From positions 1 to 64,000 of the forward strand of contig JAKZMJ010000002.1 in NCBI GenBank assembly GCA_030491005.1: DNA of 64,000 nt, in the 5' to 3' direction. Shown piece after piece: positions 1 to 64,000 of this stretch. Each line of letters opens with the position of its first letter. Position 1 is the stretch's first letter. The position numbers and the translations under genes are program-made. The notes under the pieces are model-generated. The model made no database searches and was not told the origin of the DNA. It saw only the letters and a program-made list of their open reading frames with translations. The stretch is from Sulfurospirillum sp. (lineage in GTDB: Bacteria; Campylobacterota; Campylobacteria; Campylobacterales; Arcobacteraceae).

Positions 1-1
1 T

Positions 2-463
2 AACTCTTCTTTAAGTGTCGATCAAGAGTCTATTATTTTTAAAAAGTATATTAATATAGGTGTTGCTGTTGATACTCCTAATGGTTTAGTTGTACCTGTA
101 ATAAAAGATGTGGATAAAAAAGGCATTAATGAATTAGCACAAGAATTACTAGCTATTTCACAAAAAGCAAGAGAATCAAAACTAAAAATTGATGACATAC
201 AAGGTGCTTGTTTTACTATTTCAAGTCTTGGTGGAATTGGAGGAACTTCATTTACTCCAATTATAAATGCTCCTGAAGTTGCAATATTAGGTGTGTCAAA
301 ATCCCAAATGAAACCAATATGGAATGGAGAAGAATTTATTCCTCAACTAATTTTACCTTTATCTTTATCTTATGATCACAGAGTAATAGATGGAGCCAAA
401 GGTGCTAAGTTTTCAACAACAGTAGCAAATATCTTAAGTGATATTCGTTTATTAGTATTGTAA
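2..463 (+). CDS. aceF: Dihydrolipoamide acetyltransferase, E2 of pyruvate dehydrogenase (C-terminal part)
   Basis: The gene runs in from the left edge; the frame is open from base 2. What is visible is the E2 catalytic domain, which moves the acetyl group from lipoamide to CoA. The family active-site motif HxxxDG is present near the end as DHRVIDG, and the stretch [19 protein letters not shown] is typical of the acyltransferase core. The lipoyl and E3-binding domains would lie outside the window. lpdA (E3) begins 29 bases after the stop, which fits a pyruvate dehydrogenase operon. A 2-oxoglutarate or branched-chain E2 is the alternative, but the linked lpdA and family pattern favour pyruvate dehydrogenase. 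Confidence 0.9.
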
Positions 464-492
464 GAAATCTAAATATTATAAAAAGGTATAAA

Positions 493-1908
493 ATGAGTAA
501 GGAAATAAAAACACAAGTACTAATAATTGGTTCAGGACCAGCTGGATATTCTGCTGCATTTAGATGTGCTGATTTAGGCTTAAATGTTACCTTAGTAGAA
601 AAATTTAATGAATTAGGAGGAGTATGTCTAAATGTAGGATGTATTCCTTCAAAGGCTTTATTACATGTGGCAAAAGTTATGGAAGAAGCTGAACACATAA
701 GTAAACACGGTGTTTGCTTTTCAAAGCCAACTATTGATATAAAAAAAATAGCAAAATATAAAAATGACATAGTTAAAAAATTAAGTTCTGGTGTGCAAGC
801 TATGGCAAAAATGAGAAAAGTTAAAGTAGTACACGGATATGCTAGTTTTCAAAGTAGCAAAAGCGTAGTTGTAAATGGGACAGAAGAAACAATTATCACT
901 TTTGATGATGTAATAATAGCAGCAGGTTCACGCCCTATAAAATTGCCTTTTATTCCACATGAAGATCCTCGTATTTGGGACTCAACTGATGCTTTAAATT
1001 TAGAAACTCCTCCAAAAAAACTTTTAGTTATGGGTGGAGGGATTATTGGGCTTGAGATGGGTACAGTTTATCAAAAACTAGGTTCAAGTGTAGATGTAGT
1101 TGAAATGTTAGATCAGTTAGTTCCTGCAGCTGATGAGGATGTTATTAAAGCATATACAAAAGCAAATAAAAATAGATTTAACATAATGTTAAAAACAAAA
1201 GTTGCAAAAGTAGAAGCTAAAGATGATGGTATTCATGTAAGTTTAGAGTCAAAAGATGATACAGAAGTTATTATTTATGATGCAGTTTTAGTAGCCATTG
1301 GGCGAACTCCAAATGGAAAACTACTTGAAGCACAAAATGCAGGTATTGAAGTAAATCAATGGGGCTTTATAGAAGTAAATAATCAAATGAAAACAAATGT
1401 TCCAAATATTTATGCAGTAGGTGATATTGTGGGACAACCTATGCTTGCACACAAAGGTGTACATGAAGCTCATGTGGCAGCTGAAGTAATTGCTGGGAAA
1501 AAACACTATTTTGAACCAAAAGTCATTCCTTCTATTGCTTATACATTTCCTGAAATTGCTTGGGTTGGATTAACACAAAAAGAAGCAAAAGAGAAAGGAA
1601 TTGATTATGAAGTATCTATTTTTCCTTGGAGTGCATCAGGAAGGGCATTAGCTGCTGATGTAAGTGATGGGTTTACTAAACTTATATTTAATAAAGAAGA
1701 CCACACTTTAATAGGTGGCGCACTTGTAGGTGATAATGCGGGGGAGCTTTTAGGTGAAATCACACTTGCACTGGAGATGGATTGTAATGCAGAAGACTTA
1801 GCACTTACTATTCATGCCCATCCAACTTTACATGAATCTGTTGGATTAGCAGCTGAGATATATGAAGGAAGTATTACTGATCTTCCAAATAAAAAAGCAA
1901 AGAAATAA
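493..1908 (+). CDS. lpdA: Dihydrolipoyl dehydrogenase, E3 component
   Basis: FAD flavoprotein that reoxidises dihydrolipoamide of the E2 subunit with NAD+. The N-terminal FAD-binding glycine motif GSGPAG is at about residues 13-18, followed by the redox-active disulfide CLNVGC (Cys45 and Cys50). A second dinucleotide-binding motif GGGIIGLE lies near residue 177, and the C-terminal dimer motif HAHPTLHE supplies the catalytic His-Glu pair. The length of 471 aa is normal. The start has an AAAGG ribosome site. It sits directly behind aceF as the last gene of the complex. Confidence 0.96.
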   Translation: MSKEIKTQVLIIGSGPAGYSAAFRCADLGLNVTLVEKFNELGGVCLNVGCIPSKALLHVAKVMEEAEHISKHGVCFSKPTIDIKKIAKYKNDIVKKLSSGVQAMAKMRKVKVVHGYASFQSSKSVVVNGTEETIITFDDVIIAAGSRPIKLPFIPHEDPRIWDSTDALNLETPPKKLLVMGGGIIGLEMGTVYQKLGSSVDVVEMLDQLVPAADEDVIKAYTKANKNRFNIMLKTKVAKVEAKDDGIHVSLESKDDTEVIIYDAVLVAIGRTPNGKLLEAQNAGIEVNQWGFIEVNNQMKTNVPNIYAVGDIVGQPMLAHKGVHEAHVAAEVIAGKKHYFEPKVIPSIAYTFPEIAWVGLTQKEAKEKGIDYEVSIFPWSASGRALAADVSDGFTKLIFNKEDHTLIGGALVGDNAGELLGEITLALEMDCNAEDLALTIHAHPTLHESVGLAAEIYEGSITDLPNKKAKK

Positions 1909-1944
1909 ATAAACAATTTAATCTAATTATACTAAGGAAAATTA

Positions 1945-2535
1945 ATGCAAATTTATAAATTAGGTGATTTAATTCCTGTAATTCACAAAAAAGCATTCGT
2001 TCATGAAACTGCTGTAATTATAGGAGATGTCTTTATAGAAGAGGGTGTTTATATAGGTCCTTTAGCTTCTTTAAGAGGTGATTTTGGACGAATAGTAGTA
2101 AAAAAGAATGCTAACATTCAAGACTGTTGTGTTCTTCATTCTTTTCCCTCAATTGATGTAATTATTGAAGAAAATGGTCACATAGGACATAGTGCTATTT
2201 TACATGGATGTCATATAAAATATAATGCGATGGTTGGTATGGGTGCTGTTGTAATGGATGAAGCAGTAATTGGGCAGAATGCAATTATAGGAGCATCTTC
2301 GCTTGTTCCTTCAAAAATGCAAATACCTGATAATCATTTAGCTTTTGGTAATCCTGCAAAAGTAAAACGCGAATTAAAAGCTTCTGAAATTACTTGGAAA
2401 ACAAAAGGAACACTTGCTTATACAAGTCTTACAAAAGATTGTTTAGAAAATTTAGAAAAATGTGAAGCATTAGAGACATCAAATGATATAAGAGATACGA
2501 ATAGATGTAAAATAGATTTTACAACAAAAGATTAA
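1945..2535 (+). CDS. Gamma-carbonic-anhydrase-like / PaaY-type hexapeptide-repeat protein
   Basis: The 196-aa protein has the hexapeptide repeats of a left-handed beta-helix (VIIGDVFIEEGVYIGPLASL and later turns), as in the YrdA/PaaY/CaiE group of gamma-class carbonic anhydrases. Candidate zinc-binding histidines occur in CCVLHSF and in GHIGHSAILHGC, spaced as in the family. The C-terminal helix carries extra charged residues. AAGGA precedes the ATG. It lies 36 bases after lpdA and may be co-transcribed. In this family the substrate can be bicarbonate/CO2 or a CoA thioester; the sequence alone does not decide. Confidence 0.85.
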   Translation: MQIYKLGDLIPVIHKKAFVHETAVIIGDVFIEEGVYIGPLASLRGDFGRIVVKKNANIQDCCVLHSFPSIDVIIEENGHIGHSAILHGCHIKYNAMVGMGAVVMDEAVIGQNAIIGASSLVPSKMQIPDNHLAFGNPAKVKRELKASEITWKTKGTLAYTSLTKDCLENLEKCEALETSNDIRDTNRCKIDFTTKD

Positions 2536-2591
2536 GAATAGTAAATTTATTTTTTTAAATATTTCATTGTAAGAATATTTATATTTAATGT

Positions 2592-2597
2592 TATAAT
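2592..2597 (+). promoter_or_regulatory. Probable -10 box for pdxH
   Basis: A perfect TATAAT lies 33 bases before the pdxH start. No good -35 is seen, which is common for sigma-70 promoters of Campylobacterota. Confidence 0.4.
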
Positions 2598-2629
2598 TAC
2601 AACATTAAAATTCACATTTAGGATAACTT

Positions 2630-3271
2630 ATGATTGATTTATATGAAATGAGAAAAAAATATATCAGTAAAGGTTTAGAAGAAAGTGAACTAAACGAAAA
2701 TCCTTATAAACAATTTGAACTTTGGTTTAATCAAGCAATAAATGCAAATCTTCGTGAACCAAATGCTATGAGTTTAGCTACAGTAAATAAAGATATGATG
2801 CCTAGTATTAGAACTGTATTATTAAAAATATTTGATGAAAATGGCTTTGTGTTTTTTACAAACTATAAAAGTAAAAAAGCACAAGATATTGAAGTAAATC
2901 CACAAGCATCTGCCTTGTTTGCATGGCTTGATTTAGATAGACAAGTGAAAATTGAAGGAAAAATTGAAAAAATTTCTTCAAGTGCATCTTTAAAGTATTT
3001 TTTATCAAGACCAAAAGGTAGTCAACTTGGTGCGTGGGTTTCTCATCAAAGTGATATTATTACTTCACGAAGTCTTTTAGAAGCAAAATTTAATGAATTA
3101 AAAACTAAATTCTTAGATGGTAAAATACCTTTTCCTTCTTTTTGGGGAGGATATATAATAAAAGCTAGTAAAATAGAATTTTGGCAAGCAGGTGAAAATC
3201 GCCTACATGATAGGTTTCTTTATACTTTAGAAGATAATAATACTTGGAAAATCCAAAGATTAGCACCTTAA
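2630..3271 (+). CDS. pdxH: Pyridoxamine/pyridoxine 5'-phosphate oxidase
   Basis: FMN enzyme that oxidises pyridoxamine or pyridoxine 5'-phosphate to pyridoxal 5'-phosphate. The 213-aa length is typical. Family blocks are clear: an N-terminal YEMRKKYISKGLEESEL segment, the FMN-binding region around PSIRTVLLKIFDENGFVFF, a substrate loop near SRPKGSQLGAWVSHQS, and the C-terminal hallmark FWQAGENRLHDR followed by WKIQRLAP. An AGGATAA ribosome site precedes the start. It appears to be a single-gene unit, convergent with the downstream diguanylate cyclase. Confidence 0.96.
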   Translation: MIDLYEMRKKYISKGLEESELNENPYKQFELWFNQAINANLREPNAMSLATVNKDMMPSIRTVLLKIFDENGFVFFTNYKSKKAQDIEVNPQASALFAWLDLDRQVKIEGKIEKISSSASLKYFLSRPKGSQLGAWVSHQSDIITSRSLLEAKFNELKTKFLDGKIPFPSFWGGYIIKASKIEFWQAGENRLHDRFLYTLEDNNTWKIQRLAP

Positions 3272-3322
3272 AAATTCAAAGAAGAAGCGAGATATTTATT
3301 CTTGCATTTAATCATATTTAGT

Positions 3323-5092
3323 TTATTGTGATTCTATTCTATTTCTTCCTTTATGTTTTGCTTCATATAAAATTTCATCTACTCTTTTTATAAGAGCTTC
3401 TTTTGTATCTTCTTTTTTACATTGTGTAATACCGAAACTACAAGTCATATTAGTAATTTTTTTAAAGTTATTTTTTTCTATTTTGATTCTGATTTTTTCT
3501 ACCATGAGAATTGCACTGTCCAAATTGGTATCTACTAATAATATCATAAATTCTTCTCCACCCCATCTAGCAAAAACATCAGTTTTTCTTATATTCTGAT
3601 TTATAATATTAACAAGCCCTATTAAAGAAAGATCTCCTACATCATGACCATAAGTGTCATTTATATTTTTAAAATGATCAATATCAAACATAACAAGTGT
3701 TAAGTTTGATTTAGTACGCTTAGCTCTTCTAATTTCTATGTCTAATTCATGGTTTAATTTTAATCTATTATGTATTTGTGTTAAGTTATCAGTCATAGAT
3801 AATCTTGTAAAATGTTCAACAGAATATGTCATTTTTTCTAATTTGTCTAAAGAATTATTAAAGCAAGTTGCCAATTCACCTAATTCATCATTGCATTTAA
3901 TATTAACTCTTTTTGTAAGATCACCATTTCCTAAATTCTTAACTGCTAAAATAAGTACAGATATAGGTTTCGTAATAGTTTTAGAGAATATAATTGAAGT
4001 AAGTATTATAATAATAAATATAGCAATTAGTGTGAAAAATATTTTATCTTGAATTTGATTAACATATATAAATGCTTCTTTTTTATCTATTTCGGATAAT
4101 ATTATCCAATTTAGACCTTGAATATTTAAAGGTGCGAAGGAACTAAGAACTTCAATTCCTCTATAATCTTTAATTATATCAATACCACTTTTAACATTTA
4201 AAATATTATTACAAATAGCACCTTTTACTTCTTGAAATAATACTGTGGTTTTATTCTTTTTTATTTCTTCTATAATCTCTTTTTTAACACCTATATCACT
4301 AATTTGTTTAAAATAATTCATTTTATCTTCAATAAAAAATCTTGAATCATTTCTCATGCTACAATCTTGTGAAATAAGATAAGCTTCTCCTGTTTTCCCA
4401 AAACCTTCATTTTCCCAATTTTGATTACCTGTCATAATATTATTAATCTTATTAATAGGTATTTGAATAACTATAATAGCTGAGACTTCATTGTTCTTAT
4501 TTTTCACTTTTGTAGCTATAAAAGACGCAGGTTGACCACCTGATGGATTATAATGTTGAAAATCAATTATATCAATATCATTATTATCTTTTGAGTTTTT
4601 TATACTTTTATAAATTTTAGCTAAATTTGTATTCTTATATTTGCCTTGTTCTATATTAGTTTTAAAATCAGATTCTTTAGCTACTGTATATATAATATTG
4701 TTAGTTTTAATATCAATTAAAAAAATATCATAGTATTCTTTTTTATTTACATATTTTAAAAATTCTTTATCATATTTTCTAACTTTTGAAGTAAAATCTT
4801 TATTTAAGAAATTATTTGATAATTCTTTTGTGGCTTTTATTACAAAAGGTGCTCTTGCTAAAAGAAAAATATCATTTTTAATACTTTTTATATATTCTTC
4901 TATTTGTGTTTTTTTTATTTCTCTAATAGCTGTTAATTTTTTAAAGTAGGTTTTTTGTATTTCATCTTCCAAACTATCATAAGTAATAAGATATGTTAAA
5001 CCCATAGAAAAAATTGTAATTAAAATAAAGTGAATTACAATTTTAATATTAATACTAATAGAGTCAAATAATGTATTTAATAATTTAAACAT
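3323..5092 (-). CDS. Membrane-bound diguanylate cyclase (periplasmic sensor, HAMP, GGDEF)
   Basis: Predicted to make c-di-GMP from two GTP in response to a periplasmic signal. A transmembrane helix near residues 10-35 is followed by a Cache-like sensor region, a second helix near residues 345-370, a HAMP segment and a GGDEF domain. The active-site motif is RWGGEEF at about residue 510, with the expected DNLTQIHNRLKL, MFDIDHFKNIND and YGHDVGD elements. The frame can start upstream at a TTG (5113), but the ATG at 5092 has AAGGA at good distance and begins MFKLLNTLF, so I use it. The sensed ligand is unknown. It stands alone. Confidence 0.9.
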   Translation of the reverse strand: MFKLLNTLFDSISINIKIVIHFILITIFSMGLTYLITYDSLEDEIQKTYFKKLTAIREIKKTQIEEYIKSIKNDIFLLARAPFVIKATKELSNNFLNKDFTSKVRKYDKEFLKYVNKKEYYDIFLIDIKTNNIIYTVAKESDFKTNIEQGKYKNTNLAKIYKSIKNSKDNNDIDIIDFQHYNPSGGQPASFIATKVKNKNNEVSAIIVIQIPINKINNIMTGNQNWENEGFGKTGEAYLISQDCSMRNDSRFFIEDKMNYFKQISDIGVKKEIIEEIKKNKTTVLFQEVKGAICNNILNVKSGIDIIKDYRGIEVLSSFAPLNIQGLNWIILSEIDKKEAFIYVNQIQDKIFFTLIAIFIIIILTSIIFSKTITKPISVLILAVKNLGNGDLTKRVNIKCNDELGELATCFNNSLDKLEKMTYSVEHFTRLSMTDNLTQIHNRLKLNHELDIEIRRAKRTKSNLTLVMFDIDHFKNINDTYGHDVGDLSLIGLVNIINQNIRKTDVFARWGGEEFMILLVDTNLDSAILMVEKIRIKIEKNNFKKITNMTCSFGITQCKKEDTKEALIKRVDEILYEAKHKGRNRIESQ

Positions 5093-5258
5093 AATTATCA
5101 TCCTTTTATTCAAAACTAACTTAAAAATAATTTTAACTAATATAAATATACAATATTTACTCTTATTTTATACTAAAATTTAAAAAAATATCTTACGATA
5201 AAATTATTATATAAGTATATTATGCTATTTTAAGACATAAAATTTTAAGGAAATATTT

Positions 5259-5882
5259 ATGAAATTAATTATTTTTGATATGGATGGCACTTTAATAAAT
5301 AGTAGTTTTGCAATTACAAACACAATAAACTATGTAAGAAAAAATCTAGGTTTAGAAAAATTAGAAAAAAAATTAATATTAAATAAACTAAATGACCCAA
5401 ATATTAACTCAGCAGAATTTTTTTATGGAACCAAACATTTTACAAAAAAACAAGGAGATTTGTTTGAAGAATATTATAAAATACATTGCTTAAGTGATTT
5501 ACTTGTTTATGATGGTATTTTCAATTTACTTGATAACTTAAACAATGATTTTTTATTAACAGTTGCTACAAATGCAAATTCTTCATATGCAAAAAAAATG
5601 TTAAAGCATGTAGGTTTAGATAAATATTTTAGTACAATTATTGGATATGATGGTGTTAAAAATCCAAAACCACATCCTGAAATGGTACATAAAATTTTAG
5701 ATAAACATAATATTATTAAAAACAATGCTCAATTAATAGGTGATTCACACAAAGATATAATTGCTGCAAATAAAGCAGGTATTGATTCTGTTTTGGTAAA
5801 TTGGGGCTTTAGTGACCATAAAAAAGATGCTATTGAAACTGTAAGTGAATTACAAATGATGATTAACAAAAAGTTTATATGA
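5259..5882 (+). CDS. HAD-family hydrolase, phosphoglycolate-phosphatase-like
   Basis: A 207-aa HAD phosphatase. The nucleophile motif is FDMDGTLINS (Asp7, Asp9), motif II is TVATNAN, and motifs III/IV are KNPKPHPE and IGDSHKDIIAA. The helical cap between residues 15 and 85 places it in the Gph/PGMB-like subfamily. The substrate cannot be told from sequence; phosphoglycolate or a sugar phosphate is likely. An AAGGAAAT ribosome site precedes the ATG. Its stop overlaps the start of the following glycosyltransferase by four bases, so the two are translationally coupled. Confidence 0.88.
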   Translation: MKLIIFDMDGTLINSSFAITNTINYVRKNLGLEKLEKKLILNKLNDPNINSAEFFYGTKHFTKKQGDLFEEYYKIHCLSDLLVYDGIFNLLDNLNNDFLLTVATNANSSYAKKMLKHVGLDKYFSTIIGYDGVKNPKPHPEMVHKILDKHNIIKNNAQLIGDSHKDIIAANKAGIDSVLVNWGFSDHKKDAIETVSELQMMINKKFI

Positions 5883-6688
5883 AAATAACGGTTATAATTC
5901 CAATATATAACACAGAAGACCTAAGCTTAAATGCAATAAAAAGTATAAAAGAACAAAGCTATAAAGTAGATGAAATAATCATAATTGATGATGGATCCAA
6001 ATATAAATCAAAAAAACTTTTTGAAAATGAAAATATAAAATATGTTTATCAAACAAATAAAGGTGTTTCAAGTGCTAGAAATTTAGGAATAAAACTAGCT
6101 AAAAATAATTGGCTTGCATTTTTAGACTCAGATGATACTTGGGAACCAGATAAGATAGAAGAACATATATCATTTCATAAAAATCATAAAAATATTTTAG
6201 CATCTTATACTTCTGAAATATGGATTAGAAATAATAAAATTAAAAATTTAAATTCTAAACAAAAAAAAGAAATACCTTCTTTTACAAATTCTTTAAGATT
6301 ATGTAAAATTGGTACTTCAACATTTTTTTGTCATAAAAGTATTTTTAAGAATATAGGTTTGTTTGATGAGAGTTTATTAGCTTGTGAAGATTACGACTTA
6401 TGGCTTAGAGTATTATTAAAATATGATATAGGATTTATTGATAAAAATTTAACTAAGAAATATGCAGGTCATGATAATCAACTTTCTTTTAGCACAAAAT
6501 TAATTGATAAATATAGAATACAAGCCTTAGAAAAACATATAAATACACAATATAAAGATGAAGTTATACAAGAGTTACTTTATAAAATAAATATTTTATT
6601 AAAAGGTGCAAAAAAACGCAATAATGATGAGATGATAAAATATTGCGAAATAAAATTAAAACTTTATAATAAATGTGAGAGAGTGTAA
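5879..6688 (+). CDS. Family 2 glycosyltransferase
   Basis: A GT-A fold glycosyltransferase of 269 aa. It opens with ITVIIPIYNTEDL, has IIIDDGS near residue 37 and the metal-binding DxD-like LAFLDSDDTW near residue 80, then the acceptor-side CEDYDLWLRVL at about residue 166. These are the ordered GT2 blocks. Donor and acceptor sugars are unknown. It overlaps the HAD phosphatase by 4 bases (ATGA). No surface-polysaccharide cluster surrounds it, so its glycoconjugate is unclear. Confidence 0.88.
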   Translation: MKITVIIPIYNTEDLSLNAIKSIKEQSYKVDEIIIIDDGSKYKSKKLFENENIKYVYQTNKGVSSARNLGIKLAKNNWLAFLDSDDTWEPDKIEEHISFHKNHKNILASYTSEIWIRNNKIKNLNSKQKKEIPSFTNSLRLCKIGTSTFFCHKSIFKNIGLFDESLLACEDYDLWLRVLLKYDIGFIDKNLTKKYAGHDNQLSFSTKLIDKYRIQALEKHINTQYKDEVIQELLYKINILLKGAKKRNNDEMIKYCEIKLKLYNKCERV

Positions 6689-6705
6689 ATCTAACTGTGT
6701 AAACT

Positions 6706-7440
6706 TTAAGACAATACTACTTCTTTAAAATCACTTCTTGTACCCTTAATAGCTTTGTTAGATTGTGCTTTTACTGTATATACAAAAGATATTTTTGGAT
6801 TTAATGTATTGTTTTTATTTGCCTTGTGCAGTGTTCTACTATGAAATAAAACAATATCACCTTTGTGTAAATTAAAAGATACTTTAGTTTTTAATAATTC
6901 ATAGTTTAAAATATGCTCATCTAAAAAATTAGAGTTTTTATCAAATTGTTCTTTTATAAAATCTATTTTATGAGATTTTGGAATGAATTGTAAAAGTCCA
7001 TTATCTAAATATTCATCATCTAGGGCTAACCAAATAGATATTAAGTTATCATTTTCATAATTCCAGTATCTTCTATCTTGATGCCATGGAGTTATTGAAC
7101 TTTCTTTTGGCATTTTTGTCATGATAGAATTGTGATGTGCTAGACTTAATACTGCAACATCATCTAAGAGTTGTTTTAAAATAGGTCTTATTTTATTACT
7201 TGTCATCCATTCTTTAAAAATATCTTCTCTATTATAAACTTGTCTTAATCTTCTAATGGTAGTATTTTTATCTTTAGCTTCTAAATAATCATTTTCATAT
7301 TCTAATGGTAATATTTTTTTCTCTAAGTGAAGTTTTGCTTTTTGTAAAATATTATTACATAAATCTTTACTTGCAAAAGCTTTAATAAGTAAGAAACCAT
7401 TTTCTTTAAATTGTGATATTTGTTGATTTGATAATTCCAT
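6706..7440 (-). CDS. Phytanoyl-CoA dioxygenase family protein (Fe(II)/2-oxoglutarate oxygenase)
   Basis: A 244-aa protein of the PhyH family. The Fe(II) ligands are visible as HQD in TPWHQDRRYWNYEND and the distal His in LFHSRTLHKANKN; the Arg needed for 2-oxoglutarate is plausibly in the same C-terminal strand. Related bacterial proteins hydroxylate small metabolites, so phytanoyl-CoA itself is not implied. It is monocistronic and convergent with the glycosyltransferase gene. Confidence 0.85.
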   Translation of the reverse strand: MELSNQQISQFKENGFLLIKAFASKDLCNNILQKAKLHLEKKILPLEYENDYLEAKDKNTTIRRLRQVYNREDIFKEWMTSNKIRPILKQLLDDVAVLSLAHHNSIMTKMPKESSITPWHQDRRYWNYENDNLISIWLALDDEYLDNGLLQFIPKSHKIDFIKEQFDKNSNFLDEHILNYELLKTKVSFNLHKGDIVLFHSRTLHKANKNNTLNPKISFVYTVKAQSNKAIKGTRSDFKEVVLS

Positions 7441-7503
7441 CTTTTATTATATCTTATTTTTTAAATGTAATATCTTTTAAATTAAAAATATTATTTTTAT
7501 AAA

Positions 7504-7530
7504 TTAGCACTTTTGCTAGTATATTGCTAA
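7504..7530 (+). promoter_or_regulatory. Upstream CIRCE-like HrcA operator
   Basis: TTAGCACTT, 9 bases, TATTGCTAA. The CIRCE consensus is TTAGCACTC-N9-GAGTGCTAA, so the arms have one and two mismatches with exact 9-base spacing. It lies just upstream of the -35 box of the hrcA promoter. Confidence 0.6.
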
Positions 7531-7536
7531 AAAGTA

Positions 7537-7557
7537 CTTGACAAATACTCACTCAAT
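7537..7557 (+). promoter_or_regulatory. HAIR-like HspR operator overlapping the -35 box
   Basis: CTTGACA, 7 bases, ACTCAAT. The HAIR consensus bound by HspR is CTTGAGT-N7-ACTCAAG; the arms have two and one mismatches. It covers the -35 hexamer. HspR itself is not in this window. Confidence 0.5.
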
Positions 7558-7567
7558 AGTGTATAAT
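7538..7567 (+). promoter_or_regulatory. Sigma-70 promoter of hrcA-grpE-dnaK
   Basis: A perfect TTGACA (7538-7543) and a perfect TATAAT (7562-7567) are separated by 18 bases. This is the strongest promoter match next to a heat-shock operon in the window and lies between two CIRCE-like operators. Confidence 0.8.
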
Positions 7568-7571
7568 CATT

Positions 7572-7598
7572 TTAGCAGTTCAATAATATGAGTGCTAG
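7572..7598 (+). promoter_or_regulatory. CIRCE operator for HrcA
   Basis: TTAGCAGTT, 9 bases, GAGTGCTAG, close to the CIRCE consensus with exact spacing. It begins 5 bases after the -10 box, so bound HrcA would cover the transcription start, as in classical CIRCE control. Confidence 0.8.
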
Positions 7599-7617
7599 AT
7601 TATAGAAAAGTGTGTTT

Positions 7618-8409
7618 ATGATAAATAAAAAAGATTTTTTGTTGCAGTCAATTATAAAAGCATACATTGAAAATTGCGAGCCTATTGGTTCTTCACAATT
7701 AAAATCTATGTATGATATTACTTACTCCCCTGCAACTATTAGGTCTTATTTTAAAAAACTAGGTGATGAAGGTTACTTAGCACAAGAACATGTAAGTTCT
7801 GGGCGAACACCAACTATTGAGGCATTAACTCAATATTGGTTAAAGAAGCTTAGATTTAAGCTTAATAATATAGATGCAAATCTTGTTAATTCTTTATCTT
7901 ATGAAGTTGGTTTATCTGTTTTTATTCAAGAACAAAAATCAGATATTTTAAATAAAATTTTAAATGTTGAGAATAAATATATCATATTAGAGTTTTCAAC
8001 TTTTGCAGTTACTATTAAATATTCTAATACTTTATATAGATTTATTAGTGATTTAATTGATTTAGAATTAAGTCATATAGTTAGTATTACAAAGCAAGTA
8101 GGAGCATACGAAGTTTATGAACAAGTTAATCAGTATTTACAAAATAAAGATTTTCATATTTATAATACAAAAGAATTTTTTACTTTAGCATTAAGATATA
8201 ACTTTGATGAAGAAAGAATAAATAAGTTTTTAAAAGGCAATATTTTGGACTCTTGTGATGAAGGTTTATATTTTGAAGAAATAGTACCTCAAGGATATAT
8301 TGCTATTTGTCATAATTGTAAGATTAATAATACACAAGTAAAGATTTTAGTAGTTGGTGAACTTTCAAAAGATTATGAATATTTTTATAATCAAATTAGT
8401 ATAAATTAG
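7618..8409 (+). CDS. hrcA: Heat-inducible transcription repressor HrcA
   Basis: Represses the hrcA-grpE-dnaK operon (and usually groESL) by binding CIRCE. The N-terminal winged helix is clear: LLQSIIKAYIENCEPIGSSQ and YSPATIRSYFKKLGDEGYL, then the conserved SSGRTPT. The C-terminal part is shorter and more divergent than in Firmicutes, as is usual for Campylobacterota. A GTG at 7612 is in frame, but AGAAAAG sits at better distance from the ATG at 7618. Its stop overlaps the grpE ribosome site. Confidence 0.93.
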   Translation: MINKKDFLLQSIIKAYIENCEPIGSSQLKSMYDITYSPATIRSYFKKLGDEGYLAQEHVSSGRTPTIEALTQYWLKKLRFKLNNIDANLVNSLSYEVGLSVFIQEQKSDILNKILNVENKYIILEFSTFAVTIKYSNTLYRFISDLIDLELSHIVSITKQVGAYEVYEQVNQYLQNKDFHIYNTKEFFTLALRYNFDEERINKFLKGNILDSCDEGLYFEEIVPQGYIAICHNCKINNTQVKILVVGELSKDYEYFYNQISIN

Positions 8410-8438
8410 GAGATATTTTGGAAAAAAAGGAAAATAAT

Positions 8439-9044
8439 ATGAAAGATGAAATAAAAGATAAGATTGTTGAAGAAGCACTTCAAGAAGATGATACACAAAT
8501 AGATAATATCAATGATGATGATAATAAAGTGATAAATGAAGAAACTAACACAAATGATGATGAAGAAAAATCTTCAAGTTTAGAAGATAAAATTGTTCAA
8601 TTAGAAGAACAATTAAAACAAAGTGAAGATAAATATTATAGAGTTCATGCAGATTTTGAAAATGTTAAAAAAAGATTAGAAAAAGAAAAATACCAAGCAA
8701 TTGATTATGCAAGTGAAAAATTTGCAAAAGATTTATTAACTTCAATTGATACACTAGAAATGGCTTTAGCTTCTTCTCACGGTGATTTAAGTTCACAAGA
8801 GTTGTTAAAAAAACTTCAAGAAGGAATTGAACTTACTATTAAAAACTTTAACACAGCTTTTGAGAAACACGATATTACTATTGTAGAAGCTACAGGTGAG
8901 TTTGATCCGAATTTTCATGATGCAGTTATGCAAGTAAATAGTGATGAGTATGAGAATAATCATATTGTTAAGCGTTTACAAAAAGGTTATAAATTTAAAG
9001 ACAGACTGCTTCGTGCAGCTATGGTTAGTATTTGTAAAAAATAA
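8439..9044 (+). CDS. grpE: Nucleotide exchange factor GrpE
   Basis: Exchange factor that releases ADP from DnaK. An acidic, low-complexity N-terminus precedes a coiled coil (LEDKIVQLEEQLKQSEDKYY) and the GrpE head with the hallmark ADFENVKKRLEKEK. It ends VKRLQKGYKFKDRLLRAAMV, the family signature. Two starts are possible: TTG at 8418 with a strong AGGAG, or ATG at 8439 with AAGGA. I give the ATG; the difference is seven residues. It lies between hrcA and dnaK in one operon. Confidence 0.94.
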   Translation: MKDEIKDKIVEEALQEDDTQIDNINDDDNKVINEETNTNDDEEKSSSLEDKIVQLEEQLKQSEDKYYRVHADFENVKKRLEKEKYQAIDYASEKFAKDLLTSIDTLEMALASSHGDLSSQELLKKLQEGIELTIKNFNTAFEKHDITIVEATGEFDPNFHDAVMQVNSDEYENNHIVKRLQKGYKFKDRLLRAAMVSICKK

Positions 9045-9098
9045 ATAATCTTAGAGATAAAACTTGACCGAAAAGTCATAAAACTAAAAATTATAAGT

Positions 9099-9116
9099 AA
9101 AAACAAAAACAAAAAC
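9099..9116 (+). repeat. Three tandem AAAAAC hexamers in the dnaK leader
   Basis: Three exact copies of AAAAAC, continuing into AAAAATAATAAGGA, lie immediately before dnaK. The run gives an unstructured A-rich leader that may help translation. It is a likely site of slippage variation. Confidence 0.7.
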
Positions 9117-9136
9117 AAAAATAATAAGGATATAAA

Positions 9137-11023
9137 ATGGGAAAAGTAATAGGAATTGATTTAGGTACAACTAACTCTTGTATGGCAGTTTATGAAGGTG
9201 GAGAAGCTAAGATTATACCAAATAAAGAAGGTAAAAATACTACTCCTTCTATTGTAGCATTTACAGATAAAGGTGAAGTTCTTGTAGGTGATCCTGCTAA
9301 AAGACAGGCGATTACAAATCCTGAAAAAACTATTTATTCCATAAAAAGAATTATGGGTTTAATGATGGATGAAGAACATGCAAAAGATGCACAAAGTAAA
9401 GTAGGTTATAAGATTATAGATAGAAATAAAGCAGCTGCTGTTGAAATAGCAAATAAAGTATATACTCCTCAAGAAATATCAGCAAAAATTTTAGGAAAAC
9501 TTAAAACAGATGCCCAAGAGTATTTAGGTGGGGAAGTTACTGATGCCGTTATAACCGTACCTGCTTATTTTAATGATGCACAAAGAAAAGCCACTCAAGA
9601 AGCTGGAACTATTGCTGGATTAAATGTATTAAGAATTATAAACGAACCAACTGCTGCATCTTTAGCTTATGGACTTGATAAAAAAGGTGAAGAAAAAGTT
9701 TTAGTTTATGATTTAGGTGGTGGTACATTTGATGTTACAGCCTTAGAAATTGGAGATGGAACTTTTGAAGTACTTTCAACAGATGGAAATGCTTTTTTAG
9801 GTGGAGATGATTTTGATAATGCTATTATTGATTGGTTAGCAAAAGAATTTAAAGATGAAAATGGTTTTGATCTTAAAAATGACAAAATGGCTTTACAAAG
9901 ACTTAAAGATGCAGCTGAGAATGCAAAAAAAGAATTAAGTTCAGCAGAATCAACAGAAATAAACTTACCATTTATTTCTATGGGAAATGCAGGACCTATT
10001 CACTTAGTGAAATCATTCACAAGAGCAAAGTTTGAATCTATGACTGAAGATTTAATAGATGAAACTTTAGAACATATTAAAACAGCACTTAAAGATGCTG
10101 ATTTAAGTAAAGATGAGATTGATGAAATTATTATGGTTGGTGGTTCAACTAGATTACCAAAAGCAAATGAAATTGTAAGAGAATTTTTTGGAAAAGATTT
10201 AAACAAAAGTGTTAATCCTGATGAGGTGGTTGCAGCTGGTGCAGCTATTCAAGCTGGTGTTTTAAGAGGTGATGTTAAAGATGTATTACTTTTAGATGTT
10301 ACTCCTTTATCTCTTGGAATTGAAACATTAGGTGGAGTTATGACTAAGTTAATTGATAAAGGTACAACAATTCCAGTTAAAAAGTCTCAAGTATTCTCAA
10401 CTGCTGAAGATAATCAACCAGCAGTTTCTATTCATGTAGGACAAGGTGAGAGAGAATTTGTTAAAGATAATAAATCTTTAGGTATGTTTGAACTTTCAAA
10501 TATTCCATCAGCACCAAGAGGTGTACCTCAAATTGAAGTTACATTTGATATTGATGCAAATGGTGTTTTAAATGTAAGTGCAAAAGATAAAGGAACTGGA
10601 AAAGAAAATAAAATTACTATTTCAGGGTCATCTGGATTATCAGATGCAGAAATTGATAAAATGATTAATGAAGCAGAAGCTAATAAAGAAGCTGATGAGA
10701 AGAAAAAAGAAATCATTGAAGTACGAAATCAAGCAGATGCACTACTTCATTCAACTAAAAAAACTTTAGAAGAAAATGGTGATGCTGTTAGTGAAGAAGA
10801 GAAAACTGCAATAGTTGATGCAGCTGCTGCTTTAGAAGAAATATTAAAAGATGAAAATGCTAATAAAGAGGCTATTGAAGAAAAAGTTAAAGCTTTAACT
10901 GAAGTATCTCATAAATTAGCAGAAGCTATATATAAAAAAGATGATAAGAATAAAGAAAAAGATTCAAAAGCACAAGAGCAAACGAAAAAAGATGACGATG
11001 TTATCGATGCTGAAGTAGAGTAA
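9137..11023 (+). CDS. dnaK: Chaperone protein DnaK (Hsp70)
   Basis: ATP-driven Hsp70 chaperone working with GrpE and DnaJ. The ATPase domain opens [18 protein letters not shown] and includes [15 protein letters not shown] and the [13 protein letters not shown] signature; the substrate domain has [18 protein letters not shown]. The alpha-helical lid and a charged tail ending [10 protein letters not shown] are present. The length is 628 aa. AAGGA precedes the ATG. It is the third gene of the HrcA-controlled operon. No dnaJ follows here. Confidence 0.98.
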
Positions 11024-11035
11024 TACTCTACTTCA
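11011..11035 (+). terminator. Hairpin across the dnaK stop codon
   Basis: An 11-bp perfect stem (TGAAGTAGAGT with ACTCTACTTCA) and a 3-base loop span the dnaK TAA. It ends on the A of the next ORF's ATG. There is no T-run, so it may be an RNA-stabilising or attenuating hairpin rather than a full terminator. Confidence 0.5.
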
Positions 11036-11319
11036 TGCAAACTTTAGTATTTTTATTAATAATATTTTTAATTGTAATTTTTTCTATTTTACTTTATTTT
11101 AAAACCAAGCATTCAAGACTTGATAAGTTCAATAAAGGACAATGTCCAAACTGCAATGATAAAACAAAAATCTTTTTTGATAAAAATACTAATACTACCT
11201 TTGAGCATGAAATTATCACAAAAAAATTACTTAAAAACGATAGATGCTCTGGCACTATTGAAATACAATATCAATGTAAAACTTGCAAAATCAAAGAAGT
11301 ACATCAAATATCTAATTAA
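11035..11319 (+). CDS. Small membrane protein with zinc-ribbon-like cysteines
   Basis: A 94-aa protein of unknown function. An N-terminal hydrophobic helix (residues 2-23) is followed by a cytosolic domain with two CxxC pairs, CPNC near residue 38 and CKTC near residue 84, which suggests a zinc ribbon. The start codon lies only 12 bases after the dnaK stop and directly at the foot of a hairpin, so no ribosome site is visible. It could be read through from the dnaK operon at low level. Confidence 0.6.
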   Translation: MQTLVFLLIIFLIVIFSILLYFKTKHSRLDKFNKGQCPNCNDKTKIFFDKNTNTTFEHEIITKKLLKNDRCSGTIEIQYQCKTCKIKEVHQISN

Positions 11320-11327
11320 TATTAAGA

Positions 11328-11333
11328 TATAAT
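11328..11333 (+). promoter_or_regulatory. Possible -10 box for the PHP-ATPase gene
   Basis: A perfect TATAAT lies 57 bases before the ATG at 11390, in the gap after the zinc-ribbon gene. No clear -35 is seen. Confidence 0.35.
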
Positions 11334-11389
11334 TTATTTAAAAAATATTCTAAGAAAATTAAATTATATAGTACAAGTTGGAGAAAAAT

Positions 11390-13963
11390 ATGAATGATAA
11401 GTTTATTAATGGTTCAAAGTGGGTCAGATTTGATTGTCATTTACATACAAAAGAAGATATTGAATTTGATAAAAATAGTTATGATAATTTTTTTAAAGAG
11501 TATAACGATAAATTAATTCAAAAAGATATTAATGTAGCAGTTATTACAAATCATAATAAATTTAATAGACATGAGTTTAGACAATTACAAAAAGAGTTTA
11601 AAAATGGTTACTTATTAGCAGGTGTTGAACTAAATATAAAAGAAGGTGCTAATGGTATTCATACTTTAATTGTATTTAATGAAAAATGGTATGCAAATCA
11701 AACAGATACAGATTTTATAAATAAGTTTTTAAACTCTGTATCAGAAGGACAAGAAAACTTTTCTACAAATAATGGCAAAACTAATACTGACTTTATAGAA
11801 ACAATTAAAAAGTTAGAAGTATATAAAACATATGGTAGAGATTACTTCATTATATTAGCTCATGTTGATAACAACAGTGGATTTTTTAAAGAGTTAAAAG
11901 GTGGAATGATAAAAGCGTTATCAGATAATCCATTATTTTACAAAAATGTACTAGCCTTACAAAAATCTAAAACGAATATTAGTAGAGAACATTTAAAAAA
12001 AGAATTAGCACTTATAGAAGGTTCAGACCCTAAGAATATAAAAGAGATTGGACAAGGCAAAGAATCATATATTAAAATTGGTGCTTATAATTTTGAAGCA
12101 GTTAAATTTGCATTACAGGATAAAGAATATAGAGTAAAAAAAGAACTCCCTGAAACTAAAAATTCATATATAAAATCAATCTCTTTTAATGGTGGTAAAT
12201 TAGATGGACAAACTATTGAATTATCATCATCTATGAATAATTTTGTAGGAGTAAGAGGTAGTGGAAAATCTTCTATTATAGAAGCTATTAGATATGGATT
12301 AGATTTAGAATTTTCGCCTATCAATGCAGATTATAAATATAAAAATAATTTAATAGAAAAATTATTAGGTAGTGCGGGAAAAATAACTATAAAAGCTTTT
12401 GATAATCGTAATAATGAATATTCTATTGAACGAGTTTATGGGCATTGTGTAGAGATTAAAAAAGACAATGAATTAATCAATATTAATATTTCTCCCTCTA
12501 TATTAAAAAAACCACTTTATTTTGGACAAAAAGATTTATCAAGTTATAAAGATGGATATGAAAATGATTTAATAAATAAATTTATTGGCGATAAAACAAA
12601 AGATATTAAATCTAAAATTGATATGAAAAAACAAGAAATAAAATCATTATTAGAAAATATAAAGAAATATGACAATTTAGATGATAAAAAAGAAGAAGTT
12701 GAAAAAAAGATAGAAGAATTAAAATTAAAGATTGATGAGTTTAAAAAGCACAATATTGAAGATAAGTTAAAAAAACAGATTGAATTTAATAAAGATGATT
12801 CAAATTTCTCAAATATTATTAAGGATTTACAAGAGTTTGAAAATGACGCAAATAGTTTTATAAAAACTTATGAAGAAAATAACTTTTTTGAGAATTTAAA
12901 ACGGTATAAATCTAAAGAAAATCAAGATATATTTAATAGTCTTTATGCAATTATTGATACAAGTAAAGATACATTTTTAAATATTTCTACACAGTTAAAT
13001 ACTTTAACAGATAGTTTTAAAGATATAAATTCTTTACATAGTTCTTTCGTAAATAAATACAAACAATTTAATGATACATTTTTAGAAATCCAAAGAAATA
13101 TTAATCTTCCTGATAACTTAAGAGCAGATAATTTTATAAATTATACTAAAACATTAAATACTCAAAACTTAATGTTAAAAGAAATTGCAAAACTATCAAA
13201 TTTAAAAAATAATTTAAGAAATATTTTAACAGAACTAATCTCTGAGTTAAATAATTTATATTTAGATGAATTTAGATTAATTGAAGATGGAATAAAGTCT
13301 ATAAATCAAAATAAATCGTCTATTGAATTAAAAGCAGAATTTAAAGGTGATAAAGACTTATATGAAAAGTATTTAAGAAATATTTTTAGTGGAAGTGGAT
13401 TAACAAAAGCTAACTATGAAAAACTTACACAATACAAAGATTGCATTGAAATATATAAAAACTTAAATAATATATCATTTGGTGGGGAAAAGCAAAAAAC
13501 ATTTAAAGAAAAATTTGTAAATTCACTTTCATCACTTCTAACTTTTCAAGTACCAAACAAAATAGAGATATTTTATAATAAAGAATTATTAGTAAATCAT
13601 TCACTAGGTCAGAGGGCATCAGCCTTAATTATATTCATTTTAACACAAAGAGATAATGATATAATCATTATTGACCAACCAGAAGATGATTTAGATAATC
13701 AGACAATTTATAAAGAAGTTATAGTAGAGTTGTTAAAGCTTAAAAATAAAACACAATTTATATTCGCAACGCATAATGCTAATATACCAGTACTAGGAGA
13801 TTGTGAACAAATAGTAGTGTGTAATTATGAAGAAAATAAAATTAATATAAAACTTGGTAGCATAGATAATCATGATATACAAGATAATATTATAAATATA
13901 ATGGAAGGTGGAGAAAAAGCCTTTAATAAAAGAAGGGATATATATAATTTATGGAAACATTAG
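11390..13963 (+). CDS. PHP-domain / SMC-like ABC ATPase (TrlF-type)
   Basis: A large protein of about 857 aa. The N-terminus is a PHP phosphoesterase-like domain with metal ligands visible as DCHLH (Asp15, His17, His19), TNHN (His55), GVE (Glu80) and LAHVD (His158). A Rad50/SMC-like ATPase follows: Walker A GVRGSGKSS near residue 287, a long coiled coil at about 380-480 and again near 560-660, an ABC-type signature LGQRAS near residue 737, and Walker B IIIIDQPEDD with Asp762 and Glu765. The layout matches proteins annotated as TrlF-family ATPases. An upstream TTG (11378) is in frame, but GGAG lies six bases before the ATG at 11390. It overlaps the next gene by 13 bases. A defence role is inferred only. 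Confidence 0.8.
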   Translation: MNDKFINGSKWVRFDCHLHTKEDIEFDKNSYDNFFKEYNDKLIQKDINVAVITNHNKFNRHEFRQLQKEFKNGYLLAGVELNIKEGANGIHTLIVFNEKWYANQTDTDFINKFLNSVSEGQENFSTNNGKTNTDFIETIKKLEVYKTYGRDYFIILAHVDNNSGFFKELKGGMIKALSDNPLFYKNVLALQKSKTNISREHLKKELALIEGSDPKNIKEIGQGKESYIKIGAYNFEAVKFALQDKEYRVKKELPETKNSYIKSISFNGGKLDGQTIELSSSMNNFVGVRGSGKSSIIEAIRYGLDLEFSPINADYKYKNNLIEKLLGSAGKITIKAFDNRNNEYSIERVYGHCVEIKKDNELININISPSILKKPLYFGQKDLSSYKDGYENDLINKFIGDKTKDIKSKIDMKKQEIKSLLENIKKYDNLDDKKEEVEKKIEELKLKIDEFKKHNIEDKLKKQIEFNKDDSNFSNIIKDLQEFENDANSFIKTYEENNFFENLKRYKSKENQDIFNSLYAIIDTSKDTFLNISTQLNTLTDSFKDINSLHSSFVNKYKQFNDTFLEIQRNINLPDNLRADNFINYTKTLNTQNLMLKEIAKLSNLKNNLRNILTELISELNNLYLDEFRLIEDGIKSINQNKSSIELKAEFKGDKDLYEKYLRNIFSGSGLTKANYEKLTQYKDCIEIYKNLNNISFGGEKQKTFKEKFVNSLSSLLTFQVPNKIEIFYNKELLVNHSLGQRASALIIFILTQRDNDIIIIDQPEDDLDNQTIYKEVIVELLKLKNKTQFIFATHNANIPVLGDCEQIVVCNYEENKINIKLGSIDNHDIQDNIINIMEGGEKAFNKRRDIYNLWKH

Positions 13964-15102
13964 AATTACTTGAAAAAATATCAAATGGAGAAGATAGTTA
14001 TACTCAGTTTAAAGAAGATATAACTAACAATGATAAATTGGCTTATGAACTTATGGCATTTTCTAATGCAAGAGGCGGAGTCTTAATTATTGGTATTGCA
14101 GATAGAACTGGTAACATTATTGGCTTAAGTGTTGCTGATATTGGTAGACTTAATCAAATGATTGGAAGTGTTATTCGAGATAAAATAAAACCATTAATAT
14201 ATCCAATAGTGACAATTAAAAATATTAGTGGTAATAAAATATTAGTTATTGAAGTTTCAGAAGGAATAAGTAAACCATATGATGTTAATGGAGTTTATTA
14301 CACTAAAGCAGGTAGTGATAAAAGAATAATTTCGCAAGAAGAACTTAGAAGATTATTTGCAGAATCAAAGAAATTGTATGCAGATGAAGAGATTGTAAAT
14401 GGAACAAATATTACAGATTTAAATCAACAGCTTTTTGACATTTATTTAGAAAAAGCAAATAAAAATATTTTTAGTAAGCTAAAAAAAGGTGAATTAAATC
14501 TTGCAACAATTTTAGAGAATCAAATGATTATGAAAAATAATCAATTAACACTGGCTGGAAATTTAATTTTTGGTATTAAACCACAACAATTAAATCCATC
14601 TTTTTTTATAAATTGTTGTTATTTTAATGGAAATGACACCTCTGTAAATAGATTCATTTCAAAACAAAGAATAAAAGGAACTTTTGAAAAGTTGTATGAT
14701 GATAGTCTTCGTTTTATCACAAGTAATTTACAAAATAAACAAGTAGAAGAAAATTTTAATTCAAACGGCGTTCCTGAAATATCTCATGAAATTATTGGAG
14801 AACTTCTTGTTAATGCCTTAATTCATAGAGACTACTATATAAATAGCTCTATAAAAATCTTTATTTTTCATAATAGATTGGAAATAATAAGTCCAGGAAA
14901 ATTAACTAACTCACTAACTATAGAAAATATCAAAAATGGTAGGTCTATTTGCAGAAATCCAATACTAGATTCTATTTGTGAAAATATTTTACCTTATAGT
15001 GGGTATGGAAGTGGAATAAAACGAGTTTTAAGTATAAATCCAGATGTTGAATTTATCAATGATATAAACAAAGAAGAATTCAAATGTATAATTCCAAGAT
15101 AG
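13951..15102 (+). CDS. Schlafen/AlbA_2 domain ATP-binding protein
   Basis: A 383-aa protein with an N-terminal AlbA_2 (Schlafen-type nucleic-acid) domain: SYTQFKED near residue 16, then LMAFSNARGGVLIIGIAD and YYTKAGSDKRIISQEELRRL. The C-terminal half is the divergent GHKL-like ATPase of the COG2865 group, with the N-box-like HEIIGELLVNALIHRDY near residue 280, NRLEIISPGKL near residue 310 and GYGSGIKRV near residue 350. It stops soon after that and lacks the winged-helix tail many relatives have. It overlaps the PHP-ATPase gene by 13 bases, so the two are one translational unit. Relatives are found as regulators and in anti-phage loci. Confidence 0.82.
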   Translation: METLELLEKISNGEDSYTQFKEDITNNDKLAYELMAFSNARGGVLIIGIADRTGNIIGLSVADIGRLNQMIGSVIRDKIKPLIYPIVTIKNISGNKILVIEVSEGISKPYDVNGVYYTKAGSDKRIISQEELRRLFAESKKLYADEEIVNGTNITDLNQQLFDIYLEKANKNIFSKLKKGELNLATILENQMIMKNNQLTLAGNLIFGIKPQQLNPSFFINCCYFNGNDTSVNRFISKQRIKGTFEKLYDDSLRFITSNLQNKQVEENFNSNGVPEISHEIIGELLVNALIHRDYYINSSIKIFIFHNRLEIISPGKLTNSLTIENIKNGRSICRNPILDSICENILPYSGYGSGIKRVLSINPDVEFINDINKEEFKCIIPR

Positions 15103-15110
15103 GATAAATT

Positions 15111-16205
15111 ATGTTTTATACAAATACCTTTATAATCTTCTTCGTACTTTTTATTAGTGCATGCTCAACTAAACAATATGATAAAAACTTTAAACAAATC
15201 TCACAGGCAAATTTAAAAGAAATTTCATTTGATGAAATAAATGGTTTTTATGAAGATGACTTAGAATTAGCTTTTAATGTTTTTAAAAAGTCTTGTATGA
15301 AAGCTAAAAGATATAAATTGTTTCATGATGTTTGTGAAAAAAGTAACTCAGATACAAATGCAAAAGATTTTTTTATTAAAAATTTTACACCTTATATGTT
15401 ATATAGTAAAAATAATAAAAATATTGGACTAATCACAGGATATTATGAACCCTTATTATATGGTAGTAAAATTAAAAATAATAGATATAAATATCCTATT
15501 TATAAAGTACCAAATGATTTAATTTCAGTTCACTTAGGTAGTATTTATCCCAAATTAAAAGATTATAGATTAAGAGGAAAGATAAAAAACAATAAGTTAA
15601 TTGCTTACGAAGAAAGAAAAAATATAAAATATAAATCTAATTTAGAAGTGATTACTTATGTTGATAATAAAATAGATTTATTTTTCTTGCATATTCAAGG
15701 TTCTGGAAAAGTAAAGCTTGATACAGGCGAAATAATTAATATAGCTTATGCAAATCAAAATGGTAGAAAATACTTTGCTATAGGAAAGTATTTTATAAAA
15801 AATAAGTTAATTAAAAGAAAAAATATATCACTTCAAAGTATCAAAAAATATTTATATGAACATCCTTTTGAAGTAGATAAAATATTAAATTTAAATAAAA
15901 GTTATGTTTTCTTTTCTCAAAGTTCTAAAAGTGCAACAGGTGCTTTAGGAGTTGAACTTACAGCAAAAAGAAATCTAGCAGTTGATAAAAAATATATTCC
16001 TTTAGGAATGCCTGTTTTTATTAATACAAATAATCCACAAAACAGACAAGATATTAATCGCTTAATGGTAGCATCTGATGTAGGTGGAGCCATTAAAGGG
16101 GAAATACGAGCAGATTTTTTTTGGGGACATGGAAAAGAAGCTGAGCATTTAGCAGGTCTTATGAAAGAAAAAGGAACATTAATCTTATTAATTCCTAAAA
16201 AATAA
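15111..16205 (+). CDS. mltA: Membrane-bound lytic murein transglycosylase A
   Basis: Cleaves peptidoglycan glycan strands to leave 1,6-anhydromuramic ends. The N-terminus is a lipoprotein signal with lipobox FISAC (Cys18), so it is probably anchored in the outer membrane. The MltA domain includes GLITGYYEPLLYGS and FFLHIQGSGKVKLDTGE. The C-terminal 3D domain has VASDVGGAIKGEIRADFFWG, which carries the catalytic Asp. It begins 8 bases after the Schlafen-like gene with AGGATAA before the ATG, so it may be read from the same transcript, although functionally unrelated. Confidence 0.93.
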   Translation: MFYTNTFIIFFVLFISACSTKQYDKNFKQISQANLKEISFDEINGFYEDDLELAFNVFKKSCMKAKRYKLFHDVCEKSNSDTNAKDFFIKNFTPYMLYSKNNKNIGLITGYYEPLLYGSKIKNNRYKYPIYKVPNDLISVHLGSIYPKLKDYRLRGKIKNNKLIAYEERKNIKYKSNLEVITYVDNKIDLFFLHIQGSGKVKLDTGEIINIAYANQNGRKYFAIGKYFIKNKLIKRKNISLQSIKKYLYEHPFEVDKILNLNKSYVFFSQSSKSATGALGVELTAKRNLAVDKKYIPLGMPVFINTNNPQNRQDINRLMVASDVGGAIKGEIRADFFWGHGKEAEHLAGLMKEKGTLILLIPKK

Positions 16206-16278
16206 AAAAGATATATTATGTCTAACTTTATACTTTTTGTATAGAAAAATATATGCAATATGTAAAGGTTTTTTAAGA

Positions 16279-16284
16279 TATAAT
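16279..16284 (+). promoter_or_regulatory. Probable -10 box for carB
   Basis: A perfect TATAAT lies 37 bases before the carB start in the 116-base gap after mltA. Confidence 0.45.
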
Positions 16285-16321
16285 TGCAAGATTTTTAAAA
16301 TGCTAATAGGGAAATAAATCA

Positions 16322-19300
16322 ATGCCAAAAAGACAAGATATAAAAACAATTTTACTTATAGGCTCAGGTCCTATAATTATTGGGCAAGCATGTGAGTTTG
16401 ATTATTCAGGAACACAAGCAACAAAAACACTTAAAGAATTAGGTTATAGAGTTGTTTTAATTAACTCAAATCCAGCAACAATTATGACCGATCCTGAATT
16501 TGCGCATAAAACTTATATTGAACCAATAACAGAAGAAGTTGTTGCAAAAATAATAAAACAAGAAAATATTGATGCTATTTTACCTACTATGGGAGGTCAA
16601 ACTGCACTTAATATTGCAACTTCTATGTATGACAAGGGTATGCTTGATGGAGTTAAATTTTTAGGTGCCACGCCTGATGCTATTAAAAAAGGTGAAGATA
16701 GACATCTCTTTAATGAAGCTATGAGAAAAATAGGTATGGATTTACCCAAAAGTGCAAATGCTTATAGTGTTGATGAGGCTATAAAAGTTGTAAAAGAAAT
16801 AGGTTTCCCAGTAATTTCAAGAGCTTCATTTACGCTTGCAGGTGGTGGTAGTGGTGTTGCTTATAATATGGATGAGTTTAAAATATTAGCTGAAGCTGGT
16901 ATTGATGCCTCACCTATTAATGAAATTGAAATTATGGAATCTATGCTTGGTTGGAAAGAATATGAGATGGAAGTTATACGAGATACAAAAGATAATTGTA
17001 TTATTGTATGCTCAATTGAAAATTTAGACCCTATGGGTGTGCATACAGGAGATAGTATAACTATTGCACCTGCACTTACATTAACAGACAAAGAATACCA
17101 AAATATGCGAAATGCCTCTTTTGCAATTTTGCGAGAAATTGGTGTTGATACAGGTGGCTCTAATGTACAATTCTCAATTTGTCCAGATACAGGAAGAATG
17201 ATAGTAATTGAAATGAACCCAAGAGTTTCAAGAAGCTCAGCACTTGCATCAAAAGCTACAGGTTACCCAATAGCAAAAGTAGCAACTCTATTAGCTGTTG
17301 GTTTTACTTTAGATGAAATTACAAATGATATTACAGGTACAACAGCTTCTTTTGAACCAGTTATTGATTATATTGTTACAAAAATTCCTCGTTTTACTTT
17401 TGAAAAATTTCCTAAAGCAGACTCAACATTAACAACTTCTATGAAAAGTGTTGGTGAAGTTATGGCAATGGGAAGAACATTTAATGAATCTATTCAAAAA
17501 GCCTTATGTTCATTAGAAACTGGTCTTTGTGGTTTTAATAAGATTGAAGGCGATTTAGAGTTTATTAAAAAAGAAATTAGACGTCCAAATGAAAAAAGAT
17601 TATTGTATGTAATGCAAGGATATAGAGAAGGTTTAAGTAATGAAGAACTTTTTGACTTATCTAAAATTGACCCTTGGTATTTAAGTAAACTAAGAGAGAT
17701 TTATAATATAGAAATATCAATAAATTCTACTATTTTAAGTGATGAAAAAGCTATGAGATTTGCTAAAGCAAATGGTTTTTCTGATTTAATGATAGCTTCT
17801 TTAATTAATAAAAAAGAAGATGATGTTTATAATGCAAGAAAAAGCTTAGGTGTTGATTTTGAATATAATGAAGTTGATACTTGTGCTGCTGAGTTTAAAG
17901 CTTTAACTCCTTATCTTTATTCAACTACAAATATTACAAAACTTCCAAGTGCTAAAAAAGAAACAAGTGATGAGAAAAAAGTATTAATAATAGGTGGTGG
18001 TCCAAATAGAATAGGTCAAGGAATAGAGTTTGATTATTGTTGTGTGCATGCTTCTTTTGCTTTAAAAGAAATTGGTGTAAAAACTATTATGTATAACTGT
18101 AATCCTGAAACTGTATCAACTGACTATGATACTTCTGATGTACTTTATTTTGAACCAATTGACTTTGAACATGTAAGAGCTGTAATTGAAAAAGAAAAGC
18201 CAGATGGTGTGATAGTACATTTTGGAGGTCAAACACCTTTAAAATTAGCAAATGCTTTAAGTAAAATAGGCGCAAAGATTATTGGTACAACAGCTGAAGT
18301 CATTGATTTAGCAGAAGATAGAAAAAAATTCTCAAAATTTGTTGAAGAAAGTGATTTATTACAGCCTGAAAATGGCACAGCTGTTGAAGTAGATGAAGCA
18401 GTTGAAATTGCCAATAAAATAGGATACCCCGTACTAGTTCGCCCATCTTTTGTTTTAGGTGGTAGGGGCATGAGAATTGTGTATTCGCAATTAGAGCTTA
18501 AAAAATATATGCTAGCTGCTGTTTTGGTTTCAAATGATGCACCTGTTTTAATTGATAAGTTTCTTGATCGTGCAATTGAGCTTGATGTAGATTGTATTTG
18601 TGATGGAAAAGAAGTATATATTGGTGGAATTATGCAACATATTGAAGAAGCTGGTGTTCATTCAGGTGATTCAGCTTGTTCACTTCCTCCTGTTTCTATT
18701 TCTAAATCTCTAATTAAGCAACTTGAAGAAAAAACAAAAAATATGGCATTAAGCTTAGGTGTTATTGGACTTATGAATGTTCAATATGCTATTTATCAAG
18801 GTGATATATATTTAATAGAAGTAAACCCAAGGGCTTCAAGAACAGTACCTTTCGTATCAAAAGCAACGGGTATGCCACTAGCAAAAGTAGCAACGCGTGT
18901 TATGTGGGGGCAGGACTTAAGAACTGCACTAAGTGCTTATAATTTTGACTTAGTATGGGAAGGAAATGGTGTTTTAAAACCAATTTTAAGAGATCATGTA
19001 GCTGTAAAAGAAGCAGTTTATCCTTTTTCAAAATTATCAGGTTCTGATATGATTTTAACTCCAGAGATGAAATCAACGGGTGAAGTTATGGGTATTTCAA
19101 ATTCTTTTGCAAAATCGTATGCAAAAGCTCAAAGTGCTGCTGATAATGATTTGCCAACTAAAGGGAAAGTATTTATTTCTTTATGTGACTTAGATAAACA
19201 ATTTGCTGCCCAAATATCTAAGAATTTAGTAGAACTTGGTTTTTTGGTTGTATCAACAGGAAAAACTTATCAAAAAATTATTGATGCAGGAATACCTTGT

Positions 19301-19564
19301 GAAAAAGTTCTTAAAATATCTGAAGGAAGACCAAATATTGCTGATTTATTAAGAAATGGTGATATTGCACTTGCTTTTAATACCTCAGATGGACAAGAAA
19401 GTTCAAAAAGTGATGGAAGGAATATAAGAAGAATAGTTCTGCGAATGAAGATACCTTATGTTACAACAGTTGCTGCTGCTTTTGCTTGTGTGGAAGCTAT
19501 GAGAGCTTTAAGAGAACAAAATGTTTTGGATGTAAAAGCTATTCAAGATTTTTTGAATGATTAA
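16322..19564 (+). CDS. carB: Carbamoyl phosphate synthase, large subunit
   Basis: Makes carbamoyl phosphate from bicarbonate, ATP and ammonia delivered by CarA, for arginine and pyrimidine synthesis. At 1080 aa it has the duplicated carboxyphosphate and carbamate ATP-grasp halves: [18 protein letters not shown] and its internal repeat [18 protein letters not shown], plus paired [19 protein letters not shown] and [19 protein letters not shown]. The C-terminal MGS-like allosteric domain starts near residue 940. carA is not in the window. AGGGAAAT precedes the ATG. The Sua5-like gene follows after 3 bases. Confidence 0.98.
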
Positions 19565-19567
19565 AAA

Positions 19568-20011
19568 ATGGATTCAAATTTAATATATCTAGTACAAACA
19601 GATACTAGTGTTGGATTTTCATCTTCTAATTATGAGAATTTATCACAAATAAAACGAAGAAATAAAAAGCAAAAGATATTACAAACACTTAAAAGCTTTA
19701 AGTGTTTGAAAGAACAAGCAAGAATTCCTAAAAAGTTTAAAAAAAAAGTTAGGAAATCAAAATACACAACTTTTATATATCCAAATCTAAAAGCATTTAG
19801 AGTTATTAATCAAACAAATAATTTTTATTTATTTATAAAAAAATTTAATATGTTATATTCAACATCAGCAAATCTTACAAAACAAGGTTTCAACCAAGAT
19901 TTCGCAAGACAAAACTCAGATATTATTGTGTTAAGTAAAAAAAAATTTTCATCTAAAAATGAATCAAAAATATTTAAATTAGGTAAAAATAAATTAAGTA
20001 AAATAAGATAA
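19568..20011 (+). CDS. Sua5/YciO/YrdC-family mini-protein
   Basis: A 147-aa basic protein that keeps only the edges of the YrdC fold: the opening LVQTDTSVGFSS resembles the LPTDTVYGL substrate strand, and LYSTSANLTKQG resembles the TSAN motif that binds the nucleotide. The central 60-70 residues are Lys-rich and shorter than in TsaC (about 190-200 aa). A bona fide TsaC is probably encoded elsewhere. It starts 3 bases after the carB stop and is surely co-transcribed with it. Activity in threonylcarbamoyl-AMP synthesis is doubtful. Confidence 0.75.
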   Translation: MDSNLIYLVQTDTSVGFSSSNYENLSQIKRRNKKQKILQTLKSFKCLKEQARIPKKFKKKVRKSKYTTFIYPNLKAFRVINQTNNFYLFIKKFNMLYSTSANLTKQGFNQDFARQNSDIIVLSKKKFSSKNESKIFKLGKNKLSKIR

Positions 20012-20082
20012 GAATATATTTTAAAAATTTTATTTGACATATATATAGATTTAATAATATACTTCCATAACAAAGGATAACT

Positions 20083-20580
20083 ATGGCAAAAGAACACCAA
20101 TTTGATATTTCAGCAAAACTAGATTTTCAAGAACTTAAAAATGCTATTGTACAAGCTCAAAAAGAATGTACAAATAGATATGATTTTAAAGGCATTGAAA
20201 AAGAAATCAAGTTTAATGAAACAGCAAAAAGTATAAGTATAAACTCAGCAAGTGATAATAAAGTAGATGCTATTTATGATATTTTAATAGCAAAATTAAA
20301 TAAAAGAGGCATACCTATAAATTCTCTCGATGATGCTAAACAAGAAGATAGTTCTGGTGGAAATAGAAAATATACCTATGCACTAATAGATTCAATTCAA
20401 AAAGATGATGCAAAAACTATTCAAAGTGAAATAAAAAAATTAAAGCTTAAAGTAAAAGCTGTAAATCAAGGTGATGAGATAAGAGTAACAGGGAAAAATC
20501 TTGATGATTTACAAGATGTTATGAAACATCTTAAATCATTAGATTTAAAATCCCCTTTAGTATTTGATAATTTTAGATAA
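20083..20580 (+). CDS. yajQ: YajQ-family nucleotide-binding protein
   Basis: A 165-aa protein of the UPF0234/YajQ family. It starts AKEHQFDISAKLDFQELKNA and has NRYDFKGIEKEI and the C-terminal VTGKNLDDLQDVMKHLKSLD, all family hallmarks. Relatives bind c-di-GMP in some proteobacteria and interact with nucleic acids. AAAGGATAA precedes the ATG. It converges with the cytochrome P460-like gene with only two bases between stops. Confidence 0.94.
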   Translation: MAKEHQFDISAKLDFQELKNAIVQAQKECTNRYDFKGIEKEIKFNETAKSISINSASDNKVDAIYDILIAKLNKRGIPINSLDDAKQEDSSGGNRKYTYALIDSIQKDDAKTIQSEIKKLKLKVKAVNQGDEIRVTGKNLDDLQDVMKHLKSLDLKSPLVFDNFR

Positions 20581-20582
20581 AA

Positions 20583-21131
20583 CTATTGTAAAGCTTTAAC
20601 CAATGTTATAGGTGCATTTGCTTCTTTATTATGTGCAAAAACTAAATCATTACCAGATGCACTTGCATGACAGGAAATACAACCAGGGAATTTTCCTGCA
20701 ATTTGTTTATTTCCTTTAGAAAACAATGAGCCATCAGCTTTATATTTTACCCAATACCAGTTGTTATTTTTAGGATCATATCCATCTTTTTTAATCATAA
20801 CGGTAACTGCTTTTAAGTATTTTTTTCTATCATTTGCTACATTTTTAATAGAAACACCTTTACCACCATAATTTCTTTTTACAATAACTCTTTTACCATC
20901 AATAGTACTTTCAAGCACTTCTCTTACTTTTCCATGTGGAGGACCTCCCACATACAAAGTAGCATCTGCTGAATTTAATTTATTAGCTTCTAAATTTTCC
21001 CACAAATATTTGGCATAAGCCACATCTATTTTTCCACCAAATGGCATTTCTTTAGCTTGTGCTAAAACTGAAAAAGACAAGCTAAATATTGCAAACGACA
21101 ATACTAATTTTCCTAAAGATAAGTTTTTCAT
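20583..21131 (-). CDS. Cytochrome P460-like c-type heme protein
   Basis: A 182-aa exported protein. An N-terminal signal peptide (KLVLSFAIFSLSFSVLAQA) is followed by a P460-type domain with WVKYKADGSLF and a single C-terminal heme-binding motif CISCH. Family members are periplasmic, and some oxidise hydroxylamine; many heterotrophs carry them with no known substrate. A small conserved lysine-rich region precedes the heme motif. It is monocistronic. Confidence 0.88.
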   Translation of the reverse strand: MKNLSLGKLVLSFAIFSLSFSVLAQAKEMPFGGKIDVAYAKYLWENLEANKLNSADATLYVGGPPHGKVREVLESTIDGKRVIVKRNYGGKGVSIKNVANDRKKYLKAVTVMIKKDGYDPKNNNWYWVKYKADGSLFSKGNKQIAGKFPGCISCHASASGNDLVFAHNKEANAPITLVKALQ

Positions 21132-21291
21132 AAATTCTCCTTTAATTTTACAAGAAGATTATAAAGTTTTTTTGTTAAGTTTTTGTGTAGAAGATTTATT
21201 TGTTTTAAAAAGTTTATAAAAAATTATTCAATTAGTAAAATTTTAATCCAATAATTCAATTTTGAGCATTATTTTATAATTACATATATGA

Positions 21292-22335
21292 TTAAAATCT
21301 ACTATATTCTTTTATATCTCTTAATAATTCATCTATTCTTTTTTTACTAGAATTCCAAGAAAAAACAAACCTAGCTCCTCCTTCACCAATGAAAGAATAA
21401 AAAATCCAATTTTTACTCTTAAGTTCATCTAATAGTTTTTCATCAGTTTGAATAAACACACTATTTGCTTCGACTTTAAATTTTATTTTAATATTTTTAA
21501 TTTGTTTTACTTCTTTTTCAAAATATTTAGCCATAAGATTTGCATGGGAAGCATTTTTCTTCCATAAATTATTTTCTAAAAGTGCTATCCATTGTGTTGA
21601 AATAAATTTCATTTTAGATGCTAATTGCCCTGCTTGTTTACATCTATAATCAAAATCTTCACATAGTTGTTTATTAAAAAAAATCACAACTTCACCCAAT
21701 GCCATGCCATTTTTAGTTCCTGAAAAACACAAAACATCAATACCTACTTTCCACGTAAGTTCAGCTGGACTTGCATTTAAAGAAACAAGGGCATTGGAAA
21801 ATCTAGCCCCATCCATATGAATATGCAAGTTGTTTTTTACAGCTACTTTTTTAATAGCTTCTAATTCTTTTATAGTATAAACAGTTCCTAATTCGCTTGT
21901 TTGTGTTAAGGATACAACTTTTGGTTTAGGATAATGTATATCACTTCTTTTATTTGCAAGTTCATCTATATCACAAGGTCTTAGTTTACCATTTTCACCT
22001 TTTGCAAGTAATAACTTAGAACCATTTGAAAAAAATTCAGGAGCGCCACATTCGTCTGTTTCTATATGTGCAACTTCTGTACAAATGATACTATGATAAG
22101 AATTACACAATGAGGCTAAACTTAAAGAATTTGCAGCAGTCCCATTAAATACAAAAAAAACTTCGCAATCACATTCAAATAATTCTCTTAATTGATCAGC
22201 TGCATATTTAGTATAATAATCATCGCCGTAAGCTTGTGCATTCCCATCATTTAAACTAACAATCTTGTCTAATACTTCAGGACAAATTTGTGAATAATTA
22301 TCACTTGCAAATTGTTCTTTAATTTTTTCATACAT
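21292..22335 (-). CDS. ltaE: Low-specificity L-threonine aldolase
   Basis: PLP enzyme that splits threonine or allo-threonine to glycine and acetaldehyde. At 347 aa it has the beta-eliminating-lyase fold: early GDDYYTKYAADQLRELFEC, NGTAANSLSL, the IHMDGARFSNALVSLN segment, and the PLP lysine in CFSGTKNGMALGE. It stands between the cytochrome P460-like gene and a chemotaxis transducer, both on the same strand but well separated. Confidence 0.92.
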   Translation of the reverse strand: MYEKIKEQFASDNYSQICPEVLDKIVSLNDGNAQAYGDDYYTKYAADQLRELFECDCEVFFVFNGTAANSLSLASLCNSYHSIICTEVAHIETDECGAPEFFSNGSKLLLAKGENGKLRPCDIDELANKRSDIHYPKPKVVSLTQTSELGTVYTIKELEAIKKVAVKNNLHIHMDGARFSNALVSLNASPAELTWKVGIDVLCFSGTKNGMALGEVVIFFNKQLCEDFDYRCKQAGQLASKMKFISTQWIALLENNLWKKNASHANLMAKYFEKEVKQIKNIKIKFKVEANSVFIQTDEKLLDELKSKNWIFYSFIGEGGARFVFSWNSSKKRIDELLRDIKEYSRF

Positions 22336-22504
22336 TATAAGTTCTTTCTTACTATAAAAATTTGGGCTTATATTTGGTAAATTATATAAATATCTTTAGC
22401 ATATACTCTTGTAAGCTTATTGTATCAGAATTATGTTTTAATCATTAATACAATAGTTGACTTTGTAAATAAAGTGGGTTTAAAAAACTCAAATATATTT
22501 TTAT

Positions 22505-22562
22505 GTTCACCTGTGTGCCCTTAGGTAATTTTATTTTACCAAATTGACACAGTTTTTTGAAC
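22505..22562. repeat. Three nested inverted repeats
   Basis: Arms GTTCA/TGAAC (22505-22509, 22558-22562), CTGTGT/ACACAG (22511-22516, 22547-22552) and GGTAA/TTACC (22524-22528, 22536-22540) nest in 58 bases just after the transducer stop. It may be the terminator of the transducer gene or a relic of a mobile-element end. Confidence 0.5.
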
Positions 22563-22569
22563 AGTCCCT

Positions 22570-24882
22570 TTATTCTTCTTTTGCTTTTACAGTATTTTTA
22601 CCTACGAACTCTTTTTCATCCGCACTTGCAACTACTAATTTGGCTATAGTATCTGTTTGTTTTGCAATATCGTTTGTTTCACTAGCTATCATAGCATTTT
22701 GTTGTGTCTGTTTATCAAGTTGATTTACTGTATCGTTTATTTGCTCTATTCCTATTAGTTGTTCTTTACTTGCACCTTCTACATCTGATATAAGATTAAT
22801 GGTTTTTGATATATTATTATTAAGTTCTGTATAGCCATTTATCATTTGATGTGCAATATCTTTTCCATTATTTGCTTTTTGTGTAGCATTTGATACAAGT
22901 TCTTTGATCTCATTTGCGGCTTCTCCGCTTCTACTTGCTAGATTTCTTACTTCTTGAGCTACAACAGCAAATCCTTTTCCAGCTTCTCCAGCAGTTGCAG
23001 CTTCAACGGCTGCATTTAATGAAAGTATATTAGTTTGGAATGCTATTTGATCTATAATTGTTATAGCTTCATTTATTGCATTTACTTCTTGATCTATCTC
23101 ATTCATAGCTGTGGTTGTTTGGTTTGCGAGATTTTGTCCAGATTTTGAAGATGTTTTGAGCTCATTTGTAAAGCCTGCCATTCTTACAATATTTTGTGTA
23201 TTTAAAGATATATTACTTGTTATCTCTTCTAATGCTGCTGATGTTTCTTCTAAACTAGCTGCTGCTTCATTTGAATTATCATTTAATGTATTTACATTTT
23301 CTAATAAAATATTTGAACTATTTTCTAAAGTTAGACCATTTGATTTATTTTCTACTAACATGGCAGTTATTGCATCTTTTAGATTATTTATATCACTTAC
23401 TAAAATTCCAAGTGCTCCATCTTTTTCAATATTATTTAAATGTAATTCTTTTCTATAATCATTTATAGCATATTGTTCTAAAACAAGATTCATATTAGTA
23501 AAGTGTTCCTTAGTTATTTTTATCATATCATTTACTTCATTCTTAAACTCATTTAATGACTGATTATTAGTACTACTTTGAATATATTCAGAATAATAAC
23601 CATGTTTAACTTTAGTTATGATGATTTTTGCTTCATCAATTAGTTTTAAATCTTGTTCTAGTGATAATTTAGTTTTATTGATATTTTGGTTTACTACTTT
23701 TGCCATAATACCTATTTCATCATTTGATTTATCATCCAATAAAGTTATCTCTGAAGATTCTTTATTTAAGTATCGAAAAAAATCTGAAAGTCCATTCTGA
23801 AATTTTGAAAGTGGATTAACAATACTACTTTTAATGATAAATATAGAAATAATCATGATAATAATCAATAATATTACAGAAGCAATAGCAATAGTATCTC
23901 GTATCTCATTGGAGGTAATTAAGACTTCATCTTCAGATATCTCTGATATGATTGCCCACTTTAAATCTTTTCCTACTTTTATAGGTGCATATGAAGATAA
24001 TACTGATTTACCACTATAAGAAATAATAGTTTTAGTATTAGATTTACCTGCTAAGGCATTGTTACTAGCTTCTGTATCAACTTTTCCACTAGATGTATTT
24101 AAAAAAGATTTTTTTATACTATGATTTTGTGGATCTAAAAAACTATCACTTCTCATAAGCTTATCTTGCCCTACTAGATAATCTTCTTGTGTTTCACCAT
24201 ATCCATCTCCAAAATTCATAATTTTATTTATAGATTTATTTGAAACTTGAAATACCAATATAGCATCAAATGCACCATCAATAATAATAGGTGTTCCTAG
24301 AAAAAAAGTAGGAGCATTATTATTTGGAGAGTAAGCTTTTATATCTACATATACAGCTCTTTTTAACCTTTTAACTTTTTTCCAAACTTCACCTAAGTTA
24401 GAATTTTTTAAATTTCCACTACTTAAATTTTGTCCATAAGCACTATTCTTTTTTTGTGAATACATTATATGCCCATACTTTTGACCTATTATTAAGATAT
24501 CATCATAAGTATAATCTTTAGCAAAGTCCTGAAAATAGCTATCATATTGGGCTGTTTTTTCTTTGGTTAATTTGTGTTCAATAGGGTACTTATCTGTTTT
24601 TCCTACTTGTAGTTTTTTATGTACAAAAATTAAATCATAAACTAAATCTATAGTTACTAAAGATTTGGCAACTACATTTATATCCCTAAGTTTAGAATTG
24701 AATAGATTTTCTACTTGAGCTATTTTACTTTGATTTGCAGATGTAAGAATATCATAGTTTATAGCAATAAGAGCATTTTTTGCACTAACTATTGATATAG
24801 TAGCAAGTACACTTGCTAAAACAAGTAAAGATATAATAGTAAGTAGCAAGACCTTTATTTTGATTGTTAAATTTTTCATCAA
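22570..24882 (-). CDS. Methyl-accepting chemotaxis protein with periplasmic Cache-like sensor
   Basis: A 770-aa transducer. A transmembrane helix at about residues 10-33 is followed by a periplasmic dCache-like region to about residue 325, then a second helix, a HAMP region and linker, and the cytoplasmic signalling coiled coil. The hairpin tip is [18 protein letters not shown], with [20 protein letters not shown] after it, as in all MCPs. No C-terminal CheR-docking pentapeptide is seen; the tail is NTVKAKEE. The periplasmic region resembles that of the diguanylate cyclase at 3323 (same [12 protein letters not shown]-type small-ligand style), but the ligand is unknown. Confidence 0.93.
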
Positions 24883-24963
24883 TTTACTTTAAGGATTTAT
24901 AGTTTAATTTTAATACAATATCACTAAAAGCATATAAGCACTTTTGATGATTACATTTATCTT

Positions 24964-26382
24964 TTAAAATAAAAGATTAAATGTAAGATAAGTATTTGTA
25001 CTCTTTTTAAATGAACCCATCGCCTTAGCTGCCATAGAATGTATATCATATATAGCACCCATTAGATTACTTGTATAATTATATTTAATAGTTGTATGCC
25101 CTAATCTAAAGCTTGTATTTTTATTTATGAATTTTGTAACATAAAATTCAGTGGCTGTTCCACGAGTAGCCAATTTATTAGTAGGATCACTAGAACCTTG
25201 TGTATATCCAACCCAATTTTTACTACCTTTATTATATTCAGCACCAATTTTCCAATCTCTATTGATATGGTATCTAGCACCTAACCAAAAAGCATTACCT
25301 GTGGCAGTTGTTTTTTTAGCTTCACCTGTTGTTAATAATCCAACACGAATTTTCTTAATTTTTCCATCCACAATTGTTTTACTCTCAATTGTTTCATTTG
25401 TAGAGCTACGCTTACTTCTAGCAAAATGTGCAAATAAATCTAAATTACCATTTATTTTTGTAGCTTCCATCATGAACCCACTTATAGCTCCATCGCCTAT
25501 ATTTGCTGATTTACCATCGGTACCTGTAACACCAATATTAGATATAGGAAGATAGAATGCTTGTAAATCATTAGAAAAAGGTAAATTTTTAAAAGTTTTA
25601 TTTATTATTAATCCTGTTATTTCTGTATTCTTTAATCCATCATGTCCAAAATAATTTCTTGAGGGATTAGGTGCATCTTGTGTTACTGGTGTAAAATATG
25701 TAAATTGTATACTTGTACCAGATAAATATTTATCTAAATTGGCAGTTAAAATAACACCATCCATAATCCAATCATAAGCTAAAGATGAAAAAGTACCTTT
25801 TCTTTTTGTACCTTCTTTTATATTTGAGCTTGGACCATCTGCAGTTGAAAGTCTTCCTAAGCTTATAATAAATGGGATTTTACTTCCTTTATTTGTAAGC
25901 CAATCCACACTAGCTCTCTCAACATAAAGCTCACTACCATTTGGTATTCTTCCTTGTGAAAAATCTGCATTTGCATTTCTTGGTGTATCATCTCCCCAGT
26001 TTTTATACATAGATAGTCTACCTGAAAATTTTAAATCATCTGAAATTTGAGATTTCATATTTAAATTTAATTTTACCCTATTTTCTGTTGAAGTATATGA
26101 ATTGTCTTTTGTAGGTGTTTTTTGTACATTTGAAAAATGATTACTTTCAACTTTAAAACCTAAACCAAATTGTATTTTATCTGTATAGCTTCTTATTTCT
26201 ACATCTGATATTCTTTCATCTAATTCTTCCGTAAATTCTTCATTTTGAGTATTTTCTTTTTTCATATCACTGATGATATTTTCTAAGATTTTAATTCTCT
26301 CTTCAAGCGTATTTCCGCTTAATGATGTATATGAAAGAGTTGCTGCTACAACTACACTTAATATCATTTTTTTATTTATCAT
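24964..26382 (-). CDS. DUF3373 family outer-membrane beta-barrel protein
   Basis: A 472-aa protein with a signal peptide (ILSVVVAATLSYTSLSG), a short coiled coil (LEERIKILENIISDMKKE) and then a long run of alternating amphipathic strands ending in the aromatic-rich TNTYLTFNLLF, typical of an outer-membrane barrel. The pattern matches the DUF3373 proteins of Campylobacterota, whose cargo is not established. Eight bases separate its start from the stop of the small periplasmic gene that precedes it, so the pair is an operon. Confidence 0.82.
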   Translation of the reverse strand: MINKKMILSVVVAATLSYTSLSGNTLEERIKILENIISDMKKENTQNEEFTEELDERISDVEIRSYTDKIQFGLGFKVESNHFSNVQKTPTKDNSYTSTENRVKLNLNMKSQISDDLKFSGRLSMYKNWGDDTPRNANADFSQGRIPNGSELYVERASVDWLTNKGSKIPFIISLGRLSTADGPSSNIKEGTKRKGTFSSLAYDWIMDGVILTANLDKYLSGTSIQFTYFTPVTQDAPNPSRNYFGHDGLKNTEITGLIINKTFKNLPFSNDLQAFYLPISNIGVTGTDGKSANIGDGAISGFMMEATKINGNLDLFAHFARSKRSSTNETIESKTIVDGKIKKIRVGLLTTGEAKKTTATGNAFWLGARYHINRDWKIGAEYNKGSKNWVGYTQGSSDPTNKLATRGTATEFYVTKFINKNTSFRLGHTTIKYNYTSNLMGAIYDIHSMAAKAMGSFKKSTNTYLTFNLLF

Positions 26383-26390
26383 AATTTCTC

Positions 26391-26648
26391 CTATCTTCCA
26401 GCTGATTCAGCGGCATCAGAATCTGCTGCATTATCCATCAAATAACTATTTAAACTCAATTGTTCATCAGAACTTAACTTATCTATTCCCATTTTTGCTT
26501 TATTTCTTCCAGATTTAAATATTCTAGTCCATTGGGCTGTAACTTTAGAACCAGCATCTATACCTAGTTTATCAGCAAGTGCTTTTCCATCTAAAGCAAA
26601 CATTGTAAGCGTAAAAAATAATGCAATTATAGCAATAATTTTTTTCAT
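26391..26648 (-). CDS. Small periplasmic protein of unknown function
   Basis: An 85-aa protein with a clear signal peptide (IIAIIALFFTLTMFALDG). The mature part is short and ends with a helix LSSDEQLSLNSYLMDNAADS that recalls the last helix of small c-type cytochromes, but there is no CxxCH, so no heme is expected. It is the first gene of a pair with the DUF3373 barrel, which suggests a shared role at the envelope. Confidence 0.7.
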   Translation of the reverse strand: MKKIIAIIALFFTLTMFALDGKALADKLGIDAGSKVTAQWTRIFKSGRNKAKMGIDKLSSDEQLSLNSYLMDNAADSDAAESAGR

Positions 26649-26788
26649 TATAATCTCCTTTTATTATTTTATAATTGATAGTATATATATATTATTATTT
26701 ATTTTTAATTAAAGAATACAAATTTTTGTAAATATTTCATATGTAGTGCCTTATAGGCTTAATCAAAACTCATTAAAATAAAAAATAC

Positions 26789-26828
26789 AAAGATAATTAT
26801 ATTATTTTTAAAGATAATTATATTATTT
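26789..26828. repeat. Direct repeat upstream of dctP
   Basis: The 19-mer AAAGATAATTATATTATTT occurs at 26789-26807 and again at 26810-26828, 21 bases apart, i.e. about two helical turns. An ATTATC-AAA-GATAAT inverted repeat follows at 26841-26855. Such phasing fits cooperative binding by a regulator. Confidence 0.65.
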
Positions 26829-26900
26829 AATATTAGATTAATTATCAAAGATAATATGATGAGCAATTTTAAATTTATATTAGTAAAATAGATTTAAAAT

Positions 26901-26939
26901 TGACATAAATGTACATAATATTGACATAATTTTATGTCA
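26901..26939. promoter_or_regulatory. TGACATAA operator array before dctP
   Basis: A perfect 18-base palindrome TGACATAATTTTATGTCA lies at 26922-26939, and an extra half-site TGACATAA at 26901-26908, exactly 21 bases upstream. It is 33-70 bases before the dctP start. Two overlapping TTGACA hexamers sit in the same place, so the protein could compete with RNA polymerase. Confidence 0.55.
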
Positions 26940-26971
26940 TACTTTTTTTATCAAAAATTTAAGGAGTTAAA

Positions 26972-27967
26972 ATGAAAAAACAAGTATTAGGAATAATGGC
27001 AACAGCTTTACTTGCCTCATCAGCTATGGCTGCGGATTTTACGCTAAAGTTTTCACATGTAGTTAGTGATAATACACCAAAAGGTAAAGCAGCTAGATTT
27101 TTTGAAACAAGATTAGAAGAATTATCAAAAGGTAAAATTGATGTTCAAATATATCCTTCTTCTCAATTATATAAAGATAATGCTGTTTTAAAAGCTATTA
27201 GATTAGATTCAGTACAAATGGCAGCTCCTAGTTTTTCTAAATTTGGTAAAATCGTACCACAATTAGCTTTATTTGATTTACCATTTTTATTTAAAGATAT
27301 AGATCATTTACATAGAGTACAAGATGGTGATGTTGGTACAAAATTAAAAGCTATGGTAACAAAAAAAGGTTTTGTAGCTTTAAACTTTTGGGATAATCAT
27401 TTTAAACAATTATCTTCATCTAAAAAAGCTTTAATTATGCCAGATGATGCAAAAGGACAAAAATTTAGAATTATGTCTTCAAAAGTACTTGAAGCACAAT
27501 TTCATGCAGTTGGAGCAAATCCACAAATGATGCCTTTTTCTGAGGTATATTCAGGTTTACAACAAGGTGTAATTGATGGTCAAGAAAATACTAATTCAAA
27601 TATCTACACTAAAAAATTCTATGAAGTACAAAAATATTTAACAGTATCAAATCATGGTTATTTAGGATATTTAGTTGTATTATCTAAGAAATTTTGGAAT
27701 AAACTTCCAAAAAATTTACAAGCTAATGTTAAACAAGCTATGAATGAAGCTACACAAAAAGAAAGAGAATATGCGGAAGATTTAAATACTAAACAATTTA
27801 ATCTAATAAAAGAATATGCTACAAAAACTGGTAAATTAGAAATCATTACTTTAACCAATGAACAAAGACAAGCATGGGCTACAAAAGTAAGTGCAATTTA
27901 TCCACAATTTCATTCTCCTAAAAAAATCGGAAAAGACTTAATCAATGGTGCTTTAAATACTAAGTAA
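26972..27967 (+). CDS. dctP: TRAP transporter periplasmic solute-binding protein, DctP family
   Basis: A 331-aa binding protein with signal peptide (LGIMATALLASSAMAAD) that delivers a carboxylate to the QM permease. It has FTLKFSHVVSDNTPKGKAA, the long helix VYSGLQQGVIDGQENTNSNI with the conserved family Arg/Asn region (FRIMSSK before it), and C-terminal helices. C4-dicarboxylates are the classical ligands, but the family is broad. AAGGAG precedes the ATG. It is followed by a hairpin and then dctQM. Confidence 0.93.
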   Translation: MKKQVLGIMATALLASSAMAADFTLKFSHVVSDNTPKGKAARFFETRLEELSKGKIDVQIYPSSQLYKDNAVLKAIRLDSVQMAAPSFSKFGKIVPQLALFDLPFLFKDIDHLHRVQDGDVGTKLKAMVTKKGFVALNFWDNHFKQLSSSKKALIMPDDAKGQKFRIMSSKVLEAQFHAVGANPQMMPFSEVYSGLQQGVIDGQENTNSNIYTKKFYEVQKYLTVSNHGYLGYLVVLSKKFWNKLPKNLQANVKQAMNEATQKEREYAEDLNTKQFNLIKEYATKTGKLEIITLTNEQRQAWATKVSAIYPQFHSPKKIGKDLINGALNTK

Positions 27968-27985
27968 ACATTTAAATATACTTTA

Positions 27986-28012
27986 ACTATCTTCTTTTTT
28001 AAAGAAGATAGT
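27986..28012 (+). terminator. Hairpin between dctP and dctQ
   Basis: A 12-bp perfect stem, ACTATCTTCTTT with AAAGAAGATAGT, and a TTT loop lie 19 bases after dctP. There is no T-run after it. It probably acts as a partial terminator or 3' stabiliser that gives more binding protein than permease. Confidence 0.6.
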
Positions 28013-28144
28013 CGCAATAATTTTCTACTAAATCTTACTTCTTATAAATTTATTCTAAAATAGAATCGTTTAATATTTTTTTTATGATTAGTGATATAGA
28101 TGTTTTATTGCACAAATATTTATCGACAATTGGAGTACATAATT

Positions 28145-28762
28145 ATGTTTAATATTATTAGTACTGTTATTGGTTTTATAAACAGATCAATCGCAATAAT
28201 TGGTATTACAGGTGGTGTCGCAATTGCATTTTCAAATGTAGTTGCAAGATATGCTTTTAACGCATCTTTAGTTTGGGCTACAGAGTTAACTATATTTTTA
28301 TTTTTATGGTCTGTATTTTTTGGTGCTGCTTATTGTTTTAAAAAAGATGCTCATATTGCTGTAACTGTTATCTTAGATATCGTATCTTCAAGAACTGCAA
28401 AAGTAATGTTACTTATATCTCATATAATTACTTTTATATTTTTATTAACAGTTTCATATTTTGGTTATGAATATTTATTCTTAGTTATTGAATTAGATGA
28501 GAGATCAATTGACTTATGGGATATGCCTATGTGGATAATTTATTTAGTTATTCCTATTTCTTTTTTGTTCGCATCTTATAGAGTGGCTGAAAGAATTCAA
28601 GTGATTTTAACTACCCCTCATGATAAAATTGTCAAAGAAAGTGAAGCAGAAATGGTACTTTCTGAATTAGGTGAAAGTTCAAAAGATATGACAAATAAAA
28701 ATGTAAAAGAATTAAATGACATTGTAAAAGAAGCAAATAAAAAAACAGGAGGCTTACTATGA
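28145..28762 (+). CDS. dctQ: TRAP transporter small permease subunit, DctQ family
   Basis: An integral membrane protein with four predicted helices (starting IGFINRSIAIIGITGG and WATELTIFLFLWSVFFGAAY). The latter is the DctQ hallmark. A charged C-terminal tail of about 55 residues is cytoplasmic. An earlier ATG (28100) is in frame, but GGAG sits before the ATG at 28145, which begins MFNIISTVIGF. Its stop overlaps the dctM start by 4 bases. Confidence 0.92.
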   Translation: MFNIISTVIGFINRSIAIIGITGGVAIAFSNVVARYAFNASLVWATELTIFLFLWSVFFGAAYCFKKDAHIAVTVILDIVSSRTAKVMLLISHIITFIFLLTVSYFGYEYLFLVIELDERSIDLWDMPMWIIYLVIPISFLFASYRVAERIQVILTTPHDKIVKESEAEMVLSELGESSKDMTNKNVKELNDIVKEANKKTGGLL

Positions 28763-30039
28763 GTGTATTAGTATTATTTGGAATATTTTTCTTTTTAGTA
28801 ATTCTTGGAACTCCTATAGCTATTTGTTTAGGAGCTGCTACATTTACAACTTTAATGTTATTTACAGATATCTCTCCTATTGAAATATCTTCAATGATGT
28901 TTGAAAAAGTTGAGCATTATTCTTTAATGGCAATTCCTATGTTTATTTTAGCAGGGAATCTCTTATCCAAAGGCTCCGCCGCCCAGAGGATTATAGAGTT
29001 TGCAAAATCTATTGTAGGGCATCTTCCAGGTGGTCTTCCTATTTCTGCTATTTTTGCATCTATTATTTTTGCAGCAGTATCAGGATCAAGTCCTGCAACG
29101 GTTGTAGCAATTGGTTCTATTATGTTTGGAGCAATTGTACAAGCAGGTTATCCTAAAAAATATGCAGTTGGAACGATCGCAACAGCAGGCTCACTTGGTA
29201 TTTTAATTCCACCTTCAATTGTGTTAATTGTTTATGGAGTTACTGCTGAAGTTTCTATTGGAAAATTATTTATGGCAGGAGTAGTTCCTGGTATTATGTT
29301 AGGTATTATGATGATGGTTGTAACTTATATTGGAGCTGTTCGTTTAGGTTTTAAAAGAAGCAAACCAGAATCATTTAAAGTAAGATTAACAAAAATGAAA
29401 GATGCCTCTTGGGGTCTTATGACTATAGTTATTGTTATGGTTGGTATTTATGGTGGTATTTTTACTCCAACAGAAGCAGCAGCAGTTGCAGCAGTTTGGG
29501 CATTTTTTATATCTGTATTTATATATAAAGATATTAAAATAAGTCAATTTTTTGATACAGCATTAGATTCGGCCAAAACAACCTCTATGATTATGTTTAT
29601 TATTGCAAATGCTATGCTTTTTGCACATTTTTTAACTATTGAAAATATTCCTCAAGGAATTACAACGGCATTAATTGATGCCAATGTTGATAAATATATG
29701 TTCTTACTATTAGTAAATGTTTTATTAATAATTGCAGGCTCATTTATGGAACCAAGTGCTATTATCATGATAATGGTGCCTTTATTGCTTCCAGTTGCTG
29801 TAGCCCTTGGAATAGACCCTATTCACTTCGGTATTGTAATTACTATTAATATGGAGCTAGGTATGGTATCCCCACCTGTTGGACTTAACTTATTTGTTAC
29901 TTCTGGCTTAACGGGCATGTCTATTAAAGATGTAATTATTGCAGCTTTTCCTTGGACACTTACTATTTTTGTAGGGCTTATGTTAGTTACATATATTCCA
30001 CAAATTGCTTTATGGTTACCAAATCTTATGATGGGGTAA
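28759..30039 (+). CDS. dctM: TRAP transporter large permease subunit, DctM family
   Basis: A 426-aa, roughly 12-helix Na+-coupled permease of the DctM/SiaM family. Motifs include FAAVSGSSPATVVAIGSIMF and TAGSLGILIPPSIVLIVYG, and GIVITINMELGMVSPPVGLN near the end, all diagnostic. The start overlaps dctQ (ATGA-type coupling). It completes a PQM operon. Confidence 0.96.
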   Translation: MSVLVLFGIFFFLVILGTPIAICLGAATFTTLMLFTDISPIEISSMMFEKVEHYSLMAIPMFILAGNLLSKGSAAQRIIEFAKSIVGHLPGGLPISAIFASIIFAAVSGSSPATVVAIGSIMFGAIVQAGYPKKYAVGTIATAGSLGILIPPSIVLIVYGVTAEVSIGKLFMAGVVPGIMLGIMMMVVTYIGAVRLGFKRSKPESFKVRLTKMKDASWGLMTIVIVMVGIYGGIFTPTEAAAVAAVWAFFISVFIYKDIKISQFFDTALDSAKTTSMIMFIIANAMLFAHFLTIENIPQGITTALIDANVDKYMFLLLVNVLLIIAGSFMEPSAIIMIMVPLLLPVAVALGIDPIHFGIVITINMELGMVSPPVGLNLFVTSGLTGMSIKDVIIAAFPWTLTIFVGLMLVTYIPQIALWLPNLMMG

Positions 30040-30488
30040 TATAATCGTATCAAATTTTCAAACTACATATTTACTGTGGTTTGAACTTGATATATTACTA
30101 TTAAATACTACTTTTAGACTTAATTAAAAATATGTGTGTGTACATAATTACTTTACCTTATAATTAACTAGATTATCATAAACACTGGAATACAATGAAA
30201 AATTTAAGATTAGTTAAAGCGATAACTAAAGAAGTATACTACCCCAATATGTCAAGACAACTATTTATAAAATCTAATTCTCTTCATCACCTGTAACTTT
30301 ATGCTACAATTTCATCTGATTTACTATAATTTTTATTAATATTTTTGCAAGACTCAATTGACCATCCGTTTCCAAGAAATATCTTGTATTTTTCCATTTT
30401 ATAATTTTCTTATTGCCTAAATTTGCATTATCTTTAAAATAGCTTTTCTGAGGGCATGCAATCAAGTTTTATAATAAGTCTAAAACTA
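30040..30488. other. Gene-free region between dctM and the short transducer
   Basis: The 449 bases hold a hairpin just after dctM and one copy (30117-30142) of a 26-base motif found twice near 55 kb. Short open frames occur but none has a ribosome site or recognisable product. Confidence 0.5.
30057..30085 (+). terminator. Probable terminator hairpin after dctM
   Basis: TTCAAACTACA pairs with TGTGGTTTGAA (11 bp, one G-T pair) around a 7-base loop, 18 bases after the dctM stop. The T-run is absent, so efficiency is uncertain. Confidence 0.45.
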
Positions 30489-31862
30489 TTAAAACTTTTT
30501 ATTATGAACATCACTTATAATAGCATTTGCAATGCCTGTTGTTTTAGACACGATTATACTAGCTTCTTGTGATACTTCTGTATTTGTTTGTATTTGGTCT
30601 TTTAATATATTAACAAAGTCGTTAATTTCAATTATTCCTGCTTGTTGATCTTTTGTACTACTTTTTACATCAGTAATTAAGTCTAGTGTTTCATTAACAT
30701 GATTATTTAATTCCTTATATCCAGATATCATATTATTAGATATTTTTTTACCTTCATTTGCTTTAGTATTAGCTTCAACAACTAAAGATTTAATTTCTTT
30801 TGCAGCTTGGGTACTTCTACTTGCTAAGTTTCTAACTTCTTGTGCTACAATTGCAAAACCTTTTCCTGCTTCACCAGCAGTTGCGGCTTCGACGGCAGCA
30901 TTTAAAGATAAAATGTTTGTTTGAAATGCAATTTTATCTATTATGCTAATTGCATCATTAATAGCTATAACTTTATCATTTATATCATTCATAGCGTCAC
31001 TTGTTTTAGAAGCAAGCTCTTCGCCATGCTTTGTTGAATTGTTGACTTTTTGGCTTAGATTTAACATTTGTATAGTTTGATTAGATATTTTTAAACTATT
31101 ATTTGTAAGTTCATCTAATGTATCTAAAGTATTATTTAAACTTATTTGTGCTTGTTGTGAAGATTCATTTAATTTGTTTACATTATTAGCCAAAGATATA
31201 GATGTTTTTTGTAAATCTTGACCATTATTTTCATTAATATTTAGCATATTTATAATGGCATCTTTTACTTTATTTACATTATTAACTAATCCTTGTATTT
31301 CTCCTTCTTGGCTTATATTTTCTAATTGTATATTATTTTTATAATTATAATTAATATATTCCTTTAAAATATTATCTATATTAAAAAAATGATTTTTAAT
31401 TCCATCAATCATTTCATTTACATTATTTTTAAACTCTTCAAGTGTTTCATTTGATGTTATAGATTGAATAGTATTTGTATAATCTCCATGTTTGATATTT
31501 CTCATAACTTCTTTAGCTTCTAAAATCAAAATTAATTCTTCTTTTTCTTTTTCTTTAAGATTTTTTTCCCTCAAAGAAATAACATTTTTAATTTCAGAGT
31601 ATTCACTTGCCATTGATGTATTAATATCCAAATTAAAATCTTTATTGTCCATATTTTTTAGAAAGTTTATTAATTTATCAGATAATAATTTTCCATTTTT
31701 TCTTTCATCTAACTCATGAAATATTAAAGCAAATATCAATACAACTTGAATAATCTGTGATATTGAATTTTGTGTAAAAAAATATGCATTGATAGGTAGT
31801 AAAATTATACCAGTATAATGAACTACAGACATTCTAAAATATAAAGATTTTAAATTAAACAT
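30489..31862 (-). CDS. Methyl-accepting transducer without a periplasmic sensor
   Basis: A 457-aa MCP. Two closely spaced hydrophobic helices lie in the first 45 residues ([14 protein letters not shown] and [18 protein letters not shown]), leaving no room for a periplasmic domain. The signalling tip is [18 protein letters not shown], and the cytoplasmic half closely resembles the transducer at 22570, with the same [18 protein letters not shown] linker type. It may sense inside the cell or the membrane. The TRAP operon lies between the two transducers. Confidence 0.9.
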
Positions 31863-32001
31863 TTTTTCTCCTCACCTTAAGCTAAGTGAATTTTATCTAA
31901 GCTAAAATTATACTTCCAAATAATAGCAATACATAATAAAAAATGCCAATTTATTAAATAAGCGTAATTTTTTATTATGTTAAACTTTCAAAAAATATAT
32001 T

Positions 32002-33198
32002 TTAAAGTTTTGAAACTATTTTATATGTATCATTTGCAATAACATATTCTTCATTTGTAGGTATTACAAAAATTCTTCCCGTAGAGCCATTAGTTGATAT
32101 ATCTCTTGAGGCAGAAGATCTTTTATTATTTTTTGTAGGATCAATATTTAGACCCATATAATCTAGCCCTGCACAAACTTTTTCTCTAATTAAAGCTGCA
32201 TTTTCACCAATTCCACCAGTAAAACATAAAGCATCAACTCCATCAAGGGCAGCAGCATAAGAACCAACATATTTTTTAATAATATAAGCTATCATATCAA
32301 CAGCTAACCTACATCTATCATCACCATTATCCATACCATCTAAAACCTCTCTTAAATCTGATGATTTACCAGAAATACCAATAATTCCAGATTTTTTATT
32401 CAAAATATTAAGCATCTCTTGAATATTCATATTGTCTTTTTCCATAATATATTGAATCGCTCCAGCTCCTAAATCACCACATCTAGTTCCCATCATAAGA
32501 CCTTGAACTGGAGTTAATCCCATGGATGTATCAATACATTTTCCATTATATATAGCAGATACGGAAGAACCATTACCTAAGTGACAGACTATTACTCTAG
32601 TATTATTTTTTTTATCTAGCATTGATATTGCTTCATTTGATACAAAATAATGGCTTGTTCCATGAAAACCATATTTTCTCACACGATTTTTACTATACTG
32701 CTCATAAGGTAATGGATACATATAAGCATAATCTGGCATTGTTTGATGAAAGGCTGTATCAAATACTGCTACATTTGGAACACCTGGCATTAATTGCATA
32801 CAAATTTCCATACCCATTATATTAGCTGGATTATGTAGTGGCGCTAAAGGAATTAATTCTTTCATTTTAGAAATTACTTTTTGTGTAACTATAACTGATT
32901 GTGAAAAATCTTCTCCACCATGTACAGCTCTGTGACCAATTGCTTCAATGTCATTAATAGAATCAATGACTTTGCCTTCACCTTCTGTTAATGTTTTTAA
33001 AACTAACTCAATAGCTTCTTTATGTGTTGGCATTGCAACATCTAGTTTTATTTTTTTATCATCAGAAAATTCGTGTTTTAAAACACCATCAATTCCAATT
33101 CTTTCACACAAACCAACAGCTAAAATTTCTTTATTAACAGGATTCATTAATTGATATTTAAGCGATGAACTACCTGCATTTAATATAAATACTAACAT
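32002..33198 (-). CDS. ackA: Acetate kinase
   Basis: Interconverts acetate plus ATP and acetyl phosphate plus ADP. At 398 aa it starts VFILNAGSSSLKYQL (family signature 1), has AVFDTAFHQTMP, HLGNGSSVSAI, and near the end the ALCFTGGIGENA signature. It follows pta on the same strand by 49 bases, forming the usual pta-ackA pair. Confidence 0.97.
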   Translation of the reverse strand: MLVFILNAGSSSLKYQLMNPVNKEILAVGLCERIGIDGVLKHEFSDDKKIKLDVAMPTHKEAIELVLKTLTEGEGKVIDSINDIEAIGHRAVHGGEDFSQSVIVTQKVISKMKELIPLAPLHNPANIMGMEICMQLMPGVPNVAVFDTAFHQTMPDYAYMYPLPYEQYSKNRVRKYGFHGTSHYFVSNEAISMLDKKNNTRVIVCHLGNGSSVSAIYNGKCIDTSMGLTPVQGLMMGTRCGDLGAGAIQYIMEKDNMNIQEMLNILNKKSGIIGISGKSSDLREVLDGMDNGDDRCRLAVDMIAYIIKKYVGSYAAALDGVDALCFTGGIGENAALIREKVCAGLDYMGLNIDPTKNNKRSSASRDISTNGSTGRIFVIPTNEEYVIANDTYKIVSKL

Positions 33199-33247
33199 TT
33201 ATTTCCTTTTATTTTTTTGTTTATTGTGATTACAATATCTAAAGTGA

Positions 33248-34243
33248 TTAAACAACTTGTGTTGCAGTAATTGCTACTAAATTTGAAATATCTTCAACCG
33301 AACAACCTCTTGATAAATCATTTACAGGTTTATTCAATCCTTGAATAATAGGTCCATGAGCAGCGGCACCTGCAAATCTTTGCACAAGTTTGTATCCTAT
33401 ATTTCCCGATTGTAAATCAGGAAAAACTAAAATATTTGCACTTCCTGCAACTTTGGAGTTTGGTGCTTTTTTAGCTCCAATTGCTTCAATAATAGCAGCA
33501 TCGGCTTGCATTTCACCATCAAATTCAAAGTCAACATTTCTTGATTTTAATATTTCTACTGCTTCTTGTACTTTAGAAACCAAAGGATGTTTGGCTGATC
33601 CCATCGTAGAAAAAGACAACATAGCAACTCTTGGTTTTAATCCAACTACACTAGCAGCTGTGGCTGCTGTTGAAGAAGCAATGTCAGCTAATTGTTGCGC
33701 TGTTGGGTTTGGTAATACTGCACAATCAGCAAATAATATCAAACCATCATCTCCAAATTTACCATCAACGGTTTCCATAATAAAAGTAGAAGATACTGTT
33801 TTAATATTTGGAGCTGTCTTAACAACTTGTAAGGCTGCTCTTAGTACATCTGATGTTGCAGAATTAGAACCTGCTACTAAGCCATCTGCATCTCCAAGTC
33901 GTACCATCATACAAGCAAAAAATCTACATTCTGTTTGTAGTGTTTTTAATGCTTCTTCTTTACTTAAAGATTTTGATTTCCTAAGTTCAACTAACTCATC
34001 AACATATTTATTTATATTTTCAAAGCTCTTAGGGTCAATAATTCTAGCACCTGTGATATTAGCACCACAAGATTTGGCATTTGCATTTATTTCATCTTTA
34101 TTTCCAATTAAGACAATATTTGCCGTTTTTTCTTCTAAAACTATTTGTGTGGCTTGTAATACTCTTTCATCTTCTGATTCAGGTAAAACAATAGTTCTTA
34201 GCTTTTTTTGAGCACTTTTTTTGATATTTTCAATTAATCCCAT
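33248..34243 (-). CDS. pta: Phosphate acetyltransferase (short form)
   Basis: Converts acetyl-CoA and phosphate to acetyl phosphate and CoA. It is 331 aa, the catalytic PTA_PTB domain only, without the N-terminal regulatory domains of enterobacterial Pta. Motifs include RTIVLPESEDERVLQA, DGLVAGSNSATSDVLRAALQ and NILVFPDLQSGNIGYKLVQR. It is the first gene of pta-ackA. Confidence 0.97.
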   Translation of the reverse strand: MGLIENIKKSAQKKLRTIVLPESEDERVLQATQIVLEEKTANIVLIGNKDEINANAKSCGANITGARIIDPKSFENINKYVDELVELRKSKSLSKEEALKTLQTECRFFACMMVRLGDADGLVAGSNSATSDVLRAALQVVKTAPNIKTVSSTFIMETVDGKFGDDGLILFADCAVLPNPTAQQLADIASSTAATAASVVGLKPRVAMLSFSTMGSAKHPLVSKVQEAVEILKSRNVDFEFDGEMQADAAIIEAIGAKKAPNSKVAGSANILVFPDLQSGNIGYKLVQRFAGAAAHGPIIQGLNKPVNDLSRGCSVEDISNLVAITATQVV

Positions 34244-34320
34244 ATAAGTCCTTTGATATAAAATTTAATATTTAATTGTAATATACTAAAATAGCATTAA
34301 CATATCATATTAAGAGATAT

Positions 34321-34794
34321 TTAACATTTAATTACATATGTTTTAGCAGCTAAATCGTGAAGACATTGTTTTTGCTTATTAAAAAATATAAATATAGAAT
34401 CTATAAAATAAAAAATGCCACCAATCAAAGGTATTATAGAAATAAAGTACACTAAATAACGAATTAGTAAAGTTTTTTTATTGGGAAGTTCATAATACTC
34501 ATTAACTATTTTTATTTTTAATATATATTTTCCAATAGTTTGACCTCTTGAAAATAATAATTTTATATTAAGAATAACAAGTATCACTATACCTAAGAGA
34601 CCAAATAGGAACATATAGTAATCAAGATTAGTATCATTTTCGATTTTGGAATATATAAAACTTATATAAGAAATTCCAAATGCCCAAAAAATTAAAAAGA
34701 AAGCTATTAATTGTATAATAATTATATCAATTATATAAGCAAAAAATCTTAACCATCTTGAAGCTAGTTTAACTTCATCATCTACTAAGTTCAT
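34321..34794 (-). CDS. RDD family membrane protein
   Basis: A 157-aa protein with three or four hydrophobic helices. It begins ELASRWLRFFAYIIDI-like (LASRWLRFFAYIIDI here), which holds the Arg-Asp core of the RDD domain, and contains FSRGQTIGKYILKIKIV. Function is unknown in general; some RDD proteins are linked to ion homeostasis. It is the last gene of a likely operon with the exonuclease and the DUF294 protein (15-base gap). Confidence 0.85.
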   Translation of the reverse strand: MNLVDDEVKLASRWLRFFAYIIDIIIIQLIAFFLIFWAFGISYISFIYSKIENDTNLDYYMFLFGLLGIVILVILNIKLLFSRGQTIGKYILKIKIVNEYYELPNKKTLLIRYLVYFISIIPLIGGIFYFIDSIFIFFNKQKQCLHDLAAKTYVIKC

Positions 34795-34809
34795 TTTATT
34801 CCTTTAGTT

Positions 34810-35406
34810 TTACTTTAATTTTAAAAATATCATAGCTGTCATTATAGCATCATTTAATGCATCGTGCTTACCTAGTACTGGTATATCTAATTGTTTCATA
34901 ATAGTATCAAATTTTAAATCTACAAAAGCATATTCAGAATTTTTTGGTCTGGATTTATAATATAAAGATGATACTTCAATAGAATCATTTGGAAGTTTTA
35001 TACCTATATATTGTTTTGTATATTTAGAAATAATAGCAATATCAAACTTTATATAATAACCTACAATAGTTCTTGAACCTATAAATTTTAATAATTGTAA
35101 AACTGCATCTTGTGCTTTTATTGCATTTTCTAAGTCAATTGGTCTGATTTGATGTATTTTTATAGATTCAGCACTTATATCTTTAGATGGCTTAAGAAAA
35201 ATATTAAATGTTTCACTTACTAAAATTTTATTTTTTTTTATTATTACTGCACCAATAGATAAAATTTCATCTTTTTTAGGATTTAATCCTGTTGTTTCAC
35301 AATCTAAACAAACGTATTCATCTTCTGGTGATTTATCAAAAAGATATAAATATGTTTTATCTTTTAATTTCCTTTTTTGTAAGTTTTTTAAAAATTCTTT
35401 AATCAT
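34810..35406 (-). CDS. 3'-5' exonuclease, DNA polymerase III epsilon-like (DnaQ fold)
   Basis: A 198-aa DEDDh exonuclease: motif I LDCETTGLNPKKDEILSIGA (Asp35, Glu37), motif II in VGYYIKFDIAI and motif III LGKHDALNDAIMT with the catalytic His and Asp. It lacks a polymerase-binding tail, so it is probably not the replicative proofreader. Its start touches the stop of the DUF294 protein (shared base), a gene pairing often seen next to VC_2705-type symporters. Confidence 0.9.
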   Translation of the reverse strand: MIKEFLKNLQKRKLKDKTYLYLFDKSPEDEYVCLDCETTGLNPKKDEILSIGAVIIKKNKILVSETFNIFLKPSKDISAESIKIHQIRPIDLENAIKAQDAVLQLLKFIGSRTIVGYYIKFDIAIISKYTKQYIGIKLPNDSIEVSSLYYKSRPKNSEYAFVDLKFDTIMKQLDIPVLGKHDALNDAIMTAMIFLKLK

Positions 35407-37220
35407 TAAGGGAGCTTATCTATTTGAAAGCTAAATGTTATAAATTTCTTAAATGTATTTACAATACTAAAAGAATCCTTAAGTAAATCTCTTTCAATTT
35501 TTCCTAAAGTATGGGTATCTATTTCATTATTTATTTCTTTTGAATCTAGTATTTGTTTTAATTGACTTTTTAACCTTAATGTTCCTAAAACATCAAATGC
35601 TTCTAGTAGTTCACTAGCCATCTCATGTTCTAAGACATGGGCTTGTTCTAATAATTTAATTCTTTTAATTGTTGTAGTTTCTCTTATTTTTTCTTTTAAG
35701 GCTAAAGATCTAATACCTTGGACTATTGGAAAAACTCCAGCTTTTTTAATATCTATAAAGTTAACTTTTGTCATAAAATTAGCAATAGTTTTAGGTGTAT
35801 CAAAAGCTAAGGTAGATTTTGCGAAATATGCCATAAAAACATCTTTATTATGCAGCTTTTCAAATAAATCATCTTTTAGTTTTATTAATAAGTTTTTATT
35901 ACCAGCAACTGCAAAAGAGTCAAAGAAAATTGCCAAATCCATATAATTTTGCATATCAGGAGCTTCTATCCATCTTGCTATTTCATTTTTATACTCTTGA
36001 ACTGTTTTACACCAAAAAGAATTTGAAACCATAATATTACCCTCACAAGGTGGATAACCAAAATCTATTAAAGATTTTGTAATTTCATTTGCATACTCCC
36101 TATATTGTTCAACATCAATACCATCTTGAATTACTAAAGCATTATCTTGATCAGTTTTAATGATTTGTTCATTTCGTCCTTCACTTCCCATTACTATAAA
36201 ACAAGATGTATTAAGTAATTCTTTAGGCATTATAAGTTCGCATAGTTTTTTGTATACTTTTGTATTTAATTGACCTATTAAATTTGATATATGATGAACT
36301 TTTACACCTTTTGAGTGCATAGTCTTTATGATATTAATCAATGCCTTACTTGCATTTTTTAGTTCATCTAAATTATTAGCTTTTTTTATTTTTGTATCAA
36401 CTACATTTGTATGATTTGCAAAATGCGATAGAACATCAATTTGTTCTAAAACTCCTATCATTTCATTATCAAAATTAACAACACCAACTCTTTTAATAGT
36501 TTTTTTAATTAATAAAGATAAGGCATCAAATAAATAATCATCTTTACATACTGTTAAAAGCGGAAAAATTGCGATTTCATCTACAGATATATTTAAACTT
36601 TCATTTTTTAATAAAACTTTCATCTTAAGTATTGAATCAGTAATAATCCCATATGTCTTATCTTTTTTTACTATAATTGTAGAAGTTTTAAATTTCAATG
36701 ACTTTTCTATTGCATCAATAAGTTTTGTATTATGTTCAACTATACAAGGCTCATGAATGATAGTATCTTCAACTTTATCCAAAATGAAAGTTGATAACTC
36801 AGAAGTAAATTCTTTATTTTTTAATACTTGTATTTTATTTACTAGATTATTTAAAAAGAAGTCTTTAAATTCTTCATTGCTTTTTATTAAATTGAGAAAA
36901 GTTTTTTTCTCTAATTCATAACATATTAAATCTTCATATACTAAAAATGTATTTTTACATTTTTGATATATTAATGAATTTGCATCAAAAGAATCATCTT
37001 TGTGAAAATCTACTAAAATCTCATCTTCATAAGTTTCGTGTACAGTTCCTTTGATAATTATAAAAAAATGTTCAGATATATTTTCAGGGCTTATGAGTAT
37101 TGAATGTTTAGGATAATAGGCTATATCCATATTTTTAATACAAGTATTTATTTCTTGTTCATTTAAAACCTCAAATGGATGAATACTTGATAAAAAACTT
37201 TTTTGATCTAGTAGACTCAT
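35406..37220 (-). CDS. cNMP-binding / CBS pair / DUF294 nucleotidyltransferase-like protein
   Basis: A 604-aa cytosolic signalling protein. A cyclic-nucleotide-binding-like domain covers about residues 10-130, a CBS pair about 150-275, then the DUF294 nucleotidyltransferase domain with IVMGSEGRNEQIIKTDQDNA near residue 345 (GS..R and D.D metal motif) and the DUF294 C-terminal helices. This layout is typically encoded beside acetate-type Na+ symporters, as here, and probably tunes uptake. The substrate of the transferase is not known. Confidence 0.88.
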   Translation of the reverse strand: MSLLDQKSFLSSIHPFEVLNEQEINTCIKNMDIAYYPKHSILISPENISEHFFIIIKGTVHETYEDEILVDFHKDDSFDANSLIYQKCKNTFLVYEDLICYELEKKTFLNLIKSNEEFKDFFLNNLVNKIQVLKNKEFTSELSTFILDKVEDTIIHEPCIVEHNTKLIDAIEKSLKFKTSTIIVKKDKTYGIITDSILKMKVLLKNESLNISVDEIAIFPLLTVCKDDYLFDALSLLIKKTIKRVGVVNFDNEMIGVLEQIDVLSHFANHTNVVDTKIKKANNLDELKNASKALINIIKTMHSKGVKVHHISNLIGQLNTKVYKKLCELIMPKELLNTSCFIVMGSEGRNEQIIKTDQDNALVIQDGIDVEQYREYANEITKSLIDFGYPPCEGNIMVSNSFWCKTVQEYKNEIARWIEAPDMQNYMDLAIFFDSFAVAGNKNLLIKLKDDLFEKLHNKDVFMAYFAKSTLAFDTPKTIANFMTKVNFIDIKKAGVFPIVQGIRSLALKEKIRETTTIKRIKLLEQAHVLEHEMASELLEAFDVLGTLRLKSQLKQILDSKEINNEIDTHTLGKIERDLLKDSFSIVNTFKKFITFSFQIDKLP

Positions 37221-37302
37221 AATTTTACCTTAGAAAAAATTATTATATAAATGCAAATATTCTTTATGATATATTCAAATTAAAACTATATTATAAAAAA
37301 TA

Positions 37303-37336
37303 CTATAAAAGTGTACAAGAAGTACACTTTTTATAG
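37303..37336 (-). terminator. Intrinsic terminator of the symporter operon
   Basis: CTATAAAA-GTGTAC pairs with GTACAC-TTTT-ATAG around AAGAA, with one bulged T. On the minus strand it is followed by TATTTTTT. It lies just after the symporter stop and before the DUF294 gene, so it separates two transcription units. Confidence 0.75.
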
Positions 37337-37350
37337 TTATTAGATAATCT

Positions 37351-39228
37351 TTAGTGATCGTGAGCTTCACCAACACCAGAAGGAATCCTAATATTTTCAA
37401 CTAAATCCTGAATTTCTTGTGGTGGTTCAGGAGTCATTCTTGATACTACAAACGCTACAATTAAATGTAAAATTGTACCAATAGTTCCTATTCCTGAAGG
37501 AGCAATACCAAATAAATAATCAGCTTTGTCTCCACCTAAAAATACAAAATAAACAATATAAGCAAAAGTAAAACCAAGACCAGTAATAATACCAGCGATC
37601 GCACCTTCTTTATTCATTCTTTTGTCAAAAATTCCAAGAATAATTGTTGGAAAAAATGCAGCAGCAGCTAATCCAAAAGCAAAAGCAACAACTTGTGCAA
37701 CAAATCCAGGAGGATTAATTCCCAAATAACCAGCGACACAAATAGCAGCAACAGCTGAAATTCTTGCCCACATTAATTCTGATTTCTCACTTAATGTAGA
37801 TTTACCAGTTTCTTTATCTTTAAATATTACTTGACCCATTAAATCATGAGAAATTGAAGAAGCAATTACAAGTAATAAACCAGCTGCTGTTGATAATGCA
37901 GCTGCAAGACCACCTGCTGCGATAAATGCAATAACCCAGTTAGGCAAGTTCGCAATTTCAGGATTTGCTAGAACCATAATATCTCTATCAACATAAAGTT
38001 CATTTTCAATTTTTCCATTATTTGCTAATGGTTTAGCATTTAAAGTAATTCTATTACCATGTTCAGTAACTTTTGTTCCATCAAATTTAGGTTTACCTTT
38101 TTTAGAATCAAATGCCTTATCTGGACCATATTGAATTTTACCATCACCATTTCTATCAGTCCAAGCAATTAAGCCAGCTTTTTCCCAAGTTTTAAACCAT
38201 TTACCACTATTTGGTGTTCCATCAGAATGCTTTAAGTCACCAGCAACAAAAGCTTTATATTCAACATTTTGTACATTTTTAATTAAATTAATTCTTGAAA
38301 ATGCAGCAACTGAAGAAATAGTTGTATACATAATAGCAATAAATACTAAAGCCCAACCAGCAGATACTCTTGCATCTTTAACAGTTGGAACTGTAAAAAA
38401 TCTTACAATAACATGAGGTAGTCCAGCAGTTCCCAACATTAAAGCAGTTGTTAACATAAACATATTCCATAAATTACCAGGTTGTGTATATTCTTTAAAA
38501 CCTAAGTCATTTACAGCTTGATCAAGAGCATGTAAAAGGAAAGTTCCCTCAGGTATAACCTTAACTCCATCATGAAATGCAAAAGTAGTTTCAGCGAAAA
38601 TACCAAATTGAGGTATAAATGTATCAGTTACTTGAAGTGAAAGAAAAATTGCAGGAATCATATATGCAAAAATCATAACAACATATTGTGCAACTTGTGT
38701 ATATGTAATACCTTTCATTCCTCCTAAAACAGAGTAGAAAAATACAATACCCATACCAATAAGAACACCTGTATTTACATCAACTTGAAGAAATCTTGAA
38801 AATACAATTCCAACCCCTCTCATTTGACCTGCAACATATGTAAAAGATACAAATATAACTGCAACAACAGCAACAGTTCTAGCTACATCAGAATAATATC
38901 TATCACCTACAAAATCAGGTACTGTAAACTTACCAAATTTTCTTAAATATGGTGCTAAAAGCATAGCTAGTAGAACATATCCACCAGTCCAGCCCATTAG
39001 ATAAGCACCACCATCACTTCCTTTAAAAGAAATAATACCAGCAAGTGAAATAAACGAAGCTGCACTCATCCAATCTGCTGCAGTTGCCATTCCATTTGCT
39101 ACGGGATGAACTCCACCACCTGCTACATAAAACTCTTTAGTTGAACCTGCTTTTGCCCATAAAGCAATACCAATATAAACTGCGAAAGACACACCTACAA
39201 ATAGGTAAATTAATGTTTGTAATTCCAT
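37351..39228 (-). CDS. Sodium:solute symporter, VC_2705 subfamily (acetate-type, ActP-like)
   Basis: A 625-aa SSS-family symporter with about 13 helices. It has YVAGGGVHPVANGMATAADW, SAASFISLAGIISF, GTAGLPHVIVRFFTVPTVKD and an ALSTAAGLLLVIASSISHD segment. It is longer than ActP because of a soluble insert at about residues 310-420, which contains an EF-hand-like DRNGDGKIQYG. This matches the VC_2705 subfamily. Acetate or a similar monocarboxylate is the likely substrate given pta-ackA nearby. It follows the small DUF4212 subunit by 11 bases. Confidence 0.9.
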   Translation of the reverse strand: MELQTLIYLFVGVSFAVYIGIALWAKAGSTKEFYVAGGGVHPVANGMATAADWMSAASFISLAGIISFKGSDGGAYLMGWTGGYVLLAMLLAPYLRKFGKFTVPDFVGDRYYSDVARTVAVVAVIFVSFTYVAGQMRGVGIVFSRFLQVDVNTGVLIGMGIVFFYSVLGGMKGITYTQVAQYVVMIFAYMIPAIFLSLQVTDTFIPQFGIFAETTFAFHDGVKVIPEGTFLLHALDQAVNDLGFKEYTQPGNLWNMFMLTTALMLGTAGLPHVIVRFFTVPTVKDARVSAGWALVFIAIMYTTISSVAAFSRINLIKNVQNVEYKAFVAGDLKHSDGTPNSGKWFKTWEKAGLIAWTDRNGDGKIQYGPDKAFDSKKGKPKFDGTKVTEHGNRITLNAKPLANNGKIENELYVDRDIMVLANPEIANLPNWVIAFIAAGGLAAALSTAAGLLLVIASSISHDLMGQVIFKDKETGKSTLSEKSELMWARISAVAAICVAGYLGINPPGFVAQVVAFAFGLAAAAFFPTIILGIFDKRMNKEGAIAGIITGLGFTFAYIVYFVFLGGDKADYLFGIAPSGIGTIGTILHLIVAFVVSRMTPEPPQEIQDLVENIRIPSGVGEAHDH

Positions 39229-39239
39229 CTAGTTCCCTT

Positions 39240-39494
39240 CTATTCGCTTACGCCATATTTTTCATCAATGTCACTCATAACTTTAACATAAATAAAAATC
39301 AATACAACAAAAACATAAATTGCACCTTGTTGTGCGAACCAAAAACCTAATTTAACACCACTAATTGTGAATTCATTTAGTTCATTAATGAACAAAATTC
39401 CACAACCATAAGAAACAACAAACCAAACTACAAGTAGTTTAAAGATCATTGAAATATTTTCTTTCCAATAAGCTTGAGCTTTTTCTGGACTCAT
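39240..39494 (-). CDS. DUF4212 small subunit of the sodium:solute symporter
   Basis: An 84-aa protein with two transmembrane helices (LLVVWFVVSYGCGILF and FWFAQQGAIYVFVVLIFIYV). It starts with the family pattern AYWKENISMIF. This is the VC_2704/DUF4212 partner always encoded just before VC_2705-type symporters. AGGAGAA precedes the start. Confidence 0.93.
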   Translation of the reverse strand: MSPEKAQAYWKENISMIFKLLVVWFVVSYGCGILFINELNEFTISGVKLGFWFAQQGAIYVFVVLIFIYVKVMSDIDEKYGVSE

Positions 39495-39664
39495 CTTTTC
39501 TCCTTTTTATTTTAATCTCAAATTTATTTTTAAGACTAATTGACACAAAGGATTATAATAATTCTATATAGCAAAAAGGTAGCATTTAAACTTTTTTTCA
39601 ATAAAATTTTGAAATTTACAATTTTTTAGGAAAAATATTATTAATTGATTTAATTATTAATTAT

Positions 39665-40327
39665 TTAAATAGAATAATATCTATCTATTTTATAACCCAA
39701 ACCTCTTATATTTTTAACAAAATCTTCTTTTAAAGATTTTTTCAATCTTGATATTTCTGCTCTTATTGTTGGATTGTCAATGTTTTCACTATTCCAAATA
39801 TCTATACGGAAGCTTTCAAAGTCTACAATCATATTAATATTAAGAGCTAAAATATGAATAATTTCTAATTGTTTTTTTGTTAATGTTTGTGGCTCTAAAT
39901 TAAAATACAAAGTTTGTTTTTCTTTTGAATATGAATAATTTTCCGAAAATCTTATATGAGAGGTACTTGATTGATCTTTTTTTAAAATTTGATTAATTTT
40001 TATTCCAAGCTCTTCTAAATGAAATGGTTTCTTAATATATTCTCTACAGCCTAACTGATAGGCTTTTGTTATATCTTCAATATCAATTAATGCACTAATA
40101 TAAATTATTGGCACAAAAAATTTTCTACTATTTAGTTCTTCAATAATCTCAAAACCATTTTTATGTGGTACATTAATATCAAGAATTAATAAGTCAAATG
40201 AAGGGTCAATATTATTTAATACATCTAAACCATTTGTAAAGCTTTCTAGCATATGACCCACATCTCTTAAATATTCTGAAATCGCATTGTTTAGCATAAC
40301 TTCATCTTCAAGTAACAATATTTTCAT
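39665..40327 (-). CDS. OmpR-type response regulator
   Basis: A 220-aa regulator. The receiver domain has LLEDE at the N-terminus, phosphoacceptor Asp50 in LLILDINVPHKNG and the conserved Lys100 in YIKKPF. The C-terminal winged helix is of the Trans_reg_C type (LTKKQLEIIHILAL; NPTIRAEISRLKKSL; IRGLGYKI). It overlaps the histidine kinase gene by 20 bases. The symporter operon starts 171 bases further on and is a plausible target. Confidence 0.92.
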   Translation of the reverse strand: MKILLLEDEVMLNNAISEYLRDVGHMLESFTNGLDVLNNIDPSFDLLILDINVPHKNGFEIIEELNSRKFFVPIIYISALIDIEDITKAYQLGCREYIKKPFHLEELGIKINQILKKDQSSTSHIRFSENYSYSKEKQTLYFNLEPQTLTKKQLEIIHILALNINMIVDFESFRIDIWNSENIDNPTIRAEISRLKKSLKEDFVKNIRGLGYKIDRYYSI

Positions 40328-41891
40328 TAATTTTAAACCTATAAATAAATTTTGTTTCTTTTTTACTAGAGTATAGAGTTATTGTAACAAAATTTTTATC
40401 ACAAATATCTTTAACTATCTTTAAACCTAAACCAAAACCTCCACGTGAGCTATTTTCTCTATAGTAACCGTTAAAGATTTCTTCTTTAGATTTGATTTTA
40501 CTAGAACTTGTTTTTACATAAAATTCAACTCTATCTTTTTTATAATAATTAAGATGAATATAAATAGTTGATTTTGCATTAGAATATTTTATTGCATTAG
40601 AAAGATTATTATCAATAATTCTTTGTAATTGTATAATATTGAACTTGATATAAATATCTTCATTTATTTCAAACTCAAAATTTAATAAGTTTGCTTTTGC
40701 AATTTCTTGAAAAAAATCTATTCTTTCTTTTAAATAAGATGAAAAATTAATATATTCTTTTAAATAAATAACTTTATCTTTTTTTATTAAAAATGATAAA
40801 GAATCATAAATATTTTGAATTATTTTAGAACCATTTTCAATATTAGTTACATATTTATTATTTGGAATATGTCTTCTTAATAAATCAATATTGGTTTGTA
40901 TTATAGATAAAGGTGTATTGATTTCATGAACAGAGTTTTTTAAAAATTGCTTTTGTGAATGAATTAAATTGGTTAATTCTTGTGTTTTTTCAGTAACTTT
41001 ATCCTCTAAATGTTTATTTAAATCTTTTAAAATATTATTTTTGTCTTTAATGTTGATAAACATATCTTTCCCAAAATTTGCCACAACTTTAAACTCACCA
41101 AATTTAATTTTATTAAAACTATTATTAGTTCCAGTTTTTTGATATTCTTTAAAATAGTTTCCTATTGCTTTAACATCATTAACTATTAATATAGTTATAT
41201 TTCTATATAAAAATAAGGAATAAAGAATAAGCATAACTGTAAGAGATAAAATTTGCAATATATAATTAGATATTTTTTCATCATATTCTTTTTCTTTCTT
41301 TATTAAAAGTTTATCCATCTCATCCAAATAAACATCTGCGATGATTGTCCATTCCCATAAATCATATGATAGGGAATAAGATATTTTTTCTAGTATTGTA
41401 TTACTTGTATTTTGCTTCCAATGATATTTTAAAAATTCTCCATCATTTTTTCTTGAAATATCTATTAACTTATTTATTATTATTTTAGAATTAGAATTGG
41501 GAAATTTAGAAAAAATATTTTCTTTATTTTTAGTAAGTTTTGGAGCATATATTAATTTTGAGTTAAAATCATATATATATATAGAAGTATTAATATTGTT
41601 TTTATTATGTATAAGCTCAATAGAGTGTAGAATATATTCTTTTAATTCTTTTTTTGATTTTGTGTCTTTATATTTTATATTATAAGTATGAATAAATTCT
41701 ATGGTTTTTTTAATATCTAGTTTTATTAAATCTTTTTGTTTTTTAGTGTAATTATGCTCAAGAAGTTTAATCTTTTCTTGAAATTCATTAAAAGTATTGC
41801 TTATTATTATAAAAGCAAAAGAAGATGTTAAAACTATTATAAAGATAATAGAATATAAAATCAAATGGTATAAAGATTTAGCTTTTATCAT
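40308..41891 (-). CDS. Sensor histidine kinase with periplasmic Cache-like domain
   Basis: About 527 aa. Two transmembrane helices (near residues 10-30 and 230-250) enclose a periplasmic sensor of the sCache type. The cytoplasmic part has the H-box FLKNSVHEINTPLSIIQTN, the N-box IIDNNLSNAIKYSN and the G-box GGFGLGLKIVKDIC. The frame can start at 41927, but GGATAA lies before the in-frame ATG at 41891 (MIKAKSLYH), which I prefer. It pairs with the overlapping response regulator. Confidence 0.9.
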   Translation of the reverse strand: MIKAKSLYHLILYSIIFIIVLTSSFAFIIISNTFNEFQEKIKLLEHNYTKKQKDLIKLDIKKTIEFIHTYNIKYKDTKSKKELKEYILHSIELIHNKNNINTSIYIYDFNSKLIYAPKLTKNKENIFSKFPNSNSKIIINKLIDISRKNDGEFLKYHWKQNTSNTILEKISYSLSYDLWEWTIIADVYLDEMDKLLIKKEKEYDEKISNYILQILSLTVMLILYSLFLYRNITILIVNDVKAIGNYFKEYQKTGTNNSFNKIKFGEFKVVANFGKDMFINIKDKNNILKDLNKHLEDKVTEKTQELTNLIHSQKQFLKNSVHEINTPLSIIQTNIDLLRRHIPNNKYVTNIENGSKIIQNIYDSLSFLIKKDKVIYLKEYINFSSYLKERIDFFQEIAKANLLNFEFEINEDIYIKFNIIQLQRIIDNNLSNAIKYSNAKSTIYIHLNYYKKDRVEFYVKTSSSKIKSKEEIFNGYYRENSSRGGFGLGLKIVKDICDKNFVTITLYSSKKETKFIYRFKINENIVT

Positions 41892-41936
41892 ATTTATTAT
41901 CCAAAATAAAAATACTAAATTATTCATCTAAAAAAA

Positions 41937-42013
41937 TGGCGCGATTGAAGGGACTTGAACCCTCGACCTCCTGCGTGACAGGCAGGCGTTCTAACCAACT
42001 AAACTACAACCGC
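41937..42013 (-). tRNA. tRNA-Asp (GTC), copy 2
   Basis: A cloverleaf can be folded: acceptor GCGGTTG/CAATCGC, anticodon loop CTGTCAC reading GTC, T-loop GGTTCAAGTCC, and an encoded CCA. It is identical to the copy at 42377 and is the last gene of the array. Confidence 0.97.
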
Positions 42014-42022
42014 ACCTTATAA

Positions 42023-42097
42023 TGGTGATCCCTAGGGGATTTGAACCCCTATGGTTGGAATGAAAATCCAAAATCCTAACCATTAGATGAAGGGACC
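42023..42097 (-). tRNA. tRNA-Glu (TTC), copy 2
   Basis: Acceptor GGTCCCT/AGGGATC, anticodon loop TTTTCAT reading TTC, encoded CCA. Identical to the copy at 42197. Confidence 0.97.
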
Positions 42098-42100
42098 ACA

Positions 42101-42176
42101 TGGTGGTCGATAGAAGACTCGAACTTCTGACGTCTACCTTGTAAGGGTAGCGCTCTACCAACTGAGCTAATCGACC
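42101..42176 (-). tRNA. tRNA-Val (TAC), copy 2
   Basis: Acceptor GGTCGAT/ATCGACC, anticodon loop CTTACAA reading TAC, encoded CCA. Identical to the copy at 42535. Only three bases separate it from tRNA-Glu. Confidence 0.97.
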
Positions 42177-42196
42177 TAAAAAAATAAAACTTTATA

Positions 42197-42271
42197 TGGT
42201 GATCCCTAGGGGATTTGAACCCCTATGGTTGGAATGAAAATCCAAAATCCTAACCATTAGATGAAGGGACC
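42197..42271 (-). tRNA. tRNA-Glu (TTC), copy 1
   Basis: Same sequence and fold as the gene at 42023, anticodon TTC, encoded CCA. Confidence 0.97.
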
Positions 42272-42285
42272 ATAAAAACAAAAAT

Positions 42286-42361
42286 TGGTGACCCGTATTG
42301 GATTCGAACCAATGGCCACCTCCTTAAAAGGGAGATGCTCTACCAACTGAGCTAACAGGTC
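42286..42361 (-). tRNA. tRNA-Lys (TTT), copy 2
   Basis: Acceptor GACCTGT/ACGGGTC, anticodon loop CTTTTAA reading TTT, encoded CCA. Identical to the copy at 42626. Confidence 0.97.
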
Positions 42362-42376
42362 ACATAAATAAAGAAA

Positions 42377-42453
42377 TGGCGCGATTGAAGGGACTTGAAC
42401 CCTCGACCTCCTGCGTGACAGGCAGGCGTTCTAACCAACTAAACTACAACCGC
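42377..42453 (-). tRNA. tRNA-Asp (GTC), copy 1
   Basis: Same sequence as the gene at 41937, anticodon GTC, encoded CCA. Confidence 0.97.
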
Positions 42454-42534
42454 ACTTTATATACTAAGTCAAAATTTAACTTAGATGTCACTATTTTAAA
42501 CTTATACCAAAATACAAATTAATGTACAATCTAA

Positions 42535-42610
42535 TGGTGGTCGATAGAAGACTCGAACTTCTGACGTCTACCTTGTAAGGGTAGCGCTCTACCAACTGAG
42601 CTAATCGACC
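42535..42610 (-). tRNA. tRNA-Val (TAC), copy 1
   Basis: Same sequence as the gene at 42101, anticodon TAC, encoded CCA. An 81-base spacer separates it from the following tRNA-Asp, the longest in the array. Confidence 0.97.
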
Positions 42611-42625
42611 AAAATTAAAATTAAA

Positions 42626-42701
42626 TGGTGACCCGTATTGGATTCGAACCAATGGCCACCTCCTTAAAAGGGAGATGCTCTACCAACTGAGCTAACAGGT
42701 C
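42626..42701 (-). tRNA. tRNA-Lys (TTT), copy 1
   Basis: First gene of the array, about 30 bases after the -10 box. Same sequence as the gene at 42286, anticodon TTT, encoded CCA. Confidence 0.97.
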
Positions 42702-42731
42702 AATAACTTTTAATCTATAAATTGGAGGAGA

Positions 42732-42760
42732 ATTATATAAAAAAACTAATGATATGTCAA
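42732..42760 (-). promoter_or_regulatory. Consensus promoter of the tRNA array
   Basis: On the minus strand a perfect TTGACA (42755-42760) and a perfect TATAAT (42732-42737) are 17 bases apart. This is an ideal sigma-70 promoter, fitting a stable-RNA operon. Confidence 0.85.
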
Positions 42761-42856
42761 GACTTTTTTTGTAAATTTGTAAAATTGTCCAATGTATTTA
42801 GAATATATGTGTATTTTAAATGTATTTATCCTACTTATTAGCTTAAATAAGTATAT

Positions 42857-44509
42857 TTAATTTGAGTTTTGTACTTTATTTAAATTAAAATTGATTAGCT
42901 TACCAGATTTCAATTGTTTAATATTGTCTTTTATTTTTCTAATTAATAGTATTTTATCTTTAAAAGCCAATTCTTTTTGATATTGAATGATATTTAACTG
43001 ATTTGTATAAAACTTCAATAACAATATTAAAAGTTCTTTGGTTAATCTATCATCATCATAATTTTCTAAACTTTCATTTAATAAAATTAAATTCAATGAT
43101 TGATGATTTGAGTCATTTATTAATAATTCGAACTCCTTTTTATGTATTTCAAACATTGATGAGTCTACTATGCTTAAAACTTTTTTTAAGCTGTCTTTTT
43201 TTTCTAAAACAGTTTTGATAATACAAAGCTCAGCAATATCAATTTGATTTACATTTGTTTCTACTTGTCTATTTTTTGTTACATTAACTTGAATTAGATT
43301 TTCTCTGATATTTAGTTTTTGTGCTATATATTTTTTATATTCATCTTGATAAAGGATATTAAGAGATTTTAAATAATCATTAACTTCTGTTAATGCTTTT
43401 TGTTTTTGTGTTATATTTTTTATATCATATTTTAAAATTATAAAATCAATTGCAAAAATAATAAAATTTATAGAAGAATTAAATAAAGAATTTAATTCTT
43501 CTATTTTACCATCTTTTACCATATCAGCTGGATCCTTGCCATCTTTAAAAATCACAACTCCTCCACTAAACTCACCTTGACTTAATAAAAGACAAGCTTT
43601 AAAAGCAGCATTAATTCCAGCCTTATCTCCATCATAAGCTAAGATAACACTTGGTTCTCCTCTTCTTAAAAGTGGCAAGTGGTCTTTAGTTAATGCTGTT
43701 CCTAATGTCGCAACTGTTGTATTAAAACCTGCTTGATGTAACATAATGACATCTAAATAACCTTCAGTTATTATAATTTGTTTTGTTTTATAAATATGTT
43801 CTTTTGCTAGATTATATCCATAAAGTAATGTTGACTTATTAAAAAGTTTTGTTTGAGGAGAATTAACATATTTTGCATTATGTCCTATAATAGTTCTAGC
43901 TCCAAAACCTAATATTTTATTGCTTATTGAATAAATAGGAAAAGTAATTCTTTCAATAAATCTAGAATATAAACCATTTGTTCCATTGTCAATTAAACCT
44001 ACATCTTTAGCTTGTGATAAGTTTAAAAAGTTAGTTTTTAAAAAATTAATTGTATCTTGTGATTTTGGGGCATATCCTATTTCAAACTTTTCTATTGAAA
44101 ACTCAGAAATACCTCTATTGTTTATATATTCTTTTGTAGATTCATTTTGACTAAATAATTTTTGATAAAATTTATTTGCTTCTTCTAGTATTTTATTATC
44201 TTGTTTGTTTGTTTCTTTATCATACACTAAATCAATATTACACATTGAAGCTAATTTTTCAAGACTTTCAGGATATGAAAGTTTTTGGTATTCCATAACA
44301 AATTTTATACTATCTCCACCAACCCCACACCCAAAACAGTGATAAATTTGTTTTGAAGGACTAACTACAAAAGAAGGTGTATCTTCCCCATGGAATGGAC
44401 AACAAGCCTTAAAATTAGCACCCGATTTTTTTAATTCTAAAAATTGTGAAATAATATCTACAATATCTAAATTGTTTTTTAAATTATCAATTGAATCAGC
44501 TCTAATCAT
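42857..44509 (-). CDS. dnaG: DNA primase
   Basis: Makes RNA primers at the replication fork. At 550 aa it has the N-terminal zinc finger (ACCPFHGEDTPSFVVSPSKQ then HCFGCG, the C-H-C-C ligands), the RNA-polymerase core with VSPQTKLFNKSTLLYG-type region (VNSPQTKLF here) and the TOPRIM acidic motifs in IIITEGYLDVIMLHQAG and ILAYDGDKAG. The C-terminal helicase-binding part is divergent, as usual. ComF follows upstream on the same strand by 19 bases. Confidence 0.97.
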   Translation of the reverse strand: MIRADSIDNLKNNLDIVDIISQFLELKKSGANFKACCPFHGEDTPSFVVSPSKQIYHCFGCGVGGDSIKFVMEYQKLSYPESLEKLASMCNIDLVYDKETNKQDNKILEEANKFYQKLFSQNESTKEYINNRGISEFSIEKFEIGYAPKSQDTINFLKTNFLNLSQAKDVGLIDNGTNGLYSRFIERITFPIYSISNKILGFGARTIIGHNAKYVNSPQTKLFNKSTLLYGYNLAKEHIYKTKQIIITEGYLDVIMLHQAGFNTTVATLGTALTKDHLPLLRRGEPSVILAYDGDKAGINAAFKACLLLSQGEFSGGVVIFKDGKDPADMVKDGKIEELNSLFNSSINFIIFAIDFIILKYDIKNITQKQKALTEVNDYLKSLNILYQDEYKKYIAQKLNIRENLIQVNVTKNRQVETNVNQIDIAELCIIKTVLEKKDSLKKVLSIVDSSMFEIHKKEFELLINDSNHQSLNLILLNESLENYDDDRLTKELLILLLKFYTNQLNIIQYQKELAFKDKILLIRKIKDNIKQLKSGKLINFNLNKVQNSN

Positions 44510-44528
44510 TGTTGATTATATCAAAAAT

Positions 44529-45104
44529 TCAATAAATTTTTGCATCTGCAAGAGTTAAAGAAAATAGGACTTTATTATTGTCATTTTCTAAAACTTTTTT
44601 TGCCTCTAGTATAGTTGTACCTGTAGTAATAAGGTCATCTACTAATATGATAGATTTATTGTGTATCTTTTTTACTTTAAAATTTCTTTTATTTTGCTTT
44701 CTATAATTTAAATCATGACCTGCATATTTTATTATGTTTCTTGCTTTTAACACATTATATTTAACAGTAATATTTTTTGAACTAAGTTGTCTTGCCAATA
44801 TTGCTGTATGTGAAAAATTATGTCTTGTATGATCATCTATTGGTATAGATAAAATATTATCATCAAAATTAAAGTTTTGAGCAAATTTTTTAAAAGATAA
44901 TTTTGCTAATATATTTAATACTCTATCTCCATAAAAATAATATTTACTTAATAAAAGATTTTCTAATTCTAAAAATGTATAGAATGAATAATTAAAAAAA
45001 TCTTTTTTAAGCTCTCTTTTATAAAATGATGGTTTTAATAATGTTTCTTGACAGTTTTTACAAATAATTAAAAAAGACCATTGTTCACAAACTACACATT
45101 TCAA
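44529..45104 (-). CDS. ComF family phosphoribosyltransferase-like protein
   Basis: A 191-aa protein with N-terminal cysteine pairs CVVC and CKNC (zinc-binding in ComF) and the C-terminal PRPP-loop pattern IILVDDLITTGTTI. Relatives are needed for DNA uptake in competent bacteria; others are of unknown role. The start overlaps the SpoIIE phosphatase stop by 4 bases. Confidence 0.88.
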   Translation of the reverse strand: MKCVVCEQWSFLIICKNCQETLLKPSFYKRELKKDFFNYSFYTFLELENLLLSKYYFYGDRVLNILAKLSFKKFAQNFNFDDNILSIPIDDHTRHNFSHTAILARQLSSKNITVKYNVLKARNIIKYAGHDLNYRKQNKRNFKVKKIHNKSIILVDDLITTGTTILEAKKVLENDNNKVLFSLTLADAKIY

Positions 45105-47776
45105 ATTTCAAAAGCTATTAATGTTATATCATCATTTGTTTCTTCTTTTCCTTGATATTCATATAAGGTATCTAAAAACACTGATTGCTGATCAATAAAA
45201 CTTTTATTATGAGACTCTTGTATAATATTTTTAAATCTTTTTTTACCAAATGGAAAACCTTTTTCTCCTCCATTTTGATCTAGATAACCATCAGTTGTAA
45301 TATAAAACTTCATATTATCTTCTACATCAATAATATGTTCTGTAAATTCATAATTAACATCAGAACTTCTATATCCAATTGAATGTCTATTTCCCTTTAT
45401 TGAACTTAATTCATCATCTTTTAGTATAAATAATTCATTATTAGCTCCTGAAAATTTTATTATTTTTTCTTTTTTATTATAGTAAAGAATAGCTCCATCA
45501 AAACCTGCATTTGATTTAGCATCATTATTATCTTGTTTTAAAATACTTTTCATTTCTTTATTAAATCTTTTTAGTATATAAGCTGTACTAACTGTTTTAT
45601 TTTTAAGTATTATTTCTAACATAATTTGTCTCTCAATTGCTTTTACTAACATAGTAACAAAAGCACCAGGAACTCCATGACCAGTACAATCAATAATCAT
45701 AAATACACATTCATTGTCATTGTTTAAATTATCAAACAGATATATATCTCCTCCTACTATATCTTTAGGATTCCAAATCACAAAATAGTCTTTAAAATAT
45801 TTAGAGAACAATTCTTTGTTTGGAACAATTGCGTGTTGAATTAAAGAAGAATACTCTATTGAGTCTTTTGTGTGTTTGTGCATATTTTTTAAATTTACAT
45901 GCAAATTGTGTAAATTATCTTTTTGTTTTTCTATTGTCTCTAAAGTGATACCAGCTTTTTTATTATCAATTAAAACATTTGTTATAGAATCACCTAAAGT
46001 GTTCACTCCTAATGCTAGTCTATAAAGATGTTCTTTTAAATATTCAGTATTAATTTTTCTAGAAAAATTAAAATCAGAGTACTCTTCTAGTACATCTAAT
46101 ACATTTGAAATATTTAGTTCCATATTATCAGCCATCTTATTTAGAATATTTGTAAGTTCATTTAAAGCTTCGTTTGAAATAGTTATATTTACTCTTTTTG
46201 ATAAATCTCCTTCTTCAAATTCTTTTAAAATTTTTATTGTTTGATTTATAACATTTTTATCTTCTTCAATTCCTATTTTAATTCTTATTATATTTTGGTT
46301 TACTTCTTTAGAAATATAACCAATTTCTGTATTGCTTTCAACTAAAAAATCTACAGTATTTGTTTTTTTATTAATATAATCGAAGAAAGAAAATATTCCT
46401 TTACTAAAGCTTGTAATAGTTTGCATAATATTTCTTGTAATAAAAAATGAAAAAATAATAAGAAATAATACTAAAAGAGCTGTTATTATTCCTATAATAT
46501 AAAATTCTTTTATTAATGTATCATGTTCGTTATTAATTGTATTTATTAATTTTCTAGTAACAAAATCACTAATTCTTTTCATTAAATTAATTTTGTCAGT
46601 GACTAAATTAAACCAAATAGAAGGTTTCACACTAAATAAACTATTATTTAGTGTATCTAATGCTGTAATAGCAGGAGTATCATCAACTTGAATTATTTTA
46701 TCACTTTGAAGTATTGTTGCTTTACTATGAATGGCTTGTATTACTTTTGGCAAATTTTTATTATATAAGCCAAAAACATTTTCTATGTCACCTAATAATT
46801 TTAGTTCTCTTTGGTTAACATATTTCAAAGTTTTATATTGATTTATACTTTTTAATAAATTCACATATAATAAACTTACTTTATCTGCATACTTATCGTC
46901 TTTTCGTATCACAAAATTTTTAAAATTATGAATTAATCCACCATAACCAATAGTATTTTGCATATTAGATACTATATGAGCTTTTTTTGATGAAAAAAGA
47001 AGTTTATTTATAATTGGATTTAATTCATGTATACTTTTATGATTAATTATTCTTTTATAAAAGTTTTCTGTATCAATTGATGTATATTTTAAAAAATTGC
47101 TAATATATAAGTTTTCTTCTGCAATAAGATTACTAAACCTTACTCTAACACCTTCTTGAAATTCATCTTTAGTTAAAATACTAGCTCCAATAGCTCTTTG
47201 AATACCAACTGTTTCTTTAGCAAGTAAAAAATTAAAATAAGAAACTAATTGACTTGTAGCCGTTGAGGACATAGATATTTTACTAACATTTGCAATTGAT
47301 TGTAAATACTTTTCGTTTACAGCCGTATAAAGATTTAATAATTCATCAACTGAAATCAAGTTATTGTTAAGCTTCTCTCTAATATGAACAATATCACTAT
47401 TATAATTTAAGTATTTCAATAAAGACTGAACATTTTTGTCGTGTCTATTATGAGTTTTAATTTCTTTGATAAAATTATTTAAATCTTTTAATTTATTGTT
47501 AGTTAAAAAGTATTGTTTTTTTAATTGATTTTTAAAAAAATCTGATTTTCTTCCTAAAAACATAATAGAAATTCCTCTTTCTTTTTGAATTTCGTGTACT
47601 AGTGAGGAAATTTTAGTGGAAAGAATAATCCCATTTTTTAAATGATTCAATTTTTTAATGTGTTTATAATCTTTATATATAATATTACTTGAAATAAATA
47701 TTATTATTACAACAGGTATCAATATTAAAATAAATATTTTATTTTTAATTGGTAAGTTAGTAAACAATTCGTTCAT
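45101..47776 (-). CDS. Membrane PP2C/SpoIIE-type phosphatase with nitrate/nitrite-sensing-like domain
   Basis: An 891-aa signalling protein. A helix near residues 14-31 is followed by a long all-helical periplasmic region (about 50-410) that begins LVHEIQKERGISIMFLGRKS, the hallmark of the NIT nitrate/nitrite-sensing domain. A second helix lies near 415-440, then HAMP-like segments and a C-terminal SpoIIE phosphatase with IVGGDIYLF, IIDCTGHGVPGAF and TNDDITLIAFEI (metal-binding Asp residues). It should dephosphorylate a Ser/Thr-phosphorylated anti-sigma antagonist or similar partner; none is encoded nearby. Confidence 0.88.
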   Translation of the reverse strand: MNELFTNLPIKNKIFILILIPVVIIIFISSNIIYKDYKHIKKLNHLKNGIILSTKISSLVHEIQKERGISIMFLGRKSDFFKNQLKKQYFLTNNKLKDLNNFIKEIKTHNRHDKNVQSLLKYLNYNSDIVHIREKLNNNLISVDELLNLYTAVNEKYLQSIANVSKISMSSTATSQLVSYFNFLLAKETVGIQRAIGASILTKDEFQEGVRVRFSNLIAEENLYISNFLKYTSIDTENFYKRIINHKSIHELNPIINKLLFSSKKAHIVSNMQNTIGYGGLIHNFKNFVIRKDDKYADKVSLLYVNLLKSINQYKTLKYVNQRELKLLGDIENVFGLYNKNLPKVIQAIHSKATILQSDKIIQVDDTPAITALDTLNNSLFSVKPSIWFNLVTDKINLMKRISDFVTRKLINTINNEHDTLIKEFYIIGIITALLVLFLIIFSFFITRNIMQTITSFSKGIFSFFDYINKKTNTVDFLVESNTEIGYISKEVNQNIIRIKIGIEEDKNVINQTIKILKEFEEGDLSKRVNITISNEALNELTNILNKMADNMELNISNVLDVLEEYSDFNFSRKINTEYLKEHLYRLALGVNTLGDSITNVLIDNKKAGITLETIEKQKDNLHNLHVNLKNMHKHTKDSIEYSSLIQHAIVPNKELFSKYFKDYFVIWNPKDIVGGDIYLFDNLNNDNECVFMIIDCTGHGVPGAFVTMLVKAIERQIMLEIILKNKTVSTAYILKRFNKEMKSILKQDNNDAKSNAGFDGAILYYNKKEKIIKFSGANNELFILKDDELSSIKGNRHSIGYRSSDVNYEFTEHIIDVEDNMKFYITTDGYLDQNGGEKGFPFGKKRFKNIIQESHNKSFIDQQSVFLDTLYEYQGKEETNDDITLIAFEI

Positions 47777-47798
47777 ATTTATAATCCTAATAAATTAT

Positions 47799-48386
47799 TT
47801 ATTGTATTTGTGCTTGAATAAATAAATTCATTTCATTAACGATGACATCTATTGATCGCTCACCATCAATTTGTTTTAAAAGATTTCTTGAAGTATAAAA
47901 TTCTTGAATTTCTAATAGCGGATCTGTAAATAATTTCATTCTATTATTAAATACTTTAACATTATCATCAGCTCTTACAATTTTAGCATCTGCTGCTCGA
48001 CCTAATACTCTTTGGCATGCTATTTCTTTTGATACCTTAACCTCAATAACATTTACAAGAATTACTTCTTGTTGTCTAAGTAAATATTTATCAAGCTCTA
48101 TCATTTGCTCTTGTGATCTTGGATATCCATCAATAATTACAATAGAACTTGGAGCTTGTTTTATTGCATTTATAATCGTTTCTATTACTATATCAATAGG
48201 TACTAAATTTCCCTTAGATACATAAGAATTTATTATTTCACCTCTTTTACTAGCACTTTGTATTTCAGCTCTAAACATATCACCCGTTGAATAATGCGTA
48301 ATATTTTCATGTTTTTGTGCAATCATTTGAGCATCCGTAGTTTTTCCAGAACCAGGAGCTCCAATAATTAAAAATAACTTCTTCAT
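47799..48386 (-). CDS. adk: Adenylate kinase
   Basis: Converts ATP and AMP to 2 ADP. It is 195 aa, the short-lid form. The P-loop GAPGSGKTTDAQM is at about residues 8-20, then YSTGDMFRAEI and the IIDGYPRSQEQ motif near residue 83 with the conserved Arg. The usual zinc-finger lid is replaced by a short VLGRAADAKIVRADD loop, as in other Campylobacterota. Confidence 0.95.
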   Translation of the reverse strand: MKKLFLIIGAPGSGKTTDAQMIAQKHENITHYSTGDMFRAEIQSASKRGEIINSYVSKGNLVPIDIVIETIINAIKQAPSSIVIIDGYPRSQEQMIELDKYLLRQQEVILVNVIEVKVSKEIACQRVLGRAADAKIVRADDNVKVFNNRMKLFTDPLLEIQEFYTSRNLLKQIDGERSIDVIVNEMNLFIQAQIQ

Positions 48387-48865
48387 TTACTTTCCTTATA
48401 TATTTAGAATTTATCTCATTAAAATAAACATTGTACCTAAAATAAGATTAAATAGTAAAAAATTAAACTCTATTTTAATTCTTTTAAAGTCATTTTTTTT
48501 TATTAATAAAGAAAAAATATAGTAAAAAACTTAAGTTTTTTACTATATAGTAATAGTTTTAAAAGGTTTCTTTGTGATTTTGTTCTAAAAATAATAAAAT
48601 TTATAAAATTGTGTATTAATGTTCTATCTTATTCTTAGATTAAAAATAATAATCACCTGCAAGTAATAAAGTAGTGATTCTTATCATTCATTTAGGTGCT
48701 TAAGTGCATTTTAATTGAAATGGACAAATAAATTACATAATCAAGTTAAAACTTTTGATATATAAAATACCTTTAGAAATATTGTGTAAGGAAGTCGTAA
48801 GAACAATGAGGGCATAATTTTATTTATCTATATTGCACTTATCTAAGTTAAATTTAGGGAATTTT
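48387..48865. other. Gene-free region between adk and the rhomboid gene
   Basis: The 479 bases contain divergent promoters by position, a perfect 32-base palindrome (listed) and an AATCAC/GTGATT inverted pair at 48651-48679. No coding sequence with a ribosome site is seen. Confidence 0.5.
48517..48548. repeat. Perfect 32-base A/T-rich palindrome
   Basis: Two 16-base arms meet at 48532/48533 with no loop (core AAAAAACTT-AAGTTTTTT). It can form a hairpin with A and T tracts, so it could act as a bidirectional terminator; neither neighbouring gene ends here, since both start away from it. Confidence 0.6.
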
Positions 48866-49396
48866 ATGCTAAAAAATAAGAATTTTACATTAACAAACAT
48901 TACGATTGTATTAACAATTATTATGTATTTAATCCAAACTAATATATCTTATGGCAGTTTAAAACTTGGCTTAAATATGTATTTTTTAGATTATGGATTC
49001 TACTGGCAAGTAGTAAGTACTATGTTTGCTCATGGTGGTATTGGGCATTTGGGTATGAATATGTTTGTCTTATTTCAGTTTGGTAATCTAATTGAAAAAG
49101 CAAAAGGTAAAAAAATATTTATGTTAATTTATTTCTTAGGAGGGATATTAACATCTGCTTTATCTTTTTTATATATTTATTTTCTTGATCATCAAGTAAA
49201 TTTAGTAGGAGCTTCAGGTGCGATTTGTGCACTTTTAGGTTATGTTGCTTTTATAGATAAGCAACAAAGATCAGGTATTATTACATGGGTTTTATTAATA
49301 TCTGTTGCACCTATTTTAATTGGACTTCCAATAGCTTGGTATTCTCATTTTATTGGTTTAGCTCTTGGGTTTTTAATAGGAATGATAAAAAAATAA
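48866..49396 (+). CDS. Rhomboid family intramembrane serine protease
   Basis: About 176 aa, six predicted helices. The active site is visible: Ser117 in GASGAICALLGY and His161 in WYSHFIGLALG, with the HGGIGHLGMNMFVLFQFG loop of bacterial rhomboids near residue 58. The frame extends upstream to 48833, but AGGGA lies five bases before the ATG at 48866. Substrates are unknown. Transcribed convergently with the degenerate GGDEF gene. Confidence 0.92.
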   Translation: MLKNKNFTLTNITIVLTIIMYLIQTNISYGSLKLGLNMYFLDYGFYWQVVSTMFAHGGIGHLGMNMFVLFQFGNLIEKAKGKKIFMLIYFLGGILTSALSFLYIYFLDHQVNLVGASGAICALLGYVAFIDKQQRSGIITWVLLISVAPILIGLPIAWYSHFIGLALGFLIGMIKK

Positions 49397-49411
49397 GTTT
49401 ACATTATATAC

Positions 49412-50224
49412 TTATAAATCTTTAGTATTAGTAATGATTTTATTATTTAAGTTTTCAAGAGCATTCTTAAATATATAATCTTTACTATATCTATTAATAG
49501 CATAGTTAATCAAAGGCTTTATTAGTATTCCCATTTTACTTGTTAAAACGGTATCATCTAATAGTATTTTCATATTATTAAATAACATTTCAATATTTTT
49601 TATATCAGGGTCTTCTAAAAAAATAAGAAAATTATCTTCAAAATATCTAACAATTGTATATTCTAAGTTTTCATTTTTAAGTTTTTGCTCTATTGTTACT
49701 GTAACATACTTAATTAAATTATTAGATATTAACTTACCATATTTTTCATTTATATAAAAATATTTTTTAAATTTCACTAAGACAAAAGAAACATTATCTT
49801 TAAATGATGTATCTTTATTTAAATATTTATTGTAGAGCCATTTTTTATTATATTGTTGGCTAAATTCATCTTTAAAAATTTCATCTGATAAGTTTTTTAC
49901 CTCTAAATATATATCATTTATTGCTTTAGACAGTTCATCTATTAAATGTAAATCTTTATTAATTATTGCTTTTTTTACAAGTAAAGTTGTATTTTCAAGT
50001 TTTCTAATATTGTTTACAGAACTATCCATATATCGATTTATATTATTAAATTCATTTAACATAAAATCACTAATTTCTTGAGTAAACTTTTCATCATGTA
50101 TTTTTAAATCCATAATTTTAGCTTGTTTATCAAAACATTGTACATAGCTAGATGGTAAAACAACATCATTTTTTAGAAGTAAGGCAAAAGTTTCATCAGT
50201 AATTTGTTTTAATGTATTTTCCAC
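49412..50224 (-). CDS. Degenerate GGDEF-domain protein
   Basis: A 270-aa protein. The second half keeps the GGDEF scaffold: DEFSQQYNKKWLYNKYL corresponds to the DPLTGLYNRR region and SFVLVKFKKYFYINEKYGK to the nucleotide-binding strand, but the active-site turn reads RYFEDNFLIF in place of GGDEF. It is therefore predicted catalytically dead. The N-terminal 110 residues are helical. The start is a GTG with AAAGGA before it. It overlaps the EAL gene by 29 bases, so it probably works with that protein. Confidence 0.72.
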   Translation of the reverse strand: MENTLKQITDETFALLLKNDVVLPSSYVQCFDKQAKIMDLKIHDEKFTQEISDFMLNEFNNINRYMDSSVNNIRKLENTTLLVKKAIINKDLHLIDELSKAINDIYLEVKNLSDEIFKDEFSQQYNKKWLYNKYLNKDTSFKDNVSFVLVKFKKYFYINEKYGKLISNNLIKYVTVTIEQKLKNENLEYTIVRYFEDNFLIFLEDPDIKNIEMLFNNMKILLDDTVLTSKMGILIKPLINYAINRYSKDYIFKNALENLNNKIITNTKDL

Positions 50225-51446
50225 TTATTTCCTTTTTTAAAAAATATTCTATTGATTCTGCCTTATTAAAATAATAGCCTTGAGAATATCGTATACCCAA
50301 AGACAATATGTGTCTTTGAATACTTAGATTATTAACATGCTCAGCGATAATTTTTATATTTTGTTCATTTGCGAATAGTACTATATTTTTGATTAAATTA
50401 AAATATATATCTTTATCAATATTTTTTATTAAGGAACTATCAATTTTAATATAATCTGTATTTATTTTTAAAATATGCTCATAATTTGAAAATCCACTAC
50501 CAAAATCATCAATAGCAAAACTAACATTATATTGTTTAAGTTTATTAATGAAATCATTAACTATATCAAAATTACTTATTCTTTTACTTTCTAAAATTTC
50601 AATAGTTAAATAATTTCCAATATCATTGTTTTTAATATTATTTATGATTAAGTTTTTAAGTATAGGATTTTGTATATCATCATAATCAAGATTAATACTT
50701 ATATGTATTTTATACATATTTATATAATCTAAAACTTTTATAATCATAATTTCCATTAATTGATTAAATAATCTAAATTTTCTTGCTTTATCAATAAATA
50801 CTTGAGGAAGTATTGTTTTATCATCACTAAATATTCTCATTAAAGCTTCATATTTATATACTTTTTTTAATTTATTATCATATATGGGTTGTAAATATGG
50901 TTCTACTAATTTATTCTTTATATTAGTTTGAATAATTGCTATTAATTCTTCTTTTATAAAAGATTTTCGTATAAGTGCTGAATCATAATATAAAAAATTA
51001 ATATAATTTACCTTTGCTGTATACAAAGCTTGTTCTGCATAAATATATGTTCTATTCATATTTTTACTTTTTGAACATCCAATTGTAATATTAATATCAA
51101 TATTCGCAGTCATTTCATATAAATTAAATTTTGTTTTAATAATTGTATTAAATATTATATGCTGTATTTCAATAATTTCTTTTTCGTTTAGTTCATCATA
51201 TAAAATCACTGAAAAAATATCAGCATATGAGTTTTGTATACAAATATTAATTTTGCGTTTTAAAAAAGATAGAATTTGTTTTTTAATAGATTTTTTAAGT
51301 AAGGTAAAAACTTGCTTGATAATATAAGTGCCATTAGTAAAGCCATATATGGCATTTATATCTTTCATATACAAAATATCAATTAAATAAATAGTTTTAA
51401 TTTTATCTCTATTTAAATAACGGAAAAGATTTTTATAAAAAAACAT
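50196..51446 (-). CDS. EAL-domain c-di-GMP phosphodiesterase with degenerate GGDEF
   Basis: A 416-aa protein. The N-terminal 160 residues are a decayed GGDEF domain (no GGDEF motif; ADIFSVILY at its place). The EAL domain follows: KYEALMRIF near residue 190, the metal/substrate residues in LTIEILESKRI, FAIDDFGSGFSN, DYIKIDSSLIKNI, IIAEHVNN and QGYYFNKAE. All key catalytic residues appear present, so it should cleave c-di-GMP. AAGGTAAG precedes the ATG. Its 3' end overlaps the degenerate GGDEF gene. Confidence 0.87.
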   Translation of the reverse strand: MFFYKNLFRYLNRDKIKTIYLIDILYMKDINAIYGFTNGTYIIKQVFTLLKKSIKKQILSFLKRKINICIQNSYADIFSVILYDELNEKEIIEIQHIIFNTIIKTKFNLYEMTANIDINITIGCSKSKNMNRTYIYAEQALYTAKVNYINFLYYDSALIRKSFIKEELIAIIQTNIKNKLVEPYLQPIYDNKLKKVYKYEALMRIFSDDKTILPQVFIDKARKFRLFNQLMEIMIIKVLDYINMYKIHISINLDYDDIQNPILKNLIINNIKNNDIGNYLTIEILESKRISNFDIVNDFINKLKQYNVSFAIDDFGSGFSNYEHILKINTDYIKIDSSLIKNIDKDIYFNLIKNIVLFANEQNIKIIAEHVNNLSIQRHILSLGIRYSQGYYFNKAESIEYFLKKEISGKYIKTNY

Positions 51447-51561
51447 TTCTTACCTTATACTAAATTTTTATAGTATATATAATGTTTTCTTAAAAAAAGG
51501 ACAAAATGAAATATAATATTACAATTATGAATAAAAAAATTATTTTCTATACTATATGCGA

Positions 51562-53391
51562 CTATTTAAAAACTCTTTTATTATTAATCTTGACTATTTG
51601 CGAAAAATTATCTAAATAATCTAAATAAGTAATTAAATACTTTCTACTTAAAGGGTATTTAGCCTTAAAATTAATAAGGTCAATATATGTGTCTTCTTTT
51701 ATTATATTTTGCATATCTAAGACTAGTTTATTTAAATTTTGTGCATAAATAAATAAATTATGTTTAAGTCTAATTACTTGCTTTTTTGCACAAAGTGACT
51801 TAAGTATATCATCACCTGTTTTTCTATCTAAATCTAAATCATCATAAATATTATAAGGAGCAGTTGGACTAATACCTTCTTTTTCTAATCTTGAAGATAA
51901 TACTTTTTCCAATGAGTCCTTAAAGTTTTCTTTTATAAAAGCATTTTTATATAAATTACCATCTTTTAATAAAAACTTCTCACTTACTAAATTATCCAAA
52001 ACACTTTGTATAAAATTAGAACTTGCCCATTTTAATCTTAATTGAATAGAGTTATTTGAAAGTAAAGCATATTTATTTTTTTGATAAATTGTTTTTATAT
52101 TGTTTTTAATTAAATCTTCTGTTTCCAAAGGATATAAAATTAAATTTTCTTCATCTAAAAAACTATTAGGAACTTGTTTTGCAAAATCTAATGCTTCTTG
52201 ATGAGATAAGGCAAATCTTTGTGCAGAAGATATAAGTCCTAGACCTTTTTTATGTGCTTTTAATAGTATTTGATATGCCAATTTTATATCATCTTTAAAT
52301 AAAGATTGAAATAACTCAAGCTTTTGTTTTTTTTTCATAGGGTCTAATATAGGATTTATTACACTAGCCCCTGCAATTGTATCGTTGCCTAATCTTATAA
52401 TTAGTTTTTCCTTATAAATACAAAAAATTTCACTTTGATTTTTAATAGTAGCAAAACCTTTTTCTAAAGAATCTATACTAGAAAAAAGAAGAATTTTTGC
52501 TTCTAGTTTTCTTGAACCTATGTAAATAGTATAATTTTGATTATGTTTTAATGCCTTGCCCTCTAAAGAAGAAAAAGAGATATCAATAGATGTAAAACCT
52601 CGCAAATACCCTTTTTTACTAAGTAAAAAACCTTTTTTTAAAGCATGTGTATCTACTGCACTTAAATTAATAGCGGCTCTATTTGATATATTTGTTATTG
52701 TTGTATCTTTATTATGTACTTGAATATTTTTAATTTTGACATCTTTTTTCAAATCACATATAAAAACTTTTTCATTTACTTTTATAGACTTGCCTAAAAC
52801 TGTACCTGTTACAATAGTCCCAGAACCTTTACTTGAGAATACTCTATCAATATAATATCTAAAAAAGTTTTCTTCTATTTTTGTATTTGCATTTAAAGTA
52901 TATAGTTTTTCTCTTAAGATATTAATTGAATTATCATCAAAAATAGAAACAGCAGTTGAAAATAAAATATTAAACTCATATTGTTTCACATATTTTTCAA
53001 TATCTATTTGTATTTGCTCTAAGCTTGAATCTTCTACTAAATCTTTTTTACTTATTACTAAAACAGCATTCTTTATACCTAAGAGATTTAATATTTGAAG
53101 ATGTTCTATTGTTTGTGCTTTTATTTGTTCATTTGCACTAATTACGATCATAACACAATCAAAAGAAAAAGCACCAGAAATCATATTTTTTATAAGTTTT
53201 TCATGCCCTGGTACATCTATAAAAGCAATATTTTTAACTCCATTAGACATATTAGAAAAACTAAGATCAATAGTAATGCCTCTTTGTTTTTCTTCTGTGC
53301 TTGTATCTCCTTCATAAGAGTTCAAGGCTTTAATTAGAGCTGTTTTACCATGGTCAATATGACCACAAGTACCAATAATATAATTATTCAT
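51562..53391 (-). CDS. selB: Selenocysteine-specific elongation factor SelB
   Basis: Brings Sec-tRNA to UGA codons preceding a SECIS hairpin. At 609 aa it has the G1 motif GTCGHIDHGKTALIKAL, TEEKQRGITIDLSF, DVPGHEKLIKNMISG, and NKKD-type ISKKDLVE; the C-terminal third holds the winged helices that bind SECIS RNA (for example RKTGDDILKSLCAKKQVIRL). It overlaps selA by 8 bases. Confidence 0.95.
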   Translation of the reverse strand: MNNYIIGTCGHIDHGKTALIKALNSYEGDTSTEEKQRGITIDLSFSNMSNGVKNIAFIDVPGHEKLIKNMISGAFSFDCVMIVISANEQIKAQTIEHLQILNLLGIKNAVLVISKKDLVEDSSLEQIQIDIEKYVKQYEFNILFSTAVSIFDDNSINILREKLYTLNANTKIEENFFRYYIDRVFSSKGSGTIVTGTVLGKSIKVNEKVFICDLKKDVKIKNIQVHNKDTTITNISNRAAINLSAVDTHALKKGFLLSKKGYLRGFTSIDISFSSLEGKALKHNQNYTIYIGSRKLEAKILLFSSIDSLEKGFATIKNQSEIFCIYKEKLIIRLGNDTIAGASVINPILDPMKKKQKLELFQSLFKDDIKLAYQILLKAHKKGLGLISSAQRFALSHQEALDFAKQVPNSFLDEENLILYPLETEDLIKNNIKTIYQKNKYALLSNNSIQLRLKWASSNFIQSVLDNLVSEKFLLKDGNLYKNAFIKENFKDSLEKVLSSRLEKEGISPTAPYNIYDDLDLDRKTGDDILKSLCAKKQVIRLKHNLFIYAQNLNKLVLDMQNIIKEDTYIDLINFKAKYPLSRKYLITYLDYLDNFSQIVKINNKRVFK

Positions 53392-54733
53392 TAATAATAT
53401 CTTTTATACTTTGTGCAATAAATTTAATATCATTTATATGTATAGTTCTAAAATCAAGAAGAAATTTATCATTATGAATTCTTCCTATAATATTTTTATT
53501 TCTAAATAAAACTTCCATTTTATTTGCTTTGAGATTTTTTATTTGTATACCTAAAGCAATACTAGGTATTAATCTATTTGGTGTAGTTCCCCCACCTATT
53601 GGAGTTTTGGTATTTATAAGCTCACAAGTACAAATATCTTGTATTTGTTTTTGTAAAATTTTAGCATTAGCACTTAGAGTTTCTACATTTAAAAATAACA
53701 TCTTAAGAGTAGGTATATCTTCTATTTTTCCAAGTAAGATAGATCTTAGATTTTCTTCTAAGATGGCTAAAGTTATTTTATCGACTCTTAACATTCTTAA
53801 TAATTGATTTTGTTTTAGCTTATTTATATACTTTCTCTTTCCTACAATAATCCCTGCTTGAACACTTCCTAAAAGTTTATCACCTGAAAAACTTAATAAT
53901 GATGGATCTTCTTTCATATAGTCTAATACACTAGGTTCGTCATTTTTCAAACCGTAGGGTAAATCAATTAAATGACCACTTCCCATATCGTAATAATCTA
54001 AGATACCATTATCTTTAGCTAAAGTACTTAATTCTTTAAATAAAACTTCACTGGTAAAACCTTCAATACTATAATTTGATTTATGAACCTTCATAAGCAT
54101 TGATGTTTTTTTACTTATTGCTTTTTTATAGTCTTTTAAATGTGTTTTATTTGTGGTGCCAACTTCAACTAATTTAGCTCCACTTGCTTTCATTACATCA
54201 GGAATTCTAAAACTTCCTCCAATCTCTACTAATTCACTTCTACTTACAATAACTTCTTTTTTCTTAGAAAAAGTATTTAAAATTAAAAACACTGCACTTG
54301 CATTATTATTAACTATTAAAACATCTTCACAAGACAGAAGTTTACAAATAATTTTTGATATATGGTAATACCTTTGGGATCTTTGACCTTTAGTTAAATC
54401 ATATTCAAGGTTGTTATATGAGCAAAGTACTTCTTGTACTTTTTCAAAGGTTTTTTTAGATATTAAACTTCGTCCTAAGTTTGTATGGACAATTACACCC
54501 GTAGCATTTATAACTTTTTGTAAAGATGGTTTTATTAATTCTTCGTATTGATTTATAACTTCATTTACTAAATCTTGTTCATCAAAAGATAAAACTTTTT
54601 TATTTAATATATTTGTTCTTAATTCTTCTATAATATCTTTTGAAATACTTAAAATAAGTGCTTTTCCTAAGTTGTCAAAATCTTTGTTAGCCACGAATTT
54701 ATCTATTTTTGGAATAGATTTTAATAAGAACAT
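53384..54733 (-). CDS. selA: L-seryl-tRNA(Sec) selenium transferase
   Basis: PLP enzyme that converts Ser-tRNA(Sec) to Sec-tRNA(Sec) with selenophosphate. At 449 aa it includes INATGVIVHTNLGRSLIS, NNNASAVFLIL, and the PLP lysine in LSFSGDKLLGSVQAGII. It is the first gene of a selA-selB pair and is divergent from tRNA-Sec, 55 bases away. Confidence 0.95.
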   Translation of the reverse strand: MFLLKSIPKIDKFVANKDFDNLGKALILSISKDIIEELRTNILNKKVLSFDEQDLVNEVINQYEELIKPSLQKVINATGVIVHTNLGRSLISKKTFEKVQEVLCSYNNLEYDLTKGQRSQRYYHISKIICKLLSCEDVLIVNNNASAVFLILNTFSKKKEVIVSRSELVEIGGSFRIPDVMKASGAKLVEVGTTNKTHLKDYKKAISKKTSMLMKVHKSNYSIEGFTSEVLFKELSTLAKDNGILDYYDMGSGHLIDLPYGLKNDEPSVLDYMKEDPSLLSFSGDKLLGSVQAGIIVGKRKYINKLKQNQLLRMLRVDKITLAILEENLRSILLGKIEDIPTLKMLFLNVETLSANAKILQKQIQDICTCELINTKTPIGGGTTPNRLIPSIALGIQIKNLKANKMEVLFRNKNIIGRIHNDKFLLDFRTIHINDIKFIAQSIKDIINE

Positions 54734-54788
54734 TCTTTGCCTTTATATGTTTTTTATTTTTAATATAGTAAAATTCTTTATATATTTT

Positions 54789-54887
54789 GGGGGGCATGTG
54801 ATCCTGGTGGACACCACAGGTTTCAACCCTGATTGGAGGTTTTTGTGTAAACGCCTCGCTAGGTTCGATTCCTAGGCCTTCTCGCCA
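54789..54887 (+). tRNA. selC: tRNA-Sec (TCA)
   Basis: A 99-base sequence with the features of tRNA-Sec: anticodon loop TTTCAAC reading TCA, a short D-loop TGGT, a long variable arm (GGAGGTTT ... ACGCCTC), T-arm CTAGG-TTCGATT-CCTAG and encoded GCCA. The 3' acceptor strand GCCTTCTC pairs with GGGGGGC over 7 bp including three G-T pairs; the eighth position would be T (54788) against C. The anticodon stem has only four good pairs. The adjacent divergent selA-selB supports the call. Confidence 0.85.
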
Positions 54888-55110
54888 AAATGTAATTCTT
54901 ATCATAAAATTGTATCAAAAAAAATTCATTTAATACTTAAAATGACCAGTTGTGCTTAATGTATAATGGTTGGAAAGTTAGAGTTAATTAAAAAAATGGG
55001 TGAATAAAATACCTCTTAAACTATGGTATATTAGGAATAAACGACTTAATTAAAAATATGAGTGCGTAAAAACTCAAGCTAGACTAGATACTATATAGGT
55101 TAAAAAAGAT
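54888..55110. other. Gap after tRNA-Sec with two copies of a 26-base motif
   Basis: No gene is seen. Two similar motifs (54981-55006 and 55043-55068) are present, and a third copy is at 30117-30142. They share TTAATTAAAAA-(A/T)-ATG-N-GTG. It marks the boundary between the conserved sel locus and the IS-rich region. Confidence 0.5.
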
Positions 55111-55899
55111 TTAATTCTTACTCCCATAAGTAACTAAAATTTCTTTATTAAAATTATTTGAATATATAAAATCACTTTGAACTTTAAATATATCATAAAT
55201 ATTTGATGAAGTTAATACATCTTTTGTATTCCCATAATATTTTATTTTATTATCTTGTATCATGGCAACTTCATCTGAGTAAATATATGCTTGATTAATA
55301 TCATGTAAAATAGCACAAACACCTATATTAAAATCACTAATTAAATCTTTTACAAGATTTAATATTTTGTATTGATAATGAATATCCAAGTTTAAAGTTG
55401 GTTCATCTAAAAACAAGTATTTTTCTTTTTCACAACTTGCACATACTTGTACAATAATTCTTGCAAATTGTATTTTTTGTTTTTCACCACCAGAAAAATG
55501 TATATAGTTTTTTTCCAATAAAGAATGTAAAGATAGTTTATCTACCACATAAGAGGTAATTTTATTTTTTTTATCTAAACTAATATTTGCAGTGAAATAA
55601 AAGCCCATTTTTATAATATCTATTGCTTTTAAATTATATTCAAAACTAAAAGACTGATTTAAAACAGATCTTTTATTAGCTAGTTGTTTATTTGAATAAT
55701 TTTTTATATCTTTATCATCTAAATTAATAAGCCCATCATAAAAATCAAGATTTTTATTTATAAGTTTCATTAAAGTAGATTTACCACAACCATTAGCACC
55801 TACAATGCTTAAAAAACTATTTGTTTTTATATTTATATTCAAATTTTTAAGTATAGTTTGTTTTGCTATTTTATAAGATAAATTATTGATTTGATACAT
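55111..55899 (-). CDS. hmuV: ABC transporter ATP-binding protein for heme/iron complex (HmuV/FecE type)
   Basis: A 262-aa ATPase that appears intact: Walker A VGANGCGKSTLMKL near residue 34, signature HFSGGEKQKIQFARII, Walker B KYLFLDEPTLNLD and the switch His in AILHDINQAYIYSDE. It overlaps the hmuU stop (TAATG). Since hmuU and hmuT upstream are broken, it is probably an orphan subunit and may lack a promoter. Confidence 0.88.
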   Translation of the reverse strand: MYQINNLSYKIAKQTILKNLNINIKTNSFLSIVGANGCGKSTLMKLINKNLDFYDGLINLDDKDIKNYSNKQLANKRSVLNQSFSFEYNLKAIDIIKMGFYFTANISLDKKNKITSYVVDKLSLHSLLEKNYIHFSGGEKQKIQFARIIVQVCASCEKEKYLFLDEPTLNLDIHYQYKILNLVKDLISDFNIGVCAILHDINQAYIYSDEVAMIQDNKIKYYGNTKDVLTSSNIYDIFKVQSDFIYSNNFNKEILVTYGSKN

Positions 55900-56864
55900 T
55901 ATATAAAACTTTTTTGTTTATTTTTCATTAATAAATATAAGAAAAATGGAGCACCTATTAAAGATGTAATAATACCTATTGGCAACTCTGATGGTTGTAT
56001 TAACACTCTAGCAATACTATCAGCTCATAAAAGTATAAAAGCACCCAATAATGCACTAAGATGCAAGAGATATTTATGATCAGAACCTACTAGTGACCTA
56101 GCTATATGGGGTACAACTAAACCAACAAAAGCTATGATTCCACAAAAAGCAACACAAAAACCAATACTTAAAGCCACAAAAAATATAAGTAATTTTTTTA
56201 GTTTTACCGTGTCAAGACCTGTATTACTAGCCTCATCATCACCTAATAATATAAGGTTTAACTCTTTTTGTTTATATATCGAAACAAAATATATAGAACT
56301 TATAATGGGCAATAAAATTAATATTGTTAAAAAATCAGCATTTGCTAAACTTCCCATTGTCCAAAAAGTAAAGGATCTTAATTCTTCATCACTACTTAAA
56401 TAAGTAAATACTCCAACTAATGCACCTAATAAAGCATTAATAGCAATGCCTGCTAAAAGCATAATCGTTGTAGATATTTTATTATAAACATTTGCTAGTT
56501 TATATATAAGATATATCGTAGAAATAGCACCTAAAAAAGCACTAAAAGGCATGGCTAAATAAAAAAATACATTTGATACAAAGTATGAACTTAAAACAGA
56601 AGCAAACAACATATATACTACAACTCCAGCAGTTGCACCTGCTGATACACCTATAATAGATGGATCTGCTAAAGGATTTTTAAATAATGTCTGCATAATA
56701 GCACCAGAGATACCAAAAGCTATGCCTACAAGAAGAGCTAAAATAACTCTTGGTATTCTTATTTCAAATAGAACTTGGGATCTTATATAATTTGAAGACG
56801 GATTAATAAAAGAGTCAATTATTTCATCATAAGATATCTCATATGCTCCAAGCGTTATATTATA
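55899..56864 (-). pseudogene. hmuU: hmuU, C-terminal part: FecCD-type permease, interrupted by IS and an in-frame TGA
   Basis: This is the main part of a FecCD/BtuC permease, with RIPRVILALLVGIAFGISGA, GVSAGATAGVVVYML and FVGLVVPHIARSLVGSDH. A TGA stop (56025-56027) falls in LLGAFILL[19 protein letters not shown], where intact relatives continue without a break; the remaining 42 residues reach a TAA that overlaps hmuV. The 5' part is cut at 56861-56864 by an IS. The predicted start MLFLEVP is IS-derived sequence. Joining to 59789-59861 without the IS restores frame and gives a 344-aa protein (apart from the TGA). Confidence 0.88.
56861..56864. repeat. TATA target-site duplication, left copy of the outer IS
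   Basis: Four bases TATA directly outside the left inverted repeat, matched by TATA at 59789-59792. Confidence 0.75.
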
Positions 56865-57025
56865 GGGAACCTCTAAAAATAGCATTTAAAAACCACTTTC
56901 CAAATATTTATTAAAAAATATCAGAATATAAATTTTATTTGAGAAAATATGACAATTTCAACTATAAATTATCTATAATTTACTCTTGAAATAGTGATAA
57001 TATTCACTATTTTGTTGATATATTA

Positions 57026-57208
57026 TCAACTTTTCATAATTGGTATATTTTTTAACCTTACTAATTGTTCATATCGTATAAAGTTATAAGTAAGATTTAA
57101 AAGTCCTGTTAGGGATTTAATCCTATCAATGCCAATAGCTTTTAAAGATAGAGCTTTATTCATAGAGGTTGTGAATGTTCCAAATATATGTTCTACTCTT
57201 ACTCTAGT
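57026..57208 (-). pseudogene. IS5-family transposase, C-terminal fragment
   Basis: Translation on the minus strand gives TRVRVEHIFGTFTTSMNKAL and then LTGLLNLTYNFIRYEQL, the standard C-terminus of IS5-family transposases with the catalytic Glu in RVEH. It continues the frame of the fragment at 58746-59604 once the inner IS is removed (junction KTRVRVEH). Confidence 0.85.
57205..57208. repeat. TAGT target-site duplication, left copy of the inner IS
   Basis: TAGT directly outside the inner element, matched by TAGT at 58746-58749. Confidence 0.75.
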
Positions 57209-57296
57209 GAGCTACTTGCAAATTCAATCACAATCAAATATATAATTCTTAAGAGCTACTTGCAAATTCAATCACAATCAAATATATAATTCTTAA
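57209..57296. repeat. 44-base tandem duplication of the inner IS end
   Basis: Two exact, adjacent copies of a 44-base unit (57209-57252 and 57253-57296), each starting GAGCTACTTGCAAATT, the terminal inverted repeat. The right end of the element has only one copy. Confidence 0.9.
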
Positions 57297-57451
57297 TAGT
57301 AACTATTTTAAGCTTTAAAAAAATAGTTATTATTTCTAACTTGCATAATTTACAATATATTTACCAAATTTATTAAAAAATCACATTTTTTCTCCATTCC
57401 TTATGGTTAAATTGTAAAATTCAGTATTTTTATATAAATTTCTATCAATGG

Positions 57452-58621
57452 TCATGTAATAAGTTTTAAACTTTGATGTATACAAATAGATAAAATTCCA
57501 AATGCTAAAACGCAAGCTACCTTATTTGCCCCTTGATAGTATATTTTATCACATCCAAAGTCATCTTTTAAGTATTTATTTACTCGCTCTACCATACTTC
57601 TTTGCTTGTAGTGATGTTTATCTGATGCTTGAGTCAAATTTAAATATTCAAATTTTTCTTTTTTCTCTTTTGCTAAAGCTATTTTTTCTTTTAGCACTTT
57701 AGAGTTTTTAGGATTTATATCTATGATTGGTTTATGATTTAACTCTTCAGAATACTCTGCAATAATATCACTATCATATCCAGCATCAAGTAAATCATGA
57801 AGATACATTACTCTTTTGCTAGTTTCATTTATAAGTGGAGGTGCTACAGAACTATCATGAACATTTGCACCACTATAAAATGCAACTACTGGTATATCTC
57901 CATCAACAACACTAATATGAAGTTTACCACCTATCCAAACTTCTCTATTACCTTTTGAATTTTGTTTAATACCAACTCCACATGATGTTGATACAAGTGA
58001 TAACATATCATTAGTAGTTTTCATATCTTTTTGAAGTTCAAGAATCTTTGGTTTTATAGCTTCTCTTTTCTCACCTTTTTTAGGTCTTCCAACCTTATTT
58101 TTTGCTTTCTCTTTTTTCTCAACTTTTACAGGTTTTTCCCTAAGTGGTATTTTTGTAGCATCACTTGCATTATACATAAATATAGTATCTGACAAATATT
58201 CTTCTATGAATTTTTGATGAGTTTTCTCAGCTATTTTCATATCACTAAGTTGTTCAAACACTCTACTAAATTTAGATTCACTAGGAATATCTATTTTATA
58301 TCTCCATCCACATAATACTCGCAATATTCTATCCCTATGCAGTCTATGAATTAAATCTCTTGTTGTTTGTATATTATAAACTGATTTAGCAATAAATGCC
58401 CTTGCTATTTCTTCTCTATCTTTTGGAGTGTTTGTAATTGTTACAATTGTAACATGCTTTTCTATTTGGGCAAAATCTAATATTTTTATTAATTTTTCTT
58501 CTTTAGTGCTTAGTGTTCCTAGTTGTTCTTTTATCTCAGGAAATAAACAATTTTCATGGTTTATAATCCTAAGCCACATTTTTGAAAGATTTGAAGATAA
58601 TTTTGGTATAATATTTTTCAT
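57452..58621 (-). CDS. DDE transposase of the inner IS (IS4/IS5/IS1182-like)
   Basis: A 389-aa transposase that looks intact. An N-terminal DUF-type helical region is followed by a DDE_Tnp_1 core: YNASDATKIPL holds the first Asp near residue 154, HDLLDAGYDSDII the second near residue 276, and HYKQRSMVERVNKYLKDDF the Glu near residue 352. A Lys/Arg-rich hinge (EKKEKAKNKVGRPKKGEKRE) separates the first two. The exact IS family cannot be fixed by eye. Confidence 0.85.
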   Translation of the reverse strand: MKNIIPKLSSNLSKMWLRIINHENCLFPEIKEQLGTLSTKEEKLIKILDFAQIEKHVTIVTITNTPKDREEIARAFIAKSVYNIQTTRDLIHRLHRDRILRVLCGWRYKIDIPSESKFSRVFEQLSDMKIAEKTHQKFIEEYLSDTIFMYNASDATKIPLREKPVKVEKKEKAKNKVGRPKKGEKREAIKPKILELQKDMKTTNDMLSLVSTSCGVGIKQNSKGNREVWIGGKLHISVVDGDIPVVAFYSGANVHDSSVAPPLINETSKRVMYLHDLLDAGYDSDIIAEYSEELNHKPIIDINPKNSKVLKEKIALAKEKKEKFEYLNLTQASDKHHYKQRSMVERVNKYLKDDFGCDKIYYQGANKVACVLAFGILSICIHQSLKLIT

Positions 58622-58745
58622 AAGTTGAATCTCTTTTCTGTTAAATTTTAGGATATAAAATTATAACTTATTTGAAATTTGATTCAACTTTTTTTACAAA
58701 TAAAAACCTAAATTATGAACTTATTTGCTAATTTGCAAGTGGCTC

Positions 58746-59604
58746 TAGTTTTTGAATATTTATGATTGAGTTTGTGTTGAGCATTAGTAAGTGGTTTATT
58801 TCTATATGCTCGATTGATAACTTTTGAGTTTACATTATTTTTTTGAAGATAGTCTTCTATCTCTTTTGATTTGTATGCTGAATCAGCATACAATGTAGTA
58901 TCATCTTCATTGATAAGTTCTTTAATTACTTGTGAATCATGAGTTGATGAGGGTGTTACAGTATAAGTAGATATTACTTTAGTTTTTTGATCAACTGATA
59001 TATGATTTTTATATCCAAATTCTCTAGTTTTATACTTGGTAACCCATCTGGCATCTATATCTTTTTGAGCTAATTTATTTTTATTCTTTCCAAACTCTAA
59101 AGGAATAGCACCTTTTTTAATATCAGCATTATCTTGCCTTTTATTTCTTTGTTTAGGTACTTTGATGAAGCTAGCGTCTACAAGTGTTCCCTCTTTAGCA
59201 ATAACACCATTAGATAAAAGTTTAGCAGTAAAAATATCAAATAGTTTTTTTGATAAATCTTTCTCTTTTAGTTCTTCTTTAAATAGCCAAATTGTATTTC
59301 TATCAGGTACATTATCACCTATTTGGAGACCTAGAAAATTCATAAAAGATAATCTATCTTTGATTTGAAACTCTGTTTGTTCATCCGATAAATTGTAGTA
59401 TCTTTGAAGTATAATTATTTTGAACATTAAGAGTTTATCATATGGTTTCCTACCAGCATTACTTTTTTTATCTTCTTTCATTAATGATTCTTCAATAGGT
59501 TGTCTAAATAATTCCCAATCAATAATTTCATTTAACTTTTGTAAAGGTGGTTGATGCTTTTTAATCTTTTCTAGCTGAAACTCATAATCAAATAATCCTG
59601 CCAT
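58746..59604 (-). pseudogene. IS5-family transposase, N-terminal fragment
   Basis: Encodes the first 286 or so residues of an IS5-family transposase: DYEFQLEKIKKHQPPLQKLN, YDKLLMFKIIILQRYYNLSD, the first Asp in TLVDASFIKVPKQRN and the second in TLYADSAYKSKEIE. It runs into inner-IS sequence after SKTRA, giving the false tail TCKLANKFII. Joined to 57026-57204 it makes a 345-aa protein. Confidence 0.87.
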
Positions 59605-59788
59605 AATATACTCACTTTTTATAATAATTTATGTTGTAATTATAGCTAAATAGTGGTATCAAATGCTTTAAATAATAGCTTTATAGAGAGTTATTTGTAA
59701 ATTTATTTGGATTAAATAAAAGACTTATTTTATGATTTTTTAAGTATTTGAAAATTATGTGATTTTTTGTCTATTTTTAGAGGTGCCC

Positions 59789-59861
59789 TATATACACTTG
59801 ATGCAATAAGTATTACTATTAGTAATACGATTATAGAATAATTCTTATTTTTTAATTTCAT
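59789..59861 (-). pseudogene. hmuU: hmuU, N-terminal fragment
   Basis: Minus-strand ATG at 59861 encodes MKLKNKNYSIIVLLIVILIA then SSVY, the first transmembrane helix of the permease, and is cut by the IS at 59788. Removing the IS and one TATA gives SSVYNITLGAYEIS, in frame with the part at 56860. The start overlaps the end of hmuT by 17 bases, as expected in an operon. TATA at 59789-59792 is the right target duplication. Confidence 0.85.
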
Positions 59862-60537
59862 TCGTTTTACAATAAGATAAATCCTTATTAATCATGCAAG
59901 ATAGTTGCATCAAAGCTTTATCTAGTCTTACGGTAAAACCAGAGATTAAAAGCATATCCATAGAATATATTTGTGAGTTTTTACTAGCTTTTGTACTTTG
60001 AATAAATTTATCTTTAAAAAACTTCTTATTTCCATGTTTTGCAAAGATGATTACATCTGGATTTATTTTTAAAAGTGATTCTTTTGATATCATTGTAAAA
60101 TTATTAACATTACTCGCATTTATTCCACCTGAGAGTTTTATCATAGCACCTGCTTTTGTTTTCTTTCCAGCTATCATCATGGAGCCTGACCTAATTGATA
60201 ATATAAATAAAACTTTCTTTTTATTTTTTATTTTTTTTATTTCATTTTGCAATTTGCTTACATTTGTATCAATTCTTTTTATAATTTTTTTAGCTTTGTC
60301 TTTTTCATTTAAAATAATAGCTATATCCATAATCTTTTTTTTTGCCGATGCTATAGTATTTTCATCTTCAATCATATAAGCTTTTATACCAAATTTATCA
60401 AGTGAAGTTATAAACTTTTTAGGTTTTGAGTGATTACTAGCTATTACTATATCTGGATTTAAAGATAAGATTCCTTCTTTAGGTAATTGTAACCAATAAC
60501 CAACATTATGAGACCACTGCACAGTATAATCCAACAA
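59845..60537 (-). pseudogene. hmuT: hmuT, heme-type periplasmic binding protein, N-terminus lost
   Basis: About 230 residues of a FecB/HmuT binding protein: HNVGYWLQLPKEGILSLNPD matches the HmuT VGY-x-RxLSxEGxLSL region, followed by KPKKFITSLDKFGIKAYMIE and a C-terminal lobe with LKINPDVIIFAKHG. The signal peptide and first lobe start are absent; the sequence upstream (beyond about 60540) belongs to an IS5-family element. The apparent TTG start is therefore an artefact. Confidence 0.82.
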
Positions 60538-61365
60538 AGCAACCTATTTAAAGGCATTAAAAGCACTTTTCAGCTAAAATAACTTCACTAAGAAGAGGTA
60601 AAAAGTGGCATTTAAAGATACAAACAATACATTTTCAGATATAGCAGTAACATCAAGATTAGAAAAAGTAAATTCATTTCTTAAAGAGTTGGACTCTATT
60701 ATAGACTTTGATAAATTACGACCAGTACTAAATAGAAATGGAATTGCTAAAAGTAATGTAGCTGGAGCACCTGCTTATGATAATGTACTGATGTTTAGAG
60801 TACTGTTACTCCAGAAGTATTACAATCTCTTTGATCAAGCCACCCAAGATGCACTCTATGTAAACCTACTCTTTATTAGATTTGTAGGACTTAGCCTAGA
60901 GGATAGTGTACCAGACGAGAGTACAATCTGTAGATTTAGAAATTCCCTACTCAAGAACCGACTTTATGATAAATTATTTAACTCTGTAAATAAACAATTA
61001 GAGAGTAAAAACCTGATAGCTAAAAAAGGAAAATCTGTTTTAATTGATGCTACTCTCATTAGAAGTGATAACACGCAAATAAAAAATAAGACTAAAGAAG
61101 TATACAAAGAAGACAAGAAAGGTATTCAAACAATAAATGCTGAGTTAAATATAAAACTTGAAGTAGAGCTTCAATCCAAAAAGCCTTCAAAAAAGAAGAT
61201 TCAAAGAATTCTTAATACTAAAGCCCATAACTCCAAGACATACAAGAATGCACAACTTGATACACTACAAGGTATTGATACTAAAGATATAAAGACTTCT
61301 CAAATTATTATAAAGAATGAAGAAGATAGCTATAATCATCAAGATAAAATAGATAGTGAAGTAAG
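60538..61365 (+). mobile_element. IS5-family element, right part lost
   Basis: Starts near 60540, where hmuT homology stops, and ends at 61365, where an IS481-family element begins. The left boundary is uncertain by several bases because the opposite end is missing. It holds a truncated transposase. Confidence 0.7.
60605..61365 (+). pseudogene. IS5-family transposase, truncated
   Basis: GTG start with GAGGT before it. About 254 residues: YDNVLMFRVLLLQKYYNLFD, EDSVPDESTICRFRNSLLKN and the first catalytic Asp in SVLIDATLIRSDN. It breaks off at QDKIDSEVSV where the fold should continue with the second Asp; the next residues in the frame (KFHHVVPFQ) come from the IS481 inverted repeat. It is only about 25-30 per cent like the other IS5 transposase here by eye. 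Confidence 0.85.
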
Positions 61366-62457
61366 TGTCAAGTTTCACCACGTTGTACCATTCCAAAAAC
61401 AATATCTTGAAACTCACTTGGTAAAATCTTAAATATTTCAGGTTTCGTTTGAAACCAACTTTGAACTGCATTAAATGGAGTTCTGACTTTTAATTCTTTT
61501 CTTAAAGAACCATGTCTTCTATTGAAGTTGTAGTATATCAAAAATTTATTTAAATCTTTTTTAACATCATCTATATTTTCATAGTCTTGGGCTTTGATTG
61601 TAGCATTTTTAATAGTTCCGTTTACTCTTTCTACCATTCCATTGGTTTGTGGTGTATATGGAGCTGTTAGTCTATGTTCTATACTATCTTCTTTACATTC
61701 TACATCAAACTTGTGATTACCACTTACAATTCCTTTGCCTCTTGCCCATTTATCTGTAAATTCCAATCCATTATCTGTTAAAATATGAGTTAAGTAAAAA
61801 GGAAAAAACTCTTTACAAACTTTTAGAAATTCAACTGCATTATTAGATGATTTGTTTTCATATACTTTGTAATATAGTAGCCTTGTAGCCCTGTCTATTG
61901 CTACAAATAGATAAAACTTTTGTTTATCAAACTTTGGTAAATAGGTTACATCTATATGCAAATATCCAGGTTCGTATTCTTTAAATTTCTTTGCTTTTTC
62001 TTTTTGTTCTTGTGGGACTCTATTTATATCAAATGCTTTTAGAGTTCTATAGATATTACTTCTATTTGCATTTGGGATAATATCAACCATTGTATCTGTT
62101 AAGTCATCTAGCTCCATCCAAGTCATTGTCCTAACTACTTTTATTAACTCTTTTTCTAAAGATGTTAAAGTTGTTTTTATATTATGTGGTCTTGAACTTT
62201 TATCTTCAATAAAATCCCTATCTTTCCATTTAGAGATAGTTTTAATATTTAGATTATAATTATTTGCTAATTCAACATTTGTTAAATTAGATTTCTGTAT
62301 TATTTCTCTTATGTGCTGGTTTGCTCTAGCATTAGAGTGATAGGTTTGTGACATATTTTAAATCCTTATGTGTTGTAAAGATTTTACACTTATGTTGTTT
62401 AATCTATCACTTTCTTATTTATGAAACTAGGCAACCATAACGTGGTGAAACTGGACA
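61366..62457 (-). mobile_element. IS481-family insertion sequence
   Basis: Bounded by inverted repeats TGTCAAGTTTCACCACGTT at 61366 and, on the other strand, TGTCCAGTTTCACCACGTT from 62457 (one mismatch). It is 1092 bases with one transposase. The flanks differ (an IS5 transposase on the left, an aat fragment on the right), and no target duplication is visible. Confidence 0.88.
61368..62354 (-). CDS. IS481-family transposase
   Basis: A 328-aa integrase-core transposase that looks complete. The N-terminal helix-turn-helix (TNVELANNYNLNIKTISKWK) is followed by the rve core with the DDE residues in YLHIDVTYLPKF, HILTDNGLEFT and TNGMVERVNGTIKNA, and the C-terminal NFNRRHGSLRKEL. It ends inside the inverted repeat. 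Confidence 0.92.
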   Translation of the reverse strand: MSQTYHSNARANQHIREIIQKSNLTNVELANNYNLNIKTISKWKDRDFIEDKSSRPHNIKTTLTSLEKELIKVVRTMTWMELDDLTDTMVDIIPNANRSNIYRTLKAFDINRVPQEQKEKAKKFKEYEPGYLHIDVTYLPKFDKQKFYLFVAIDRATRLLYYKVYENKSSNNAVEFLKVCKEFFPFYLTHILTDNGLEFTDKWARGKGIVSGNHKFDVECKEDSIEHRLTAPYTPQTNGMVERVNGTIKNATIKAQDYENIDDVKKDLNKFLIYYNFNRRHGSLRKELKVRTPFNAVQSWFQTKPEIFKILPSEFQDIVFGMVQRGET

Positions 62458-62459
62458 GA

Positions 62460-62634
62460 AAATTAGTTGCAGGAGGATATGGTATTAATATTGGAAATAT
62501 TTTTTGTGGTGAATCAATGTTTTCAAAAAAAACAGATGCCTCTAAAGTTGCCTTATATTATTTAGTAAAAAGATTAAAGAAAAATGGTTTTAAACTAATG
62601 GATTGTCAAGTTCCATCTAAGCATTTCAGCAATT
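62460..62634 (+). pseudogene. aat: aat fragment: leucyl/phenylalanyl-tRNA-protein transferase, internal piece
   Basis: About 58 residues translate as LVAGGYGINIGNIFCGESMF then SKKTDASKVALYYLVKRLKK and LMDCQVPSKHF, which is the catalytic core of Aat (family LVGGLYGV...FFGESMFS...DCQV). The N-terminal half is missing on the left, where the IS481 inverted repeat starts, and the C-terminal part is missing on the right, where the next IS begins. The apparent ORF from 62421 is a fusion of IS and aat sequence. Aat adds Leu or Phe to proteins with N-terminal Arg/Lys. Confidence 0.85.
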
Positions 62635-62651
62635 CTAACCCAAAAATAAAA

Positions 62652-64000
62652 CTACATAATATATCCTTTCATATCTACATTCTCTTCGGTCTGGCGAGCA
62701 ATAAGTATATATTCCAACATTTTATTAAAGCTTTTAAAATTAAACATTGTTGTTAAAAAATTAATACCTACAAAGAACTCTTCTCTGTTACCAATATTAT
62801 CACGAAGTTCCATATATAAATCATCATCAAGTTCTTGTACTGTATGAAATAAGAAAGCTAATATATTAAGGCTACAAAGTGTTTTAGATAGATTTTCTTT
62901 TCCATGACCAAAGTTGTGATCTAAATGATAGCCTTTAGTTTTTAAAGTATTGTTATTTTCATTTTCGATTTTCCATCTACTTCGTCCTGCTGTTGCTATA
63001 TCTATAACATTATTTACATTCAAAGATATATCAGTAACAAAGCTATTATGATATAGTTTCTTACCCGTAGCATTAGTAACTATAACTTCACACCAGTTTA
63101 CTTCTTGTGGTGGATGTTGTGTATCTCCTTGTGGATTTTTAATTGCTAAATTATTAATATAGTTATATGTAAAAATTTGCTTTTTACCATTAATCATTTT
63201 GGATATTATTTTTGTATCAATAGTATTTAGATTTTTTATCATTTCTATTTGTTCATATAAGTATTTATGTGATGTTGGTTTAGCTACAAATATATATGAA
63301 TGGCTCTTATCTAATACTTTTTTTATCATAGGTTCTCTTGAATATAAATCATCACCTAAAATAATAAGTTTTTTATTAGTTGGATTATTAAAACTATCTA
63401 GCCATCTTTTAGAAGCATTTACTTCACAATCTTGTTTATCTTTACCATCATTATTTGATATAAACTCTTGCATCAGTGGTATAACTTTTTTTATATCAGG
63501 ATGTACTATTGTTGGAGTTATAACACTATGATAGTAATGTACTTCACCTGTATCACTATTAGTTTTACTTTGACAACATTTACAAGATATATTTTTACTT
63601 GAATGATAATGAGTACCATCTAATGCTACAAGCATATAATCATCTTTAAAATAAAATTTATCTAATATTCCTATATCTCTTAACTTAACAAGTATTATTT
63701 CATATACTTTTTTAAAACTATTGGGTGTTATTTTATCCAACATGTTTCGTATATGATTATCACTTGGTATATCAGATATTCCAAACATAGTTTGTGCATT
63801 ACTGATACCTTTTCTTGTATCAATATCCCTTTGAAAACTTAAGCAAGATTTATTTTGAAAATAAAATACACTAAATGCTGATAATATAATATCTTTTAAA
63901 CTATAAACTAGATTTGTTCTTTGTTTTCTAGTATCTTCTACATTTGATATATTATCTGTAAATGATTCTATTAAAAAATCGAAAATATTTGTCTGTCTCA
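62652..64000 (-). CDS. DDE-type transposase, N-terminus outside the window
   Basis: At least 449 residues; the frame is open to the right edge. It contains an N-terminal region with SNAQTMFGISDIPSDNHIRN, then LVALDGTHYHSSKNISCKCC (first Asp, Cys cluster), LIILGDDLYSREPMIKKVL (second Asp) and SRWKIENENNNTLKTKGYHL (Glu). This resembles unclassified (ISNCY-like) DDE transposases. An IS end must lie between about 62634 and 62652; I cannot identify the inverted repeat because the other end is outside. Confidence 0.8.
   Translation of the reverse strand, partial: RQTNIFDFLIESFTDNISNVEDTRKQRTNLVYSLKDIILSAFSVFYFQNKSCLSFQRDIDTRKGISNAQTMFGISDIPSDNHIRNMLDKITPNSFKKVYEIILVKLRDIGILDKFYFKDDYMLVALDGTHYHSSKNISCKCCQSKTNSDTGEVHYYHSVITPTIVHPDIKKVIPLMQEFISNNDGKDKQDCEVNASKRWLDSFNNPTNKKLIILGDDLYSREPMIKKVLDKSHSYIFVAKPTSHKYLYEQIEMIKNLNTIDTKIISKMINGKKQIFTYNYINNLAIKNPQGDTQHPPQEVNWCEVIVTNATGKKLYHNSFVTDISLNVNNVIDIATAGRSRWKIENENNNTLKTKGYHLDHNFGHGKENLSKTLCSLNILAFLFHTVQELDDDLYMELRDNIGNREEFFVGINFLTTMFNFKSFNKMLEYILIARQTEENVDMKGYIM

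Follow-up and report, generated by a model that had tools for sequence, protein, structure and literature searches.

A TrlF-TrlG gene pair inserted behind the dnaK operon of Sulfurospirillum: a mosaic, candidate growth-arrest module

Introduction

Why does a gene for a PHP-domain ATPase, followed by one for a Schlafen-like protein, lie between the dnaK operon and mltA of a Sulfurospirillum genome? A preliminary description of this DNA had read the two as a nuclease/sensor pair acting on nucleic acid, of protein types that occur in defence islands. We followed this up in the window, the whole stretch of 64,000 nucleotides that was analyzed, and in related genomes. The pair has a published counterpart: in Photorhabdus laumondii, the trlR-trlF-trlG operon restricts growth at 36°C and is induced by temperature up-shift (PMC7554251).

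Results

The two genes and their main features, all on the forward strand, are as follows.

11390..13963, + strand: trlF, ATG at 11390, 857 aa; PHP domain and Rad50/SMC-like ATPase with coiled coil
11438..11446, + strand: PHP HxH motif (H17, H19), kept in type A TrlFs and lost (LQVNP) in type B
12245..12274, + strand: Walker A, VGVRGSGKSS (K293), from the alignment
12590..13459, + strand: coiled-coil insert, from sequence and alignment
13598..13624, + strand: ABC signature, HSLGQRASA, from the alignment
13661..13699, + strand: Walker B, IIIIDQPEDDLDN, from the alignment
13951..13963, + strand: 13-bp overlap of trlF and trlG, from ORF coordinates
13951..15102, + strand: trlG, ATG at 13951, 383 aa; AlbA_2 (Schlafen) and GHKL-like HATPase_c_4 domains, no wHTH tail
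13987..14013, + strand: GEDSYTQFK Schlafen motif, E14 kept and second Glu replaced by Gln (Q19)
14101..14103, + strand: D51, equivalent of SLFN13 Asp248, from profile alignment to 5yd0
14845..15033, + strand: HATPase_c_4 domain of TrlG, from Pfam

The first protein belongs to the TrlF family, matching NCBIfam NF045780 over aa 7-853 with 494.6 bits (E 9e-148), well above the cut-off of 350, and its start codon has GGAG immediately 5'. Pfam detects AAA_23 (2.5e-8), and PADLOC finds the N terminus to be Ppl-like (E 3e-37, aa 8-304). Walker A (K293), the SLGQ signature, Walker B (IDQPEDD), and the H-loop are all intact and are kept in close relatives, which bears out the ATPase motifs and coiled coil described previously; no CxxC zinc hook was seen in the insert by sequence or alignment. 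The claim that the PHP domain has all of its metal ligands is one short: HxH (H17, H19), NHN, E, H, H, and SD are present, but Lys (SDPK) replaces the final canonical His in type A TrlFs, the window copy included. In the second protein, Pfam identifies SLFN_AlbA_2 (PF04326; 7.8e-20, aa 14-126) and HATPase_c_4 (2.4e-13, aa 299-361) and no HTH, so the AlbA_2 and GHKL-like architecture without a winged-helix tail stands, as does the gene order at 11390-15102 with its 13-bp overlap (ORFs, NCBIfam, Pfam); other type A pairs overlap by 13-22 bp. The ATPase halves are under purifying selection (dN/dS 0.10-0.15), which together with the E-values excludes a chance origin of the domain matches. AlphaFold2 models from 7-row alignments have a mean pLDDT of 57 (TrlG) and 55 (TrlF).

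With trlF followed directly by an AlbA_2-HATPase_c_4 trlG, the window pair is the TrlF-TrlG core of the Photorhabdus temperature-restriction operon, an identity that the preliminary description overlooked, along with the published genetics on the toxic protein. Nothing matching the Yersinia ruckeri 79-aa upstream HTH gene, the counterpart of trlR (79-aa HTH), was found within 1.5 kb upstream of trlF. The Photorhabdus TrlG suppressors are S16N, V35I, A36V, A75T, R80H, R126Q, A193D, S208*, Q249*, P318R/L, S331Y, N335D, G354V, and two IS insertions, while the larger trlF yielded none according to the authors (PMC7554251, Table 1). We count 16 distinct events in trlG, 12 of them missense, and 0 in trlF. 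Given an equal target per base, and with gene lengths that are approximate, the probability of all 16 falling in trlG is about 5e-9, and that for the 12 missense events alone 6e-7. As suppressors hit trlG only, TrlG is presumably the toxic part and TrlF unneeded for toxicity.

To which Schlafens is TrlG related, and would it cleave RNA as they do? A TrlG profile matches the SLFN5/11/12/13/14 chains and places E14, Q19, and D51 on Glu205, Glu210, and Asp248 of SLFN13 (5yd0; correspondence counted by hand). All type A TrlGs read GEDSxxQ[FY]K, while other Schlafens read ExxxxE[FY]K. The window protein thus has the AlbA_2 domain of a Schlafen-type RNase, with E14-Q19-D51 in place of the Glu-Glu-Asp triad. 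In SLFN13, Glu205 and Glu210 mutants are inactive, E210A included (PMC5862951). With Gln in place of the second triad Glu, TrlG is unlikely to use canonical Schlafen chemistry, and the tRNA cleavage attributed earlier to the Schlafen domain appears doubtful, the replacement running throughout this TrlG clade.

A second TrlF branch (L157, L158, L159, L160, L161, and L163) lacks the PHP HxH. Its members are partnered by E-E-D Schlafens or occur solo (after brxL, after hsdR, or beside IS elements). In type B pairs, then, the Schlafen E-E-D is kept and the PHP HxH lost, and this reciprocity with type A (HxH with E-Q-D) is suggestive only. In the Sulfurovum locus L088 (8001-10316), TrlF has two in-frame PHP deletions with ATPase and TrlG intact, reflecting either erosion or an assembly error. 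One live nuclease per pair was considered as a rule and rejected, being broken by L088 and by the solo type B TrlFs, which have neither catalytic site.

All 13 type A paired TrlGs lack a wHTH. Three of the four lone members of the TrlG clade are longer, two of these with a Pfam wHTH, and one is not longer; the Fisher value for tail versus pairing is 0.006, a figure that ignores relatedness. In the tree, the lone members nest inside the paired clade. The idea that tail loss always accompanies a TrlF partner was discarded, as the lone TrlG in L183 is tailless as well.

Two genes bound the pair in the window.

11035..11319, + strand: conserved gene for a 94-aa membrane/zinc-ribbon protein, next after dnaK, at the left edge of the insertion; in most pair-less relatives it is found between dnaK and mltA
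15111..16205, + strand: mltA, right edge of the insertion

Placement between the dnaK operon and mltA had been described correctly, but it is the 94-aa gene that stands directly 3' of dnaK. From this gene to mltA the spacing is 3,791 bp in the window, whereas in 20 of 21 relatives of other genera an empty gap of 18-121 bp is found (902 bp in the remaining one), and TrlF-TrlG is therefore an insertion at this site rather than a core operon. Indeed, almost no relative has the pair: within the family, only 2 genomes among 104 carry true TrlF-TrlG, and these two belong to the window's genus and share the insertion site. Across the phylum (397 genomes), TrlF-family matches above the cut-off come from 21 genomes, 4 with an adjoining TrlG (window's genome counted). 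The 902-bp interval (L045:2718-3476) holds an unrelated dienelactone-hydrolase-like gene on the opposite strand, which indicates that the interval accepts insertions. The gene for the 94-aa protein itself is conserved behind dnaK across the family.

Placement behind the heat-shock operon is seen in the window's genus only. Upstream of hrcA-grpE-dnaK lie candidate control elements.

7504-7530 and 7572-7598, + strand: two CIRCE-like elements, with 0.00 matches expected by chance
7538-7567, + strand: sigma-70 promoter (12/12), between the two CIRCE-like elements

A simple scan of the + strand finds no terminator-like site from dnaK to trlF, including the 70-bp gap before trlF. The hrcA-grpE-dnaK promoter is thus a possible source of read-through into trlFG, and we hypothesize that the pair may share heat-shock transcription in this genus. 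Elsewhere in the window (41937-42701 and 54789-54883) are a tRNA cluster with Asp, Glu, Val, and Lys tRNAs twice each and a tRNA-SeC gene beside selA/selB-like genes.

Pairs in other genomes are frequently embedded in DNA-modification systems. The order hsdR-TrlF-TrlG-hsdS is found in Klebsiella, Aeromonas, and 38 of 5,426 Escherichia coli genomes (in the one E. coli genome inspected, as cargo of a Tn7-like element), and hsdM-hsdS-TrlF-Schlafen-hsdR in Citrobacter and, from ORF order plus an hsdR match, Vibrio cidicii. Vibrio parahaemolyticus has pglX-TrlF-Schlafen-pglZ-brxL, and a TrlF-Schlafen pair adjoins BREX in E. coli. A Campylobacterales MAG encodes DrmD-like helicase, Mod, TrlF, TrlG, and Res (PADLOC MTase_III and REase_III), and a Leptotrichiaceae MAG TrlF-TrlG-Res at a contig end. 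In all, 8 of 16 distinct pair loci lie within or abut defence operons of the DNA-modification kind; the other 8, the window's included, are free-standing (Pseudomonas and Yersinia plasmids; Campylobacterota chromosomes, beside ordinary genes). The defence associations proposed for the pair are therefore supported by its embedding elsewhere in operons of type I, type III, and BREX systems, although the window copy has only the 94-aa gene and mltA as neighbors and lacks the R-M embedding of a PrrC-like guard. Scans of viral contigs for the pair gave no match.

The two genes occur together far beyond chance, as the earlier reading anticipated. In PLSDB, at identities of at least 38%, most TrlG matches listed adjoin an annotated TrlF, and two without that annotation proved to be pairs at the DNA level; chance pairing was rejected. 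Solo TrlF is common on plasmids, so TrlF also exists independently of TrlG.

The type III context has a parallel in the window's own genome, which contains two DrmD-like, Mod, Res operons whose Mod is 70-73% identical to that of the Campylobacterales MAG. Both Mod-Res slots hold another candidate defence cassette, PDC-M38A/B (AriA/AbiLi-like ATPase and DUF3226), instead of TrlF-TrlG. Among Campylobacterota loci with a related Mod (L183-L202), the slot contains a lone TrlG, another AlbA_2 protein, a CBASS cyclase with 2TM effector, Fic, GHKL with RhuM, or nothing. TrlF-TrlG is, in short, one among several interchangeable cassettes there. The two host operons, L172 (G000:C2:215709-225838) and L173 (G000:C23), are type III-like and near-identical, and in both a PemK-like gene precedes Mod. 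In L173 (8047-8448), Mod is broken by a transposase-type gene, the start of which is almost identical to that of a transposase-like gene in the window (61368-62354, MSQTYHSNAR...).

Compared with a same-locus relative from its own genus, the window shows 89-96% identity in flanking DNA and mostly 78-96% in the TrlF ATPase halves, but 55-67% in PHP, 64-71% in part of the coiled coil, and 59-60% in AlbA_2. A tree of PHP domains joins the window to Sulfurovum L088 (100/100) and the same-locus relative to Sulfurimonas L090 and L093 (98/98). In that of TrlG, the partners change: the window pairs with L090 (100/100), and the same-locus relative with L088 and L091 (99/99). By their ATPase parts, all four fall into a single group (100/100). 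Every one of the four possible combinations of PHP and AlbA_2 alleles exists. PHP and AlbA_2 modules have thus recombined between lineages around conserved ATPases. Between the window and L088, PHP has a dN/dS of 0.08.

Discussion

We think it reasonably probable that the pair is a horizontally moving two-gene growth-arrest module of the abortive-infection type, often carried as R-M or BREX cargo in relatives, with TrlG the effector and TrlF its ATPase partner. Since relatives have the pair inside R-M and BREX operons, it is probably a phage-defence cassette. TrlG would be the toxic effector, as others have shown by genetics for the Photorhabdus homologue, and the TrlF ATPase, given the absence of trlF suppressors, may hold, sense, or license it. 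By analogy with PrrC and PARIS, the module probably responds to infection by phage or to a loss of restriction activity; once either is sensed, TrlG would arrest growth, plausibly via RNA or translation and likely by non-canonical Schlafen chemistry. In the window's genus, the position behind hrcA-grpE-dnaK may bring the module under heat-shock transcription. The shuffling of PHP and AlbA_2, with its well supported incongruent trees, looks like evolution under conflict and would support a defence role. Against that role, the window copy is not beside R-M genes, half of the pair loci are free-standing, viral contigs have no match, and plasmids often carry TrlF alone; we found no phage phenotype reported for TrlF-TrlG, the sole reported one being temperature-restricted growth.

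The division of labor could be the reverse, with the TrlF PHP domain a real nuclease effector and TrlG, its Schlafen triad damaged, a nucleic-acid sensor or activator. The reciprocal type A and type B losses look as if one site per pair suffices, TrlF resembles the anti-phage protein Ppl, and the PHP dN/dS between the window and L088 is 0.08. We nevertheless regard this as unlikely, as Photorhabdus suppressors arose in trlG only, a lone TrlG without TrlF occupies a type III slot, L088 has two in-frame PHP deletions, and both sites are missing from solo type B TrlFs. Heat-induced growth arrest, in a stress or temperature response instead of phage defence, would explain both the induction of the Photorhabdus operon by up-shift with restriction at 36°C (PMC7554251) and the location of trlFG behind hrcA-grpE-dnaK, an operon preceded by CIRCE-like sites and separated from trlF by no terminator-like site. 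This is made improbable by the sporadic occurrence of the pair, its carriage on plasmids and a Tn7-like element, its embedding in R-M and BREX operons, module shuffling, and the restriction of the heat-shock location to one genus. Least credible, and by our estimate very improbable, is a transcription regulator with an ATPase: lone AlbA_2-HATPase-wHTH proteins annotated as regulators are akin to TrlG, and wHTH-tailed ones nest in its clade, but paired TrlGs lack the DNA-binding tail, and point mutations in both TrlG domains relieve growth restriction (PMC7554251).

Extending the growth-arrest module further, we offer a speculative picture that is rather unlikely to hold in full: TrlF-TrlG as an exchangeable cassette guarding type I, type III, and BREX systems, in which a Schlafen without its second Glu uses other chemistry or blocks translation without cleaving, PHP/AlbA_2 swaps change specificity or escape phage inhibitors, and one genus has wired the module to heat shock. 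An orphan temperature-restriction phenotype is now linked to restriction-modification and BREX operons, and TrlG is suggested as a prokaryotic Schlafen relative that halts growth without the canonical nuclease triad. The Mod-Res interval, as a slot for exchangeable effector cassettes, offers a direct route to find and test new ones. A bacterial-Schlafen preprint (10.1101/2025.07.24.666596, cited in PMC12839542) may overlap with parts of these findings.

Comparison with known systems

PrrC/EcoprrI, RloC, and PARIS (AriA-AriB) likewise combine an ABC/SMC-type ATPase with a growth-stopping effector and accompany R-M genes, a type Ic operon in the case of PrrC, which is encoded within it (PMC3874165, PMC2610378); however, their effector folds differ, and the window copy is not R-M linked. 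Ppl (PADLOC; NCBIfam NF042955) resembles TrlF in joining PHP to an SMC-like ATPase, with a match of E 3e-37 across aa 8-304, but at 155 bits against an NF042955 cut-off of 1000, TrlF is a separate family. With Schlafen RNases such as SLFN13, TrlG shares the AlbA_2 core with E14 and D51, and with BREX-linked bacterial Schlafens (PMC12839542) the GHKL ATPase; it differs from Schlafen RNases in having Gln19 for the second essential Glu, no wHTH tail, and one AlbA_2 lobe per chain. The Photorhabdus operon is confined to one site within its genus, flanked by dsbA and polA, whereas the window pair sits behind hrcA-grpE-dnaK, and the upstream neighbor of trlF is trlR in the former and the conserved 94-aa gene next to dnaK in the latter. 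In both, TrlF (annotated there as histidinol phosphatase) adjoins TrlG, distribution among genomes is sporadic, and the TrlG domains nearly coincide: AlbA_2 spans 14-128 in Photorhabdus and 14-126 in the window, and HATPase_c_4 spans 298-365 and 299-361, respectively.
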